64,000 bases of DNA from Allotamlana fucoidanivorans (GTDB lineage Bacteria; Bacteroidota; Bacteroidia; Flavobacteriales; Flavobacteriaceae), in NCBI RefSeq assembly GCF_006265225.1, contig NZ_VDCS01000005.1, forward strand, positions 186,001 through 250,000, in the 5' to 3' direction. The notes below the pieces were generated by a model, which saw only the letters and a list, made by a program, of their open reading frames with translations, searched no databases and was not told the origin of the DNA. Position 1 is the stretch's first letter, and each line of letters opens with the position of its first letter. A program made the position numbers and the translations under genes. Below, in pieces: positions 1 through 64,000 of this stretch.

Positions 1-2297
1 AAGATGCCGCTTTCCCTATTGTAAATAATATGGACGGCATTGGTACGTTAAGGCACTTAAAAGATTCGGCTAAATCTGAAGATAGCATGCAGGAACTTCA
101 AAACTACCTTGAAGAATTTAAGGTAAGAATTGTACTTACAGCCCACCCAACACAATTTTATCCAGGGTCTGTTTTAGGTATTATAACTGAGTTGAAAACA
201 GCCATTGAAGACAATGACCTAACCAAAATCAATAATTTATTTGGTCAATTAGGAAAAACACCATTTTTCAAGCACAAAAAACCTACACCATATGATGAAG
301 CTAAAAGCCTTGTTTGGTATTTAGAAAATGTATTTTACCATACCTTTGGAGAAATATATAATTACATTCAAACCAATATTTATAATGATGGTAAAAAGCA
401 CAATGAAATTATAAACATTGGTTTCTGGCCAGGAGGAGACAGAGATGGCAATCCGTTTGTTAAACCTGAAACCACATTAAAAGTAGCCAAGAAACTTAAA
501 AAATCAATTCTAAAAAAATACTACCAAGATCTAAAAGATTTAAGGCGCAAACTCACCTTTAGAGGGGTAGAAGAACGCGTTATTAAACTAGAAACTATTC
601 TTTACAAAAACAGCATTGACCTTGATTACAAGAAAAGAATTAGTGCTAAAGAATTAAGAAAAGAACTACTAAGCATTAGAAATATAGTGGTTGAACAACA
701 CCAATCGCTCTATGTCAATGACCTTAACAAGTTAATAAACAGAGTACATTTATTTGATTACCGATTTGCCTCTTTAGACATTAGGCAGGATAGCCGAATT
801 CACCACTCCGTGTTCACCACCTTGGTTGATTACTTAATTAGTAGAGGTAATTCTTGTTTCCCAAGTAATTACCACGACTTAAACGAAGACCAGCAAATTA
901 AAATACTTGCCACTGCCAACGATACTATTGATGATTTGACTGTTTTTGAAGATGAGATGGTTAGAAATACGCTAGAAACCATGAGCGTCATCAAAGAAAT
1001 TCAAGCCATGAATGGGGAGCGTGGTGCTAACCGCTATATTATAAGCAATAACCAAACGGCATTAAACGTGATGCAGCTATTTGCTATGCTAAAAATGGTT
1101 GCTTTCCAAGATGAATTAACGGTTGACATAGGCCCTCTTTTTGAGACCATTCCTGATTTAGAACATGCTCCAGACGTAATGGAACAACTTTACCAAAATC
1201 CAGAATACATGGCTCATTTAAGATTAAGAGGTAGCAAACAAACCATTATGTTAGGTTTCTCTGACGGTACCAAAGATGGGGGGTATTTAATGGCCAATTG
1301 GGGAATTTACAAAGCCAAAGAACTACTCACTGAAATATCTAGAAAATATGATGTTACCGCGATATTCTTTGACGGTCGTGGCGGACCACCAGCACGTGGC
1401 GGCGGAAAAACACATAACTTCTACTCCTCTCTAGGCCCTACTATTGAAGATAAAGAAGTACAATTAACCATTCAAGGACAAACGGTTAGTTCTAATTTTG
1501 GAACCCTAGATTCCTCACAGTACAACCTAGAACAACTTATAAGTTCTGGTATTAAAAACCGTATAGACACCGATAAAAATAGACTTTCTGATGAAGACCG
1601 TGAGGTAATGACTGATTTGGCCGAAACGAGTTATGAGGCTTATAAAAACTTTAAAGCCCACCCCATGTTTATTCCTTATTTAGAACGTATGAGTACTTTA
1701 AAGTACTATGCCAAAACGAATATTGGTAGTAGACCTTCAAAACGAGGCACTTCAGACAAACTCGTGTTTTCAGATTTAAGAGCCATTCCATTTGTAGGAT
1801 CATGGAGCCAATTAAAACAGAATGTACCAGGTTTCTTTGGTGTAGGAACCGCATTAAAACAATATGAAAATCGTGGTGAATTTGATAAAGTAGAACAACT
1901 TTACAAAAACTCTAAATTCTTTAAAACATTATTAGAGAACAGTATGATGTCCTTAACCAAATCATTCTTTGATTTAACAAAGTACATGGCAAAAGACGAA
2001 GAGTTTGGTGAGTTCTGGAAAATTATTTTTACCGAATATGAAACCACAAAACGATTACTTTTAAAGCTAACTGGTTATACCGAACTCATGGAAAATGAGC
2101 CAACGGGAAAAGCCTCAATTCAAGTAAGAGAATCAATTGTTTTACCATTATTAACCATTCAACAATTTGCACTTAAAAAGGTTCAAGAACTGCAAAAAGC
2201 GGGTGTTCCTGATGATGACGAAGAAAAGAAAATCTTTGAAAAGATTGTAACCAGATCGTTATTTGGTAATATTAATGCGAGCAGAAACTCTGCTTAG
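1..2297 (+). CDS. ppc: Phosphoenolpyruvate carboxylase, 5'-truncated by the window edge
   Basis: The reading frame is open from the window edge (first full codon at base 3), so the N-terminus lies upstream. The 764 visible residues lack roughly the first 90 of a Bacteroidetes PEP carboxylase. The enzyme adds bicarbonate to PEP to give oxaloacetate, an anaplerotic cytoplasmic step. Visible hallmarks are VLTAHPTQ with the catalytic His (bases about 132-155), FWPGGDRDGNPFV (about 423-461), the glycine/arginine loop FDGRGGPPARGGG (about 1368-1406), IGSRPSKR (about 1722-1745) and a C-terminus ending RNSA, equivalent to the usual RNTG. The gene ends in a good intrinsic terminator and is followed by a long noncoding stretch, so it is the end of its transcription unit. 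Identification is firm; only the start is missing. Confidence 0.96.
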   Translation, partial: DAAFPIVNNMDGIGTLRHLKDSAKSEDSMQELQNYLEEFKVRIVLTAHPTQFYPGSVLGIITELKTAIEDNDLTKINNLFGQLGKTPFFKHKKPTPYDEAKSLVWYLENVFYHTFGEIYNYIQTNIYNDGKKHNEIINIGFWPGGDRDGNPFVKPETTLKVAKKLKKSILKKYYQDLKDLRRKLTFRGVEERVIKLETILYKNSIDLDYKKRISAKELRKELLSIRNIVVEQHQSLYVNDLNKLINRVHLFDYRFASLDIRQDSRIHHSVFTTLVDYLISRGNSCFPSNYHDLNEDQQIKILATANDTIDDLTVFEDEMVRNTLETMSVIKEIQAMNGERGANRYIISNNQTALNVMQLFAMLKMVAFQDELTVDIGPLFETIPDLEHAPDVMEQLYQNPEYMAHLRLRGSKQTIMLGFSDGTKDGGYLMANWGIYKAKELLTEISRKYDVTAIFFDGRGGPPARGGGKTHNFYSSLGPTIEDKEVQLTIQGQTVSSNFGTLDSSQYNLEQLISSGIKNRIDTDKNRLSDEDREVMTDLAETSYEAYKNFKAHPMFIPYLERMSTLKYYAKTNIGSRPSKRGTSDKLVFSDLRAIPFVGSWSQLKQNVPGFFGVGTALKQYENRGEFDKVEQLYKNSKFFKTLLENSMMSLTKSFFDLTKYMAKDEEFGEFWKIIFTEYETTKRLLLKLTGYTELMENEPTGKASIQVRESIVLPLLTIQQFALKKVQELQKAGVPDDDEEKKIFEKIVTRSLFGNINASRNSA

Positions 2298-2322
2298 ATT
2301 ATACATTAACACTCTTAATATT

Positions 2323-2358
2323 AAAAAGCCCTTCATTCTTGAGGGCTTTTTTGTTTTT
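2323..2358 (+). terminator. Intrinsic terminator after ppc
   Basis: A hairpin with arms AAAAAGCCCT and AGGGCTTTTT around a 9-base loop is followed by a run of T. It starts 26 bases after the ppc stop. Confidence 0.85.
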
Positions 2359-2675
2359 AACACCTAAAGATAAAGTAACCACGAAATGGTTAAAATCCAT
2401 TGCTCATTTCATATTACAATCCTCTGCAATAAATTTATTTTGTTGCTTTAATATGATACTACTTTAGTTCTTTAATAACACATAACTCCCAAAAAATCAT
2501 TAACCTACGTTTCCATAAAAAAGTCAAACAAAAACTTCAAGTACTGTTGAGAATTCTTAAAATTTGTGCTTTCTAACTAGGTCTCGGAACCGCTCGACTT
2601 GAAATAATCATTTAAATTTCAAAAATCAAAAATATAATAAGGTACTAATGAGAAGCAACCGTTGGTTAAAAACAA
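2359..2675. other. Noncoding region between convergent ppc and amt1
   Basis: About 430 bases separate the two convergent genes. Apart from a terminator at each end and a degenerate 25-bp repeat (2580-2604), I see no gene, no RNA fold I recognise and no convincing promoter. The DNA is AT-rich. Confidence 0.6.
2580..2604 (-). repeat. Degenerate 25-bp intergenic repeat, copy 1
   Basis: Read on the minus strand this segment begins TTTCAAGTCGAGCGG and ends CCGAGACC. It matches the plus-strand segment 21077-21101 at 18 of 25 positions without gaps. Both copies are intergenic. From general knowledge, similar GTCGAG-containing repeats are scattered through many flavobacterial genomes; a genome-wide search is needed to confirm that here. 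Confidence 0.4.
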
Positions 2676-2704
2676 AAAAATGCCTCGCTTTTGCGAGGCA
2701 TTTT
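2671..2704 (-). terminator. Intrinsic terminator after amt1
   Basis: A perfect 12-bp stem (AAAATGCCTCGC pairing with GCGAGGCATTTT) has a TTTT loop and, on the minus strand, runs straight into a T-tract. It lies 24 bases beyond the amt1 stop. Confidence 0.9.
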
Positions 2705-2727
2705 CAAAAATATATAGTACCTAAAAA

Positions 2728-3960
2728 TTAGTGTTCATTCAAACGAAAGTCAGGGTAAGCATCCATACCATGCTCATGCGCATCTAAACCTTCTAATTCT
2801 TCTCTTTCTGACACTCTGATTCCTACGGTTTTCTTTAGAGTAAAAATAATTAAGAATGAAGTTACCAAACAAAACCCTGCGTAACATAACACCCCTATTA
2901 ATTGTGTTACAAAGCTATGCTCTGGATTAGTTGAAAATATACCAACTGCCAACGTTCCCCAAATACCACATACCAAGTGTACCGCAATGGCTCCAACAGG
3001 ATCGTCTAAACGAATAGCATCCACACAACTAACAGCAAATACAATTAAAGCACCTGCAATAGCACCAATAATAATAGCACTTTCTGGCGTCATCACGTCG
3101 GCACCAGCAGTAATACCTACTAAACCACCTAAAATACCATTTAAAAACATAGTTAAATCTAAGTTTTTATACTTTAAGAACGACACAAAAGCGGCAACAA
3201 CACCACCTGCTGCAGCTGCCAAGCAAGTAGTAACAAGAGTTAATGAAGTTAATTCTGGATCAGCAGAAAGCACTGAACCTCCATTAAAACCAAACCAGCC
3301 TAACCAAAGAATTAAAACACCTGCCGTAGCTAATGGAATACTGTGACCAGGAATAGCTTGTGGCTTACCTTCTTTATCGAATTTTCCAATTCTAGAACCT
3401 AAAAGGTAAACAGCTACTAGAGCAGCCCATCCACCAACTGAGTGCACTAATGTAGACCCTGCAAAATCATAGAATCCCATTTGATCTAAAAATCCACCAC
3501 CCCATTTCCATGAACCGGCAATAGGATAAACAACACCTACGTATATAACCGTAAAAATCATGAATGGTCCTATTTTGATGCGTTCAGCAACCGCACCAGA
3601 CACTATAGTAGCGGCCGTTGCAGCAAACATACCTTGAAATAAAAAGTCAGTCCACCAAGTATAACCACCATCAGCATATTCCGGGGTCATACCATTTTCT
3701 GGCGCCGCAATACCAAAGCCTGCAAAATCAAGAATTCCAGAAGACCCTTCTGCAAAACCTGGGTACATTAAATTAAACCCAGCAATGTAGTACAGTAATA
3801 GACCTACCGTAATTATGAATATATTTTTAAATAATATGTTTATTGTGTTCTTTTGTCTTGTTAGTCCAATTTCTAAAAATGCGAAACCTGTATGCATAAA
3901 AAATACAAGTGCTGTACAAATCATCATCCATACATTATTCGCTGTAAATAATCCTTCCAT
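2728..3960 (-). CDS. amt: Ammonium transporter (Amt/MEP/Rh family), copy 1
   Basis: This 410-residue polytopic inner-membrane protein moves ammonium into the cell. The conserved pore histidine pair is visible at His173 (STLVHSVGG) and His328 (AIAVHLVCG), with the family signatures GFAFLEIGLTR near residue 26 and ATAATIVSGAVAER near 114. Eleven hydrophobic segments fit the Amt fold, and the C-terminal tail (GIRVSEREELEGLDAHEHG) is the cytoplasmic tail that P-II proteins contact. The gene lies 27 bases downstream of glnB on the same strand, the classic glnK-amt pairing, and ends in a strong terminator. A second amt lies just upstream. The two copies differ clearly in sequence, so this is not a recent duplication. 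Confidence 0.96.
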   Translation of the reverse strand: MEGLFTANNVWMMICTALVFFMHTGFAFLEIGLTRQKNTINILFKNIFIITVGLLLYYIAGFNLMYPGFAEGSSGILDFAGFGIAAPENGMTPEYADGGYTWWTDFLFQGMFAATAATIVSGAVAERIKIGPFMIFTVIYVGVVYPIAGSWKWGGGFLDQMGFYDFAGSTLVHSVGGWAALVAVYLLGSRIGKFDKEGKPQAIPGHSIPLATAGVLILWLGWFGFNGGSVLSADPELTSLTLVTTCLAAAAGGVVAAFVSFLKYKNLDLTMFLNGILGGLVGITAGADVMTPESAIIIGAIAGALIVFAVSCVDAIRLDDPVGAIAVHLVCGIWGTLAVGIFSTNPEHSFVTQLIGVLCYAGFCLVTSFLIIFTLKKTVGIRVSEREELEGLDAHEHGMDAYPDFRLNEH

Positions 3961-3987
3961 TATAATTAAGTTGTATTTATTTTAAAT

Positions 3988-4326
3988 TTATTTTAGTGTA
4001 TCACCACCTTTTTCTCCTGTTCGTATTCTGTAACACTCGGTAATATCCGATACAAATATTTTACCATCACCAACTTCGCCTGTGGCCGCTGAATTTAAAA
4101 GAGCTTGAATAGTTACCTCTTCAAAATCATCATTAACAACGATAGATAAATACCTACGCTGAATATCACTTGTACTATAAGACACGCCTCTGTATACGTG
4201 CCCTTCTTTTTCGTTTCCTAAACCAGTAACATCCCAGTAAGAAAAGAAATTTACACCAACCTCATGAAGCGCTTCTTTCACTACACGATATTTGGATTTT
4301 CTAATAATTGCTTCAATTTTTTTCAT
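3988..4326 (-). CDS. glnB: P-II nitrogen regulatory protein
   Basis: This 112-residue protein is a trimeric cytoplasmic sensor of 2-oxoglutarate and ATP/ADP that gates Amt channels and other nitrogen enzymes. The start MKKIEAIIRKSK, the B-loop ATGEVGDGKIF (residues 81-91) and the C-loop RIRTGEKG are typical. The T-loop is unusual: YRGVSYSTSDIQRRYLSIVV. It keeps a tyrosine (Tyr50) aligned with the Tyr51 that is uridylylated in proteobacteria, but residues around it differ and the lysine/glutamine-rich stretch is replaced. The gene is first in a pair with amt1 (27-base gap) and has its own candidate promoter. Calling it glnB or glnK is arbitrary; pairing with amt favours a GlnK-like role. Confidence 0.93.
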   Translation of the reverse strand: MKKIEAIIRKSKYRVVKEALHEVGVNFFSYWDVTGLGNEKEGHVYRGVSYSTSDIQRRYLSIVVNDDFEEVTIQALLNSAATGEVGDGKIFVSDITECYRIRTGEKGGDTLK

Positions 4327-4355
4327 AATGTCTTTCAGTATTAATCGTTAGATTT

Positions 4356-4388
4356 CAAAAATATAAAAATATTTAACTTTTAGTGCAG
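4356..4388 (-). promoter_or_regulatory. Candidate promoter of glnB-amt1
   Basis: On the minus strand TATTTTTG (4356-4363) matches the Bacteroidetes -7 consensus TAnnTTTG exactly. A CTG at 4386-4388 stands in for the -33 TTG at 22 bases spacing. The predicted leader is about 23 bases. Confidence 0.45.
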
Positions 4389-4433
4389 CTTCCTATTTAG
4401 CATAGAATAAGACAAGTGGTGCCTTAAAAAATT

Positions 4434-4471
4434 ATAACAAAAGGATGCCTAATAAAGTTTAGGCATCCTTT
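4434..4471 (-). terminator. Intrinsic terminator after amt2
   Basis: A perfect 13-bp stem (AAAGGATGCCTAA with TTAGGCATCCTTT) and 6-base loop lie about 75 bases past the amt2 stop. The following minus-strand sequence is T-rich. This separates amt2 from glnB-amt1. Confidence 0.85.
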
Positions 4472-4546
4472 GTAGTTATTACACTATATAAACTAAACAT
4501 TTAAAGTTACTAACACTTTGAAATCTTTATGTTTTTTTTCGAAAAA

Positions 4547-5812
4547 TTAATCTTCAATTTCTCTTTGTCTCTTACCAGGGTAAGCTAATGCGCCGTGCTC
4601 AGAAAGATCTAATCCTTCTATTTCTTCTTTTTCAGTTACTCTTAAACCTAATGTTTTCTTTAGCACATAAAAGAAAATAAACGAAGTTACCAATGCCCAT
4701 ACAGCATATGCCAAAGCTCCAATTAATTGGGTTATAAACTGCGCTGATCCACCACCGTTTAATAGTCCAATACCAGTGTCTCCGTCAACACCCCAAAGAC
4801 CTATTACAATCGTTCCCCAAAAACCAGCTATTCCATGTACAGAAAATGCTCCAACAGCATCATCAATCTTTAACTTTTGCTCTACAAACTCCATAGAGAA
4901 CACTACGATAAGACCTGCTATAAAACCAGCTATGATGGCACCACCTTCTGTCATATTTCCACAACCGGCAGTTATACCTACTAAACCAGCCAAAGCTCCA
5001 TTTAAGGTCATATCTAGATTTGGCTTTTTATATTTGAACCATGATAAGAAAAGAGCACCAACAGCACCGGCAGAAGCAGCAAGGTTAGTTACTAAAACTA
5101 CCATAGAGGCACCTACAGCATCATCACCACCCCAAGCTAATTGAGAACCACCGTTAAATCCGAACCATCCGAACCATAAGATGAATACCCCTAGGGTAGC
5201 TAATAATTTGTTATGACCTGGAATATTAACCGCTTTACCATCCATATACTTACCAAGTCTAGGACCTACTAAAGCAGCACCCACTAGGGCAGCCCATCCA
5301 CCTACAGCATGTACAATTGAAGAACCAGCAAAATCTATGAAGCCCATTTGAGCCAACCATCCATCGCCATTCCATTGCCATCCACCAGCAATTGGATAGA
5401 TAACCGCTGTCATAATCAAAGAGAAAATAATATATGTAGTATATTTTGTTCTACCCGCTATAGCTCCAGATACAATAGTTGCAGCTGTAGCACAGAATAC
5501 CGTTTGGAAAAACAAATCGGCAGGACCTTGATTATACATAAGACCACTCCAACCAATCCATCCGTTGGTATCTCCATACATAAGTGAATACCCAATAAAC
5601 CAGAACACTAATGATCCTACTGCAATATCAAGTACATTTTTCATAGCAATGTTTACCACGTTTTTTGAACGTGTAAAACCAGACTCAACTAATGTAAATC
5701 CTGCTTGCATTAAGAATACTAAGATACCTGAAATAAGCATCCACAACATTCCCATATCGCCTTCAATGGCGGCGGTGTCTTGCATTATAAGTGGCATGTT
5801 TAATAATGACAT
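4547..5812 (-). CDS. amt: Ammonium transporter (Amt/MEP/Rh family), copy 2
   Basis: This 421-residue Amt homologue has the pore histidines at His168 (SSIVHAVGG) and His326 (AFSVHGIAG), the NPG-like and FGFNGGS loops, and the C-terminal tail GLRVTEKEEIEGLDLSEHG. It has a longer periplasmic N-terminus (MSLLNMPLIMQDTAAIEGD) than copy 1, and 421 residues is normal for the family. Only about 110 bases separate it from the porin gene upstream, and most of that space is a hairpin (5846-5884). Between hairpin and start codon there is no room for a complete promoter. I therefore infer that it is transcribed by read-through from the porin promoter. It ends in its own terminator, apart from glnB-amt1. 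Confidence 0.96.
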   Translation of the reverse strand: MSLLNMPLIMQDTAAIEGDMGMLWMLISGILVFLMQAGFTLVESGFTRSKNVVNIAMKNVLDIAVGSLVFWFIGYSLMYGDTNGWIGWSGLMYNQGPADLFFQTVFCATAATIVSGAIAGRTKYTTYIIFSLIMTAVIYPIAGGWQWNGDGWLAQMGFIDFAGSSIVHAVGGWAALVGAALVGPRLGKYMDGKAVNIPGHNKLLATLGVFILWFGWFGFNGGSQLAWGGDDAVGASMVVLVTNLAASAGAVGALFLSWFKYKKPNLDMTLNGALAGLVGITAGCGNMTEGGAIIAGFIAGLIVVFSMEFVEQKLKIDDAVGAFSVHGIAGFWGTIVIGLWGVDGDTGIGLLNGGGSAQFITQLIGALAYAVWALVTSFIFFYVLKKTLGLRVTEKEEIEGLDLSEHGALAYPGKRQREIED

Positions 5813-5845
5813 AATAAATAATTTTTAGGGTTAGTTAATTGAAGA

Positions 5846-5884
5846 AAAGACGAGCCTTCTAAATTGATTAGAGAACTCGTCTTT
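5846..5884 (-). terminator. Terminator or attenuator hairpin between porin and amt2
   Basis: A long interrupted stem has outer arms AAAGACGAG and CTCGTCTTT (9 bp) and inner arms TTCTAA and TTAGA. The minus-strand continuation is TCTTC, only moderately T-rich. It may set the ratio of porin to transporter transcripts. Confidence 0.6.
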
Positions 5885-5920
5885 ATTCTCCTTATATTAA
5901 ATTTTGTATTGCTTCAAAGC

Positions 5921-6943
5921 TTAGAATGCGTAGATTGCAGCTAAAACAAATGAACCTAAGCTTTTTGATGGCATCTTGTCATTATCCAAGAAAGCATCAT
6001 CAGAAGTACTATCTAATCTAAGTTCTGGTTTGATAGTTAAGTTTTCAATTTCGAAGCTACCTGTTAAAGTTGCTGCAAAAACACTTGAATCTTCTACTCC
6101 AGTTCCAATTGCACCAAAGTCTTTCTCTTCTTGGAAATATTCAGCTCTCAAACCAAGAGTAAAAGTATCAGTTATACCAACTTGAGGATATAAAGCCCCT
6201 CCATAGAATCCACCCGCATCATCTTCAAGAGACAAATACGCTGCGTTGATTCCTAAATAAAACGATTCTGTAATATCGAACCCTCCTGTGAAGTCAATTT
6301 CAGTAAAAGAAGGGTCTAGTAAAAAGTTTAAGTATTGACCTGCATACCCCAATTGAGCACCAAAAGCGTAATCACCTGTTGGATTGAACTCAGTTAAATC
6401 AGTATCATTCATTACACCTACCATTAAACTCAAATCATCAGTTAAAGCGATATCAGCCTTTAAACCAGTATGAGAAAAAGGTCCGTAAGAAAATAAATAA
6501 GAAGTACTGTAGTTAAAGTTACCCGTTGGAGAAATAACCTCATACCCTAAGAACGTATTGAAATTACCCATGGTTAAAGTGATTGACTCACTAACATTCC
6601 AGTAAGCGTATAATTGGTTTACAATATTACCAGTAGCTGAATACATTGGAGAAGCAAAAATCGCATCTGTACCTCTTGGTCCAAATACAAGATCAGCCAC
6701 AAAACCAACTTTCTCACCTTCGTAACTAGCAATAACATTTGCCATACCTAATGCAAAACCTGGCAGGTTAGCAAAAGAAGATCCCGGAGCAGTCCAGTTT
6801 TCTGCATCATTTGGACCATTAAAGTTAGTTCTATAATAAGCATCAATAGAACCGCTGATTGTGAATTTCTTTTCTGACGCTTCTTCCTGTGCAAATAAAG
6901 CCGTTGCTACAAAAAGCATTGAAAGTGTAAGTAATTTTTTCAT
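5921..6943 (-). CDS. Outer-membrane beta-barrel porin of the OmpL-like (BBP2) family
   Basis: The 340-residue protein starts with a clear signal peptide (MKKLLTLSMLFVATALFAQ, cleaved after residue 19). It continues as alternating amphipathic beta strands rich in Gly, Tyr, Phe and Asp, ending SFVLAAIYAF with the C-terminal aromatic residue typical of outer-membrane barrels. The conserved block with NLPGFALGMANVIASYEGEK (residues about 58-77) and GNFNTFLGYEVISPTGNFNY fits the beta-barrel porin-2 family from my knowledge of it. It lies directly upstream of amt2 and divergent from gltB, so I infer a role in passage of small nitrogen solutes across the outer membrane; the substrate is not shown by sequence. 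Gene start is well defined by the signal peptide. Confidence 0.85.
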   Translation of the reverse strand: MKKLLTLSMLFVATALFAQEEASEKKFTISGSIDAYYRTNFNGPNDAENWTAPGSSFANLPGFALGMANVIASYEGEKVGFVADLVFGPRGTDAIFASPMYSATGNIVNQLYAYWNVSESITLTMGNFNTFLGYEVISPTGNFNYSTSYLFSYGPFSHTGLKADIALTDDLSLMVGVMNDTDLTEFNPTGDYAFGAQLGYAGQYLNFLLDPSFTEIDFTGGFDITESFYLGINAAYLSLEDDAGGFYGGALYPQVGITDTFTLGLRAEYFQEEKDFGAIGTGVEDSSVFAATLTGSFEIENLTIKPELRLDSTSDDAFLDNDKMPSKSLGSFVLAAIYAF

Positions 6944-6968
6944 AATTGTTTTCTTTTAGTTAATTATT

Positions 6969-7020
6969 AAATAGATCGTGTAATTTGTTTTAGTTTTTGG
7001 TTGTTTTAAATGATCTATTT
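6969..7020 (-). repeat. 9-bp inverted repeat in the predicted porin mRNA leader
   Basis: AAATAGATC (6969-6977) and GATCTATTT (7012-7020) are perfect inverse copies 34 bases apart. They lie between the predicted porin start of transcription and its ATG, so they could form a leader stem. Confidence 0.4.
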
Positions 7021-7036
7021 TTCCTTAAGAACGAGC

Positions 7037-7067
7037 CAAACTTATGTTAAAAAGTTTTAACCCCCAT
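7037..7067 (-). promoter_or_regulatory. Candidate porin promoter
   Basis: On the minus strand TAAGTTTG (7037-7044) matches TAnnTTTG exactly. The -33 position (7065-7067) reads ATG instead of TTG and sits inside the ACCCC...GGGGT element, which would place a regulator at the right site to act. Confidence 0.4.
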
Positions 7068-7125
7068 AAAAAATAGGGGTAATTGTTTAACTTTTATCAT
7101 TTTTCCAATTTTACCCCTATTTTTT
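7068..7125. repeat. 15-bp inverted repeat, candidate operator
   Basis: AAAAAATAGGGGTAA (7068-7082) and TTACCCCTATTTTTT (7111-7125) are perfect inverse copies separated by 28 bases. Each arm also lies inside a smaller dyad: ACCCC-N11-GGGGT at 7060-7080 and ACCC-N11-AGGGT at about 7113-7132. The position near the porin -33 region and upstream of gltB suggests control of both directions. Confidence 0.5.
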
Positions 7126-7380
7126 TAAGGGTATTATCAAGATTGTTAGATTTTTTGATTTTTCAACAACTTAATTATTTGAATAATTGTCAGTATTTTC
7201 ATTGTTTTACTGATATAATTTTCATTAAACAATAAAAACCTTAGCAGAAATTCACATTTCATCATTTTACACCCTATATTATATACTTTGAATATTTATT
7301 AAAAAATGCGTTTAATATTGATATATCATTATTATTATTAGAAGTTCAGTCCTAAAATCGAAATAATGAATTAGCACCTA

Positions 7381-7410
7381 TTGTAATTCAAAAACTAGCA
7401 CGTATCTTAG
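7381..7410 (+). promoter_or_regulatory. Candidate gltBD promoter
   Basis: TTG at 7381-7383, a 19-base spacer and TATCTTAG at 7403-7410 approximate the TTG-N19-TAnnTTTG pattern with one mismatch. The predicted leader is about 33 bases before the ATG at 7450. Confidence 0.4.
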
Positions 7411-7449
7411 CGCTTCAACTCGAGTTTTTAAACCAATTATTTGTTGATT

Positions 7450-10400
7450 ATGTTGAAGAAACAAGGACTTTATTACCCAGAATTTGAGCACGAAAATTGC
7501 GGCGCTGGTTTTATTTGTAATCTTAAAGGAGAGAAAACAAATCAAATCATACATGATGCCTTAGAAATTCTGGTAAAATTAGAACACCGCGGAGGTGTCA
7601 GTGCTGATGGGAAAACTGGTGATGGGGCTGGTTTATTGATTGATATCCCTCATGATTATTTTAAACGTGTTTGTGAGTTCTCTTTACCTGAACCACGAGA
7701 GTATGCGGTTGGGATGGTGTTTCTTCCAAAAGTAAAGAACCAATATAATTTTTGTAAATCAACCTTTGAAAACGAAGTTAAAGCACAAGGTCTTTCTATT
7801 TTAGGTTGGAGAGAAGTACCTGTTGATTCGACACAGTTAGGCCAAATAGCCTTAGCTTCAGAACCTAATATTGAGCAACTTTTTATTGGCAAAACCGAAG
7901 CAATTGATGACGCTACTTTTAAAGCTAAATTATATGCTGCTAGAAAAATTACTGAACATACTATAAGAGAATCAAAAATCTCTGAGAGTCATTATTTTTA
8001 CGTACCCAGCTTATCAAATACAACCATTATCTACAAAGGTATTATCATGCCAGAAGATATTGGTCCATATTACACCGATTTACAACAAATTGATTTGGTA
8101 ACACGTTTAGCACTTGTACACCAACGCTTTTCAACCAACACCATGCCAACTTGGGAATTGGCGCAACCGTTCCGCTTTATGTGTCAGAATGGTGAAATCA
8201 ACACCCTAAGAGGTAATGTGAGTAGAATGCGCGTACGTGAGGAAATTATGAAAAGTGATGTGTTTGGTCCGCAAATAGACAAACTTTTCCCTATTATTCT
8301 GCCTGGAAAATCAGATTCTGCTTCTATGGATATGGTGGTTGAATTGTTAACGCATACTGATAGATCATTACCCGAAATCATGATGATGATGATTCCTGAG
8401 GCATGGGAAAAACACAAAACCATGAGTACCGATAAAAAGGCCTTTTATGAATACAATGGTTGTATTATGGAGCCTTGGGATGGCCCTGCTTCAGTACCGT
8501 TTACAGATGGAGACTATATTGGTGCTTTATTAGATAGAAACGGGTTAAGACCTTCAAGATATACCGTTACTAAAAGTGGTAAATTAATTATGTCTTCTGA
8601 AATTGGAGTGGTTGATGTTGCTCCTGAAGATGTTTTAGAACATGGTAGATTAGAGCCTGGTAAAATGTTCTTGGTGGATATGAACGAAGGTCGCATCATT
8701 GAAGACGAAGAGATTAAAACCAAAATAGTTTCTGAAAGACCATACAAAAAATGGTTAGATAAAACGCGCTTACATTTAAGAGACGTACCCTACACCAATG
8801 AAACCTGCCCAATTGAAACGATTGACATAAAAACACGGCAGCGTTTATTCAATTACACCTTTGAAGATATTCAAGAGGTAATTACTCCTATGGCGGTAAA
8901 CGGAAAAGAAGCTTTAGGCTCTATGGGTATTGATACCCCACTTGCCGTTTTATCAGATAGACCTCAACTCATTTCAAACTATTTCAAACAATTATTTGCA
9001 CAGGTAACCAATCCGCCATTAGATGGAATTCGTGAAGAAATTGTAACCGACATTAGTTTAAATCTTGGTAAAGACCGTAATATTTTCAGTATTACTGAAA
9101 GACAGTGTAGAAAACTAAGAATTCAAAATCCGGTAATTTCAAACGCCGATTTAGAAAAAATTAGAACCATAAAAATTGAAAGCTTCAAAGCTGAAACCAT
9201 TCAAATGCTATACCCTAAAGCTCAAGGACTCAACGGTCTTGAAGATGCTTTAGAAGATATTATTTTACAAGTTGAAAAAGCGCTAGAAAGAAAAACAAAT
9301 ATCATTATTCTTTCTGATAGAGGTGTTAACCAAGAGTTTGCCCCTATTCCAGCTCTATTAGCTTGCTCCTATGTAAACCACCAGTTAAACCGCTTACGTA
9401 AACGTTCTTATTTTGATATCATTATTGAATCTGCAGAACCTCGTGAGCCGCATCATTTTGCTACTTTATTTGGTTATGGCGCTAGTGCCATAAACCCATA
9501 TATGGTGAATGAAATAATCAGAATGCAAGTAAAAGAAGGCTTCATTACTGGTATGGATGAAGAAAAAGCAGTTGAAAATTTCAACAAAGCAATTGGAAAA
9601 GGTATCTTAAAAATTATGAACAAAATTGGAATCTCTACCTTACACTCGTATAGGGGTTCTCAAATTTTTGAAATTGTTGGTTTTAACTCACAATTTGTTG
9701 AAAAATACTTCCCTTACACAGCATCAAGAGTAGAAGGCATCGGTTTATATGAAATTGAAAAAGAAATTAATGAGCGTTATAAACAAGCCTATCCAGATAA
9801 TAGAATAGACCGAAAGCTAGGATTAAACATAGGAGGGGATTACCGTTGGAGACGTAACGGTGAGCGCCATTTATTCAACCCAACTACCGTTGCTAAATTA
9901 CAACAAGCGGTAAGATTGAGTGATCAGGCTAGTTATGATGTGTATTCAAAAGCCATTAACGAGCAGTCTGAAAACTTAATGACCATTCGTGGTTTATTTG
10001 AGTTTGATAATTTAGACCCTATTCCTTTAGATGAAGTAGAACCATGGACTGACATTGTGAAACGCTTTAAAACGGGCGCCATGTCTTACGGGTCTATTTC
10101 TCGTGAAGCCCATGAAAACTTAGCCATTGCCATGAACCGTATAGGTGGTAAATCTAATTCGGGTGAAGGAGGAGAAGACCGTCGTCGTTTTCAAAAAGAT
10201 GTAAATGGTGACAGTAGAAACTCTGCTATTAAGCAAGTGGCTTCTGGCCGATTTGGAGTAACATCGCATTACTTAACCAATGCCAAAGAAATCCAAATTA
10301 AAATGGCTCAAGGTGCTAAACCTGGTGAAGGTGGTCAGCTGCCTGGAGAAAAAGTATTACCATGGATTGCCAATGCGCGTAACTCAACACCTTTTGTAGG

Positions 10401-11964
10401 GTTAATTTCACCACCACCCCATCATGATATTTATTCTATTGAAGATTTAGCACAACTTATTTTCGATTTAAAAAATGCTAATAGAGATGCTAGAATTAAC
10501 GTGAAATTAGTATCTGAAGTTGGGGTAGGAACTATTGCTGCTGGTGTGGCCAAAGCTAAAGCCGATGTGGTTCTTATTTCAGGATATGACGGTGGAACAG
10601 GAGCCTCTCCACTTACCTCTTTAAAACATGCTGGTTTACCTTGGGAACTTGGTCTATCAGAAGCGCAACAAACTTTGGTTCTTAATAACTTACGTAGTCG
10701 TATTGTTGTAGAATGTGACGGGCAGTTAAAAACAGGTCGTGACGTAGCCATAGCAGCCTTGCTAGGAGCAGAAGAATTTGGTTTTGCTACAGCACCGCTT
10801 GTAGCTTCAGGATGTATTATGATGCGTAAATGTCATTTAAACACATGTCCAGTGGGTATTGCCACTCAAGACAAAGAGCTACGCAAGAACTTTAAAGGCA
10901 CCCCAGAACACGTTATTAATTTCTTCTACTACATTGCAGAGGAATTAAGAGGTATTATGGCACAACTAGGATTTAGAACGGTAGCTGAAATGGTAGGGCA
11001 AACGCATAAAATTAATGCGAATAAAGCCATTAAACACTACAAAGCCAGAGGTCTTGATTTGTCAAGTATACTTCACAGACCAACGGCGTATAGCCAATTG
11101 ACGGTAAGAAATACAGAAGCTCAAGATCACAATCTTGAGAACGTATTAGACTTTACCATACTTAAAGATTCTCACCGAGCGCTTTATAGAAAAGAAAAAA
11201 TGAACTTGGCATACCCTATCAAAAATATTGATAGAACAGTGGGTGCAATAGTGAGTAATGAGATATCAAAAATATATGGTCATCAAGGCTTACCTGAAGA
11301 CACCTTAAATATTAATTTCACCGGATCTGCGGGTCAGAGTTTTGGGGCTTTCGGAGCTCACGGATTAACATTTACAGTTGAAGGTAACACCAACGATTAT
11401 CTAGGCAAAGGCTTATCTGGCGCCAAATTAATCGTTAAAAAACCAGCATCTGCAGATTTTATTGCTGAAGAAAATATCATTGTTGGTAACGTGTGTTTGT
11501 TTGGAGCCGTTCAAGGTGAGGCTTATATTAATGGTATTGCAGGGGAACGTTTTGCAGTAAGAAACTCAGGAGCTTCTGCCGTTGTTGAAGGGGTTGGAGA
11601 TCACTGCTGTGAGTATATGACCGGAGGTAGAGTTATTGTTTTAGGTAACACCGGAAGAAACTTCGCTGCCGGAATGAGTGGTGGTATTGCTTATGTTTTT
11701 GATCCTGAAAATAAATTTGTAAACGGTCTGTGTAATACAGAAACTATAGAGTTTGAAGATATTAGCACTGAGGATGCTGCCGAGTTAAAAGCATCAATAG
11801 AAAAACACGCATTATATACAAATAGTAACAGAGCTAAAGAATTATTGGCCAATTGGGACACGAGTTTAGCAAACTTTGTAAAAGTAATGCCTATAGAATA
11901 TAAGAAAGCTCTTGAGCGTTTAGCAAAAGGAGAAGTAATGGTTGAAGAATTAGAAATAGTATAG
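7450..11964 (+). CDS. gltB: Glutamate synthase (NADPH) large subunit
   Basis: The enzyme transfers the amide of glutamine to 2-oxoglutarate to give two glutamates. I choose the ATG at 7450 rather than the in-frame TTG at 7441; this gives 1504 residues, a usual length. Family knowledge says a short propeptide is removed to expose an N-terminal cysteine, and ENCGAGF puts it at Cys17. The glutaminase domain fills about the first 430 residues. The FMN/synthase domain has [18 protein letters not shown] and SNSGEGGED. The 3Fe-4S cysteines are Cys1122, Cys1128 and Cys1133 ([19 protein letters not shown]), and the C-terminal GXGXG helix follows ([14 protein letters not shown] onward). It is followed after 4 bases by gltD, its partner, and is divergent from the porin-amt genes. 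Confidence 0.97.
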
Positions 11965-11968
11965 TGTT

Positions 11969-13435
11969 ATGGGTAAAGTAACTGGATTTAAAGAATTTGA
12001 AAGACAAGACGAGTCGTACAAACCTGTTCAGGAGCGTATAAAACATTATAAAGAATTTACGGTTCCATTAAGTGAACCTGAACTTGTAAAGCAAGGATCT
12101 CGTTGTATGGATTGTGGTATTCCTTTTTGCCACAGTGGCTGCCCGCTAGGTAACCTAATTCCTGATTTTAACCATATGGTACATCAAGAAGAATGGCAAA
12201 AAGCTTCTTGGTTATTACATTCTACCAATAACTTTCCTGAATTTACTGGTAGGTTATGTCCGGCACCATGTGAAAAATCTTGTGTATTGGGTATTATTGA
12301 AGATCCTATTTCTATTGAAAATATAGAAAAAAACATTGTTGAACGTGCCTTTAAAGAAGGCTGGATTAAACCCCAACCACCAAAAACAAGAACAGGTAAA
12401 ACAATTGCCATTGTTGGTTCTGGACCTGCTGGTTTAGCAGCAGCGCAACAATTAAATAGAGCAGGACATACGGTGACTGTTTTTGAGCGTGATGATGAAA
12501 TTGGAGGCCTATTACGTTACGGTATTCCTAATTTTAAAATGGAAAAAGAAATTATTGACCGTAGATTAGCTATTCTTGAAGCTGAAGGTATCTCCTTTGA
12601 AACGAACGTAAATGTGGGTGTTAATTATGATACCGAAGAGTTGAAAGCCTTTGATGCTGTTGTACTTTGTGGTGGTGCTACTGAAAGACGTAGTTTACCA
12701 ACACCTGGTATTGATGCTGATGGGGTTGTTCAAGCCATGGATTTCCTAACACAACAAACTAAGGTTCTATTTGGAAAGAAAGTTGAAAATCAAGTTTTAG
12801 CAACGGATAAACACGTTATTGTTATTGGAGGTGGTGATACAGGTTCCGATTGTATTGGTACTTCAAATCGTCATGGTGCAAAATCTGTGGTTAACTTTGA
12901 AATTATGCCAAAACCACCAGGACATCGTTCGCCTACAACACCTTGGCCCTATTGGCCGTTACAATTAAAAACATCTTCTTCTCACCAAGAAGGTGTAGAA
13001 CGTAACTGGTTAATTAATACCAAAGAATTTGTTAAAGATCAAAACGGGAAATTAACAGCTTTAAGAACGGTAAATGTAGAGTGGAAAATGGTTCCTGGAG
13101 AACGTCCGCAGTTAGTAGAAATTCCTGGCACAGAAAAAACATGGCCCTGTGATTTGGCCTTATTAGCTCTAGGGTTTACAGGTCCTGAAAGTACGCTTGC
13201 AGACAAGCTAGGTATTGAAAGAGATGCCCGTTCTAATTACAAAGCAGAATACGGAAAATATCAAACAAATATCCCTAATATATTTACGGCTGGTGATATG
13301 CGCCGCGGACAATCATTAATTGTTTGGGCCATTTCGGAAGGTAGAGAAGCAGCCAGACAAGTAGATATTTATTTAATGGGTAAATCAAACTTACCTTCTA
13401 AAGATGCTAGTGGTGATTTGGTAGCCATGAATTAA
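11969..13435 (+). CDS. gltD: Glutamate synthase small subunit
   Basis: The 488-residue flavoprotein takes electrons from NADPH and passes them through Fe-S centres to GltB. The N-terminal cysteine motifs are CMDCGIPFCHSGCPLG (residues about 47-62) and CPAPCEKSC (about 97-105). The FAD-binding GSGPAGLAAAQQLNRAG lies near residue 150 with the following acidic residue FERDDEIGG, and the NADPH-binding VIGGGDTGSDC near 288. The C-terminal FAD motif TAGDMRRGQSLIVWAI is near 441. It starts 4 bases after gltB, indicating translational coupling, and ends at a terminator. Length and motifs are those of the standard family. Confidence 0.97.
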   Translation: MGKVTGFKEFERQDESYKPVQERIKHYKEFTVPLSEPELVKQGSRCMDCGIPFCHSGCPLGNLIPDFNHMVHQEEWQKASWLLHSTNNFPEFTGRLCPAPCEKSCVLGIIEDPISIENIEKNIVERAFKEGWIKPQPPKTRTGKTIAIVGSGPAGLAAAQQLNRAGHTVTVFERDDEIGGLLRYGIPNFKMEKEIIDRRLAILEAEGISFETNVNVGVNYDTEELKAFDAVVLCGGATERRSLPTPGIDADGVVQAMDFLTQQTKVLFGKKVENQVLATDKHVIVIGGGDTGSDCIGTSNRHGAKSVVNFEIMPKPPGHRSPTTPWPYWPLQLKTSSSHQEGVERNWLINTKEFVKDQNGKLTALRTVNVEWKMVPGERPQLVEIPGTEKTWPCDLALLALGFTGPESTLADKLGIERDARSNYKAEYGKYQTNIPNIFTAGDMRRGQSLIVWAISEGREAARQVDIYLMGKSNLPSKDASGDLVAMN

Positions 13436-13455
13436 ACCCAATACTTTTTATGTAT

Positions 13456-13491
13456 AAAAAAAGTGAACCATATTCGGTTCGCTTTTTTTAT
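13456..13491 (+). terminator. Intrinsic terminator after gltBD
   Basis: A stem of about 13 bp, with arms AAAAAGTGAACC and GGTTCGCTTTTT and one T-G wobble, has a six-base loop and a following T-run. It starts 20 bases after the gltD stop. Confidence 0.85.
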
Positions 13492-13514
13492 TTCTTCTAA
13501 ACATCTATTATTTC

Positions 13515-13940
13515 ATGAAAGCCATACTCTTACTTCTAATAACTTTCGTTACTCAAGGAAGTTGCCAAACAAATCAATCTCAAGCTATTCTATCCGTTGA
13601 ATATACCATGGTGTCTAGAGGCTTTTACCAACAAATCATTATAGACAAAAACACACTAATAAAAAGGCAAAAAAAAGGAAGCACTGGCGAGTATTTCAAT
13701 TGTACTGATACTGATTGGCAACAAATAATCAGCGCCATTAAATCTATTGAATTAGATGACTTTGAAACTATTAATCCACCAAGTCAAGCTTTTCAGCATG
13801 ACGGCGCTGCCATGGCGCAATTAAAACTAGTGACAAGTGATAAAACGTATCAAACATCAAGTTTTGATCATGGCAACCCTCCTCAAGACATTAAAAAATT
13901 AGTTGAAGTTATTTTATCCGTAGCTCAAAACATTGAATAG
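13515..13940 (+). CDS. Small secreted or lipid-anchored protein of unknown function
   Basis: I do not recognise a named family. The 141-residue product begins with a hydrophobic signal (MKAILLLLITFVTQGSCQ) ending in GSC, so it may be a lipoprotein, though the -3 residue (Gln) is not ideal for a lipobox. The mature part is a single small domain with the stretches SVEYTMVSRGFYQQIIIDKN and SQAFQHDGAAMAQLKLV, predicted mostly beta strand then a C-terminal helix. It lies between the gltBD terminator and sufE, 34 bases before the latter, on the same strand. Its stop overlaps the candidate sufE promoter, so co-transcription with the Fe-S genes is possible but not required. Confidence 0.75.
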   Translation: MKAILLLLITFVTQGSCQTNQSQAILSVEYTMVSRGFYQQIIIDKNTLIKRQKKGSTGEYFNCTDTDWQQIISAIKSIELDDFETINPPSQAFQHDGAAMAQLKLVTSDKTYQTSSFDHGNPPQDIKKLVEVILSVAQNIE

Positions 13941-13963
13941 CAAAATATCTTATTGTATTTTTG
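13933..13963 (+). promoter_or_regulatory. Candidate promoter of the sufE group
   Basis: TTG at 13933-13935, a 20-base spacer and TATTTTTG at 13956-13963 fit the Bacteroidetes consensus exactly. Transcription would start about 6 bases before the sufE ATG, giving a very short leader. Confidence 0.5.
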
Positions 13964-13974
13964 TTTAAAATTTT

Positions 13975-14403
13975 ATGATTGTGAGTATTGAAGAGATCCA
14001 AAACGAAATAATAGACGAATTCTCAATGTTTGATGATTGGGAAGAACGTTACCAATATATGATAGATTTAGGGAAAGATTTACCCCTTATTGACGACCAA
14101 TACAAAACAGACCGAAATATTATAAAAGGCTGCCAAAGTAAAGTATGGGTTCATGCAGAAATGGAAAATGACAAAGTCGTTTTTACGGCTGATAGTGATG
14201 CCATTATTACAAAAGGCATTATAGCTATTTTAATAAGAGCATTTTCAAATCAGCGTCCAAAAGACATTATAGATGCAGATACTAGCTTTATTGACAAAAT
14301 AGGCTTAAAAGAACACTTATCACCAACGCGCGCCAACGGTTTAGTGAGTATGGTAAAACAATTAAAAATGTATGCCATTGCATACCAAACACAATTGAAT
14401 TAA
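13975..14403 (+). CDS. sufE: Cysteine desulfuration protein SufE
   Basis: SufE accepts sulfur from the cysteine desulfurase SufS and hands it to the SufBCD scaffold for Fe-S cluster assembly. The 142-residue protein has the whole SufE/NifU-like fold: the acidic start EIQNEIIDEFSMFDDWEERY, the acceptor cysteine Cys53 in IIKGCQSKVW, and the C-terminal LSPTRANGLVSMVKQLK. The start at 13975 (ATG) fits related proteins; a GTG two codons later is an alternative. One base separates its stop from the next gene, a DUF59 protein also linked to Fe-S biogenesis. The sufBCDS genes are not in the window. Confidence 0.95.
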   Translation: MIVSIEEIQNEIIDEFSMFDDWEERYQYMIDLGKDLPLIDDQYKTDRNIIKGCQSKVWVHAEMENDKVVFTADSDAIITKGIIAILIRAFSNQRPKDIIDADTSFIDKIGLKEHLSPTRANGLVSMVKQLKMYAIAYQTQLN

Positions 14404-14404
14404 A

Positions 14405-14728
14405 ATGAGTGAAACAATAGATACCGCCGAGTTAGGAGAAAAAATTGTAAATGTATTAAAGACCATTTACGATCCTGAAATTCCTGTTGATATATACGAA
14501 TTAGGTTTAATTTATGACGTTTTTGTCAATGAAGACAACGATGTAAAAATCTTGATGACCTTAACAACGCCTAACTGTCCTGTGGCTGAAACATTGCCAC
14601 TAGAAGTTGAAGAAAAAGTAAAATCATTAGATGCTGTAAAAGACGCCGAAGTTGAAATTACTTTTGATCCACCCTGGACACAGGAGCTCATGAGTGAAGA
14701 AGCAAAATTAGAGTTAGGAATGCTCTAA
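14405..14728 (+). CDS. DUF59/MIP18-family Fe-S assembly protein (SufT-like)
   Basis: The 107-residue protein has the family signature IYDPEIPVDIYELGLIYDV (residues 21-39) and the conserved cysteine Cys58 in TTPNCPVAE, ending with FDPPWTQELMSEEAKLELG. Members (SufT, the C-terminal half of PaaD, eukaryotic MIP18) help mature Fe-S proteins. Position 1 base after sufE and before a DUF2480 gene supports an Fe-S role here. Not every family member has been tested, so the exact client is unknown. Confidence 0.92.
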   Translation: MSETIDTAELGEKIVNVLKTIYDPEIPVDIYELGLIYDVFVNEDNDVKILMTLTTPNCPVAETLPLEVEEKVKSLDAVKDAEVEITFDPPWTQELMSEEAKLELGML

Positions 14729-14769
14729 ACCTCAGCTTCGTTTATAAAAATTCAAAAGAAAACGAACTT

Positions 14770-15276
14770 ATGGCTGACGAGATTATAAATCGCGTAGCAA
14801 ATAGTAAACTAGTTACTATTGATTTGGAAGATTACTATCCATCAGGTAAGCGCCTACTATTTGATATAAAAGATTGGCTTTATAAGGGCCTAATTTTACG
14901 TGAAAAAGATTTTAGAGCGCATGCATTAGCCTTTAATTGGAGTCAGTATCAAAACTGTTATGTAGCACTAACTTGCAGTACAGATGCTATTTTGCCTGGT
15001 TGGGCATTTATGTTACTTACTGTTTATCTGCAACCATATGCCAAAAAAATTGTAACGGGAAATCTGTCAGATTTAGAAACTTCCATATTTCAAGATATTA
15101 TAAGCAACTTAGATGTTGGTCCGTTTAAAGACAAGCCCGTTATTATAAAAGGCTGTTCTAAAAAACCAGTACCAGAAAGCGCCTATATCATGCTTACCGG
15201 TAAACTCATACCCCATGTAAAGTCTATTATGTATGGGGAAGCATGCTCTTCTGTGCCTTTACATAAAAAGAAATAA
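14770..15276 (+). CDS. DUF2480 family protein
   Basis: The 168-residue soluble protein matches what I know of the Bacteroidetes-specific DUF2480 family: MADEIINRVANSKLVTIDLE at the start, FDIKDWLYKGLILREKDFR near residue 39, CSTDAILPGWAFMLLT near 69 and VIIKGCSKKPVPESAYI near 126. It has no signal peptide. Its function is not established. It follows the DUF59 gene after 41 bases on the same strand, and such genes commonly lie beside SUF genes in this phylum, so an Fe-S-related role is a reasonable guess only. Confidence 0.85.
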   Translation: MADEIINRVANSKLVTIDLEDYYPSGKRLLFDIKDWLYKGLILREKDFRAHALAFNWSQYQNCYVALTCSTDAILPGWAFMLLTVYLQPYAKKIVTGNLSDLETSIFQDIISNLDVGPFKDKPVIIKGCSKKPVPESAYIMLTGKLIPHVKSIMYGEACSSVPLHKKK

Positions 15277-15391
15277 CATTTAACAGAAACATAATTCTTC
15301 CCTAACTCCGTAGCACGGGCTATTTACTTACTTGCCACTTTTTTCAAATAAAAAAACTATATTTATTCATCTTATTTAAAAACAACCGCAA

Positions 15392-16318
15392 ATGAAAAAA
15401 CAGCTATTAATCATTGCAATGTGTATAGGATTTGTTTCAATACATGCACAAACTAAAGAAGAGTTAGAAATACAAAAAAAAGAAAAACAAACAGAGGCTG
15501 ATGCCTTAAAAAAAGAAATTGACGCCATACAATCAAAACTAGATGCCCTACCTGGGTGGCATCTCAATGTTTTTGGTACTATTGGCGGTACTTTTTCAAA
15601 TTTCAACAATTGGTATGCCCAAGGCGCTCCCAACAATACCTCTGGAAGTATTGGTTTTACCGTAAATGCTACGGCTAATTTAATTCAACCAAAATTTTTC
15701 TGGAGAAATGCTTTAACCACTAACTTAAACTGGGTAAAATTAGATGACCGAGATGACCCGACTGATGATGCTGGTTTTGAACCTACTACAGACGTTTTCA
15801 ACATTTCTTCATTGTACGGTAGAAATTTATCTAAAAAGTGGGCCGTATCGGCATTGATGGAATACAGAACCACACTTTTAGATAACTTCAACAACCCTGG
15901 GTATTTAGATTTAGGTGTAGGTTTCACTTGGACACCAATTTCTGATTTAGTAGTTGTAATTCATCCTTTAAACTACAATTTTGTATTTGCTGACAAGGAT
16001 TTAGTTTTTGATTCTTCAATGGGTGCGAAAATTATGGTTGATTATGCCAAAAAAATAGGCGATTTAAATATCAAATCTAACCTTTCTGCGTTTCAAAGTT
16101 ATAAAAGCAGCAACTTTTCAAACTGGACCTGGACCAATTCTTTAGGATATACTCTTTGGAAAAACTTTGGTCTTGGGTTTGATTTTGGTTTAAGAAGTAA
16201 TAAGCAGGAAGCACTTAATTATGCTTTAGAACAAATACCTCCTACCGCTACAGGATTTGATGATGTTGACAATAAATTACAAACCTTCTACACCGCAGGT
16301 ATTAGTTATAAATTCTAG
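15392..16318 (+). CDS. DUF3078 outer-membrane beta-barrel protein
   Basis: The 308-residue protein has a signal peptide (MKKQLLIIAMCIGFVSIHAQ), then a short charged coiled coil (residues about 21-52, KEELEIQKKEKQTEADALKK onward). A beta-rich domain begins at PGWHLNVFGTIGGTFSNFNN, which is the DUF3078 signature as I know it. The aromatic-rich alternating strands and the last residues TAGISYKF, ending in Phe, fit an outer-membrane barrel. It is the last gene before a terminator and lies 115 bases after DUF2480, so it may have its own promoter. Function is unknown. Confidence 0.82.
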   Translation: MKKQLLIIAMCIGFVSIHAQTKEELEIQKKEKQTEADALKKEIDAIQSKLDALPGWHLNVFGTIGGTFSNFNNWYAQGAPNNTSGSIGFTVNATANLIQPKFFWRNALTTNLNWVKLDDRDDPTDDAGFEPTTDVFNISSLYGRNLSKKWAVSALMEYRTTLLDNFNNPGYLDLGVGFTWTPISDLVVVIHPLNYNFVFADKDLVFDSSMGAKIMVDYAKKIGDLNIKSNLSAFQSYKSSNFSNWTWTNSLGYTLWKNFGLGFDFGLRSNKQEALNYALEQIPPTATGFDDVDNKLQTFYTAGISYKF

Positions 16319-16346
16319 ATATTTTAACCAGATTCAATATTAATCA

Positions 16347-16382
16347 AACACGGCAGCTATTTTATCTGTCGTGTTTGCTTTT
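16347..16382 (+). terminator. Intrinsic terminator after the DUF3078 gene
   Basis: An 11-bp stem (AAACACGGCAG with CTGTCGTGTTT, one G-T wobble) is followed by GCTTTT. It lies between convergent genes. Confidence 0.75.
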
Positions 16383-16466
16383 AAACCTAGTATTAGCAAT
16401 ATATTTAGTTTATAAACAAAAGAAAAAAATAGGATAGCATTGTACAATCAGCATAACCATTTATGC

Positions 16467-18719
16467 TTAATTTCCTTTAAACTTTTTTGTCCGTTTTTTC
16501 CCTTTAAATAAACGTTGAAAAAAAGAATCGCGCTTTTCTGGTTCACAATTCAAATCGTTAACTACCTTCTCAGATGGCTTTGAAAAGCCAGCCCGTGTGA
16601 TGGCATTAAACTCAGCATCAGCATTCAATTTCTGATAGAATTTTGCAAAAATAGGCAAAGCCGAATTAGCACCTTGACCCATAGCCGTAGTTTTAAAACC
16701 TATACCATGATTATCATTTCCTACCCAAGTTACGGTAACCAGTTTAGGTGAAATCCCAACAAACCACCCATCTTTATTATCTTGGGTAGTTCCTGTTTTT
16801 CCTGCGATATCATTCTTTAAATTGTAAACGGTTCTTAATCTTGATGCCGTACCAAAATTTACAGTAGATTTCATCATTTCAAGCATCACCTCACAGGTAT
16901 ATTCACTAAAGGCTTGTTCTCCTACTTCAGGATTAAAAGTGGCGATAACATGCCCTTCTCTATCTTCAATCTTGGTAATTAAATAAGGCGTAACGGACCT
17001 TCCTTTGTTTGAAAAACTTGTATAAGCACCTGTAAGTTCTTTCAGATTAATTTCGGCTACACCTAAAGCTAAAGAAGGCTCTTCTGGTAATGTTTTTGTA
17101 ATTCCTAATTTTTTAGTTTGCTCAATCACATTGGTAATACCCGTTTTATTCAACACCTTTACTGCAATGGTATTTACCGAATGACTCAAAGCCTTTTCTA
17201 AATTGTAGTTAAGATGAGGGTCATCTTCCTTACCACCTGAGTTACTAGGTGTCCAGTCGTCATAATTAGAATACGTGACTTCTGCCAATGAAAAATAGGT
17301 GCAAGGATCCATACCTTGTTCTATGGCTGTGGCGTATACAAATGGTTTAAAAGTAGACCCTACCTGGCGCTCACTTTGAGTCACATGATCATATTGAAAA
17401 AATCGGTAATCAATACCACCAATGTATGTTCTCACAGCTCCGCTTGCAGGATCAACAGCGAGCATACCTGTATTTAAAAATTTCAGAAAATGTTTCAAAC
17501 TATCCTTTGCTGTAACCTGCATAATGGTGTCGCCCTCCCAACTAAACAGTTCTACATCATGCTTTACCGATAACGAGTCTTCAATTTGTGATTTACTTAA
17601 ACCCAGCTCCTTTAAAGTCTTGTATTTAGGTAAATTTTTATAGGCATTTTCAATAAGTTGTTTATCCTTTTTCCATGGAGCATATTTACCATAGGAGGCT
17701 TCATAATCTTTTTGTAATTGCGATAAATGCGATTTCATTGCATCTTCTGCAAGTTGCTGCATTTTGTAATTTAAAGTAGTATGCACAATCAAACCATCCT
17801 TATACAGGTCATATTTATCTCCGTTTGGCTTTTTTATGGAATCGAGTATTTGTGCTAATTCCTTTTTTACTTCCTCCCTAAAATAAGGTGCAACACCAAG
17901 ATCATGATTAAATGAACGATAATCTAAAACCAAATCTTTAAGCACCAAAGTGTCTTTAGCCTCGGGTTCTAAATAATGATACTTAACCATTTGATTCAAC
18001 ACAACATTTCGCCTATCCAAACAATTTTCGGGATACTTTCTTGGGTTATAGTAATTGTTAGCTTTAAGACTCCCTACCAAAGCAGCAGATTCATTAATGG
18101 TAAGCTCTGATGCTGGTTTATTGAAAAACTTTCGAGCTGCACTTTCTATACCATAAGTATTATCAGAAAACGGAACCGTGTTTAAATACATAGTTAAAAT
18201 TTCCGTTTTACTATAGATGGTTTCTAGTCGTGTAGCAATAATAGATTCCTTAAATTTATTAATGACTGTACTGAAAAAGATAAAATTCTTCCTTCCAAAT
18301 AGGTTTTTTGCCAATTGTAAGGTAATGGTACTTCCGCCACCAGCAGATCTATCTTGAAGTAAAATACTTTTTACAAAAACGCGCATTAAACTTACATTGT
18401 CAATACCATCGTGTTCATAAAATCTAATATCTTCAGTGGCCAACAAAGCGTCTATAAGATGCTTCGGAAAATCTTCAAACTTTAAAGGTTGTCTATCATA
18501 AATGTAATATTTACCAATAAGTTTACCATCCATATCAAGTACCTGCGTAGCCTCTTCTTGTTTAATACTACTCAACTCTTCAATAGTTGCAACTTTTCCA
18601 AAAAAACCTAAATATATACTAAAATACAGGCCAACAAAAAAAACAAAGACAGCGGCTAGTAGCACTAAAAACCTTTTTATCCATTTGTTTTTTAGAATTT
18701 TAAAGACCTTTTCTAGCAT
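16467..18719 (-). CDS. mrcA: Class A penicillin-binding protein 1A (transglycosylase/transpeptidase)
   Basis: This bifunctional enzyme polymerises and cross-links peptidoglycan. The 750-residue protein has a short cytoplasmic N-terminus and one membrane anchor (residues about 16-40). The GT51 domain shows TEDIRFYEHDGID with catalytic Glu96, GGGSTITLQLAKN at 127-139 and MYLNTVPFSDNTYGIESAA near 177. The transpeptidase has STFK at 455-458 (catalytic Ser455), SVN at 514-516 and KTGT at 641-644. The tail is basic and Lys-rich. It starts 10 bases after hflX ends, so the two form an operon. All catalytic residues are present. Confidence 0.95.
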   Translation of the reverse strand: MLEKVFKILKNKWIKRFLVLLAAVFVFFVGLYFSIYLGFFGKVATIEELSSIKQEEATQVLDMDGKLIGKYYIYDRQPLKFEDFPKHLIDALLATEDIRFYEHDGIDNVSLMRVFVKSILLQDRSAGGGSTITLQLAKNLFGRKNFIFFSTVINKFKESIIATRLETIYSKTEILTMYLNTVPFSDNTYGIESAARKFFNKPASELTINESAALVGSLKANNYYNPRKYPENCLDRRNVVLNQMVKYHYLEPEAKDTLVLKDLVLDYRSFNHDLGVAPYFREEVKKELAQILDSIKKPNGDKYDLYKDGLIVHTTLNYKMQQLAEDAMKSHLSQLQKDYEASYGKYAPWKKDKQLIENAYKNLPKYKTLKELGLSKSQIEDSLSVKHDVELFSWEGDTIMQVTAKDSLKHFLKFLNTGMLAVDPASGAVRTYIGGIDYRFFQYDHVTQSERQVGSTFKPFVYATAIEQGMDPCTYFSLAEVTYSNYDDWTPSNSGGKEDDPHLNYNLEKALSHSVNTIAVKVLNKTGITNVIEQTKKLGITKTLPEEPSLALGVAEINLKELTGAYTSFSNKGRSVTPYLITKIEDREGHVIATFNPEVGEQAFSEYTCEVMLEMMKSTVNFGTASRLRTVYNLKNDIAGKTGTTQDNKDGWFVGISPKLVTVTWVGNDNHGIGFKTTAMGQGANSALPIFAKFYQKLNADAEFNAITRAGFSKPSEKVVNDLNCEPEKRDSFFQRLFKGKKRTKKFKGN

Positions 18720-18729
18720 TATAATACTT

Positions 18730-19950
18730 TTATTGACTTTCTTCTTCTTCGTAATCTGGGTATAAGAAATGGTTATAAGGGAAACGCGTTATATGAATGT
18801 CTCTCACCTCATCATAAACACGCTTTTTAAAATCTTCAAGATTCTGTTTATTAAGAGCTGAAATGAATAAAGCATTATTTCCAACCTTACCCATCCAGGT
18901 TTTTTTCCACTCTTCAAGAGAGTAATACTTGTTTGTACGCTCTGTTTCCAAATCATTTTCCTCAATAGGTGGTTCCGCTTGATAGGCATCAATTTTGTTA
19001 AATACCATGATGGTAGGCTTGTCATTACTTTCAATTTCGCCTAAAATCTTATTCACAGACTCAATGTGTTCTTCAAAGTTTGGATGCGAAATATCAACCA
19101 CATGAAGCAATAAATCAGCTTCTCTTACTTCATCAAGTGTACTTTTAAAACTCTCTACCAACTGAGTGGGTAATTTTCTTATAAAACCTACGGTATCACT
19201 TAATAAAAATGGTAAATTTTGAATAACTACTTTTCTTACCGTAGTATCAAGTGTAGCAAATAATTTGTTTTCGGCAAACACCTCACTTTTACTAATGACA
19301 TTCATTAAGGTAGATTTTCCTACGTTGGTATACCCCACCAAAGCTACTCTTACCATTTTACCGCGATTGCCACGCTGTACAGCCATTTGCTTGTCAATGG
19401 TTTTAATTCTGTCTTTTAACAGGGCTATTTTATCACGTACAATACGTCTGTCAGTCTCTATTTCAGTTTCACCAGGTCCGCGCATACCAATTCCACCACG
19501 CTGGCGTTCAAGATGTGTCCACATTCCTCTTAACCTAGGGAGCAAATACTCATATTGGGCCAATTCAACCTGTGTTCGGGCATAACTAGTCTGGGCTCTT
19601 TGTGCAAAAATATCTAATATTAAATTGGTTCTATCTAAAACCTTACAGCCAAGTATTTTGCTGATGTTACGTTCTTGAGTAGCTGATAATTCATCATCAA
19701 AAATGGCCGTAGAAATGTCATGCTCTTCAACAAAGTTTTTTACGTCTTCCATTTTACCAGTCCCAATGAATGTTTTGGGATTTGGCATATCCATCTTTTG
19801 TGTAAATCGTTTTATGGCTCGTCCACCCGCTGTATAGGTTAAAAACTCCAGCTCATCCAAATATTCTTTCAACTTATCTTCGTCTTGATCTTTGGTAACT
19901 ATACCAACCAGAACCGCTTTTTCTAAACCTATCTCTTTCTTTTCTATCAT
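18730..19950 (-). CDS. hflX: GTPase HflX, ribosome-associated
   Basis: HflX binds 50S/70S ribosomes and helps split or rescue stalled ones under stress. The 406-residue protein has the N-terminal HflX domain ending in GGIGMRGPGETEIETDRRIV, a coiled linker, then the G domain. G1 is GYTNVGKST, G3 is DTVGFIRKLPTQLVESF, and NKID (VFNKIDAY) is G4. A possible -7 element (TAACTTTG, minus strand 19955-19962) lies only 4 bases from the ATG, which would make the mRNA leaderless. It precedes the PBP1A gene by 10 bases. Confidence 0.95.
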   Translation of the reverse strand: MIEKKEIGLEKAVLVGIVTKDQDEDKLKEYLDELEFLTYTAGGRAIKRFTQKMDMPNPKTFIGTGKMEDVKNFVEEHDISTAIFDDELSATQERNISKILGCKVLDRTNLILDIFAQRAQTSYARTQVELAQYEYLLPRLRGMWTHLERQRGGIGMRGPGETEIETDRRIVRDKIALLKDRIKTIDKQMAVQRGNRGKMVRVALVGYTNVGKSTLMNVISKSEVFAENKLFATLDTTVRKVVIQNLPFLLSDTVGFIRKLPTQLVESFKSTLDEVREADLLLHVVDISHPNFEEHIESVNKILGEIESNDKPTIMVFNKIDAYQAEPPIEENDLETERTNKYYSLEEWKKTWMGKVGNNALFISALNKQNLEDFKKRVYDEVRDIHITRFPYNHFLYPDYEEEESQ

Positions 19951-20026
19951 AACACAAAGTTACATAATTGTAAGCATTTAATATTTAAAAAAAACACCAC
20001 AAAACAGGGGTAATCACACCAAATAA

Positions 20027-20058
20027 TTGGTGGTTTCTTAATTTAAACTCTATTTTTG
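20027..20058 (+). promoter_or_regulatory. Candidate promoter of the first nuclease gene
   Basis: TTG (20027-20029), 21 bases, then TATTTTTG (20051-20058) fit the consensus exactly. A small dyad ACCAA-N4-TTGGT (20018-20031) overlaps the -33 element and could be an operator. Transcription would start at or just after 20063. Confidence 0.5.
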
Positions 20059-20062
20059 ATTT

Positions 20063-21034
20063 ATGACAAATCCTTTTTATGAGAATATTATGGTACGCCA
20101 TGATATGCAAACTCTGGCCTTTTATAATGTTGAAAATCTATTTGACTTAAAAAGTAATAAGTACACTAATGACCGTGAATTTATTTCAAGTTCGGTTAAA
20201 AACTGGACCCCAAAGCGCTATGAAAACAAACTGAGAAAGTTAGGGTTTTGCATGGCAAATATTGGTCGAAGAGAAACAGGTAAACACCCTGCCTTAATTG
20301 GTTTGGCTGAAGTAGAAAATAAAACGGTTTTAAACGATTTATTAGAGTCCAAGCACCTTAACAAGTTTAACTATAACTATGTGCATTATGATTCTATGGA
20401 TGAACGCGGTATTGATGTAGCCCTTTTGTATGATGAAGACGTATTTCAGGTTACACATTCTGAGATATTTACTATTTCGCTTCTTGATAAAGATGGTGAC
20501 CCCGATTATACCAGAGATATTTTGTTGGTATCAGGCGTACTAGAAAACACCCCTATACATGTTATTGTTAATCATTGGTCTTCCAGACGAGAAGGCGCTC
20601 AAGAAACCGAGGTTAAACGTATGGCTTCGTCTTATAAAGTTCAGGAAATTATTTCTCGTTTAAAATTAGAACATGAACAACTTAACATCATTGTAATGGG
20701 TGATTTTAATGATGACCCGCATAATACCAGCATAAAACAAATGGTAGACCATAGTGCTTTATACAATCCGTTTGAAACCCTGAGGTCGTTCAACCGCGGC
20801 ACTGTAAAACATAAACGGCAATGGTTTTTGTTTGATCAAATTATGCTATCCTCTAATTTTTTAAAACATTCAATAGATCAATTTGAATTTTTTAAAGCCA
20901 ATATTTTTGATGAAGACTTCCTAAAACTTTTTAAAGGCCCATTTAAAGGAGCTCCTTTTAGAACCTATGTTGGACAAAAGTATAAGGGTGGCTATAGTGA
21001 CCACTTCCCTGTTTACCTTATTTTAAAAAAATAG
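20063..21034 (+). CDS. Endonuclease/exonuclease/phosphatase family protein without signal peptide
   Basis: The 323-residue protein has the DNase I-like (EEP) fold with its catalytic set: AFYNVENLFD, GLAEVENK (metal-binding Glu), RGIDVALLYD, VNHWSSRR, VMGDFNDDP and YSDHFPVYL with the catalytic Asp-His. No signal peptide is seen, so it should be cytoplasmic. The annotated ATG is 4 bases after a consensus promoter -7 box, so ATGs at 20090 or 20105 (the latter giving MQTLAFYNVENLFD) may be the true start. It is paralogous to the secreted nuclease at 26038, with the same motifs in the same order. Whether the substrate is DNA, RNA or a phosphoester is not visible from sequence. Confidence 0.88.
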   Translation: MTNPFYENIMVRHDMQTLAFYNVENLFDLKSNKYTNDREFISSSVKNWTPKRYENKLRKLGFCMANIGRRETGKHPALIGLAEVENKTVLNDLLESKHLNKFNYNYVHYDSMDERGIDVALLYDEDVFQVTHSEIFTISLLDKDGDPDYTRDILLVSGVLENTPIHVIVNHWSSRREGAQETEVKRMASSYKVQEIISRLKLEHEQLNIIVMGDFNDDPHNTSIKQMVDHSALYNPFETLRSFNRGTVKHKRQWFLFDQIMLSSNFLKHSIDQFEFFKANIFDEDFLKLFKGPFKGAPFRTYVGQKYKGGYSDHFPVYLILKK

Positions 21035-21076
21035 ACAACGACAATATACTTAACGCGACATAATTTTTTTGCCATG

Positions 21077-21101
21077 TTTCAGGTTGAACGGAGTCGAGCC
21101 C
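21077..21101 (+). repeat. Degenerate 25-bp intergenic repeat, copy 2
   Basis: The segment begins TTTCAGGTTGAACGG and ends GTCGAGCCC, and matches the inverse of 2580-2604 at 18 of 25 positions. It lies in a 190-base gap that otherwise shows nothing. Confidence 0.4.
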
Positions 21102-21226
21102 TCATTGAAAATCACGAATTTTAATACTTATCTACTTGCTTGTAAGGTGTTTTCAAAAAAGCATATATTCTTTTCATTCAATACAGCTTGTGCCATGAAT
21201 ACTGGATGCTCATATCATGCTAATTA

Positions 21227-21604
21227 TTAAAAGGCTTGGTACAATATATAGGATAAGGCGAGTAGACTAAAGGGTACAAACCATATTAACCAAATACTAT
21301 AATTTAACCTTTTGTTTTTAAGTATGTTTGCATTTCTAACCTTTCGTTTTCTACCACCGTATTGCATCCAATTCTTAAAATAAATAAAAACTACAGCAAT
21401 TACGTATAACGTCCAGGCCTTACTTGAAGACATAGTCTCTACATGCATTTGCTTGAAAAATTTTGAAAAAAATACGCCTAAAAGCAAAAGCAACGCACAT
21501 TGTAAAAACGTTAAATAACATGTTGCTATGGCATCTGCTTTTCTTACTTTCTTGTTTTTATAATACTGAAAAACATGAAAGAATAACATATCAAAAGTTG
21601 TCAT
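21227..21604 (-). CDS. Small membrane protein of unknown function
   Basis: I do not recognise the family. The 125-residue product has three hydrophobic segments (about residues 30-47, 65-80 and 102-121). Basic stretches lie between them (YYKNKKVRKADA near 15-26 and GRKRKVRNANILKNKR near 84-99), fitting an inner-membrane protein. It follows the DUF5689 gene by 58 bases on the same strand, so it may be the last gene of the TonB receptor unit. No catalytic motif is visible. Confidence 0.65.
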   Translation of the reverse strand: MTTFDMLFFHVFQYYKNKKVRKADAIATCYLTFLQCALLLLLGVFFSKFFKQMHVETMSSSKAWTLYVIAVVFIYFKNWMQYGGRKRKVRNANILKNKRLNYSIWLIWFVPFSLLALSYILYQAF

Positions 21605-21662
21605 TTGGCTAAAATAATAACTCCAACGGATTTATTACAGAATTGCCTCAGAATAATATATT

Positions 21663-23108
21663 CTACTCTATAAAATCAATACTAATCTCATCAAGCTCAT
21701 AAACCCCATCAAAAGATGCTTGCCCACCACCTGTAAATTTAAATGCAATGTAAACGGTTCCTGTCTCACAGGATAAATCAACAATACCAGAATCAAACCA
21801 AGGCGCAAAAGAATCAGTATCCTTCACAACATAAGCAGCAGAAAACACTCCCCAGGTTGCGTTTGTGATGGTTGCTTCGGCACCATCCCAATCTGATGAA
21901 TACAATACTTCCATAAAACTACTATCTGCCAAACTATTTGACGTTTTAAAACGTAGTGTTTCGCCTTCCTGATTATCAAGATGTATGGGCGGAGTAATGA
22001 GCCAGCCTATGTTGCTTACATCTCCTGAGCTTGCCGATTGAAATCGTGCTGAACGCCCCAATGACGCATTTGAAGATGTTGACGAATAGCCTTCCCAAGC
22101 TTGTGAGCCCGCTTCCATGTAATTAGTCCAACCCTCAATAACTATGGGTTTGTTATTTTTTTGAGATTCAAAATCTTCATATAACAGATTCCCTGTACCT
22201 ACCAATTCTCCTAGTTCACATGGCCACTCTATAGGATCGCAGCGCGATGGATCATCAAACACCACATCTTCAGATGTATTAATAATTAAAACGTTGAAAT
22301 TATCTCTAAAATCTCTACTAAAAATTCCTGTAATAGCCCCATTTCCTTGAGGCACCGTTAGGGCTTTAAAATCAGAAAACGTACTTGTTTGCATTATTAT
22401 TGATGTTCCTGAATCGCAAGATTCTAACAGGCGTAAACCATCAAATTCGTCAAATGATTCACTTGCAAAAGTAGCTCCTAACTCAAATCGGTTTAACTGC
22501 ATCTTATGTAACTGAATGAGTGTGTTTTCATCCCACTCAGTTAAATCTTCAATAGCAGACACTTTAGGCACTATGTTCACTATATGGTTTGTTCTCAATA
22601 TAATATGTTTAAATTCGGCCGCTTGAATCTGTCCTACATTTATACCATCGCCTTTTCCTATAGTAAGCACACCATTTGATTCTCCAATAGTTAGTCCGTT
22701 TAATTTAACATATACTTTTTGACCAAACTGATAAATATCTGACAAACTACTGGCATTAATATCTATTTTAAAGCCCATTCTTGGATCGGAATCTGATGTG
22801 CTGCCGTCTACTTTATTTTGAATAATTAACTCTTCAAAAAAGTTACCTGATTTATCTGAAGACACTACGTAACCTTCAATATATAAATCGGTTTCGGCAT
22901 CAAGTACAACAGTAGTTTTGCCATCATTAATGGCTTGATTATATAAAGACTTAAGCGTTTTGAAGGTAGTTACCTTGTCTTTTGGGATATCTGGTTCTGT
23001 GATGGAAACGTCGGGTAATTCATAGTCTTCAGTCTTAACACAGGACACCAACATTATAAAAATGAGGATGGCTACCTTTTGAAATGTAAATGTTTTCATA
23101 AGCATCAT
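21663..23108 (-). CDS. DUF5689 lipoprotein with C-terminal choice-of-anchor J domain
   Basis: The 481-residue protein has a lipoprotein signal (FQKVAILIFIMLVSC, Cys23). A DUF5689 region at about residues 47-290 contains TTFKTLKSLYNQA, the OB-like block DLYIEGYVVSSDKSGNFFEE and GIFSRDFRDNFNVLIIN. A beta-sandwich at about 305-481 begins LLYEDFESQKNNKPI and has GWLITPPIHL, as in choice-of-anchor J domains. It starts 4 bases after the TonB receptor gene, so the pair should be a receptor and its surface lipoprotein partner, in the way SusD goes with SusC. Start choice is uncertain between 23108, 23105 and 23099. The ligand is not shown; nuclease neighbours suggest nucleic acid. Confidence 0.85.
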   Translation of the reverse strand: MMLMKTFTFQKVAILIFIMLVSCVKTEDYELPDVSITEPDIPKDKVTTFKTLKSLYNQAINDGKTTVVLDAETDLYIEGYVVSSDKSGNFFEELIIQNKVDGSTSDSDPRMGFKIDINASSLSDIYQFGQKVYVKLNGLTIGESNGVLTIGKGDGINVGQIQAAEFKHIILRTNHIVNIVPKVSAIEDLTEWDENTLIQLHKMQLNRFELGATFASESFDEFDGLRLLESCDSGTSIIMQTSTFSDFKALTVPQGNGAITGIFSRDFRDNFNVLIINTSEDVVFDDPSRCDPIEWPCELGELVGTGNLLYEDFESQKNNKPIVIEGWTNYMEAGSQAWEGYSSTSSNASLGRSARFQSASSGDVSNIGWLITPPIHLDNQEGETLRFKTSNSLADSSFMEVLYSSDWDGAEATITNATWGVFSAAYVVKDTDSFAPWFDSGIVDLSCETGTVYIAFKFTGGGQASFDGVYELDEISIDFIE

Positions 23109-23112
23109 AGTT

Positions 23113-25914
23113 TTAAAACCTAAGATTAAGATTCAAGAAATAGGTAGTTCCTCTACCGTACCAATATTTGGGTCCAAAAACCGGCGTTGTTAAAGCTTTA
23201 TCGTCTCTTAATTCTCTATAGTTTGCCGTTCTACCTTGTTCAAAACCTCCTGTTTTGTATACTTCATCAAGTACATTATTTATACTTGCAAATAAGCCCA
23301 AATAATACTTTCCTATTTTCCATGATTTCCCTCCAACAAGATTCACTACCATATAATCATCAAACCGTTCTTGTTGTAACAATTGTTTTGCCAGATCTTC
23401 ATCATAATCATTAAACACATTGCCATCAAAATCAGTATTAAAATTTGATGACCGCTTCAAAGGGCTTACATCTAAATACGTATTTGTGAAAAAATTGACA
23501 GTAGCCCCAAACCACCAATACTCAGGATCCCGATACTCAAAACCCAAAGCATAAGCATTTTGCGGACCATTTGACAAACGATAATTTTTCAACTTAGTTT
23601 CTCGAAAATCTTTGATTCCATTTACAAAGCCAGCGGCTTCAGCGTCATCACTAGGTTCTGTTGTTAAATATAATTTAGGGTTATTATTATAAGTAAACTG
23701 ACCTAGGGCTGCAACGCCTTTAAGTTTTATGGTTGTGGTAACTTGTGCCTCTACTCCTAATTCGGCTCCAAAATACTTTTTATCAATACCCTGTAAAATT
23801 TCTTGAACAAAAATAGCATTGTCACCTCCCACGCCATCAGCGAAATAAAATGCAATATCATTGGCATTGGTAATTTTTGTGAAATACCCTGTTAATTTAG
23901 CTTTAACAAAAGGCGATCTGAAAATATAACTTCCATCAACAGAAGAAATATTTTCAGTGGTAATATTTGGTACTATATTATGGTTTTCTCGAGCATTTGA
24001 ATAGGTGTTTTGAATAGTTGGCGCGCGATTTATATATCCTAAATTAACATTGAATACATGCTTGCCAGTCCATTTATAAGTTAGCCCTGCCTTGCCTCCA
24101 AAACCTGTGAACGCCAGTTTTTTACCTCGACCAAACGAATTATTAGGAAAACCCCCATTTTGATACAGCCCTTCCCTTTGATAGTGTGTACGGTTTATAC
24201 TTCCTGAAAGATAGAAATCTACATTACTATAGGTAAATAAGCCTTGTGCATAGCCATCAAAACTATTGGCTGTAATATTATAGTGGTATTTAAATTTGTC
24301 ACCAACCATTACCAATCGGTTAGGGTTACGCAAATCGTTTTGAGCTTCATCAATAGTATTGGCAAAAGTATCAATATCTAGATAGGTTGAAGCACCAAGT
24401 AAATCTAATACATGGGCATAATTTTTAGACAGTAATGATTTGTAATTAACTCCAGCATTTACTCTGATATTTGCATTAATATCTTTATTGAAAATGGAAT
24501 TAACAGTTAGTTGCGTATCATCAACTCTATCTTCATAAAGCCCATATATGGCGTTCCCTCCTTGTTGTGCATTATTAATATTGGCATTATACATTGTATC
24601 CCAATTAATCTGACCATTTGCTTGAAATAGCTTGAGTGCCAAATAAGCATATTCTAAATTATCAGGATAATTTCTTTCAAAATAGCTTGGTAGTTTTTGA
24701 TAGTAGGCTGGACTTGGATTTGAGCCACCCCCCTGTGGAATCCCATCAACTAAATCGGTTCCATTATAATCAAGTCGGCTATTACCTAAACTTCCAAATT
24801 GATAAGCCACATTAGTATTTAAAGATGTTTTACTATTTAAATTCCAATTATGGTTAAGTATAAACACAGGCTCATTTACCTCTTTAATTCTAGAATTACG
24901 CTTTTCACCATTTTGCAAACCCCAATATTCGTTGTATTTAATATCTTTTATATTATACACCTCCTGAGTATTTGGGGAAGACTTTCCTCGTTTATTTGGT
25001 GTATAAATAGCTGTTATATTCAAACTATGCTGATCACTTAACTTCTTTTCAACCGATGTAAAAAACGAGTTTGAGCTGTATGAGGTAGCGTCTTGATATC
25101 CTTCATTGCCCCAGCGTCTGCCCAAGGAAATGGTATACGCCCAGTTATTTTTTAGTAATCCTGAAGCGTACGTTGCCATAATTCGATTTGTATAACTTCT
25201 ATTGGAAGACGAATAGGTTATGCCCCCTCCCGATTTTACCTGAGACGCCCTAACATTAATATTTGTGGTGCCTAAAACGCCGCCAAAATTGTAATTTGAT
25301 GGTGCTAACCCTAAGGTTAATTCTTGGTTGCGCAATACATCATTAATCCCACCCCAATTACTCCACTGCGGTCGTCCATTATAACCTTTATTCATTTCAA
25401 TGCCGTTAATTAAAACCGAAGCATTTCTGGAGTCTAAACCTCTCATCCTAAAAAATGATGCGCTAAATTCAAACGCTGCTGTTCTCTGAAAAACATCCAA
25501 AGATGATGCCAGTAACCCAGCCATATTATCTGCACCACTAGTATCATCATTCAATTCATCATCAGATAGGGTTATAACAAACAAATCATCAGTACTTGAC
25601 CTATCTGGATCTAATATCATATCAAAAATGGTGACCAATTCTCCCTCATTTACCACAATAGGATAGCGTTTTGTTACATAGCCAAGTTTTGATAGTTTAA
25701 TTACTTGTTCTCCTAAGGGTACATGCATATCAAAAACGAACAGACCTTGTTCATTTGTTGTAACGCTCAAGTTGGTACCTTCCAATTCAACAACCACAGT
25801 TGTGATAGGTTTTGAAGACACCGCATTTAAAACACTCCCTTTTATAAGCGTTTGTTGCGCCGCAACCTTAACACAACTTAGGGTAACAAATAAAAGGACT
25901 AAGGCTTTCTTCAT
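23113..25914 (-). CDS. TonB-dependent outer-membrane receptor with carboxypeptidase-like N-terminal domain
   Basis: The 933-residue protein has a signal peptide (MKKALVLLFVTLSCVKVAAQ) and a carboxypeptidase-regulatory-like domain at about residues 22-105 (LIKGSVLNAVSSKPITTVVV onward). A plug follows from about 130 (RMRGLDSRNASVLINGIEMN). The long barrel ends YFLNLNLRF, the aromatic end recognised by the outer-membrane insertion machinery. It imports a substrate too large for porins, powered by TonB. It is followed after 4 bases by the DUF5689 lipoprotein gene and is divergent from a secreted nuclease. I see no frameshift or stop. The substrate is inferred from context only. Confidence 0.92.
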   Translation of the reverse strand: MKKALVLLFVTLSCVKVAAQQTLIKGSVLNAVSSKPITTVVVELEGTNLSVTTNEQGLFVFDMHVPLGEQVIKLSKLGYVTKRYPIVVNEGELVTIFDMILDPDRSSTDDLFVITLSDDELNDDTSGADNMAGLLASSLDVFQRTAAFEFSASFFRMRGLDSRNASVLINGIEMNKGYNGRPQWSNWGGINDVLRNQELTLGLAPSNYNFGGVLGTTNINVRASQVKSGGGITYSSSNRSYTNRIMATYASGLLKNNWAYTISLGRRWGNEGYQDATSYSSNSFFTSVEKKLSDQHSLNITAIYTPNKRGKSSPNTQEVYNIKDIKYNEYWGLQNGEKRNSRIKEVNEPVFILNHNWNLNSKTSLNTNVAYQFGSLGNSRLDYNGTDLVDGIPQGGGSNPSPAYYQKLPSYFERNYPDNLEYAYLALKLFQANGQINWDTMYNANINNAQQGGNAIYGLYEDRVDDTQLTVNSIFNKDINANIRVNAGVNYKSLLSKNYAHVLDLLGASTYLDIDTFANTIDEAQNDLRNPNRLVMVGDKFKYHYNITANSFDGYAQGLFTYSNVDFYLSGSINRTHYQREGLYQNGGFPNNSFGRGKKLAFTGFGGKAGLTYKWTGKHVFNVNLGYINRAPTIQNTYSNARENHNIVPNITTENISSVDGSYIFRSPFVKAKLTGYFTKITNANDIAFYFADGVGGDNAIFVQEILQGIDKKYFGAELGVEAQVTTTIKLKGVAALGQFTYNNNPKLYLTTEPSDDAEAAGFVNGIKDFRETKLKNYRLSNGPQNAYALGFEYRDPEYWWFGATVNFFTNTYLDVSPLKRSSNFNTDFDGNVFNDYDEDLAKQLLQQERFDDYMVVNLVGGKSWKIGKYYLGLFASINNVLDEVYKTGGFEQGRTANYRELRDDKALTTPVFGPKYWYGRGTTYFLNLNLRF

Positions 25915-25959
25915 ATTGAGATTTAGATAGCTACAATATAAAAAGTAAGTTATTAATTA

Positions 25960-25967
25960 CAAAATTA
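25960..25967 (-). promoter_or_regulatory. Candidate -7 element of the TonB receptor gene
   Basis: On the minus strand TAATTTTG matches TAnnTTTG; no clear -33 TTG is present. The predicted leader is about 40 bases. Confidence 0.35.
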
Positions 25968-25988
25968 AATTTATTTAAAATAATATAC

Positions 25989-25996
25989 TACATTTG
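25989..25996 (+). promoter_or_regulatory. Candidate -7 element of the secreted nuclease gene
   Basis: TACATTTG matches TAnnTTTG. It lies only 21 bases from the divergent -7 element of the receptor gene, so the two promoters overlap; the -33 is weak. Confidence 0.35.
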
Positions 25997-26037
25997 ATAG
26001 CGTATTGTAGGACAAAAACACCCTATTGTTTCTATTT

Positions 26038-27087
26038 ATGTATAGTTATAAATTTTATTTCGCTCTCATTTTCTTTTGTATTTCAGCCGTTTTAAAAGCG
26101 CAAAATCATTCTTATTCTATTCATACTATAGCCTTTTACAACCTTGAAAACCTATTTGACACCATTAATGATCCCAGAAAATTTGATGAATACAGCCCCA
26201 TTATGGAGGTAGAATCAAATCGTTCAAAAATCTATCAAAAGAAAACAAGTAATATGGCTAAAGTGATTTCTGATATTGGCTTTGAGCTTACTAAAAATAG
26301 CCCGAGCATTATTGGTGTTTGCGAAATTGAAAACAAAGATGTTTTAATTGATTTAATTTCAAATGATTTTCTGAAGGATAAAAACTATGGGATTATACAT
26401 TTTGATTCTCCAGATGCCAGAGGTATTGATGTAGCTTTATTATATAAAAAACATATTTTCACACCAACACATTCTAGTCATCATACCCTTAAGCTTTATG
26501 ATGATGAGCAAGAGCCAATTTATACTAGAGATCAATTATTAGTGAGTGGTCAATTAGATGGTGACAAGATACATCTTTTAGTGAATCATTGGCCATCGAG
26601 ACGTGGTGGAGAAACTAAAAGCCAACCAAGGCGTATATCGGCCGCTAAACTAACTCGACACCTTACGGATTCGCTTCAAAGTATTGATCCTTATGCTAAA
26701 GTGATTATTATGGGCGATTTCAATGACAACCCCAATAACAAAAGCATAAAAAACATACTCAATGCAAAAAAGAATCGCAACAATCTAAAAATAAGACATC
26801 TATACAATCCATTTTATAAACTTTATACTATCGGACTAGGCACTACCGCCTACAGAGATGCTTGGAGCCTGTTTGACCAAATTATGATAAGCAAACCCTT
26901 ACTTGAAAAAGATTTTAGTTCTTTCCAATACTTCAAATCGGGAATATACAATAAAAACTACCTTATTGACAATCAAGGGCGTTACAAAGGCTATCCATTA
27001 AGAAGTTTTTCTGATAACGGATTTAATAACGGGTACAGTGATCACTTTCCCGTTTACATACATTTGATAAAAAAGGTGAGCGACTAA
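26038..27087 (+). CDS. Secreted endonuclease/exonuclease/phosphatase family protein
   Basis: I take the ATG at 26038; an upstream in-frame TTG at 26026 is less likely. The 349-residue protein begins with a signal peptide (MYSYKFYFALIFFCISAVLKAQ), so it is exported. The EEP catalytic motifs follow: AFYNLENLFDTI, GVCEIENKD, RGIDVALLYK, VNHWPSRRGGETKSQPRR, IMGDFNDNP and YSDHFPVYIHL. It is a paralogue of the protein at 20063 but carries an export signal. Its gene is divergent from the TonB receptor gene with overlapping candidate promoters, which fits co-control of a nuclease and an uptake receptor. Substrate specificity is unknown. Confidence 0.9.
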   Translation: MYSYKFYFALIFFCISAVLKAQNHSYSIHTIAFYNLENLFDTINDPRKFDEYSPIMEVESNRSKIYQKKTSNMAKVISDIGFELTKNSPSIIGVCEIENKDVLIDLISNDFLKDKNYGIIHFDSPDARGIDVALLYKKHIFTPTHSSHHTLKLYDDEQEPIYTRDQLLVSGQLDGDKIHLLVNHWPSRRGGETKSQPRRISAAKLTRHLTDSLQSIDPYAKVIIMGDFNDNPNNKSIKNILNAKKNRNNLKIRHLYNPFYKLYTIGLGTTAYRDAWSLFDQIMISKPLLEKDFSSFQYFKSGIYNKNYLIDNQGRYKGYPLRSFSDNGFNNGYSDHFPVYIHLIKKVSD

Positions 27088-27090
27088 TAC

Positions 27091-27531
27091 CTAGCCTAAC
27101 CAAGTATTCCAAGGAATTCTTGATAAAAATAAAACTAAGGCTATAGAATAAAATATAGCTATTGTTTTTAGTTTGGCATTTGAGGTTAGCTTCTTTTTAT
27201 GTTTTGAGTACCCAATAGTAATCAAAGCTACAGCCAGAATATTAATAACAGGATGCTCAACCAAATACAGTCTATTTACAGCATCTTTCATGATACCTCC
27301 CATACCCACTTCGCCAAATAATTGTAATCTTGGTGATACCACATACAACACTAATCCAATAAGTAACTGAATGTGTGAAACGATTAAGGTAAATAACGAT
27401 TTTCTGAAATCATTTGCTTCATATTCTTTATCTGTAAATGTTTTTATAATGGCATTAAACGTTGCAATAATTAAAACGATTAAAACGAAGTAAGCCCAAT
27501 ACGAGTGAAGTGTTTTTACAATGTTATACAT
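27091..27531 (-). CDS. Four-helix membrane protein, cytochrome b-like
   Basis: The start is taken at 27531 (MYNIVKTLHSYWAYFVLIV); a longer reading frame adds 19 residues upstream but lacks support. The 146-residue protein has four hydrophobic segments and histidines near the ends of three of them (TLHSYW near 9, VSHIQLLIG near 52, VEHPVINI near 91). That is why similar proteins are often labelled cytochrome b in flavobacterial genomes. I see no proof of haem binding. It lies between the nuclease gene (convergent, 3 bases apart) and the terminator of the endonuclease I gene. Confidence 0.7.
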   Translation of the reverse strand: MYNIVKTLHSYWAYFVLIVLIIATFNAIIKTFTDKEYEANDFRKSLFTLIVSHIQLLIGLVLYVVSPRLQLFGEVGMGGIMKDAVNRLYLVEHPVINILAVALITIGYSKHKKKLTSNAKLKTIAIFYSIALVLFLSRIPWNTWLG

Positions 27532-27575
27532 GAAGCATCTTTTTTTATTCTTGACAAATGTAATAATTAAAAAGA

Positions 27576-27605
27576 TAAAAAAAGCCACCTTAAAAAAAAG
27601 CGGCT
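27576..27605 (-). terminator. Intrinsic terminator after the endonuclease I gene
   Basis: On the minus strand a six-bp stem (AGCCGC with GTGGCT, one G-T) and 11-base loop run into seven T. It is 22 bases past the stop. Confidence 0.65.
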
Positions 27606-27627
27606 GTTATGTTTTGTTATCCTAAGA

Positions 27628-28980
27628 TTATTTCCACGTATTTTCAGCTGTATTGCCGCCCCAAATTAATGTTGCTAAATAAGGGTTATCAATAAATGGG
27701 TTTCTATTACCTTGCGCACCAAAAATAACTTGATTACGTTGCTTTTCAAAGTCAGATACAGGGTCTTCAACATTCCATTTTAAGAATAATTCAAGCGTTC
27801 CAACTTTTACAAACGTTTCACCATATCTGATATTCAAATACATAACCATTCTTGCTACGTCACCTTTCCATTCGTCTCCAGGATACCAGGAAACCTCACC
27901 AATTTTTTGATTGTTCCCAGAGCCATCTACATAGGGATAATTACTTCGCTCTTCATTTACATTAGCATCACAAGATCTTAAATGATGTAAATCTGTTACC
28001 GCATCATTGGCAGATAATCTTGATTGTGGGTATATATGTTCTGTATTGAATGTTTGCGGGCTATAAGCATTTGTACCAGAAGTATATTCTTTCCAATACC
28101 TACTTTCACCTGTATACATCAAGATAACATTATCATCATTATTTAAATCTTTGTCGGCATCATACAAATAATTATGGCGCTCTCCGTAAGACAAAATGGT
28201 GGTATGCTTATTTTTTGTAAGGGCTTCTAATTCCTCAAACATTAAATCTGCATCCTCAGAAAAAATAACACCACTATAATAATCAGACACCTCGGCAGCA
28301 ATATTAAAACTTAGTCCTGTAACCACCGTAACATGTACCGTAGCGGTATCACAGGACGGATTTGGGGTGTCATTATCACAAATAGTATAGGTAAAGGTAT
28401 CTGAACCTGTAAATCCAGACTTAGCTGTATAGCTTATAGTTCCATCAGCATTACGCACAACGGTTCCTTGTGAAGAAGTTCCATCAACTTCTGATAACAT
28501 GGCACCATCCATTAAATTGTCGTTATCCAATAGGATAGTAAGCACTTTGGTGCTATTTTCAAGCACTTTTACAGTATCATCTTCGGCTAAAGGGCTACCT
28601 GCATCTGTAACGGTGATAGTCACTGTTGCTGTTGAACAATCGGGTTTTTCGTCCCTATCACAAATGGTATACGTAAATGTATCTTCTCCTACAAAATTAG
28701 CTGGCGGCGTATACGTATAGGTATTATCTCTGTTGTCAGTGATTGTACCGCCCTGGGTTGTTGTTATATCAAAGCTTGTAATCCGGGCGTTATCCAATAC
28801 GGTATCATTTGAAAGTAAGTCGCCTATAACGACTACATCATTTTCTGTAGTGTTTGCTGTATCATCCACAGCAATAGGTACACCATTTGGATCAGGTTCT
28901 GGTTTGGGAACTGAATCATTTCCTTCTGAACTACACCCTAGAATAAAAATTAAACTAAATAAACCTAAAAAGTACTTCAT
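27628..28980 (-). CDS. Lipoprotein endonuclease I with two Ig/cadherin-like domains
   Basis: The 450-residue protein carries a lipoprotein signal (FLGLFSLIFILGCSSEG, Cys16). Two tandem Ig/cadherin-like modules follow (about residues 35-127 and 132-220), each with a TFTYTIC strand and a pair of cysteines. The C-terminal half (about 225-450) is an endonuclease I/NucM domain. Its motif QTFNTEHIYPQSR, then DLHHLRSCDANVNEERSNY and NRNPFIDNP, are the family's active-site and metal-binding blocks. Such enzymes cut DNA and RNA non-specifically; here it should sit on the cell surface. It lies downstream of the interrupted TonB receptor and repeat lipoprotein genes, across a terminator. No promoter of its own is evident in the 70-base gap. 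Confidence 0.92.
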   Translation of the reverse strand: MKYFLGLFSLIFILGCSSEGNDSVPKPEPDPNGVPIAVDDTANTTENDVVVIGDLLSNDTVLDNARITSFDITTTQGGTITDNRDNTYTYTPPANFVGEDTFTYTICDRDEKPDCSTATVTITVTDAGSPLAEDDTVKVLENSTKVLTILLDNDNLMDGAMLSEVDGTSSQGTVVRNADGTISYTAKSGFTGSDTFTYTICDNDTPNPSCDTATVHVTVVTGLSFNIAAEVSDYYSGVIFSEDADLMFEELEALTKNKHTTILSYGERHNYLYDADKDLNNDDNVILMYTGESRYWKEYTSGTNAYSPQTFNTEHIYPQSRLSANDAVTDLHHLRSCDANVNEERSNYPYVDGSGNNQKIGEVSWYPGDEWKGDVARMVMYLNIRYGETFVKVGTLELFLKWNVEDPVSDFEKQRNQVIFGAQGNRNPFIDNPYLATLIWGGNTAENTWK

Positions 28981-29001
28981 TTAATAAATTTATTGAAATT
29001 T

Positions 29002-29030
29002 AAAAAACCACCTCTTATCAAGGTGGTTTT
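29002..29030 (-). terminator. Intrinsic terminator after the repeat lipoprotein gene
   Basis: A perfect 10-bp stem (AAAACCACCT with AGGTGGTTTT) has a 7-base loop and a T-tract on the minus strand. Confidence 0.8.
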
Positions 29031-29050
29031 AAATATGCTGAACACTTTTT

Positions 29051-30223
29051 TTATTTATTTACCTTCCAAACTAATTCTCCTGAATCATTTTTTGCTTTAA
29101 TTAAACTCATGCTCTCGGTACCTGTCGCACCAGTATAAACAACATAAGTTAAAACATATTTTTGACCTTCCTCAGCTTCAGGTTGTTTTTTGTTTAACAA
29201 AGCAGAAAATGCTTCTAGTAACATATCATCATTCCAGTAATTACTACTACTCGATCTTCTATCAAAGCTTCCAAAAAACCCTACATTATCTGCTGGTCCC
29301 GGATATTTATCAATAAAAGTACTTGAAATAAAAGATATATCTTCATCAACCAGAGTATATTTTATGGTATTATCTGGTACCCAAGCATCCTGTTCGCCAT
29401 CGTATCCAAATTGTAATACCTGATTGATAACATCATTATATTCAGACCAATTTTCACCATCATAAATAAAATACTTCACATAACTATACGTGGTACTGTC
29501 ATCCGTTCTACCATCTTCATCTAGGTCATCTACATCTGTAGTATATAGTTTGTACATCGTACCCACTATATCTCCTGCTTCATAACCATCAAATTTTAAC
29601 TTATCTTTTAAAATAATAGCCGTTTTTAAAGTAGCTTCATCCTCATTTGAAAAGTTTGGAAAACGCTCTCCCATTAGGGTATACTCATCGTCAGAAAAGC
29701 TAATCATTTCCTCCCAAGTATCATTAATAAATAAGTATCCTGTATTTAATGTATTTGTACTTCCATTATAAAAATCATACGTTAAAGACACTAAAACTCT
29801 ATCCTCTGGATTAGGGTATTTATATTCTAAGAACTCTATAATTTCTGACTCTCTATCAAAATTCCCAAAAGTATGACCAAGAGCAGCATAATCTTCATTA
29901 GAGACTGTATATCTAATTAAACTTCTCTCTTCTCTTTTAGGTGAATATAAAGCATAGGTAATGAATGCACTTGATCCGTCTTTTAAAGCAGGATATTTGT
30001 CTTCTAGAAGAATTGGAATTAACTCTTTAGCTTCATCTTCAGAACCAAAATTTGGAAATCGTAGTTCTAATTCTTCGGTATAATCTTCTTCAGTTAAAGT
30101 ATACGCAACATCACCAGAAATAGGCTTTGCATTTAAAGCAATTTCATCATAAATATCTTGATTTGGATTACATCCAACAAGAATGAACCCAATAATCATA
30201 ACATAATTAAATAAATTTTTCAT
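29051..30223 (-). CDS. Lipoprotein made of four imperfect repeats, function unknown
   Basis: I do not recognise a named family. The 390-residue protein has a lipoprotein signal (YVMIIGFILVGC, Cys18). The rest is built of four related units at about residues 41-93, 105-152, 175-227 and 289-363. Each has a YTL/YTV-x-x-E/DDY opening, a hydrophobic F-P/G-NF (or F-GSF) turn, a helix with acidic residues and LxxKYP-like text, and a closing beta strand ending in YxLY or YxFY. A calcium-like acidic loop TTDVDDLDEDGRTDD follows unit three. It starts 11 bases after the TonB receptor frame ends, so it is that receptor's partner lipoprotein by position. A nonsense codon in the receptor could reduce its expression by polarity. 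Confidence 0.82.
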   Translation of the reverse strand: MKNLFNYVMIIGFILVGCNPNQDIYDEIALNAKPISGDVAYTLTEEDYTEELELRFPNFGSEDEAKELIPILLEDKYPALKDGSSAFITYALYSPKREERSLIRYTVSNEDYAALGHTFGNFDRESEIIEFLEYKYPNPEDRVLVSLTYDFYNGSTNTLNTGYLFINDTWEEMISFSDDEYTLMGERFPNFSNEDEATLKTAIILKDKLKFDGYEAGDIVGTMYKLYTTDVDDLDEDGRTDDSTTYSYVKYFIYDGENWSEYNDVINQVLQFGYDGEQDAWVPDNTIKYTLVDEDISFISSTFIDKYPGPADNVGFFGSFDRRSSSSNYWNDDMLLEAFSALLNKKQPEAEEGQKYVLTYVVYTGATGTESMSLIKAKNDSGELVWKVNK

Positions 30224-30234
30224 CTTCTTTTTTT

Positions 30235-32823
30235 TTAAAAATTAAGCCTTGCTCCTACACTAAAGGTTCTTCCAAAACCATAATAAACTCTTGCTACTCT
30301 CGCCGAAGATCCAGGAATATAGTCAGGATCACCAGGATTACCTACTGCTCTGCCATCTTGAGCATCTGAAATATACTCTAAATCGAATAAGTTATTTATT
30401 CTACCAGTAATACTTGCATCAAAAGGTCCAAATTTAAAACCATGAGTAAGCGCTACATCAAAAAGGTTATAATTAGGCATTTTCCATGCGTCTGGCCCTG
30501 GTTCTTGTCGGTCGCTAGGGTCAAATTCCGCATAGATGTCTCCAAAATAATTATAATCTAAATTAATTCTTGTTTTTGGAGCTAGTCTATAATCTAAACC
30601 TAAAGCTGCTGTAGTTTGCGCTGCATCGGCAACATGCAAATCTTTGATATAAATATCTACAACATCAATAAGGTTTTGATCCTCATCAAAAATAGGAACA
30701 CCTAAAACATCTTTATCCCATCTCCAATCACCTAAAGAAGCCATTCCTGTAATATTAAATTTATTGGATACTCGGTATACAAAATCTAACTCGATTCCTT
30801 GATGAATAGCATTTACACCTAAGATATTGGCTGCAGCGCGCGTTCCGTCAGGTTGCTGAAAACTTGCAATCTCTGTTCTATCTTTCCAAAATGTTCTATA
30901 TAAGTTCAAATTAGCCGAAAACTTTTCTCCTCTAAAACCATAACCAATTTCAACACTAGAAATCTTTTGATTAGGAGCATCGGCATTAATGTTATCATTA
31001 CTAAAGTTCAAAAATACAGCATCAAAATTCGGGGCTCTTTCAAAATACCCGAGGTTAGCAAACACATTATGATTTCCACCAAAACGGTAGTTCGCTCCTC
31101 CTTTTACACTATACCCAGCAAAATTATAGCGATCGGTTTTTTGCAGCGGATCTGAATCTAAATAATTAAAGTAATCTATTCGTTGATACGATGTATTTGA
31201 GCCAGCTAAAGATATAAATGCATTAAAATGTTCATTAATGTCATATTCTAGTTGACCAAAAAGTCCTAACCAACCTACTTTACCATCGTTATAATAATTG
31301 ATTTTATCACCCACTCCAGCTGGATTGTTAGGATTGTTTTCGTTACCATTATCTAAAAAATATCGACCTCCTAGTAAATCTGTTACTTCTTGAAAGTGGA
31401 TTCCTTTATAAGATCTAAAATCTAAACCAGCTAAAAGCACTAAGTCATCCGTTAAATCAGTTTTTAAGGTTGACAAAAGCCCATACCAATTATGATCATT
31501 TCTTGACGCCCTCAATATGGTTTCAGAGCCTTCGGCTCCTCTAGCTTCATTTTCAGCCGAGATCAAATCAAAATCTATAGGCCCATATAAGCCAGTTCTG
31601 TAAGGGCTACTACCATCTGCTTCGTTGAAGGTAAATTTATTTACACCTCTCCAGCCTCCGCCACCTCCTGTTCCGAATGAAACATATGCAGATGAAAGCA
31701 ACGAGGTTTTTTCATTAATATTCCAGGTGTGATTTAAGGAAATTTGAGGCTTGTGATAAAAATTATCCTCTTGAAAGGTTACTTGTCCGTTTTTATAACC
31801 CCAATCTGAGTTAAACTTTCTGCCTCGCTCACTATTCTTAAATGTCTCAATTAAATGTCTGTTTTGTCTTTGACCATGTTGTTGCTTTGCTCCAAAAGCA
31901 GAAAAAGATAAACTATGGTTATCATTAATCTCTTTTGAAATATTTATGAAATAAGAAACTCCTGAAAACTGTGTTCCATCCACATAACCATCTCCCTTTG
32001 TACTTGCTGCAGACGCTGTAACCGCAAAACCATTCTTCATTAAACCTGTTGAATAAGTCATACCATATTTCAAATACCCATCATTTGCAATGGTGGTTGC
32101 AACATTTCCTCCTTCTTCTGCATCGGTAGTTTTTGTAACAATATTGATGGTACCCCCAATTGAAGGAACTGCTAATTTAGATGCCCCCAAACCTCTTTGT
32201 ACTTGCATTTGGCTGGTTACATCTCCTAATCCGGCCCAGTTACTCCAGAACACTCGACCATTCTCCATATCATTTACAGGAATACCATTAATCAAAACAG
32301 CCACATTCTCCGAGTTAAAACCTCTAAGGTTAATTCTTCCGTCACCGTACCCTCCACCTTGTTTTGTGGCATACACTCCTGGTGTTGACTTTAAAATCTC
32401 TGGGAACTCTTGAGTTCCAAGTTTCAACTCTATATCGGCTGCTTTAACTGTAGAAACAGCTACAGGCGTTTATCTGTCTACCGCAACAGATGCAATAATT
32501 TGAACTTCTTCAAGACCTACCTGACTTGATTCTAAAACAATGTTTCCTAACGCAACATCTCCTGAAAATGGAATGGTTTCTGAGTTATACCCAATGAAGG
32601 TAATAACAAGTTCTCCTGATGTTTCATTTGTTTTAATTGTAAAGTTTCCGTCAAAATCAGACGTCACCCCGTTTGAAGTTCCTTTTTCAATAATATTAGC
32701 ACCTGGAAGTGGAATATTACTTCCTGCCTCTAAAATTGTACCCGAAACAGTACTTTGTGCCATGGCAACTGCCGAAAACATTAGCACTGCGGTAATTAAA
32801 AGAAAATTAATAGTTTTTTTCAT
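30235..32823 (-). pseudogene. TonB-dependent receptor interrupted by one in-frame TAA
   Basis: The frame codes for 862 positions including one stop. The N-terminal part (32470-32823) has a signal peptide (MKKTINFLLITAVLMFSAVAMAQ) and a carboxypeptidase-like domain ending VQIIASVAVDR. Then comes TAA (32470-32472). The same frame continues without shift as TPVAVSTVKAADIELKLGTQ, followed by the plug (STPGVYATKQGGGYGDGRIN and FNSENVAVLINGIPVNDMEN) and a barrel ending TFSVGARLNF. Between stop and plug everything is intact, so this is a single base change, most simply AAA (Lys) to TAA. The second part has no good start codon (a TTG at 32427 lies inside the plug and has no signal peptide), so the protein cannot reach the membrane. 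A sequencing error is the main alternative. Confidence 0.9.
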
Positions 32824-32849
32824 AATTAATTATTTGAAATTAGTCGCAG

Positions 32850-32857
32850 CAAAAGTA
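32850..32857 (-). promoter_or_regulatory. Candidate -7 element of the interrupted TonB receptor gene
   Basis: On the minus strand TACTTTTG matches TAnnTTTG and lies 27 bases before the ATG. The nearest TTG upstream is 26 bases away, longer than usual. Confidence 0.4.
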
Positions 32858-32917
32858 CATATTATTTGGCATTACATATTAAGCAAACGTTAACAAATTT
32901 AACATGTATCTAAAAGC

Positions 32918-32954
32918 AAAAAGAGCGTAAACATTGAATATTTACGCTCTTTTT
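32918..32954 (-). terminator. Intrinsic terminator after pgi
   Basis: A perfect 14-bp stem (AAAAAGAGCGTAAA with TTTACGCTCTTTTT) has a 9-base loop and ends in T-rich DNA on the minus strand. Confidence 0.85.
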
Positions 32955-33002
32955 ATTAATACAGTATTAATGTAATATCTTTTTAAGGTATTTGATATTT
33001 CA

Positions 33003-34622
33003 TCAAGACATTTTTTTGTAATATCTCAATAAATTAGCTGTTGAAGAATCATGCTGATTTGCAACTTTACCATTAAATTCTTGTAAAATTTTTGTTGCTA
33101 ATTGCTTTCCTAACTCCACTCCAAACTGATCATAACTAAAAATATTCCAAATTATACCCTGTACAAATATTTTATGCTCATACATAGCGATAAGTTTCCC
33201 TAAACTTTCAGGTGTCAGCTTCTTAATAAAAATGGTGTTTGTAGGTTTGTTGCCTTTAAAAACTTTAAATGGAATAATACTTTCTTTCGTCCCTTCTGCA
33301 ACGACTTCAGCTTCGGTTTTTCCGTTTAATAAAGCTTCAGTTTGCGCTAAAAAGTTTGATATTAATTTATCTTGATGATCTTGGTTGCCATGTAATGACT
33401 GGGCAAATCCAATAAAATCAGCTGGAATTAATTTTGTTCCTTGATGAATTAATTGAAAAAAGGCATGTTGTGAATTGGTTCCCGGTTCTCCCCAAATAAT
33501 AGTTCCTGTTTGGTAATCAATAGGATGTCCGTTTCTATCAACACTTTTACCATTGCTCTCCATAATACCTTGCTGCAAATAGGTTGCCAACTGATTCAAA
33601 TATTGTGAGTACGGAATAATGGCTTCACTTTCGGCATTAAAAAAGTTATTATACCACACACTAATTAGAGCGAGTATAACTGGAATATTGGAATTGAAAT
33701 TCGCTGTTTTAAAATGTTCATCCATTTTGTTTGCCCCTTCAAGAAGACTGGCAAAATTAGTGTAGCCAACCGCTAAACTGATGGTTAAACCAACGGCACT
33801 CCATAACGAGAAACGTCCACCAACCCAATCCCACATTGGGAAAATGTTGTTTTCATCGATTCCAAAATCTTTTACTTTCTCAATATTTGTAGATACCGCC
33901 ACAAAATGTTTAGCAATAGCTTCTTGGCTAGCTGATTTTAAAAACCAATCTTTTAGTGTATTAGCATTAGAAAGCGTTTCTTGGGTGGTAAATGTTTTTG
34001 AAACCACTACAAATAAAGTCGTTTCGGGGTTTAATTTTTTTATAACCTCATTAACATGATCACCATCAACATTGCTAACAAAATGTGTAGTTAAATGATT
34101 TTTATAATATTGAAGTGAATCAACCACCATAGCTGGTCCTAAATCTGAACCACCAATACCTATATTGACAACATCTGTAAATGATTTTCCTGTAAACCCT
34201 TTAAGTTCACCATTCACCACCTGATTAGTAAAGGCTTCAATTTTTTCTTTTACCTGATAAACCTCTGGTATGACATTCTCACCATTGACTTTAAATTCGG
34301 CTGATTTTGGAGCTCTTAGTGCCGTATGCAACACCGCTCTACCCTCTGTTTGATTGATAATTTCACCTGAAAACTGACTTGTAATAGCTTCTTTTAGCTT
34401 TATTTCTTCAGCTAACTCCAGAAGGTACTTCAAGGTTTCTTCGGTAATTCTGTTTTTTGAAAAATCTACATAAAAATCGTCCCAAGCCACGGTAAATTTG
34501 TCTGCTCTTGAAGCATCTTGAGCAAATAAATCCTTCATGTGTACATTTTTTACTTCTTTAAAATGTGCTTGTAACTTTTTCCACGCATTAGTTGTTGTAG
34601 GGTTAATAGTTGGTAGTGCCAT
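33003..34622 (-). CDS. pgi: Glucose-6-phosphate isomerase
   Basis: The 539-residue cytoplasmic enzyme interconverts glucose 6-phosphate and fructose 6-phosphate. Visible blocks are [16 protein letters not shown] near residue 150, [13 protein letters not shown] near 210 (sugar-phosphate binding), [12 protein letters not shown] near 268, the signature [15 protein letters not shown] near 344 with the catalytic Glu, and [19 protein letters not shown] near 377 with the catalytic His. Length is typical (about 545-550). It starts 2 bases after the M23 peptidase gene ends, so it belongs to that operon. It ends at a strong terminator. Confidence 0.97.
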
Positions 34623-34624
34623 GC

Positions 34625-35968
34625 TTAATGGGTATTTTGTGATATTAAATTATTCTGCTCTTCAAGTGCTACTTCTATAGATTCATCTATAACATCTATA
34701 GAATCAAAAGGAATGCTATCTAACTGTTTTTTTATAGGTTGAATGAAATTTAAATATTCTAGTTTTAAAGAATCTGAAATAGGTTTAGCTTCTGGCAATT
34801 TTTGCTTAAACGGGTCTACCTGTCTGCCATTTACCCAAAAACGATAACATACATGAGGGCCTCCTGTATTACCTGTCATACCAACCCAGCCTATCACATC
34901 ACCTTGTTTTACAAACTCTCCCACTTTAACCTTACGCTTTTTCATGTGAAGGTATTGGGTTTCGTAGGTGGCATTATGGCGAATTTTCACATAATTACCA
35001 TTACCGCCTCGGCGTTCAGACTTTGTTACGGTGCCATTTGCTGTAGCCATAATTGGCGTGCCAATAGGTGCCGCAAAATCGGTTCCTTTGTGAGCTCTTA
35101 CCCGATACCCATAAACCGCAATCCTGCGTTTCAAGTTATAACGTGAAGAAATGCGACTAAACTTTACCGGAGCTTTTAAAAAGGCTCTTCGTAAGTTTTT
35201 AGCCTCTTCGTTAAAATAGTCGACAATACCTTTAACTGAATCCGTTTCAAACTCAAACGCATAAAAAGGTTCACTGTTATGTTCAAAAAAGGCTGCTTTT
35301 ATATTATGGATTCCTGTATAAATGGTATCATCTATATATTTATCGGTATAAATAACCTTAAATCGATCTCCTTTTTGAAGGCGTCTAAAATCAATAGTCC
35401 AAGCATAAATTTCATCCGCTAACTTAAATGCCAATCTCGGACTTAAGCCTTTCTCCTCAAGGGTTTCAGAAATACTACTATTTATAATACCTGTAGCCGT
35501 TTTTTCAACATAAGTGATTGGCTTTCTACTGGTATAGGCATGTATAGAATCTTTGAAGTTTATAACCACATATTCCTCAAGATTAGGCTGATAAATAAAA
35601 GATTGTGGTAACTCTAAGGAGTCTTTAGAGCATAAAAGCGTATAGGGTCTCCCTACTTGAAGCCTTCTAATATCAAAGGTATCTTTGGCTCTCTCAGCAA
35701 TATGAAATATTTTAGGGTAACCTACATTATTTCGTTCTAAAATCTCACCAAAACTATCGCCACGTTTTATAGTGTCTCGTTTTACAATATAATCATTTAA
35801 CTTAAAACCAAATTCAAAGGTTTCTTTTGGTTTCTCGGTTACAGCAACAATATCTTCTTTAACGCCTTCTTGTTTTACTTCTTCCTTACAGGCTGCAAAC
35901 AACACAGCCGTTACTAACAGTACTACTATATATTTGTTCCCCACGCTTCTTTTTCTTTCTCTGTCCAT
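34625..35968 (-). CDS. M23-family lipoprotein metallopeptidase
   Basis: I choose the ATG at 35968 because [20 protein letters not shown] leads into a good lipobox (VLFAAC, Cys27). A longer frame to 36022 has no support. The 447-residue protein has two LysM/opacity-like beta regions and, near the C-terminus, the M23 zinc peptidase domain ([16 protein letters not shown] with His and Asp ligands, and [19 protein letters not shown]). The usual HxH reads H-V-C, so the last zinc ligand would be Cys. M23 enzymes cut peptidoglycan cross-bridges during growth or division. The gene overlaps the end of the tryptophan dioxygenase gene by 43 bases and is followed by pgi after 2 bases. Confidence 0.9.
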
Positions 35969-36843
35969 AAATCTGGAAAAAATATTCTTTTTTGATATTT
36001 TGGGTGCATATATTTTACCCATTCACTTCCTCCGGTGGCTTCGGCTGTTTCGCCACCAATATTTAAATAATGATTTGCCGTATTATAATGTGCCATAACC
36101 CATTTAATATTCACCGTAAAATCATAATGGCGCATGGCTTTTATCAACGCTCTGTTCCTTTGAGCTTCTTTGGATAACCCCTTGAATTTACTCCACAAAT
36201 TGTTATTTTGATAAAATTTTGTAAATCTAATAAATTCTTCTTTATAGCGTTGTTCAAAAGCTGTTAAAGTGTATGTTTTTTTGCCTGTTTCGAAGTCCTT
36301 ACCTGCAGCCTGCCAATACAAATGTTCAAAAGCATGTTCATAAGACGAATTCCTATCAATAGTATCTCTAAAACGTTTATCTATTAGATTGATTAGTTCT
36401 GTAGACGAAAACTCGATTTTTCTATACTGAGCGCTTTGAAAACCGCTTGCCGGTGTGAGCGTTGTTCTGAACTTGTTGTATTGCTCTATATCCATACCAT
36501 CTTTCATGATACTAAATGAAGAAGTCAAGACATCAAAATAGCGACTAATACGCATTATTTTATCAGTGAATAGCTCTGGTTCAAGAATTTCTGCTCTAGC
36601 CACTTGTTCAATTTCACTCAAAATCATCTTAAAAAGTAACTCTGAAATTTGATGATACATGATAAATACCTTCTCATCAGGGAAATTGGTACGTTGAATT
36701 TGAAGATTTAAAAGCGCATCAGTATGTATGTAATCCCAGTAATTAATGGGCTTACTATGCAACAACCCCTCTAGATGCACATCAACATCTTGGTCAATGG
36801 TTTCATACTTTTCCTTTAATTTTTTTGAAATGTTGGAGTTCAA
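35926..36843 (-). CDS. kynA: Tryptophan 2,3-dioxygenase
   Basis: The 305-residue haem enzyme opens the indole ring of L-tryptophan to N-formylkynurenine, the first step of the kynurenine route. Diagnostic text is INYWDYIHTDALLNLQ (residues about 33-48), FIMYHQISELLFKMILSEIE with the active-site His64, the family signature TLTPASGFQSAQYRKIE (about 129-145), and the C-terminal WVMAHYNTANHYLNIGGET with candidate haem ligand. Length agrees with bacterial enzymes of about 280-310. It starts 8 bases after the DUF3108 gene ends. Neighbouring hppD and hmgA degrade tyrosine, so this stretch serves aromatic amino-acid breakdown. Confidence 0.95.
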   Translation of the reverse strand: MNSNISKKLKEKYETIDQDVDVHLEGLLHSKPINYWDYIHTDALLNLQIQRTNFPDEKVFIMYHQISELLFKMILSEIEQVARAEILEPELFTDKIMRISRYFDVLTSSFSIMKDGMDIEQYNKFRTTLTPASGFQSAQYRKIEFSSTELINLIDKRFRDTIDRNSSYEHAFEHLYWQAAGKDFETGKKTYTLTAFEQRYKEEFIRFTKFYQNNNLWSKFKGLSKEAQRNRALIKAMRHYDFTVNIKWVMAHYNTANHYLNIGGETAEATGGSEWVKYMHPKYQKRIFFPDLWTEKEKEAWGTNI

Positions 36844-36851
36844 AAGACTTA

Positions 36852-37637
36852 CTAATTTTTTACTACTATTTTAAAAGGATGCTTTAGCCCCTTAAAGGCC
36901 TCTAAATCTGCCCTTAAAGACCCTACCGCCAAATCTGCTTTAATACGCAAAGGTAGCTTATTTTTATCTTTTGAAACCCATAGCGTCAAACTTTCTTCTT
37001 CTTTAAAAACGCGGCCTGCCATAACATATGGCCTAAACTTTAACGATTCAATTTTTCCAAACTCGGTGCTTATTGTTTCTTCTCCAAGATACCTTAATTT
37101 GAACCCGTAGTTTTCTTCATCAAAAAACATATCTAAACGTACTTCATCACCAATCTTTAAAGCATCTGTTTTTAAATTATTTCTCAGGTAATAAAACGTA
37201 GATACCATATCTTGAATATTAGGCTTCGTATCAAGTGTTTTTTGTGTGTTATACTTTAAATTGTTTACAAAAGCTTTGTTGTTCTCTTGATCAAATTCAA
37301 TTTCTAAATTTTTGGTATGCCCGCCTTCATCAATATCGCGTATAAACCTATACGGTAAAATGGTTTTCTTATCAAAAAAACTTTCATATCTATCTTTTAC
37401 TTTAAAAAACCACTTAATCATACCAGTGGTCCACCCCTTACCTACAACATGATATACATCCTTCCCTTTATACTTCGCATCTTTTACAGTTAGTGTTGCA
37501 TTACCCGCTTTTAACCAATTGCTATAGCTCATTCTGAATTTGAACCATTCACCCGTATCAAATGCTGATTCTTCTGGCTGCGCCACAACACACTGTGCGG
37601 TAATTAAAACAAAAAATATGAATATAATTTTTTTCAT
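36852..37637 (-). CDS. DUF3108 exported protein
   Basis: The 261-residue protein has a signal peptide (MKKIIFIFFVLITAQCVVAQ) and then the DUF3108 beta-rich domain: FDTGEWFKFRMSYSNWLKAG near residue 25, GKGWTTGMIKWFFKVKDRYE near 66 and FGKIESLKFRPYVMAGRVFK near 195. It has no transmembrane segment, so it should be periplasmic or outer-membrane associated. Function of the family is not established. It is the first gene of the run DUF3108-kynA-M23-pgi, with a candidate -7 element upstream. I see no link of function with kynA. Confidence 0.85.
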   Translation of the reverse strand: MKKIIFIFFVLITAQCVVAQPEESAFDTGEWFKFRMSYSNWLKAGNATLTVKDAKYKGKDVYHVVGKGWTTGMIKWFFKVKDRYESFFDKKTILPYRFIRDIDEGGHTKNLEIEFDQENNKAFVNNLKYNTQKTLDTKPNIQDMVSTFYYLRNNLKTDALKIGDEVRLDMFFDEENYGFKLRYLGEETISTEFGKIESLKFRPYVMAGRVFKEEESLTLWVSKDKNKLPLRIKADLAVGSLRADLEAFKGLKHPFKIVVKN

Positions 37638-37711
37638 AGCTAAATATGTAATTTCATAGTAACTCTATTTGTTACAAGTTATTGTTCAATTAGAAATTAC
37701 AATTACTGTTC

Positions 37712-37719
37712 CAAAAATA
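37712..37719 (-). promoter_or_regulatory. Candidate -7 element of the DUF3108-kynA-M23-pgi operon
   Basis: On the minus strand TATTTTTG matches the TAnnTTTG consensus; no clear -33 is visible. Confidence 0.3.
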
Positions 37720-37782
37720 TAAATTTTATTATAGTAGCTAGACTATAAAACGTTATAGTTATGTTAGGATTCTTCAATAACA

Positions 37783-37816
37783 AAATAAAAAAAGCCTGCT
37801 AAAATGCATAGCAGGT
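37783..37816 (-). terminator. Terminator after hppD
   Basis: A 7-8 bp stem (CCTGCTA with TAGCAGG) has a 7-base loop and, on the minus strand, a run of seven T. It begins about 20 bases past the hppD stop. Confidence 0.7.
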
Positions 37817-37836
37817 CTTATAAACACTTATAAAAA

Positions 37837-38997
37837 TTATAGAGTACCTCTGTTGGCTTGCTCACGTTCAATAGACTCAAATAAGGCTTTGAAATTTCCA
37901 GCCCCAAAACCTTTAGCGCCCATACGCTGAATAATTTCAAAGAACAAGGTAGGTCTATCTTGAACGGGTTTTGTAAAAATTTGCAATAAATACCCTTCTT
38001 CATCGGCATCAATCATGATACCTAAATTTTTAAGGGTTTCAATATTTTCTTGTAGTTGATGACTATGTTCTTCTAAACGTCCAGGAACAGCTTTATAATA
38101 GGCTTCTGGTGGTTTTGACAAAAACTCAACGCCACGCGCTCTTAGTTGCGACACCGTACTTATAATATCATCTGTAGCAACCGCAATGTGTTGCACACCA
38201 GCTCCTTCATAAAAATCGAGATATTCTTCAATCTGAGATTTCTTCTTTCCTTTTGCCGGCTCATTAATTGGAAATTTTATACGGCCATTACCATTACTCA
38301 TAACCTTGCTCATTAATGCTGAATATTCGGTATGGATCTGTTTATCATCAAAAGATAAGAAATTTTCAAACCCCATAACATCTTCATACCACTTCACCCA
38401 AGTATTCATTTGTCCCCAGCCTACATTACCCACCATGTGATCGATGTATTTTAAACCTGCTGGTTCAGGCTTATAGTCTGATTCCCATAATATGAAACCT
38501 GGCAAGAATGTGCCATAGTAATTCTTTCGTTCCACAAACATATGAACCGTTTCTCCGTAGGTATAAATACCAGCCCTAATAACTTCTCCAAAGTCATCTT
38601 TTTCAACCGAAGGTTCCATATAAACTTTTGCACCACGTTTTATAGTTTCCTCAAAAGCTTTTCTGGCATCTTCAACCCATAAGGCAATTACTTTTACGCC
38701 ATCACCATGCTTTACAATATGCTTGTTGATTTCCGAGTGACTATTTAAAGGGGTCGTTAAAACCAATTTTATTTTATCCTGTTTAAGCACATAGCTCACG
38801 GCTTCCTTTGAGCCAGTTTCTAAACCTCTATAGGCATACGACTGAAACCCAAAGGCTGTTTTATAAAAATGGGCCGATTGCTTTGCATTACCAACATATA
38901 ACTCGACGTAATCGGTTCCTAATAAGGGCAAAAAATCCTGAGCACCCTGAAATATTTTTTCTAAACCGTAGTTTACTGATTTTATTGTTTTACTCAT
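37837..38997 (-). CDS. hppD: 4-Hydroxyphenylpyruvate dioxygenase
   Basis: This Fe(II) enzyme converts 4-hydroxyphenylpyruvate, from tyrosine, to homogentisate. The 386-residue protein has two vicinal-oxygen-chelate halves. The three iron ligands are visible: His187 (YIDHMVGNV), His270 (GVQHIAVATDDI) and Glu354 (LFFEIIQRMGAKGFGAGNFK). Length is typical for the family. hmgA, which acts on its product, lies 114 bases upstream on the same strand, so the two likely form a unit with hmgA first. A terminator follows. Confidence 0.96.
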   Translation of the reverse strand: MSKTIKSVNYGLEKIFQGAQDFLPLLGTDYVELYVGNAKQSAHFYKTAFGFQSYAYRGLETGSKEAVSYVLKQDKIKLVLTTPLNSHSEINKHIVKHGDGVKVIALWVEDARKAFEETIKRGAKVYMEPSVEKDDFGEVIRAGIYTYGETVHMFVERKNYYGTFLPGFILWESDYKPEPAGLKYIDHMVGNVGWGQMNTWVKWYEDVMGFENFLSFDDKQIHTEYSALMSKVMSNGNGRIKFPINEPAKGKKKSQIEEYLDFYEGAGVQHIAVATDDIISTVSQLRARGVEFLSKPPEAYYKAVPGRLEEHSHQLQENIETLKNLGIMIDADEEGYLLQIFTKPVQDRPTLFFEIIQRMGAKGFGAGNFKALFESIEREQANRGTL

Positions 38998-39111
38998 TTT
39001 TTAAATTTTTAATATTCATGCTTCGTGTCTTAAACGACGCATTTTATATTCATAGAAGCCTGTTTAAATGCTATTTAAAATACACTAGAAACTTGGAATA
39101 GCCTCTAAATA

Positions 39112-40269
39112 TTATTCTAACCAAGATGTGTAGTAAGTTTCATCAGCAATTTTCATAGCTTCTTCTGTAATCATTAAAGGCTTAAAAGTATCAACCATTA
39201 CCGCTAGTTCTTCCGTTTTAGTTTTGCCTATACTGCGCTCTGTGGCTCCTGGATGCGGACCGTGTGGTATACCCGCCGGATGCAATGAAATATGTCCAGC
39301 TTCTACATCATTTCTACTCATAAAATCGCCATCAACATAATATAACACCTCATCGCTATCTATATTGCTGTGATTATATGGCGCAGGAATAGATAGGGGA
39401 TGATAGTCATACAAACGCGGCACAAAACTACACACCACAAAAGCATCGGTTTCAAAAGTTTGATGTACTGGTGGGGGTTGATGAATTCTACCTGTTATTG
39501 GCTCAAAATTATGAATTGAAAAGGCATATGGATAATTGTAGCCATCATATCCAATCACATCAAAAGGGTGAGAAGCATACAGCATTTCAATAATATCATC
39601 CCTCTTTTTTACTTTAATCAGAAACTCTCCCGATTTATTATAAGTCTCTAATTCTTGAGGACGCCTAATATCACGTTCACAGAAAGGCGCATGTTCTAAT
39701 AGCTGACCAAACCAATTGCGGTACCGCTTAGGGGTATAAATTGGTCGACGAGACTCTACGATAAACAACCTATTATCAGAACTATCAAAATCTATTTTAT
39801 AAATAACCCCACGAGGTATTAAAAGATAATCACCATACTTGAAATTGATATTTCCAAACATAGTTCTTAGTTTTCCTGATCCTTTATGAATAAAAATTAG
39901 TTCATCTGCATCTGTATTTTTATAGAAATAATCTTGAGTAGATGCTGTTGGTGCCGCCAGCACAATACTGCAATCACTATTCACCAACACCGTTTTTCTA
40001 CTCTCTAGATAATCTTTTTGAGGCTCTACTAAAAACCCTTTAAAACGATATGATTTGATATTGTTTTGAAAGGCAATTTTGGGAGACACACTGTACTGCT
40101 TTTTAATCGCTTTAACTTGTGTTGGGCGCTGTTCATGATAGCTGTTGGTATACATACCATCAAACCCTATAGTACCAAACAATTGTTCATAATACAAACT
40201 ACCATCTGGTTTTCTAAATTGAATGTGTCTTTTAGGAGGAATACTTCCCAGTTTATGATAAAAAGGCAT
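39112..40269 (-). CDS. hmgA: Homogentisate 1,2-dioxygenase
   Basis: This Fe(II) cupin-type enzyme opens the ring of homogentisate to maleylacetoacetate. The 385-residue protein has the N-terminal block MPFYHKLGSIPPKRHIQFRK, the central YGDYLLIPRGVIYKI, VIGYDGYNYPYAFSIHNFEP, and the metal-site text SLHPAGIPHGPHPGATE near residue 331. Bacteroidetes enzymes of this type are near 385 residues, shorter than the roughly 435 of proteobacteria. It precedes hppD. The later enzymes, maleylacetoacetate isomerase and fumarylacetoacetase, are not in the window. Confidence 0.93.
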   Translation of the reverse strand: MPFYHKLGSIPPKRHIQFRKPDGSLYYEQLFGTIGFDGMYTNSYHEQRPTQVKAIKKQYSVSPKIAFQNNIKSYRFKGFLVEPQKDYLESRKTVLVNSDCSIVLAAPTASTQDYFYKNTDADELIFIHKGSGKLRTMFGNINFKYGDYLLIPRGVIYKIDFDSSDNRLFIVESRRPIYTPKRYRNWFGQLLEHAPFCERDIRRPQELETYNKSGEFLIKVKKRDDIIEMLYASHPFDVIGYDGYNYPYAFSIHNFEPITGRIHQPPPVHQTFETDAFVVCSFVPRLYDYHPLSIPAPYNHSNIDSDEVLYYVDGDFMSRNDVEAGHISLHPAGIPHGPHPGATERSIGKTKTEELAVMVDTFKPLMITEEAMKIADETYYTSWLE

Positions 40270-40482
40270 ACTTTTTTATTTATAATAATTAATTGAACCT
40301 TTGGTTTTAAACCAACAAAACACTCTAACTAATTAGTAATTATAAAGATACAAAAAGTACACTCATTCAGGATTTCTCTTGATTAGGTAATGTAAAAAGG
40401 ATAATAAATCTTGCCAAAAACAGGTCATAGTTTTACAAATATGATAATTTTTCATTGGATTTTAAAATGCCTCTACTACTTA

Positions 40483-42720
40483 CTAAAACCAAAAGCCTAA
40501 ATTAAAAAACCATTTACTCGCCTTTTGTTCTGGCGAATAACTATACTTTACCTGTATAGGACCTATAAACGTTTCAATACCGTAACCAAGCGTATATCCA
40601 CGGTAATCTGGAAGAGTAAACCACTCGCCTGTATCAAAAATATCATCATCTATATTTGCCCAATTCCCTTCAAGCGTGATATGATTTTTTTTAAAAATTT
40701 CATAATCCATCATGGCAAAGGCCTTTACATAACTATTCCCTGCTAAGGATACAAAATCATACCCTAAAAAAGGCACTAAATTGTTAATAAGATGGTTTCC
40801 GTACCCTCCCAAAGCAAAATCTAAAGCTTTATCAGATTTACCTCCAAACTTAAATCCGCCACCCGTTTGTAAGTTAAAAGCCAGCTTATCAGTGATACTA
40901 AAAGCATATCCAAAAGTGGCTTTGGCTATTGAAAAGTTTGCAAACTCATCATTGTTTTCTGAAGCGTACAGATAAATATTTAAATTTCCATCAAAATACA
41001 CCCCTTTATTAGGAAAATAAATATTATCGTAAGTGTCCAATTTCAAATTACCAAACAAACTAACATAGTTTTTTGACTGAAATTGAAACACTCTTTCAGG
41101 ATTGTTTCCAGACAGTGTTTCTGAGTCAATTTCAAGATATTTATGTTCAGCACCCATACTTAACGAAAAATCTTTTCTAAATAAGGTTTGTACATAAAAC
41201 CAATTTGAAAAATCTCTTAATTTTACATCAATTTTGTTCACTCCAGTTGTTAAACGCTCCATCTCTGTTAAAATAAGAGAGGCGTTAATATCTTTATCAA
41301 ACTGATTATATCTTGATTTTAATCCAATGCTCCAATAAAAACCTTTGTCTATTAAATACTCAAAATTATAGCGCACATTATCTCCTAAAGCAAAATCAAA
41401 AGAAGCTACATCATTGTTGAAAAATAATCGTTTTCTTGTGAGATTCACTAATGCAGCACTTTTATAGAGATCATCATAATGCACGCCTAATTTTAGATAC
41501 GTACTTATTTGGCTCTCTTTAAGATTTATCTTTAAATTATACCCTTCTTGTTCTTTTGAATCTTTTAATTGATACTCTACCGATTCAAAATTATTGGTAG
41601 CTACTAAATTATCCATCCCTTTTTCAAATTGATGATAGCTAATGGTTTGGCTATTTTTTAGTTTCAACTTACCTAACACATAAGATCTTGTATAATGGGT
41701 ATTTCCATTTATATCAATAGCATTAATTTTTAAGCTGTCTATGTGTTGTGGCTTTGTTTTTACTTGTCTTTCTTTTGAAAGAACCGTCAACGCTTCTAGT
41801 GCTTTCCTTTGTTTAAATGCTGCATCTTCGCCTTTATCTATAATTGCCTGACCTTGACTAAAAGAGACAACGTTGAAGTTTGAAATATCAGGTTTAATAT
41901 ACAAATCTGTTTTCTTAACCTTTAATTTCATATCATTAATAGTACGGAAATTATTTATTTGAAGTAACACATCAGGCGCTGAAGTTAGCTCATTACGAGT
42001 CATCAAATCATCTTGCACATCTACTCCAATGATATAATCCATGCCTTTTGCACGCAATTCATCTACAGGATAATTATTAACCACACCACCATCAATTAAA
42101 ACCTCATTATTAATTATAACCGGTTGAAATAAGGAAGGTAACGCCCCACTAGCCATTAAAGACTGCATTAAATTACCCTGATCTAAAACCACTTGTTTAC
42201 CAGTTTCGACATTGGTAGCAATACAAAAAAAAGGAATTGGCAATTCACTGAAATCTTCTACCTCATTAACATGCAGAAACAACTTGGTAAATAAACTATA
42301 GGTGTTGTGCCCTTTTGATAATGCAGAGGGTAGTTTTATTTTAAATTTCCTAAAAGGCAACTTAACAGCATACTTTTCATCATTAGCACGTTCATCAAAA
42401 GCTTTTGAAGCCCTTGGTAAATCATCACTAATGATGTCATCAAAATCTACTTCATGAAAAATAGAATCTATTTGTTTGCCCGAGTAACCCGAGGCATATA
42501 TAGCTCCAATTATTGCACCCATGCTTGTTCCTGCCACATAATCTATCTGAATTCCCAGGCTATCAATAACCTTTAAAACACCAATATGTGCTAGGCCTTT
42601 AGCGCCTCCACCACTTAAAACCAACCCTATTTTGGGTTTCGTTATATCCATCAATTCTTGCGCTTTCACAGAAAACGAAATCATCGCAAAGACACTACAT
42701 ATGATGACACTTTTATTCAA
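40483..42720 (-). CDS. Patatin-like phospholipase with POTRA and BamA-like barrel
   Basis: The 745-residue protein is a surface-type patatin fused to an outer-membrane barrel. The catalytic dyad text is GLVLSGGGAKGLAHIG (oxyanion loop), GTSMGAIIGAIYASGYSG (Ser) and DGGVVNNYPVDEL (Asp). A POTRA-like unit (about residues 335-415) and a barrel follow, ending WFFNLGFWF. A related bacterial arrangement is PlpD. The frame stays open into uvrC as far as 42807, but those residues lack the look of a signal. I prefer TTG at 42720, giving LNKSVIICSVFAMISFSVKA as signal peptide. The start is uncertain. It lies 19 bases downstream of uvrC, so the pair is an operon. Confidence 0.88.
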   Translation of the reverse strand: MNKSVIICSVFAMISFSVKAQELMDITKPKIGLVLSGGGAKGLAHIGVLKVIDSLGIQIDYVAGTSMGAIIGAIYASGYSGKQIDSIFHEVDFDDIISDDLPRASKAFDERANDEKYAVKLPFRKFKIKLPSALSKGHNTYSLFTKLFLHVNEVEDFSELPIPFFCIATNVETGKQVVLDQGNLMQSLMASGALPSLFQPVIINNEVLIDGGVVNNYPVDELRAKGMDYIIGVDVQDDLMTRNELTSAPDVLLQINNFRTINDMKLKVKKTDLYIKPDISNFNVVSFSQGQAIIDKGEDAAFKQRKALEALTVLSKERQVKTKPQHIDSLKINAIDINGNTHYTRSYVLGKLKLKNSQTISYHQFEKGMDNLVATNNFESVEYQLKDSKEQEGYNLKINLKESQISTYLKLGVHYDDLYKSAALVNLTRKRLFFNNDVASFDFALGDNVRYNFEYLIDKGFYWSIGLKSRYNQFDKDINASLILTEMERLTTGVNKIDVKLRDFSNWFYVQTLFRKDFSLSMGAEHKYLEIDSETLSGNNPERVFQFQSKNYVSLFGNLKLDTYDNIYFPNKGVYFDGNLNIYLYASENNDEFANFSIAKATFGYAFSITDKLAFNLQTGGGFKFGGKSDKALDFALGGYGNHLINNLVPFLGYDFVSLAGNSYVKAFAMMDYEIFKKNHITLEGNWANIDDDIFDTGEWFTLPDYRGYTLGYGIETFIGPIQVKYSYSPEQKASKWFFNLGFWF

Positions 42721-42739
42721 AACAGGATGAGATAAATTT

Positions 42740-44533
42740 TTACTCTCTATGAAAATGGTTATACACCTTAGCCGCTCTTGAAACCCCAACAACACCCTCC
42801 AACTCATCTAACTTAGCATAAGAAACCCGTTTGGCTGATTTAAAATGTTTTAACAAATCTTCAACGGTTTTTTCACCTACCCCTGGAATGGTTTCTAATT
42901 CTGTATTTAAAGCACTTTTACTTCTTCTATTTCTATGGTGTTCAATACCAAATCTGTGGGCTTCATTTCGAAGTTGCTGAATAATTTTTAAGGTTTCGCT
43001 TTTTTTATCTAAATATAAGGGAATTGGGTCATTTGGGTAAAATAATTCTTCCAAACGTTTCGCAATTCCGATAATAGCAATTTTACCTCTTAAGTTTAAA
43101 ACATCTAAGCTTTTGAGTGCCGATGATAATTGCCCTTTGCCCCCATCAATAACAATAAGTTGCGGCAATGGTTGTGCTTCTTCCAACAGTCTTTTATAAC
43201 GCCGGTATACCACTTCTTCCATAGATGCAAAGTCATCTGGTCCTGTAACCGTTTTTATATTAAAATGCCTGTAATCTTTCTTACTTGGCTTTCCATTTTT
43301 AAACACTACACAAGCTGCTACTGGGTTAGTGCCCTGAATATTTGAATTATCAAAACACTCTATATGACGTGGTTCTTCAGAAAGCCTTAAATCGGCTTTC
43401 ATTTGCGCCATAATTCTATTAGCATGCCTGTCTGGATTAACAATTTTCATTTGTTTAAACCGCTCAAGCCTATAATACTTGGCATTTCTTAAAGATAAAT
43501 CCAGAATATGCTTTTTATCACCCAACTTGGGTATTGTAACCTTAACTGATTCGCCTAGATTGACCTTAAAAGGCACAAAAATCTCTTTTGAATTGGAATT
43601 AAATCGTTGCCTTATTTCTGTAATGGCTAATTCTAATAATTCTTTATCGGTTTCATCCAGCTTTTTTTTAACTTCAAGTGTATGCGATCGTATTATGGAA
43701 CCATAAGACAATTGTAAAAAATTAATGTAACCATAACTTTCATCACTTATTATTGAAAAAACATCAACATTACTGATTTTTGGATTGACTATGGTTGATT
43801 TAGCCTGATAATTTTCTAGCACTTCAACCTTTTCTTTTATTTTTTGTGCCTCCTCAAATTGCATCTGCTCAGCAAACTGAACCATTTGTTCTTTAAACTG
43901 AGATAAAGAATCTTTAAAATTTCCTTTTAAAATTTCCTTTATAGCCTTTATGTTTTCATTATAGGCAGCTTCTGTTTCAAAACCTTCACAAGGACCTTTA
44001 CAATTCCCTAAATGATATTCTAAACAGACTTTGTATTTACCCGCTTGTATTTTTTCTTCTGCCAAATCATAGTTACACGTTCTTAAACTGTATAGACCTT
44101 TTATTAAATCTAACAGGGTATGTACTGTTTTTACACTAGTGTACGGACCAAAATATTCACTTCCATCTTTAAACACACGCCGTGTAGAAAACACCCTAGG
44201 AAAACGTTCTTTTTTTATACAAATCCACGGATATGATTTATCATCTTTTAGCATGACATTATAGCGCGGTTGGTATTTTTTAATAAGATTATTTTCTAAC
44301 AACAGCGCATCCGTCTCCGTATCTACAACAACATGCTTAATATTGGCAATTTTTTTTACTAAAACTCGTGTTTTCCCACTATCGTGATGTTTTGTAAAAT
44401 ATGAGCTAACTCTTTTTTTTAAATTCTTTGCTTTCCCAACATAAATAATAGTACCTTCTTTATCATAATATTGATAAACTCCAGGTTGGCTTGGTAAGGT
44501 TTTTAATTGTATCTCTAAATCGGGGGTGTTCAT
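42740..44533 (-). CDS. uvrC: Excinuclease ABC subunit C
   Basis: UvrC makes both incisions in nucleotide excision repair. The 597-residue protein has the N-terminal GIY-YIG nuclease (PGVYQYYDKEGTIIYVGKAK with the conserved Tyr residues), the cysteine cluster region CNYDLAEEKIQAGKYKVCLE followed by LGNCKGPC, and a UvrB-binding UVR motif EEAQKIKEKVEVLENY near 216. The RNase H-like domain has the acidic residues ECFDNSNIQG and VIDGGKGQ. Two helix-hairpin-helix motifs are at the C-terminus (IPGVGEKTVEDLLKHF and LEGVVGVSRAAKVY). Length is standard. The patatin gene follows. Confidence 0.97.
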   Translation of the reverse strand: MNTPDLEIQLKTLPSQPGVYQYYDKEGTIIYVGKAKNLKKRVSSYFTKHHDSGKTRVLVKKIANIKHVVVDTETDALLLENNLIKKYQPRYNVMLKDDKSYPWICIKKERFPRVFSTRRVFKDGSEYFGPYTSVKTVHTLLDLIKGLYSLRTCNYDLAEEKIQAGKYKVCLEYHLGNCKGPCEGFETEAAYNENIKAIKEILKGNFKDSLSQFKEQMVQFAEQMQFEEAQKIKEKVEVLENYQAKSTIVNPKISNVDVFSIISDESYGYINFLQLSYGSIIRSHTLEVKKKLDETDKELLELAITEIRQRFNSNSKEIFVPFKVNLGESVKVTIPKLGDKKHILDLSLRNAKYYRLERFKQMKIVNPDRHANRIMAQMKADLRLSEEPRHIECFDNSNIQGTNPVAACVVFKNGKPSKKDYRHFNIKTVTGPDDFASMEEVVYRRYKRLLEEAQPLPQLIVIDGGKGQLSSALKSLDVLNLRGKIAIIGIAKRLEELFYPNDPIPLYLDKKSETLKIIQQLRNEAHRFGIEHHRNRRSKSALNTELETIPGVGEKTVEDLLKHFKSAKRVSYAKLDELEGVVGVSRAAKVYNHFHRE

Positions 44534-44690
44534 TATTGTAAAGGTAATTATTTTAAAGGTTTTTAGTAAAAATCTGTCTTTTTAAAATGTGTTAAATATT
44601 TATAAGTTTTGTTTTTTGCATAGAATATTTATCTACATTACGCCACTTTTTTTAAAACACTAAAAAAAGATTTTATTTAAAACCAAACCT

Positions 44691-44698
44691 TAATTTTG
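44691..44698 (+). promoter_or_regulatory. Candidate -7 element of the rimB-rimK operon
   Basis: TAATTTTG matches TAnnTTTG; a TTT 17 bases upstream is a poor -33. The predicted leader is about 43 bases. Confidence 0.4.
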
Positions 44699-44747
44699 AA
44701 CATATTTCAGAATGCAAAAAAGTACAGAATTATAATATGTAAAACAG

Positions 44748-45173
44748 ATGAGTAAAAAAATTATAGGTCGGGTTGATGTTTTAGATTTTCCAAAACTCGA
44801 TTTACATAATATAGATGTTAAAATTGATACTGGAGCTTATACTTCAGCCATTCATTGCTCTGATATTATTGAAATAGACCATACACTGCTCTGCACTTTT
44901 AATAGTAGCACGCACAAAAATTTTGGTAAAACAGAAATTATATTTGAAGCTTTTAGCCGAACAGACGTAAAAAGTAGTAATGGTTTTAAAGAAAACCGGT
45001 ACAAGGTAAAATCTGAAGTCGTAATTTTTGGTAAAACATATAAGATTAACTTAACTTTAAGCACTAGAGATGACATGAAGTTTCCTGTTTTAATTGGCAG
45101 GGAATTCTTAAGACATAAATTTATTGTTGACGTAGATTTAGTAAACGTCTCTTTTAATACGAAAACAGCATGA
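44748..45173 (+). CDS. Retropepsin-like putative ATP-dependent zinc protease (RimB type)
   Basis: The 141-residue protein matches the family annotated as ATP-dependent Zn protease, which in Pseudomonas includes RimB. The retropepsin-like active site is [12 protein letters not shown] (residues 26-37, Asp28), and the C-terminal [19 protein letters not shown] (about 117-135) is the second conserved block. It has no signal peptide. Its stop overlaps the rimK start in ATGA, indicating translational coupling. In other bacteria RimB is reported to act on RimK-modified or S6-related targets; here that is inference from neighbourhood. The zinc in the family name rests on annotation, not on ligands that I can see. 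Confidence 0.85.
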
Positions 45174-46045
45174 ACATAGTCATTTTATCTAGAAACACTC
45201 AATTATATTCTACTGAACGCCTTATTGAAGAAGGCTTAAAGCGCGGGCATAAAGTAGAAGTTATTGATCCGCTTAAATGCGATATCATTATTGAAAAGGA
45301 AAAACCGACTATTTTTTATAAAGACCGCTATTTAAATTATGTTGATGCCATCATTCCTAGAATTGGCGCTTCTGTAACTTTTTATGGATGTGCCGTAGTA
45401 CGTCAATTTGAAATGATGGGTGTTTTTACCATTGTAACCTCTGGTGCTATTCAGCGTTCTCGTGATAAATTAAGAAGTTTACAACGGCTTAGCAAAGCAG
45501 GAATTGGTATGCCTAAAACCGTATTTACCAATTACTCTAGAGATGTAAAAGAAGTTATTGAACATGTTGGGGGTACACCTGTTATTATTAAACTTCTTGA
45601 AGGCACACAAGGTCTGGGTGTTGTTTTAGCCGAAACTAAAAGCGCCGCTGAATCTGTTTTAGAAGCCTTTAATGGTCTTCAAGCCCGTGTTATTGTTCAA
45701 GAGTTCATTAAAGAAGCTAAGGGTGCCGACTTAAGAGCGCTGGTTGTAGATGGGCAAGTAGTTGGTGCTATGAAAAGACAAGGAAAAGAAGGTGAGTTTA
45801 GATCAAATTTACACCGAGGTGGTTCTGCCGAAATTATAAAGCTTAATCATGACGAATTAAAATTGGCCATGAACGCTTCAAAAGCATTAAACCTACCTGT
45901 TTGCGGTGTTGATATGCTACAATCTGCAAGAGGTCCTTTACTCCTTGAAGTAAATTCTACTCCTGGCTTAGAAGGTATTGAAATTGCTACTGGGCGCAAT
46001 ATTGCTAAATCTATTATAAGGTTTATTGAAAAAAACGCTAAATAA
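45170..46045 (+). CDS. rimK: RimK family alpha-L-glutamate ligase
   Basis: RimK adds glutamate residues to the C-terminus of ribosomal protein S6 in an ATP-dependent ligation. The 291-residue protein has the ATP-grasp domain: [17 protein letters not shown] near residue 97, the nucleotide loop [14 protein letters not shown] near 143, [20 protein letters not shown] near 176 and the metal-binding end [18 protein letters not shown] near 261. Start overlaps the preceding gene (ATGA) and the stop is directly followed by the next ATG, so the four genes are tightly coupled. Other acceptors than S6 cannot be excluded. Confidence 0.93.
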
Positions 46046-47020
46046 ATGTCTAAACTAAAGGCAGATGTATTACATATTCTTGGTGAAACCATTATGCCAG
46101 GACAAAGTAAAGAGGTGAATTTTGATGTAGCTAACCTACATACTTCAACCCCTGTTAATGTTCCAGTAATCATTGAACGTTCTAAAAAACCAGGGCCAAC
46201 CGTGCTTTTTACGGCAGGCATTCATGGCGATGAAGTAAACGGTGTTGAAATTGTACGCCAACTTATTGCTAAAGGTATTAATCAACCAAAAATTGGTACT
46301 ATTATATGCATGCCTGTTATTAATGTGTTTGGATTTATCAACTTAAAACGTGAATTTCCTGATGGCCGAGACCTCAACAGGGTATTTCCTGGAAGCCCGA
46401 CTGGTTCTCTAGCAGGCCGAGTTGCCCACAAGCTTATTCATGACGTTATTCCGCATGTTGATTTGATTGTAGACTTTCATACAGGTGGCTCGGGTCGGTT
46501 TAATGCACCACAATTACGCTATTTAAAAAAGGACACCTACCTAAATGACTTAGCTAAAATTTTTGGAGCGCCTTTTGTGCTCTATTCTAAAAATCTTTCT
46601 AAATCATTTAGAGCAACCTGTTCTAAATTAGGAAAACCGCTTTTGCTTTTTGAAGGCGGGAAATCGTTTCATATTGATGAGGTAGTAACCAATTCTGGGG
46701 TGAATGGTTCTAAACGCTTACTAAAACATTTAGGCATGTTAAAAACGGTTTTTAAGTCTACCAGACCAAAAAATGCTTGTGTTTTTATTGAAGAAAGTAA
46801 ATGGCTTCGTGCTAAATATTCTGGCATGTTTAAAGCCAATACATCTATTGGTGCTTATGTTGAAAAAGATGATATTTTAGGTAATATTACCGATCCTTAT
46901 GGGAAATTTAATTATTTTGTTAGAGCCCGATATACGGGTTATATCATTAACGTAAATGAGTCTCCTATTGTGTATCAGGGTGATGCTTTATTTCATATTT
47001 CAATAAAAATAAAAGACTAA
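46046..47020 (+). CDS. Succinylglutamate desuccinylase/aspartoacylase family hydrolase
   Basis: The 324-residue zinc hydrolase of the M14-like AstE/AspA family has the first zinc ligands in TAGIHGDEVNGVEIVRQL (HxxE near residue 55) and the third in IVDFHTGGSGRF (near 140). There is no signal peptide. The family removes acyl groups or hydrolyses amide bonds at N-acyl amino acids. It begins with no gap after rimK (TAA then ATG) and ends directly before the folate gene. The co-occurrence of a glutamate ligase and a hydrolase of glutamate-type amides suggests that the hydrolase reverses or trims RimK products; that is inference. No other arginine succinyltransferase pathway gene is present here. 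Confidence 0.9.
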   Translation: MSKLKADVLHILGETIMPGQSKEVNFDVANLHTSTPVNVPVIIERSKKPGPTVLFTAGIHGDEVNGVEIVRQLIAKGINQPKIGTIICMPVINVFGFINLKREFPDGRDLNRVFPGSPTGSLAGRVAHKLIHDVIPHVDLIVDFHTGGSGRFNAPQLRYLKKDTYLNDLAKIFGAPFVLYSKNLSKSFRATCSKLGKPLLLFEGGKSFHIDEVVTNSGVNGSKRLLKHLGMLKTVFKSTRPKNACVFIEESKWLRAKYSGMFKANTSIGAYVEKDDILGNITDPYGKFNYFVRARYTGYIINVNESPIVYQGDALFHISIKIKD

Positions 47021-47587
47021 ATGGCAACCAAAACTACTTTGCGAAAAACCTATAAAGACAAACGAAAAAACCTTGATTTTGATGCTATTGAAGATTTGAG
47101 TCTAGCGATTTCAAATCAGCTTTTAAAACTACCTGTTTGGAACTATGGATTCTATCATATTTTTCTAACTATTGAAGACAAAAAAGAGGTGAATACAGAT
47201 TATATTTTAAACATTCTTTCTGGAAAAGACAAACATATCCTCATTTCAAAAAGTGATTTTGAAACAGGAGAGATGTTTAATTTTTTGCTAACAGACAATA
47301 CCGTAATTAAAAATAATGCCTATAACATTCCAGAACCTGTGGATGGTATTCCCATTTCAAATGATAAAATAGATGTTGTTTTTATTCCGCTTCTAGCTTT
47401 TGACAAACGTGGTAACCGCGTAGGATATGGCAAAGGATTTTATGATAAATTTTTAGCCCAATGCAAGCCAGAAACCATAAAAATTGGGCTTTCATTTTTT
47501 GAAGCTGAAGACCACATTGCAGAGGTTACCAGTAATGATATTCCATTAAACTATTGCGTTACTCCAAACACAATTTATCAATTTTAA
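47021..47587 (+). CDS. 5-Formyltetrahydrofolate cyclo-ligase
   Basis: The enzyme converts 5-formyl-THF to 5,10-methenyl-THF using ATP. The 188-residue protein has the N-terminal basic motif RKTYKDKRKNLDF and the family signature PLLAFDKRGNRVGYGKGFYD near residue 126, with the glycine-rich phosphate loop. It directly follows the aspartoacylase-type gene without gap, so it is co-translated with the rim genes. Its stop shares bases with the stop of the convergent gene (TTAA at 47584-47587). Confidence 0.95.
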   Translation: MATKTTLRKTYKDKRKNLDFDAIEDLSLAISNQLLKLPVWNYGFYHIFLTIEDKKEVNTDYILNILSGKDKHILISKSDFETGEMFNFLLTDNTVIKNNAYNIPEPVDGIPISNDKIDVVFIPLLAFDKRGNRVGYGKGFYDKFLAQCKPETIKIGLSFFEAEDHIAEVTSNDIPLNYCVTPNTIYQF

Positions 47588-49464
47588 TCATTACAGTTTT
47601 CACAGTATACAGCCCTAAGGTAATTATTGTCTAATATTTGAAAAGTAACACCACCATCTTCTATTGCTTCAAATAATTTACAAAAACGTGGTTTATTAAT
47701 GTTTATCGCATTTAACAAAATCGTTCTATAATCTACATCTTTTACAAACTCATTTCTAATAATAGTAAGATTTAAAAAGTAAAACAATAGGTTTTCATCT
47801 ATATAAATACTCCTTGCCTTGTTCTCTAAAAGATCAACAGAAAATTCTGTTTTAGCATAATAGCTAAAAAACTGAGCTAAACTTAAATAATCATATTCCG
47901 ACAACGAAAATTTGTCATAATGGTCTTTAATAAAGGTTACGGCTTTATCTTTATTCTTATAATCTCTGTTTCGCATTAAATTTTCAGCCCTAATAATATT
48001 AAAGTTTACTATCATTCGAGTTATTAAATCATCTCCGATACCATATTGTTTCAAATCATAAATTTGCTTCTCTAATGCATCTTCATTAATTTCAATAGCG
48101 TTGTAACGCCATAGCTGAAGTTTAAGTACCGCTACATTATATTTTATTTTTTTGCTGTTAGGCATGAGTTTTTCAAGCTCCAGCATTTCATTATAAACCA
48201 ATAACACTTCCCTAAAATCAAGCATATACCTAAACGCTGCATTATTATTTCTAATTTGAACATACTTATCACTCATAGGCACTGCCATCTGACTTAAAAT
48301 ATCGGAAGTAACTTCACCAGACTTTATTTTTTCAAAAATGGAGTTTTGAATACGTCTTGCTGCCGCCTCTTGATTTAAACGAACCGCTGTATTGAAATTA
48401 ATAAGCAATTCTTTGGGAGACACCCCTTTGTATTCATAAATTTTTTCAAGTTCCATTTCTAAAACAGCCTTTCTATGATGTTTCAAAATGGACTCCATGT
48501 CTCTTGATAGCTTACCAGCAATAGCATCCTTAATGTCATTTTTTGTTAAAGACAATAAATACTCGTACTTGGTTCCTTTTATGTCATTTAAAAACTCTAC
48601 CCAATTCTCGGCCGTAGACACAGTTGTTTGAATAGTTGGCTTTTGAAATTTCTGTAATGCCGAAATAATACTGTTGGCTCTAAGTTCCTGAAGCTCTAAA
48701 TTTCTTGTTGTTATACCTTCAATTGAAGAATATGACTTTACCTTAATGGTCTTAATATTGAAATCGGTTAGCCGTAACGAATCGTAAATAGGTTTAATAT
48801 CTTGTTGCGAATAATTAGATTTATTTTTTTGGAAGGGAATATCAAACTTTAAAATTTTGTTTCTAATGAGTGTGCTCTTAGACTCAGAAGACTGTACTTT
48901 TTTAGGGTTGTAGGTTAAGGAATCTAAATACATGCCCATATCTAACAACTCCCATTGATAGGACTCCAACTCATAAATAACATAGTATTGACAAAGTGTT
49001 TTGTTACTCAAAAATAGAATATTAAACTCTGATTTTTGATTCAGATATGCCTCAGGAATAGTTCCTATTTTTACTCGAAATAAATCATCAGCATATGGTT
49101 TCAATCCAGCTTTTAAGGCTTTAGCATAAACGGGCTCTAGAAGTTCACCTTTTATTTGAGAACTGGCCACAGAACCTAAACCACAGGCATACCTTTTCTT
49201 CAATACAACATCAATAGCAATGCCGTCACCAGATTTGTTAAATAGGGTCTCAAACCATTTTTTATCGTTGACTTGAAAATATAGATTATTACCTTCTCGT
49301 TCAATTGAAAACCGAACGCCTTTAGGTTTCTGCCTAAACGTTTCTATACACTGTTTACAATCTTTTTCTCGATTGTCTCCATTCAGAATAATATCAAATG
49401 TATTTTGCGCGAATAAAAATTGAGAGAATAAAATAAGGATGATAGGAATGTATTTACCTTTCAT
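47584..49464 (-). CDS. Exported protein with OmpA-like middle domain and two CxxC motifs
   Basis: The start is taken at 49464 (MKGKYIPIILILFSQFLFAQ, signal peptide); a longer frame to 49494 lacks a signal. I do not recognise the full 626-residue architecture. A region at about 203-295 (KILKFDIPFQKNKSNYSQQD, then VKSYSSIEG and RANSIISALQKF) resembles the OmpA-like fold that binds peptidoglycan. The C-terminal half (about 330-620) is helix-rich and TPR-like in look. Two CxxC motifs sit at the ends, Cys36-Cys39 (DCKQC) and Cys621-Cys624 (YCENC). It lies 80 bases downstream of lspA on the same strand. Function is unknown. Confidence 0.78.
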   Translation of the reverse strand: MKGKYIPIILILFSQFLFAQNTFDIILNGDNREKDCKQCIETFRQKPKGVRFSIEREGNNLYFQVNDKKWFETLFNKSGDGIAIDVVLKKRYACGLGSVASSQIKGELLEPVYAKALKAGLKPYADDLFRVKIGTIPEAYLNQKSEFNILFLSNKTLCQYYVIYELESYQWELLDMGMYLDSLTYNPKKVQSSESKSTLIRNKILKFDIPFQKNKSNYSQQDIKPIYDSLRLTDFNIKTIKVKSYSSIEGITTRNLELQELRANSIISALQKFQKPTIQTTVSTAENWVEFLNDIKGTKYEYLLSLTKNDIKDAIAGKLSRDMESILKHHRKAVLEMELEKIYEYKGVSPKELLINFNTAVRLNQEAAARRIQNSIFEKIKSGEVTSDILSQMAVPMSDKYVQIRNNNAAFRYMLDFREVLLVYNEMLELEKLMPNSKKIKYNVAVLKLQLWRYNAIEINEDALEKQIYDLKQYGIGDDLITRMIVNFNIIRAENLMRNRDYKNKDKAVTFIKDHYDKFSLSEYDYLSLAQFFSYYAKTEFSVDLLENKARSIYIDENLLFYFLNLTIIRNEFVKDVDYRTILLNAININKPRFCKLFEAIEDGGVTFQILDNNYLRAVYCENCND

Positions 49465-49544
49465 TAATTGAGGGATTAAAATAAATAATAGCAATAGGTA
49501 AATATAGTAAAAGTAAATTCGAAAATATTTACCTGGAAAACCTT

Positions 49545-50174
49545 TTATTGGATATTCTTTTTAGAAAAAGCTTTTTTATTGAAAAGAAGCAACATAATAA
49601 ACCCAGCGCTTATAGCAACATCGGCAATATTAAAAACAGGTTCAAAGAAATTAAAACGCTTACCTCCGTATAAAGGCACCCATTGAGGCAGATCAACTTC
49701 TATTAGTGGAAAGTATAGCATATCTACCACACGCCCATAAAGCAATGACTCGTACCCCCCTCCTTCCGGCATAAAACTAGCCAATTGACTTGTACTGTCA
49801 TTAAATAAAACGCCATAAAACACCGAATCAATAATATTACCTAAGGCGCCTGCAAAAATCAAGGCTATAGCAATAATTAAAATTGTAGATCCTCCCTTTT
49901 TAGTGGTGTTATATAACCAATAGCCTATGCCAAATATGGCAAAAACTCTAAATAAGGTTAAGGCTACCTTTGCTGTTCTATCTGATATAAAGGACGTAAA
50001 ATCACTTATTTTTGTTCCCCAGGCCATCCCATCGTTTTCTATAAAGTATATTTTAAACCAACTAAATACGTCAATACTTTCATGAAGTATAAAATGTGTT
50101 TTTACATATATTTTACTGATTTGATCAACCAACAAAACGATGACAATAAGAACGATAGATTTTTTTAACGACAT
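49545..50174 (-). CDS. lspA: Lipoprotein signal peptidase
   Basis: Signal peptidase II cleaves prolipoproteins just before the lipid-modified cysteine, a step needed by the several lipoproteins in this window. The 209-residue protein has four membrane segments, the DQISKIYVK motif near residue 17, the conserved IENDGMAWG, and the two catalytic aspartates in GALGNIIDS and FNIADVAISAGF. It is longer than E. coli LspA (164) because of a loop (about 120-150, with FNDSTSQLASFMPEGGGYES), common in Bacteroidetes. It sits 12 bases after a terminator hairpin, so its transcription either reads through from ileS-dksA or starts inside the hairpin. Confidence 0.95.
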   Translation of the reverse strand: MSLKKSIVLIVIVLLVDQISKIYVKTHFILHESIDVFSWFKIYFIENDGMAWGTKISDFTSFISDRTAKVALTLFRVFAIFGIGYWLYNTTKKGGSTILIIAIALIFAGALGNIIDSVFYGVLFNDSTSQLASFMPEGGGYESLLYGRVVDMLYFPLIEVDLPQWVPLYGGKRFNFFEPVFNIADVAISAGFIMLLLFNKKAFSKKNIQ

Positions 50175-50185
50175 AACATCTAAAC

Positions 50186-50215
50186 AAAAAACGCCTCAAG
50201 GCATGAGGCGTTTTT
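50186..50215 (-). terminator. Intrinsic terminator between the DksA-family gene and lspA
   Basis: A perfect 12-bp stem (AAAAACGCCTCA with TGAGGCGTTTTT) has a 5-base loop and T-rich exit on the minus strand. Confidence 0.85.
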
Positions 50216-50236
50216 ATAAATGACTCTTTTATACAA

Positions 50237-50614
50237 TTATTGTTGCATATTTTTTGCTTCAATACTTAATGTAGCATGTGGCACAAGCTCTAAACGTTTT
50301 TTATTGATTAATTTACCCGTTACACGGCAAATACCGTAGGTTTTATTCTCTATACGAATAAGAGCATTTTTTAAATCACGAATAAATTTTTCTTGACGAA
50401 TAGCTAATTGAGAATTTGATTCTTTACTCATCACGGCACTCCCTTCATCAAAAGCTTTAAAGGTCGGTGATGTATCTTCAGTACCGTTATTATGATCATT
50501 CATATAGGCACTTTTTATCAACTCTAAATCATGCTGAGCTTTTTCTATCTTCTCTGTAATTAATGCTTTGAATTCTTCCAATTCAGCATCAGAATATCTT
50601 ACGCTGTCTCCCAT
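50237..50614 (-). CDS. TraR/DksA-family regulator with incomplete zinc finger
   Basis: DksA-type proteins enter the RNA polymerase secondary channel and alter initiation with ppGpp. I take the ATG at 50614 (MGDSVRYSDAELEEF), 4 bases after the ileS stop, rather than a longer frame to 50665. The 125-residue protein has the coiled-coil arm (about 10-95) and the C-terminal block YGICRVTGKLINKKRLELVP then HATLSIEAK. The four cysteines expected for the zinc finger are reduced to Cys96 only (C-R-V-T, and H-A-T-L in the second pair). Related flavobacterial sequences I remember share this. It is co-transcribed with ileS and followed by a terminator. Confidence 0.88.
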   Translation of the reverse strand: MGDSVRYSDAELEEFKALITEKIEKAQHDLELIKSAYMNDHNNGTEDTSPTFKAFDEGSAVMSKESNSQLAIRQEKFIRDLKNALIRIENKTYGICRVTGKLINKKRLELVPHATLSIEAKNMQQ

Positions 50615-50618
50615 AGTC

Positions 50619-53600
50619 TTAATTTTTTTGGATAAATAATTTGGTACATACATCATCAAATACAATTTCTATACCATCTTCTACTTTATCAATTATTTCA
50701 AGTTCATTTGTTAATGTTTCAGACTTAATGTAGGTTATATTGGCATCAACGGCATTTACAACCTGTTCATCTTTTTGGAGCGTTACATTGATTCTATCAG
50801 TAACTTCAAAGCCTGAATCTTTACGTAAATTTTGAATTCTATTTATCAATTCTCTGGCAATACCTTCTCTACGTAAATCATCAGAAATAGTAACATCAAG
50901 AGCCACTGTTAAAGCTCCTTCATTTGCAACCAACCACCCTTCAATATCTTGTGAGGTGATTTCTACATCTGAGCGTTCTAATGTAATATTTTTTCCGTTA
51001 ATATCAACCTCTAAACTCCCATTTTGTTCTATTTTGTTAATATCTTCAGGTGTAAAGTTAATTACTGCTTCAGCCACGGCTTTCATCTCTCTCCCAAAGC
51101 GCGGTCCTAGCACTTTAAAATTAGGTTTTATCTGCTTAACCAAAATATCTGAAGCATCTTCTAAAAGCTCTATCTCCTTAATATTTACCTCATGTTTTAT
51201 TAAATTTGATACTGCTAAAATTTCCGCTTTTTGTTGGTCATTAGCTACTGGAATCATAATTTTTTGAAGCGGCTGACGTACCTTAATCTTTTCCTTAGCT
51301 CGTAAAGACAATACCAATGAGGATATGGTTTGTGCATTTTCCATTTTACGCTCTAAGCTTTTATCAACAAAAGCCTCATCAAACTTTGGAAAATCTGCTA
51401 AATGTACACTTTCAAAATTTTCTTTCTTGGTTACTGCATTAAGGTCTAAATAAAGCCTATCCATGTAGAACGGTGCTATTGGAGCCCCAAGTTTTGCCAA
51501 GGTTACCATGCATGTGTACAAGGTTTGGTAGGCCGAAATTTTATCTTGTTCATACTCACCTTTCCAGAAACGTCTTCTACTTAATCTAACATACCAGTTA
51601 CTCAAATAATCTTGTGTGAAATCTGAGATAGCTCTTGCTGCTTTTGTTGGCTCATAATCAGCGTAAAACTTATCAATTTTATTGATTAAGGTATGTAATT
51701 CAGATAATATCCAGCGATCTAATTCTGGTCTTTCCTCAAGCGGAATATCTGACTCGGCATAAGTGAATTGATCTAAATTGGTATATAAACTAAAAAAAGA
51801 GTACGTGTTATAAAGGGTTCCAAAAAATTTACGCTTTACCTCTTCAATACCATCACTATCAAACTTTAAATTATCCCAAGGATTAGCGTTTGAAATCATA
51901 TACCAACGTGTGGCATCAGCCCCATAATTCCCTAGGGTTTCAAATGGATCAACGGCATTACCTAAACGCTTAGACATTTTTTGTCCGTTCTTATCTAAAA
52001 CCAGTCCGTTAGATACGACATTTTTATAGGCTACTGAATCAAAAACCATGGTTCCAATAGCATGAAGCGTGTAAAACCACCCTCTTGTTTGATCAACACC
52101 TTCAGCAATAAAATCGGCAGGATAAGACGTCCCTTTGTCTATCAATTCTTTATTTTCAAACGGGTAATGCCACTGCGCGTATGGCATAGAGCCAGAATCA
52201 AACCAAACATCAATTAAATCGCTTTCACGATACATCTTTTCACCCGATGGCGCTACCAAAACAATAGCATCAACAATATTTTTATGCAAATCGATTTTAG
52301 CATAATTTTCTTCGGAATTATTACCAACTTCAAAATCTTCAAAAATATCTTTTTCAAGCACGCCCGCGGCGACAGCTTTGGTCATTTCAGCTTTTAATTC
52401 TTCAACTGAACCAATGCAAATCTGTTCTTTTCCATCTTCAGTTCGCCAAATAGGCAACGGAATACCCCAATAACGCGAACGCGATAAATTCCAATCATTG
52501 GCATTAGCTAACCAATTTCCAAAACGCCCTGTTCCGGTTGCTTTTGGTTTCCAATTAATGGTTTCATTGAGTTCAAACATTCTGTCTTTTACATCAGTCA
52601 CCTTGACGAACCATGAATCTAGCGGGTAGTAAAGAATGGGTTTATCTGTTCGCCAGCAATTAGGATAACTGTGTTTATATTTTTCAACTTTAAACGCTTT
52701 ATTCTCTTCCTTTAGCTTTATAGCAAGTTCTACATCAACAGAGCGCTCTGGTGCTTCACCATCATTGTAGTATTCATTCTTAACATATTTACCTGCAAAC
52801 TCACCCATTTCTGGTCTGAATCTACCTTGTAAATCAACAAGTGGAACAAGATTTCCATTATCATCTTTCACCAGCATAGGTGGTACTTCAGGCACAGCCT
52901 GTTTAGCCACTAAAGCATCATCTGCACCAAAAGTAGGAGCGGTATGCACAATACCTGTACCATCTTCAGTAGTTACAAAATCGCCCGAAATCACTCTAAA
53001 AGCATTTTCAGGGTTATCATGAGGCAAAGCGTATGGTAATAACTGTTCATATGTAATACCAACTAAATCTTTACCCATAAATTCTTTTACAATATAAAAC
53101 GGAATCTTTTTATCTCCTGCTTTATACGAAGCAAGTTCTGAGGACTCTTCAACCTGCTTAAACTTGCCAGAAAATTGATATCCTACAAGTTTTTTAGCCA
53201 ACACCACTTTTACAGGCTCAAACGTATATTGATTAAACGTTTCAACCAAAACATACTCAATTTTAGGACCTACAGTTAATGCTGTGTTGCTTGGCAAAGT
53301 CCAAGGTGTGGTTGTCCATGCTAAAAAGTGAATAGCACCTAAGTTTTGTAAAAAGTCAGGTAGCGTATTAGAAATCGCTTTAAACTGTGCAACCACCGTA
53401 GTATCTGTAACATCTTGATACGTTCCTGGTTGATTCAACTCATGCGAACTTAAGCCAGTACCTGCTTTTGGGGAATATGGTTGAATGGTATAGCCTTTAT
53501 ACAAAAGGTTTTTATTATAAATTTGCTTAAGCAACCACCAAACGCTTTCCATATATTTGGGTTCATAGGTAATGTACGGATGATCCATATCTACCCAATA

Positions 53601-54023
53601 CCCCATTTTTTGGGTTAAATCATTCCAAATATCAGTGTAACGCATCACCGCTTTTCTACAAGCGGCATTATAATCTTCCACCGAAATAGATTTCCCAATA
53701 TCTTCTTTTGTAATGCCAAGCTCTTTTTCTACACCTAATTCAATAGGTAAACCATGGGTATCCCAACCTGCTTTTCTTTTTACCTGATAACCTTTTTGAG
53801 TTTTATAACGACAGAAAATATCCTTAATAGCGCGCGCCATAACATGATGAATACCTGGCAATCCATTTGCAGAAGGAGGTCCTTCAAAAAAGACGTAGGA
53901 TTCACGATCTTCTCTTGACGTTACACTTTTTTCAAATATGTTATTTTCCTGCCAGTATTGTAGAATTTCATTTGCTACATTAGGCAGGTCAAGTCCTTTA
54001 TATTCAGGGAATTTCACGCTCAT
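50619..54023 (-). CDS. ileS: Isoleucyl-tRNA synthetase
   Basis: The 1134-residue enzyme charges tRNA-Ile. The class I HIGH motif is GLPGIHHVMARAIKD near residue 53 and the KMSKS motif reads KMSKRLGN. Editing (CP1) and anticodon-binding domains fill the rest. Length and text resemble the longer, eukaryote-like IleS type found in Bacteroidetes. It is first in an operon with the DksA-family gene (4-base gap). The minus-strand element TATTTTTG at 54089-54096 could be its -7 box, but it overlaps the terminator of the next gene upstream. Confidence 0.97.
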   Translation of the reverse strand: MSVKFPEYKGLDLPNVANEILQYWQENNIFEKSVTSREDRESYVFFEGPPSANGLPGIHHVMARAIKDIFCRYKTQKGYQVKRKAGWDTHGLPIELGVEKELGITKEDIGKSISVEDYNAACRKAVMRYTDIWNDLTQKMGYWVDMDHPYITYEPKYMESVWWLLKQIYNKNLLYKGYTIQPYSPKAGTGLSSHELNQPGTYQDVTDTTVVAQFKAISNTLPDFLQNLGAIHFLAWTTTPWTLPSNTALTVGPKIEYVLVETFNQYTFEPVKVVLAKKLVGYQFSGKFKQVEESSELASYKAGDKKIPFYIVKEFMGKDLVGITYEQLLPYALPHDNPENAFRVISGDFVTTEDGTGIVHTAPTFGADDALVAKQAVPEVPPMLVKDDNGNLVPLVDLQGRFRPEMGEFAGKYVKNEYYNDGEAPERSVDVELAIKLKEENKAFKVEKYKHSYPNCWRTDKPILYYPLDSWFVKVTDVKDRMFELNETINWKPKATGTGRFGNWLANANDWNLSRSRYWGIPLPIWRTEDGKEQICIGSVEELKAEMTKAVAAGVLEKDIFEDFEVGNNSEENYAKIDLHKNIVDAIVLVAPSGEKMYRESDLIDVWFDSGSMPYAQWHYPFENKELIDKGTSYPADFIAEGVDQTRGWFYTLHAIGTMVFDSVAYKNVVSNGLVLDKNGQKMSKRLGNAVDPFETLGNYGADATRWYMISNANPWDNLKFDSDGIEEVKRKFFGTLYNTYSFFSLYTNLDQFTYAESDIPLEERPELDRWILSELHTLINKIDKFYADYEPTKAARAISDFTQDYLSNWYVRLSRRRFWKGEYEQDKISAYQTLYTCMVTLAKLGAPIAPFYMDRLYLDLNAVTKKENFESVHLADFPKFDEAFVDKSLERKMENAQTISSLVLSLRAKEKIKVRQPLQKIMIPVANDQQKAEILAVSNLIKHEVNIKEIELLEDASDILVKQIKPNFKVLGPRFGREMKAVAEAVINFTPEDINKIEQNGSLEVDINGKNITLERSDVEITSQDIEGWLVANEGALTVALDVTISDDLRREGIARELINRIQNLRKDSGFEVTDRINVTLQKDEQVVNAVDANITYIKSETLTNELEIIDKVEDGIEIVFDDVCTKLFIQKN

Positions 54024-54091
54024 TTACTCTAATTTCTTATAAGTTCGCGAATTTAAGGAATTATCCTTGAAAAATTTTCATTTTAAAACAA

Positions 54092-54121
54092 AAATAGACC
54101 ACTCTAACGAATGATCTATTT
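54092..54121 (-). terminator. Terminator after the first LamG/T9SS gene
   Basis: A 7-bp stem (AAATAGA with TCTATTT) extended by further pairs, with a T-rich exit on the minus strand, lies 31 bases beyond the stop. Confidence 0.55.
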
Positions 54122-54151
54122 AGAATATCTTATTCAAGATTATTACCCCAA

Positions 54152-57100
54152 TTAATTCACAATAATCTTTTTTGAAAGCACTTGGTTATCTTCCGTACGT
54201 AATTGCACGATATATGCGCCACTAGACAGATTATAAAACTGAAACCCATTTTCTAATGCCGAAATAGGTAAATCTGGCATATCTAGAGCTATTTGGCCTC
54301 GCATATTCACTAAAGCCAACCGCTTTATATTACTGTTCAATTTTTTAACATACAAGGTGTTGGTTGTATTCTTATAATAAATAAAATTATCACTAGCTTG
54401 AGCCTCTGCCATACTCAAGGCTTGCTGTTCATTTTGAAATACAATTTCAAATCTTTTATTGAATTTACCTTGTTCTGAAGAAAAGGTGTAAGCCGCATTG
54501 TTTTTAGTTAAATCATAATATTCTCCTGTAAGATTATCTTTGATATAAATTTTTTGACTTTTTTCAATATTTATAAGGCTGGTTATTTTAATTTCAAACG
54601 CATTATCTCCAGACGATTTAAAATTAAGAGGAATCACCTTATCATTTGCCAATGGCCCATATGCCTGAATGTTCATATTTTTGCCGTTCAAACTCAAATT
54701 GAGGTCGTTATTATTTACTTCTGAACATTCGGCATCATAGCCATAATCATAGTCATCTGAAGTAAGTTCACTAAAACCAATTAAAAGTTCACGTCTTGTC
54801 TTAGGACCAGATACTGAATTAATTTCTAGTCTTATTTTTTGCATTGCAGAACTTGAGTTGTCTGGCTGTTTTGATTCATTTTTAGGCTTTCCACCCGTAT
54901 TTTTTAAAAAAACCGATCCGTTTTCTTCATTAATATTATCGGCATCTGATTCTTTAATAAAAACACGCTGATTATTATTAAACTCAATTTGTCCATCTGC
55001 CTCAACCTCAACTACGAAGCCCTGAGCCACTGGAAGATAACGAGTAGGCAACTTGGTACCATCTTGAGACCCATTTGTATCTCCTGAAAGCCCCACAAAC
55101 TGATAGGCTTTACAAGATCCTGTTTTATTTACCTGTGCATAACCACCTTCATATTGACTTAAATAATGTGTGTCTCCACCCCAATGTTGCCAAAGATAAA
55201 TATCGCCTTTTATAACACCTTGATTGTCATCAATAAACTGATACATATCTAAAGCGGAAGGATACGGGTTACCCAGCAAGTAATCGGTTTTGGTTTTATC
55301 TGGAATAGAACCAGCACCACCTTTATCTAACACGTCCAAAATAATGGTTCCATTATTGGGTTTCCCTTCATAGATATATTGCTGCTCTGAAGCGGCAACA
55401 CCCGTTCCTTTTTGGGTATAACCAAAACCTGGAATTAAGGGGGTTGATGGTGATAAATGTGCCCAATCCCAATAGGTTAACCCTCCCATATAAGTGTATA
55501 TCCAATAGGTACTTATGCTATTACTTCCAGTATAACCTGTTGTAAAAGTACAATTGAACCCACTAGCATCTTTAATCATATTTACTTTAAAAGGTGTGTT
55601 ATTTGTATTATTTGAAGCTCCATTATTGTTAGTAAGAGTGGTTGCCATAGTTTCTCCAACAGGAGATGACCAATAATTGTATCGATACGGATTAGACTCT
55701 CCTTCCTGCCTTCTTAATACTTTACCATTTTCATTGGTCACCAAATCACTGTGTTCTGTTTGAATTAACTGCGAATCATCTTCTAAATCTAAAGCTCCAT
55801 TCAACTCAAAATACCATGTATTATACACGGCATGATCTCCCGAAACTGATAAGCTTCTTGTGTCATCAATAATAAGCCCTAATGTTTTAATGTCATGTGA
55901 GGCCGTAACATCATTTGATATTTTTACAATGCTCCAATCTTTATTATTCGCAACATCTTCAATATCCCAAACATTACCACTTTTCCAGGTAGCTTCATCA
56001 GTCCAAGCCCCAGGATTATTAGACACATAAGGCATTGGAGCTGTTTGTTGTTGTAATGAAGTTATATTATTCAATTTGGTAATTCTACCGATATAAGAAT
56101 AATCTGTTGTTCTATCATAAGAAATAATATCAGACATTGGATAGTAAGCTAACAAGCTTGACCACGGAATAGTATTATTTGTAGTAATATCTACAATATC
56201 TTTATCTATCACAGCGCCTTTAACAATACCCGAGTTATCTTTTATTTCCTGATATACCATACGTTGAATTTGATCATCGGTAAGTACGGTATTAAACACT
56301 CTAACTTCATCAATATCTCCTTTATAATATTCCCTATTGGAAACATTTTTAGTTGTTCTTCCTATTTCAAAATTACCATTTGTATCTGTGGTGTTTTCAA
56401 TATTTACTCCAATAATACCCGTATCAAGGGAATCGACAAGTACGCCATCAACATAAAGTTTCATAAGTCCTGTTGAACTAGAAAAACTGCCTGTAATGTG
56501 ATGCCATTCATCATAGTTAATGGCTGAACAAGCACATTGCCCAATTGTTTGCGCTGAGTTACCAGCGGTTGTTACTGTAAAAGAGGGTCTGTTCCCATTT
56601 TGCAACCATAATTTAAAACCTGTATCTTCACCGCCTATGGTCATATTGGTTGTATTCCCTGAATCTGACTTGACCCAAGCCATAAATGTAATATCGCTTT
56701 CTCCATTAATAAATTCTGGTGTAGACACATAATCATCAACTCCATCAAAATCTAGTTTTGACGAAAATAAAACGGGATTTATAGTAATATTGGCTCCACA
56801 ATCTGCTAAAATAAGTTCTTCAGTAGGCGGAATAGTCACATCTAAAAGCACATCAATATCCTCTACGGAACCTGCACTCACCGCATCAAATCCGCCACCA
56901 TCATCTTCGTCATAATACATATGTCCTGTAACGGTGGCTCCACTTGTTAGCGAAGCATTGTGCCTTACAATGAGTAATGAATTTTCATCGTCACCAATCA
57001 AATCATCATTACTTAAGTTTATATTATCGAGTAACATGGTACCATTGTTATAAAACTTAGCCGTACCAAAAGTCAATTCTCCTTTTAAAACAAACAAACC

Positions 57101-57799
57101 ATTATTCACATAATCGGCATTAAGAGACATATCAGTATGAATAAATAAGGAACAATCATTAATCAATGCACTAGATCCTCCCGAAGACAAAGACCCAAAT
57201 ACCTCTAATATACCACAATTGGAATAATCACTTGCAATACCTGCATCGCCCCCAACAGTTGTTCTACTGCCATAAAACGATACATAAGTTGCACTACCCC
57301 CAACACTCAAATCTCCAGCCACATTAAAGTTACCCATATTGTATACTATGGATGCTGAAGGTGGATTGAATTGTCCTGGTATGGTAATAGATCCTGTATC
57401 ATAAATATAAATCATATTGGTGCCTTGAAACCCTGTTTCCGTTGGAAAATCAATAACCCCTTCAACAATCAAGGTCACAGCATTCATTTTATCTATTTGG
57501 CCTGAGTATGTAACATTTGGTGCAATGTATAGCGTCCCCTTGAAAACTCCTCCTGCCATAATAGCGTCAGAGTTATCAGCCAAAATACACACAGAATCTG
57601 AAGAGCTAAGTCCTGAAGGTACGCCTGTTGGATTGCCTAAACTATCAACCCAACCTGAAGCCGTATAGGTATAGGTACATGTTGTGGGTTGCCCTGGCGG
57701 ATTCCAAGTATGCGGACCACAGGTTTGAGCTTTTAGCCCTATACAAGTATTTAAAACCAATAACAATATAGAGCGTTGTAGGAATAGTTTTGTTTTCAT
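54152..57799 (-). CDS. Giant T9SS-secreted protein with LamG domain (copy 1)
   Basis: The start at 57799 (MKTKLFLQRSILLLVLNTCI) gives 1215 residues with a signal peptide ending LKAQ. An N-terminal beta-solenoid-like region of Gly/Ser-rich repeats (about 30-340) is followed by a LamG/concanavalin-like domain at about 360-530 (LDFDGVDDYV and YYKGDIDEVRVFNTVLTDDQ). A long unique half ends with the T9SS type A sorting domain (about 1140-1215, ending GAYIVQLRTEDNQVLSKKII). It should be exported by the Por machinery and attached to the surface or released. Its C-terminal 700 residues are closely related to the gene at 58167. It ends at a terminator. Ligand is unknown; LamG often binds glycans. Confidence 0.9.
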   Translation of the reverse strand: MKTKLFLQRSILLLVLNTCIGLKAQTCGPHTWNPPGQPTTCTYTYTASGWVDSLGNPTGVPSGLSSSDSVCILADNSDAIMAGGVFKGTLYIAPNVTYSGQIDKMNAVTLIVEGVIDFPTETGFQGTNMIYIYDTGSITIPGQFNPPSASIVYNMGNFNVAGDLSVGGSATYVSFYGSRTTVGGDAGIASDYSNCGILEVFGSLSSGGSSALINDCSLFIHTDMSLNADYVNNGLFVLKGELTFGTAKFYNNGTMLLDNINLSNDDLIGDDENSLLIVRHNASLTSGATVTGHMYYDEDDGGGFDAVSAGSVEDIDVLLDVTIPPTEELILADCGANITINPVLFSSKLDFDGVDDYVSTPEFINGESDITFMAWVKSDSGNTTNMTIGGEDTGFKLWLQNGNRPSFTVTTAGNSAQTIGQCACSAINYDEWHHITGSFSSSTGLMKLYVDGVLVDSLDTGIIGVNIENTTDTNGNFEIGRTTKNVSNREYYKGDIDEVRVFNTVLTDDQIQRMVYQEIKDNSGIVKGAVIDKDIVDITTNNTIPWSSLLAYYPMSDIISYDRTTDYSYIGRITKLNNITSLQQQTAPMPYVSNNPGAWTDEATWKSGNVWDIEDVANNKDWSIVKISNDVTASHDIKTLGLIIDDTRSLSVSGDHAVYNTWYFELNGALDLEDDSQLIQTEHSDLVTNENGKVLRRQEGESNPYRYNYWSSPVGETMATTLTNNNGASNNTNNTPFKVNMIKDASGFNCTFTTGYTGSNSISTYWIYTYMGGLTYWDWAHLSPSTPLIPGFGYTQKGTGVAASEQQYIYEGKPNNGTIILDVLDKGGAGSIPDKTKTDYLLGNPYPSALDMYQFIDDNQGVIKGDIYLWQHWGGDTHYLSQYEGGYAQVNKTGSCKAYQFVGLSGDTNGSQDGTKLPTRYLPVAQGFVVEVEADGQIEFNNNQRVFIKESDADNINEENGSVFLKNTGGKPKNESKQPDNSSSAMQKIRLEINSVSGPKTRRELLIGFSELTSDDYDYGYDAECSEVNNNDLNLSLNGKNMNIQAYGPLANDKVIPLNFKSSGDNAFEIKITSLINIEKSQKIYIKDNLTGEYYDLTKNNAAYTFSSEQGKFNKRFEIVFQNEQQALSMAEAQASDNFIYYKNTTNTLYVKKLNSNIKRLALVNMRGQIALDMPDLPISALENGFQFYNLSSGAYIVQLRTEDNQVLSKKIIVN

Positions 57800-57954
57800 G
57801 ATTAATAGCTTTGGGGTAAACAAAATTAATTCATTATCAATTAGTTATATATTACACTTTCAAAAGCATCATTGTTTTTTGAAAGCAGGTTAGTAAATCG
57901 GCTTCTAAATCCTTAGAACAGCTTTACTTCAATATGTACAAACTTTTTGAAATT

Positions 57955-57981
57955 AATCTTGAGGGAAGAATAATTTTCGTC
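57955..57981 (-). promoter_or_regulatory. 27-bp conserved box, copy 1
   Basis: The plus strand starts AATCTTGAGGGAAGA and ends TTTTCGTC. It differs from 62372-62398 at one base (position 16). It lies 156 bases before the ATG, where the second copy is 150 bases before its ATG. Confidence 0.7.
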
Positions 57982-58014
57982 GAAACAAACCGTACGGTTT
58001 TACATTCAATTAAA

Positions 58015-58084
58015 GACAATATTAAAATAAAAATCCGATAAAAACTAATAAAAATCCGATAAAATGTGTTTTTGTTCGATAAAA
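58015..58084 (-). repeat. Four phased 8-bp boxes, copy 1
   Basis: Boxes AGACAATA (58015), CGATAAAA (58036), CGATAAAA (58057) and CGATAAAA (58077) are spaced 21, 21 and 20 bases. The second and third are part of exact 16-bp repeats TAAAAATCCGATAAAA at 58028 and 58049. Confidence 0.7.
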
Positions 58085-58166
58085 TGTGTTTTATCGTCAT
58101 TATAAGGCAAAAAAAGACCAGTCAAGAGCGGAGCGGTATATAGAATTTCAATAAAAACACCTCTAA

Positions 58167-61100
58167 TTAATTTACTATAATCTTTTTAGAAAGCACTTCA
58201 TTATTTTCAGTACGTATTTGCACAATATAGGCACCACTTGAAAGGTTGTAAAATTGAAATCCATTTTCTAAGGCTTCTACTGGTAAATTAGGCATTTGTA
58301 AAGCTACTTGACCACGCATGTTTACCAACTGTAAATTTCTTATTTTATTACCATTCATTTTTTTTACAAACAGTGTATTCGTTTTATTCTTGAAATAGAT
58401 AAAGTTGTTCTTGGCCTCAGACTCTTCAATACTTAGCGAGTGCTGTTCACTTTGAAAAACAATTTCAAATCTGGTATTAAATTTTCCTTGATCTGAACTA
58501 AACCCATAGGGTTCACCGCTTATAAGATTAAAATAATCTCCTGTTACATTATCTTTCAAGAAAATCTCTTGATCATCAGGAATGCCTTCTACCGATGTCA
58601 TCTTGATTTCAAAAGTATTATCCCCAGAAGATTTAAAATTTAAAGGAATGACCTTATCGTCTGATATTGGACTATACGCTTGAATGTTCATATTTTTTCC
58701 TTCCAAACTTAAATTCATATCATTATTATTTATTTCTAAACATTCAGCATCATAACCATAGTCAAAACCATCAGTAGCATCATGAGCAAATCCTAACAAT
58801 AATTCTCTTCTTGTTTTAGGCCCCTTAACAGTATTAAACTCTAATCGGATGCGTTGCATGATCTTTTCAGAATCTTCTTTAGCCATACCACTGCTTTTTA
58901 AGGTTTTCCCATTTGATTTAGTACCGCTAGACTTTAAAAACACAGAACCACTATCATAGGAGCTATTAGCATCGGCTTCTTTAATAAAAATGCGCTGATT
59001 ATTATTAAACTCAATTTGACCATCGGCTTCAACCTCAACAACAAAGCCTTGACCAACAGGAAGGTATCTTGTTGGTACTTTAGTTCCATCTTGCGACCCA
59101 TTGTGCCCACCAGATAAACCTACAAATTGATACGCTCTACAAGCTCCAGTTTTATTTACCTGCGCATAACCTCCTTGATATTCACTTAAATAATGTGAAT
59201 TTCCGCTCCATTGTTGCCAAAGATGCAAATCACCTTTTATAACCCCTTGATTATCATCAATAAATTTATGAATATCTATTGCTGATGGATACGGATTACC
59301 GATTAAATATTCTGTTTTTGACACATCGGGCACTGAACCTGCTCCTCCTTTGTCTGTAACATCCAATAAAACAGTTCCATTATTAGGTTTTCCTTCAAAA
59401 ATATATTGTTGTTTTGGCGCCGCTGTTCCTGTACCTTTTTGGGTGTAGCCAATGCCTGGTTTAATAAGAGAAGAAGGTGCCACTTTTTTCCAATCCCAGT
59501 AAGTAATACCGCTTATAAATGTATACAACCAATAGGTGCTTATACTGCCATTTCCTGTATAACTAGACGTAAAAGGCATATTCAAACCAACATCATCCTT
59601 TAAGGTATTTAATTTGAATGAGCTGTTATTAGCGTTGTTTAAAGCCGCGTTATTATTTGTTAAACTGGTAATTCCAACGGCTCCAACCGGCGATGCCCAA
59701 TAGTTGTATCTAAAAGGACTTGCTTCACCTTCCTGACGCCTTAAAACCTTGCCATCATTATCAGTCACCAAATCACTATATATGGTTTGAATTAACTGAG
59801 AATCATCTTCAAGATCTAGCGCCCCATTCAACTCTAAATACCAGGTATTTTCTACCAAATTATCGCCTTGTATGGTTAGGGTTTTAGCATCATCTATAAC
59901 TAACCCTAATGTTTGCACATTGTGTGCAGCAGTAACATTATTAGCTATTTTTACAATACTCCATGCTTTGTTTGTTACAGTATTGGTAATATCCCAAAGA
60001 TCTCCATACAACCAAGTTGTATTATTATTCCAATCACCCTGCATAATAGTTTCATACGGCATAGGTGCCGATTGATCTTGCACCGTGGTGATGTTATACA
60101 AAATGGCTTCAAAATCATTATCGGAATAGTCGGAAGTTTTGGCGTTAATAATTTCGGTCATAGGATAATACCCTATAAGACTTGACCAAGACACCGTAGC
60201 ATCTGTTTCTCTATCTGTTATATCTTTTGGGATGATTTTACCCTGTATCTTACCCAAATTATTCTCAATCTCTTGATACACCATTTGCTGTAATTGATCA
60301 TCCGTTAATGCCACATCAAACACACGCACTTCATCAATGCTTCCTTTAAAGTAATATGACATCGAAGGCGCGTTTACCCCTATTGTAAAGTCGTTACTTG
60401 AAGCATTTATACCTCCTGACAAAGCTGCATTATTACTAGAATTTAACAGTTCACCATTAAGATAAACTTGTAGTTTAGAGCTAGCATCTAAACCGTTATA
60501 CACAAATCCAATATGCGCCCACTGATTTAATACCAAAGAATTTGAAACTGGCATATTTAGCGTCACGCCATTCACCTGAAAACTGACTTGCTTTGAGCTT
60601 TGCACGGTTATATTTAAGTCTCCAAAACTCACAACCGTTCCTGCATTTGAAAAATTTTCATCCAACTTCACCCACGCCATTATAGTTGTTTGATTATTGC
60701 CTCCAATATTCAAATCACTAGCCATAAAATCATCAACCCCATCAAAATCAATGGTAGCCAAAATTGGAGGATTCGTATCAAAAACATCTCGATAATCTAA
60801 ATCACCACCAGTATTTAAATCGTTATCACCATCAGGAAGAATTGATAAATCGGACGGATTTTCAATAGCTTCATTAACATCCCAAACCGTATCATTAATA
60901 TTTGTAGTCTCAAACGGGTTTATCAATCCATCAGCATCTTTATCTTGATTTGTAGAGGGAGTGGCCAGTCCGTTTTCAGCTTCATCTGGTTTTCCGTCAT
61001 TATCTGAATCTAAATCAATATAGTCTGGTATGCCATCATAATCTGTATCTTCAACCACAATACCTAATCCGTAACTTGTATCTATTCCTGTTGTTGATAC

Positions 61101-62222
61101 ACCACCACTAGGAGCTATATAACCTAACGTTGATTGCGCTTCAACATTATCTGGAATACCATCTTCATCTGAATCAATATCTAAAAAATCATAGATTAAA
61201 TACCTACTACCGCTTTCATTACTATCTCCATCTGTATTTCTTGGAACCGTGCCTGTATTTGCAGAGCTTGGAATTCCCATAGTGGTGGCTGTTATGCCAA
61301 TGGTACCATCAGCAAATCCATTATAGTCAGCATCGGTTCCACCTGATTCAATAACGTCTGTTATTCCATCATTATCACTATCTAAATCTAAATGATTCGG
61401 TATGCCATCTCCATCCTGATCTAAGTCTTCACAAATCCCTGAAGCTCCTAATGAACAAAAATCTGAATCTTTATAATTTAAAACCCCATCGCCATCATCA
61501 TCTGCAGAAGGGTCTATCCCTCCTGATTCATCAGTATCTTTTATCCCGTCATTATCATCATCTAGATCTGTAATATCTGCAATACCATCACCATCACTAT
61601 CTGTCACCAAAGAGCCATTCAATGCAGAGTTACCATTATTAAATCCGATGTTACTGTTTTGACTAGCAACAAACGAAATATTATAATCTTCAATTTCTCC
61701 TGACTGATATTGATAATCACAGGAGGTAAAATTATTGTTTTGACCCGTTCTAAACCCAATGCGCATCACAGAAGCCCCAAGTTCAACATCATCAGGAATT
61801 GTTATTTCTACAGGAACTACAACGGTTTTTTCGCCATCTTCTTTTGATTTATCTTCTACAGTAAACAAAAAACGCTCCCTCGAATCTTCAAAATCACTAT
61901 CAGAATTATTAAAATTCATCCAAACAATTAGGGTGTTTTTATTTTTATTCCACCCGTTAAGTTTCACGGTAACGGTTCCTGTAATGGTCTCGCCCGCATT
62001 TATATCAGCCGATGTAACTGATGAATAATAAGTATAACTTCCTGTAGTACCTGAACTAGAATTATTAATACTCCCAATTGACACATTAGAAATATAATTA
62101 TTGTTTGCATGATCAACATTTATGGGAGTACAATATTGCGCATAAAGGCTTACGGAACAGCATAGCACAAAAAAACAGAGATTAAAAAACCTTAAACCTA
62201 AAGCAGGAGCATGTGTTTTCAT
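58167..62222 (-). CDS. Giant T9SS-secreted protein with GEVED, TSP3 and LamG domains (copy 2)
   Basis: The 1351-residue protein has a signal peptide (ending VSLYAQ) and a GEVED-type beta domain at about 32-185 (IVWMNFNNSDSDFEDSRERF and QYQSGEIEDYNISF). Then come thrombospondin type 3-like calcium repeats at about 205-480 (SDGDGIADITDLDDDNDGIK and many D-x-D-x-D loops). A LamG domain (about 500-670, ATIDFDGVDDFMA and KGSIDEVRVFDVALTDDQLQ) and the shared C-terminal half follow, ending with the T9SS type A sorting domain. It is paralogous to copy 1 from LamG onward but the N-terminal modules differ. It should be a surface adhesin or binding protein. Calcium loops are rich in Asp, as the family requires. 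Confidence 0.9.
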   Translation of the reverse strand: MKTHAPALGLRFFNLCFFVLCCSVSLYAQYCTPINVDHANNNYISNVSIGSINNSSSGTTGSYTYYSSVTSADINAGETITGTVTVKLNGWNKNKNTLIVWMNFNNSDSDFEDSRERFLFTVEDKSKEDGEKTVVVPVEITIPDDVELGASVMRIGFRTGQNNNFTSCDYQYQSGEIEDYNISFVASQNSNIGFNNGNSALNGSLVTDSDGDGIADITDLDDDNDGIKDTDESGGIDPSADDDGDGVLNYKDSDFCSLGASGICEDLDQDGDGIPNHLDLDSDNDGITDVIESGGTDADYNGFADGTIGITATTMGIPSSANTGTVPRNTDGDSNESGSRYLIYDFLDIDSDEDGIPDNVEAQSTLGYIAPSGGVSTTGIDTSYGLGIVVEDTDYDGIPDYIDLDSDNDGKPDEAENGLATPSTNQDKDADGLINPFETTNINDTVWDVNEAIENPSDLSILPDGDNDLNTGGDLDYRDVFDTNPPILATIDFDGVDDFMASDLNIGGNNQTTIMAWVKLDENFSNAGTVVSFGDLNITVQSSKQVSFQVNGVTLNMPVSNSLVLNQWAHIGFVYNGLDASSKLQVYLNGELLNSSNNAALSGGINASSNDFTIGVNAPSMSYYFKGSIDEVRVFDVALTDDQLQQMVYQEIENNLGKIQGKIIPKDITDRETDATVSWSSLIGYYPMTEIINAKTSDYSDNDFEAILYNITTVQDQSAPMPYETIMQGDWNNNTTWLYGDLWDITNTVTNKAWSIVKIANNVTAAHNVQTLGLVIDDAKTLTIQGDNLVENTWYLELNGALDLEDDSQLIQTIYSDLVTDNDGKVLRRQEGEASPFRYNYWASPVGAVGITSLTNNNAALNNANNSSFKLNTLKDDVGLNMPFTSSYTGNGSISTYWLYTFISGITYWDWKKVAPSSLIKPGIGYTQKGTGTAAPKQQYIFEGKPNNGTVLLDVTDKGGAGSVPDVSKTEYLIGNPYPSAIDIHKFIDDNQGVIKGDLHLWQQWSGNSHYLSEYQGGYAQVNKTGACRAYQFVGLSGGHNGSQDGTKVPTRYLPVGQGFVVEVEADGQIEFNNNQRIFIKEADANSSYDSGSVFLKSSGTKSNGKTLKSSGMAKEDSEKIMQRIRLEFNTVKGPKTRRELLLGFAHDATDGFDYGYDAECLEINNNDMNLSLEGKNMNIQAYSPISDDKVIPLNFKSSGDNTFEIKMTSVEGIPDDQEIFLKDNVTGDYFNLISGEPYGFSSDQGKFNTRFEIVFQSEQHSLSIEESEAKNNFIYFKNKTNTLFVKKMNGNKIRNLQLVNMRGQVALQMPNLPVEALENGFQFYNLSSGAYIVQIRTENNEVLSKKIIVN

Positions 62223-62371
62223 AATTACTAGATTTGGGGAAATCAGAATTAATTTATAATTAAAATATAATTGTTTTATTGCTCATTTTAACACCTCTTT
62301 TACCTATTTGCTATCACATAGATTAAAAAAGACACCAAAACATTTACAATTCTACAATCGTTTCCTTAACC

Positions 62372-62398
62372 AATCTTGAGGGAAGACTAATTTTCGTC
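62372..62398 (-). promoter_or_regulatory. 27-bp conserved box, copy 2
   Basis: This is the partner of 57955-57981, with a single base difference. Its arms TCTT and AAGA flank GAGGG, a short dyad. Confidence 0.7.
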
Positions 62399-62429
62399 AC
62401 ATAACGCGTAATGATTTACGCTCAACTAG

Positions 62430-62500
62430 CGACAATATTATCACAAAATATCGACAAAAACCAATTTTTAATCGTTTAAATGTATTTTTTAACGATAAAA
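62430..62500 (-). repeat. Four phased 8-bp boxes, copy 2
   Basis: Boxes start at 62430, 62452, 62473 and 62493, spaced 22, 21 and 20 bases. The third box (CGTTTAAA) is the most divergent. Confidence 0.6.
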
Positions 62501-62513
62501 CGCACTTTGTCGA

Positions 62514-63872
62514 CTAAACCACAAAACCTATTAAATCTTCAACTTTTGAGATTAATTGAACTTTAATACTAGCTGTTTTTAAAGAAATCTTATTGTGTTT
62601 AGAAACAAAAATGGTAGAAAACCCAAGCTTTTCAGCTTCTAGAATACGTTGCTCTACACGCTGCACAGGCCTTATTTCTCCAGAAAGACCTACTTCGGCC
62701 GCAAAACAAAAATCATTTTGAATAGGTACATCTTCATTAGAAGAAAGAATAGCTGCTACAACTGCCAAATCAATTGCAGGATCATCAACTGTAATACCTC
62801 CTGTAATATTTAAAAAAACATCTTTAGCACCAAGCCTGAATCCTGCCCTTTTTTCTAAAACCGCCAGTAACATGTTTAATCGTTTAGCATTAAAGCCTGT
62901 AGCACTACGCTGTGGTGTTCCATAAACAGCAGTACTTACCAAAGCCTGTACTTCAATCATTAATGGGCGCATACCCTCAAGCGTAGCCGCTATAGCATTG
63001 CCTGAAAGTTCTTCGTCTTTCTTTGAAATTAATATTTCTGAAGGGTTTGAAACCTCTCTAAGTCCTGAACCCTGCATTTCATATATACCGAGCTCATGTG
63101 TGGATCCAAATCTGTTTTTATGCGCTCTTAATATTCTGAACACATGGTTTCTATCGCCTTCAAACTGTAACACAGTATCAACCATATGCTCCAAAATCTT
63201 TGGGCCTGCAATACTACCATCTTTTGTAATATGACCAATTAACAAAACAGGTGTTGCCGTTTCTTTTGCAAACTTTATCAACTCTGTTGTACATTCTTTA
63301 ATTTGTGAAACACTTCCAGAAGACGACTCAATATAATCGCTATGCAGTGTTTGTATGGAATCAATCACTACAATTTCGGGTTGTAAATCTTCAATCTGTT
63401 TAAAGATATTCTGTGTTTTAGTTTCAGTTAAAATAAAGCAATTTCCCCCCTTGGGATGTATACGTTCAGCACGCATCTTTATTTGTTTTTGACTTTCTTC
63501 ACCAGAAACATACAAGGTTTTATAAGGAAGTTCAAGCGTAATTTGAAGCATTAAAGTGCTTTTTCCAATACCTGGTTCTCCGCCTAAAAGTGTTAGAGAA
63601 CCAGGCACAATACCACCTCCCAAAACACGATTTAGCTCCCCATTGTACGTATTTAATCTGGGTTCTTTTGAAGTATCAATTTGATCTATTTTTAAAGGCA
63701 CTGCTACCCTCTTACTAGATGATGACGACGACTTCCATACTTGTTTTTCAGGCTTTTGAACAAGCTCTTCCACTATAGTATTCCAATCTTTACAGGCTTT
63801 GCACTGACCCTGCCATTGCGCATATTGTGTGCCGCAATTTTGACAAAAAAAAGTGGTTTTTACTTTTGCCAT
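62514..63872 (-). CDS. radA: DNA repair protein RadA
   Basis: RadA is a RecA-like ATPase that helps branch migration in recombinational repair. The 452-residue protein has the N-terminal zinc finger (C10-x2-C13, C24-x2-C27: FFCQNCGTQ and QCKACKDW), the Walker A GGEPGIGKSTLM near residue 91, the RadA signature HKNRFGSTHELGIYEM near 254, and a C-terminal Lon-like domain. Length is typical. Its ATG overlaps the stop of the gene upstream by one base (TAATG), so the two are translationally coupled. Confidence 0.97.
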   Translation of the reverse strand: MAKVKTTFFCQNCGTQYAQWQGQCKACKDWNTIVEELVQKPEKQVWKSSSSSSKRVAVPLKIDQIDTSKEPRLNTYNGELNRVLGGGIVPGSLTLLGGEPGIGKSTLMLQITLELPYKTLYVSGEESQKQIKMRAERIHPKGGNCFILTETKTQNIFKQIEDLQPEIVVIDSIQTLHSDYIESSSGSVSQIKECTTELIKFAKETATPVLLIGHITKDGSIAGPKILEHMVDTVLQFEGDRNHVFRILRAHKNRFGSTHELGIYEMQGSGLREVSNPSEILISKKDEELSGNAIAATLEGMRPLMIEVQALVSTAVYGTPQRSATGFNAKRLNMLLAVLEKRAGFRLGAKDVFLNITGGITVDDPAIDLAVVAAILSSNEDVPIQNDFCFAAEVGLSGEIRPVQRVEQRILEAEKLGFSTIFVSKHNKISLKTASIKVQLISKVEDLIGFVV

Positions 63873-64000
63873 TAATATCCAAAATCTTGTTTAATAGACT
63901 CGGCACGTTCAAGCACTTCATCTTTTGTAATTCCTGCAATCTCATCAAAAGTATAGGCAGATTGATATGTTCTCATAGCCCGCTTGGGATCACCCGTTTC
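63872..64000 (-). CDS. 3' end of a gene upstream of radA, identity unknown
   Basis: Forty-two residues are visible, starting at the window edge with ETGDPKRAMRTYQSAYTFDE and ending in RAESIKQDFGY. The frame is open from the edge to a TAA that overlaps the radA start (TAATG). The segment looks like the helical end of a soluble protein. I cannot name a family from this much. Codon use resembles its neighbours, so it is a real gene cut by the window. Confidence 0.7.
   Translation of the reverse strand, partial: ETGDPKRAMRTYQSAYTFDEIAGITKDEVLERAESIKQDFGY

Follow-up and report, generated by a model that had tools for sequence, protein, structure and literature searches.

Each of the two giant surface-protein genes in the window, the 64,000-nucleotide stretch of DNA analysed here, is probably controlled by a promoter-plus-leader module that belongs to its gene family, in which a phased array of activator sites would be followed by a leader RNA bearing a hairpin. 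We put this reading at roughly 60%. To our knowledge, the control of type IX-exported surface proteins is poorly known in marine flavobacteria, and a limited literature search returned nothing on this control element. A control region that is rare in its genome and has a readable code (the box, its 10.5-bp phase and the leader hairpin) offers a handle on the regulator, and also on post-transcriptional control in bacteria that normally have very short leaders. The gene family to which it is tied keeps both this 5' control region and the C-terminal part, with N-terminal parts that differ.

The two upstream regions in the window

The window lies within contig C96 of a 4.0 Mb genome, and its two genes are tandem paralogues with shared upstream stretches. 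Their products are 60% identical across residues 484-1351 of copy 2, with no match before residue 484. For copy 1 we picked the ATG at 57799 over the TTG at 57823 of the open-reading-frame list, because the N-terminus from there is signal-peptide-like. The repeats lie in the upstream regions 57800-58166 (copy 1) and 62223-62513 (copy 2).

54152..57799, minus strand: copy 1 gene, 1215 aa, with LamG (Laminin_G_3) and a weak Por_Secre_tail (T9SS sorting) match
57800..57816, minus strand: CCCCAAAGCTATTAATC, which precedes the copy 1 start codon and corresponds to the CCCAAA element of relatives
57951..57975, minus strand: predicted leader hairpin of copy 1, AAUUAUUCUU-CCCUC-AAGAUUAAUU, 9 of 10 pairs with one U-U, from the 27-bp box plus flank
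58017..58024, minus strand: -7 element TAATATTG of copy 1, predicted transcription start near 58012
58036..58043, minus strand: proximal box of copy 1, TTTTATCG on the gene strand, -18 from the first T of the -7 element
58057..58064, minus strand: middle box of copy 1, TTTTATCG, -39 from the first T of the -7 element
58077..58084, minus strand: distal box of copy 1, TTTTATCG, -59 from the first T of the -7 element
58089..58096, plus strand: inverted half-box of copy 1, adjoining the distal box
58167..62222, minus strand: copy 2 gene, 1351 aa, with GEVED, LamG and Por_Secre_tail, the T9SS sorting match being weak
62223..62239, minus strand: CCCCAAATCTAGTAATT before the start codon of copy 2
62368..62392, minus strand: predicted leader hairpin of copy 2, AAUUAGUCUU-CCCUC-AAGAUUGGUU, 10 pairs, three of them G-U
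62433..62440, minus strand: -7 element TAATATTG of copy 2, predicted transcription start near 62428
62452..62459, minus strand: proximal box of copy 2, TTTTGTCG, -18 from the first T of the -7 element
62473..62480, minus strand: middle box of copy 2, degenerate, TTTAAACG on the gene strand
62493..62500, minus strand: distal box of copy 2, TTTTATCG, -59 from the first T of the -7 element
62506..62512, plus strand: inverted half-box of copy 2, TTTGTCG

The sequence-only reading had described four boxes of the type CGAYAAAA upstream of each gene. We found the word at 58036, 58057, 58077, 62452 and 62493, and the box listed at 62473 (CGTTTAAA) is degenerate. The "first" boxes, at 58015 (GACAATAT) and 62430 (CGACAATA), do not fit CGAYAAAA; on the gene strand they read TAATATTG-TC, and by sequence they are taken to be the Bacteroidetes -7 promoter element TAATATTG. 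Thus, one of the four supposed boxes per copy is a predicted promoter, so that copy 1 would comprise three boxes and a promoter, and copy 2 two good boxes, one degenerate box and a promoter. Transcription starts were inferred by placing the -7 element at -12 to -5, coordinates that come from the available portions of PMC9723704 and PMC6847099.

On both strands of the 64-kb window CGAYAAAA occurs as 9 words, 6 of which are within the two upstream regions. No shuffle of copy 1 out of 5000 contained three boxes or two phased pairs. The strict word is found two times in copy 2, at a distance of 41 bp, and 7 of 5000 shuffles contained at least as many. The exact 16-bp repeats reported for copy 1 are present.

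Beside the distal box of each copy lies an inverted half-box that the sequence-only reading did not mention. The two together make a 20-bp imperfect palindrome (58077-58096 and 62493-62512; on the plus strand CGATAAAATGTGTTTTATCG and CGATAAAACGCACTTTGTCG), which is not obvious in the relatives inspected by eye.

Conservation and distribution of the module

A protein search of genome contigs yielded 51 loci, by their titles nearly all from Flavobacteriaceae (the genera include Algibacter, Winogradskyella, Mariniflexile, Yeosuana, Tamlana and Lacinutrix), with 64 homologous reading frames, of which some are truncated or lack their true start. The core of the 27-bp box, CTTCCCTCAA, is exact in 16 upstream regions from relatives and in both window copies (18/64), and 7 further regions of the 64 carry this 10-mer with one mismatch. 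Where the core is present, the order is boxes, -7 element, about 40-70 nt, core, more conserved stretches and start codon. Allowing at most one mismatch to CTTCCCTCAAG, we found 18 sites in the 51 loci, of which 17 are followed within 600 nt by an ATG that opens a frame of at least 200 codons or a frame running off the contig.

The sequence-only reading had staked its array on the presence of boxes at orthologous loci, and boxes were found upstream of homologues in other Flavobacteriaceae. Within 200 bp upstream of the core in 32 leaders, we counted 51 words TT[TAC][AG]TCG in the orientation of the gene and 11 in the opposite one (shuffles: mean 4.0, maximum 10 in 200), and 10 box pairs lie 20-22 bp apart versus 0.02 expected from shuffles. 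The 32-leader sets omitted L055, L074 and L047, where the upstream sequence is coding or the core is wrong, and rows with more than two mismatches; the core search had not detected the leader of L055 itself, which a leader model picked up later. A profile of 60 sites reads RCAYTTNRTCG, one conserved block followed by an A/T tract.

For the promoters, with L054, L057 and L080 added, the best word 28-78 nt upstream of the core was taken, and 29 of 35 reached the full score on a simple TA....TTG scoring of TAnnTTTG, a count of predicted promoters in A+T-rich DNA, where such words are common. Measured from the first T of the -7 element, the boxes lie mostly at -18, -39 and -60, or at -49/-50 and -70. 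Among 26 promoters with boxes, 9 follow the first pattern (register A), 15 the second (register B), none both and 2 neither; the registers are one helical turn apart, the register B array being further out, and the window promoters belong to register A. In register A the proximal box sits at about -30 to -24, near the position expected for a -33 element (TTTG), which in F. johnsoniae is described as weak itself in the available part of PMC6847099.

For 45 boxes at 30 promoters, the phase to the -7 element gave an R peak of 0.878 at a period of 10.5 (at most 0.487 in 5000 random sets), the registers having been defined on these very promoters; since the sequences are related, this Rayleigh figure and the permutation figures overstate independence. 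That set omitted L052, L058, L059, L060 and L079, some of which have off-phase boxes. In all 35 rows, R was 0.81 for 49 boxes, 44 of them within 2 bp of the phase. A hold-out of 8 promoters is the fairer and weaker test (17 boxes, R 0.573, 9/17 within 2 bp), and it includes L175, whose automatic -7 choice differs from the choice by eye. Judging by these hold-out values, promoters beyond the defining set keep the phase less strictly. The claim of a conserved direct-repeat array on one DNA face thus stands for strand and spacing at homologous loci of other genera, and for phase at most promoters, less firmly in the hold-out. Taken as sequence comparison, these results identify a conserved promoter-leader module of one surface-protein family.

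Two side observations concern promoters elsewhere. At L043:5627-5734, L045:5534-5631, L048:4810-4896 and L079:5096-5231, the register-B match is preceded by another promoter-like match, of register A, which suggests tandem promoters. At L246 (G109, C5), four boxes 20-21 bp apart precede a -7-like word and a lipoprotein-like gene; the spacing is kept, but relative to the phase found at other promoters the array is displaced by 2-3 bp.

In the genome of the window, copy 2 has four other matches, 34-52% identical. The paralogue on C118 has two boxes and that on C85 one box and one degenerate box, in both cases immediately followed by a -7-like word and then a short leader that lacks the hairpin, and those on C56 and C12 have no boxes. 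Upstream of 50 of the 59 genes with Por_Secre_tail matches (leaving out the window pair, three paralogues and four weak matches) there were 5 forward boxes against a shuffle mean of 3.07 (maximum 8), and with this count near the shuffle expectation we rejected a general regulon of T9SS cargo genes. Three boxes exactly 21 bp apart were found at 5 places in 4 of 149 family genomes versus 3 places in the reversed control; two of the 5 places are one simple repeat, so that the pattern is not enriched, and the window copies do not match it. The two-box pattern has 7 matches in the window's own genome versus 2 in the reversed control, a weak enrichment. Presumably, these matches include a small exported protein, one ECF-sigma-like gene and sites around a gene for a TPR hybrid kinase.

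Three places with boxes in this genome were recorded individually. At C1:237185 (L175), two boxes 21 bp apart precede a small exported protein whose tail, translated by eye, presumably resembles PID-CTERM. At C118:91880 (L035, L087), two boxes lie at the end of one gene and just before another, to which the boxes run in the opposite orientation; we take the former to be glyceraldehyde-3-phosphate dehydrogenase-like and the latter to encode a TPR hybrid histidine kinase. At C61:55347 (L031), three boxes stand directly before a gene, presumably for a SixA-like phosphatase, with a divergent surface-protein gene about 400 bp away.

Leader strings were searched in the same manner. The 11-mer CTTCCCTCAAG occurs at 70 places in 99 genomes versus 64 in the reversed control, elsewhere mostly inside reading frames (30 of those loci and 20 fetched places), and the 27-bp box was rejected as a widespread motif. 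The core with CCCAAA within 40-70 nt was matched in 32 of 397 family genomes and also set aside, most matches being unrelated by their strings; those in G049, G172, G207 and G361 are real leaders, G172 and G361 repeating L045 and L040.

A model of array plus leader, trained on 8 sequences that include both window copies, returned in this genome the two window copies (E ~1e-23) and nothing else below 0.006. A leader model for register B, R1, gave 19 matches in 13 of 15 genomes and none in the other two; 17 of the 19 precede genes of the LamG/T9SS family, most of them training loci. Five matches are outside the training set (L054, L264, two in L055, one of which precedes its main gene, and a second site in L038), and the L044 leader also matched R1 in a local search. 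The matches L265 and L266 (E 0.003 and 0.007) are followed by no reading frame, look like chance and were discarded. At L055:5804-5899 and L038:5794-5871, the same leader type stands before short proteins of 262 and 265 aa, which by eye resemble the C-terminal module of the giant proteins without LamG.

The predicted leader RNA and its probable CCCUC hairpin

The two 27-bp boxes, at 57955-57981 and 62372-62398 on the minus strand, share 26 of their 27 positions, as the sequence-only reading had it, and the best 27-mer in 300 dinucleotide-shuffled pairs of the two regions reached 22. Their assignment to the DNA control array was not supported: with the -7 element predicted upstream of it, the box would fall within the transcript, about 35 nt from its start, and its predicted hairpin shows covariation. 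From the coordinates, the predicted leaders are 213 nt (copy 1) and 206 nt (copy 2) long; for F. psychrophilum leaders, the available part of PMC9723704 gives a median of 24 nt and a mean of 65.

Across 32 leaders (L069 and L085 being further omitted from the stem count) the CCCUC loop is kept and the arms change together, with variants such as AATCTT/AAGATT, TTACTT/AAGTAA and CACTC/GAGTG. The mean Watson-Crick stem is 3.84, and none of 5000 arm permutations was as high (maximum 3.47). Stems of at least 4 pairs occur in 19 of the 32 leaders versus 8.5 expected, and shorter ones in 13. Five leaders with a 6-nt loop gave a covariation of 0.667 versus 0.213 when shuffled (0/500 as high), in an alignment (A4) picked for that loop after the pairing had been seen; eleven leaders with the exact 11-mer gave moderate covariation (20/500 as high). 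Because an invariant loop stands between co-varying arms, we favour a reading of the element as RNA: the 27-bp box is probably no DNA operator but part of an RNA hairpin.

Other folding results were negative. The window hairpins fold no better than shuffles (z -0.85 and -0.29), RNAalifold found no consensus base pair in the leader alignment, which was then used as a sequence model, and the start-codon element AATAGTCCCAAACTATT showed no covariation, its score being reached by 271 of 500 shuffles. Rfam gave 0 matches in the window at the gathering threshold, Flavo-1 included, and near copy 1 only three matches far under the cut-offs. A limited literature search found nothing on the core CTTCCCTCAA in Flavobacteria or on such an RNA motif.

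The stretch from predicted start to core folds more stably than that downstream in 30 leaders (mean z -1.43 vs -0.44; 14 vs 7 below -1), which suggests an extra hairpin between the two. A candidate hairpin of variable sequence lies between the -7 element and the core in L037, L045, L070 and others; in the window it reads AAACCGTACGGTTT and GCGTAAATCATTACGC.

The putative bound protein, rival readings and known systems

LytTR sites are repeats of 9-11 nt separated by 11-13 nt, and YpdB and PlnC bind theirs cooperatively, the E. coli YpdB repeat being GGCATTTCAT (all from the available part of PMC4847170). The RCAYTTNRTCG repeats, 20-22 bp from start to start, agree with this rule, and it is because repeat geometry and sequence fit that we favour a LytTR protein. 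A response regulator of this type is a plausible best guess for the bound protein, and the comparison supports an array that works like a LytTR operator. The genome of the window encodes 6 LytTR proteins; no boxes 20-22 bp apart were found at their six loci, and no LytTR gene is among the 7 proteins around the arrays. Of the 51 relative loci, only L071 contains a protein related to any of the six (blastp E 1e-8). That protein, encoded some 4 kb away from the surface gene, is the ortholog of L142, which we take to adjoin ribosomal protein genes. Our literature search found nothing joining LytTR, direct repeats, Bacteroidetes and binding site.

AraC/XylS-type proteins also use direct repeats of about 21 bp that overlap the promoter, and their domains also occur inside hybrid two-component proteins of Bacteroidetes. 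Such a family, or another direct-repeat activator, could bind the array instead: a 21-bp period and sites reaching into the -33 region would suit either family, and none of our results singles out LytTR. A limited literature search returned nothing that combines AraC, XylS or LytTR with 21-bp direct repeats. AraC-type sites, however, usually show two conserved blocks per monomer, whereas the 60-site profile shows a single groove-sized block per repeat and then the A/T tract, and the box resembles the YpdB site; we consider this substitution rather unlikely. The leader core raises the corresponding doubt at the RNA level. It might act as DNA, for example as a downstream protein site, given that its sequence is better conserved than its pairing, that the window hairpins are no more stable than shuffles, that 13 of 32 stems fall short of 4 pairs and that RNAalifold returned no pair. 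In palindromic protein sites it is generally the arms that are conserved and the spacer that varies. In these leaders CCCTC, the spacer, does not change, each arm varies in step with the other, and the box lies downstream of the predicted -7 element, a position that the promoter search imposed by its construction. A DNA site in place of the hairpin seems doubtful to us, though less readily dismissed.

The distal promoter itself could be questioned, since another -7 candidate, TAATTTTG, lies about 20 nt before the copy 1 start codon and flavobacterial leaders are short as a rule (PMC9723704, available part); the region further upstream would then be enhancer-like only. The boxes are tightly phased to the distal -7 element, conserved motifs lie in the stretch between it and the start codon, and the two own-genome paralogues with boxes have their -7-like word directly before a short leader, all of which makes a promoter beside the start codon quite improbable. 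That arrays and leader are a functionless remnant of a recent tandem duplication is what tandem paralogues with shared stretches might suggest at first sight, and we give it very little credence: in other genera these boxes and this core stand upstream of genes whose N-terminal halves differ, and the two window copies have kept the 27-mer while diverging in much of the leader around it.

In the phased-array and hairpin-leader reading that we prefer, an activator would bind two to four direct RCAYTTNRTCG repeats, 21 bp apart and on one DNA face, upstream of a sigma-A type -7 element, a step for which the comparative evidence is strong. The activator, most likely of LytTR type, would bind cooperatively and recruit RNA polymerase on a signal. 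The transcript would begin with a leader of about 210 nt whose small hairpin, about 35 nt from its start, has an invariant CCCUC loop and a variable stem (comparative evidence moderate). A trans-acting partner, such as a GAGGG small RNA or an RNA-binding protein, might then read the exposed C-rich loop and tune the stability or translation of these very large mRNAs. The module looks like a little-known two-level switch for surface proteins. More tentatively, and with less than even confidence, we envisage a two-level cassette for one giant T9SS surface-protein family, which would couple a one-face, multi-site LytTR-type array to a new class of leader RNA, its CCCUC hairpin docking a conserved trans-acting RNA or protein, and which would move with the conserved C-terminal module while N-terminal domains are swapped.

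Among known systems, the LytTR operators (E. coli YpdB on yhjX; AgrA, ComE, PlnC) are alike in their direct repeats of 9-11 nt placed 11-13 nt apart, and the box GCAYTTNRTCG resembles YpdB's GGCATTTCAT (PMC4847170, available part). Those operators typically have two repeats, whereas the module here has between two and four, aligned along one face and placed in either of two registers that differ by one turn, and, unlike them, occurs in Bacteroidota with a -7 TAnnTTTG promoter. AraC/XylS operators share the direct repeats of about 21 bp, but a second conserved block per repeat was not seen here. Post-transcriptional control of exported or outer-membrane proteins in Bacteroidota is described for Rfp18 in F. 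psychrophilum (PMC9723704) and, as the same type of control, for FopS/RbpB in Bacteroides (PMC11697453), each from the available part of the source. These systems are alike in target class, while here no pairing partner was found, and a search of the window's own genome for an RRM protein as hairpin partner found none at E 0.001. Finally, the 64 structured 5' regions of F. psychrophilum, with the Flavo-1 RNA, are conserved, uncharacterised 5' regulatory RNAs from the same family of bacteria, and those named in the available part of PMC9723704 precede pheA, hisG, ftsY, acsA, alaS and rimP; the module here, in contrast, would place a small CCCUC-loop hairpin before one surface-protein gene family.
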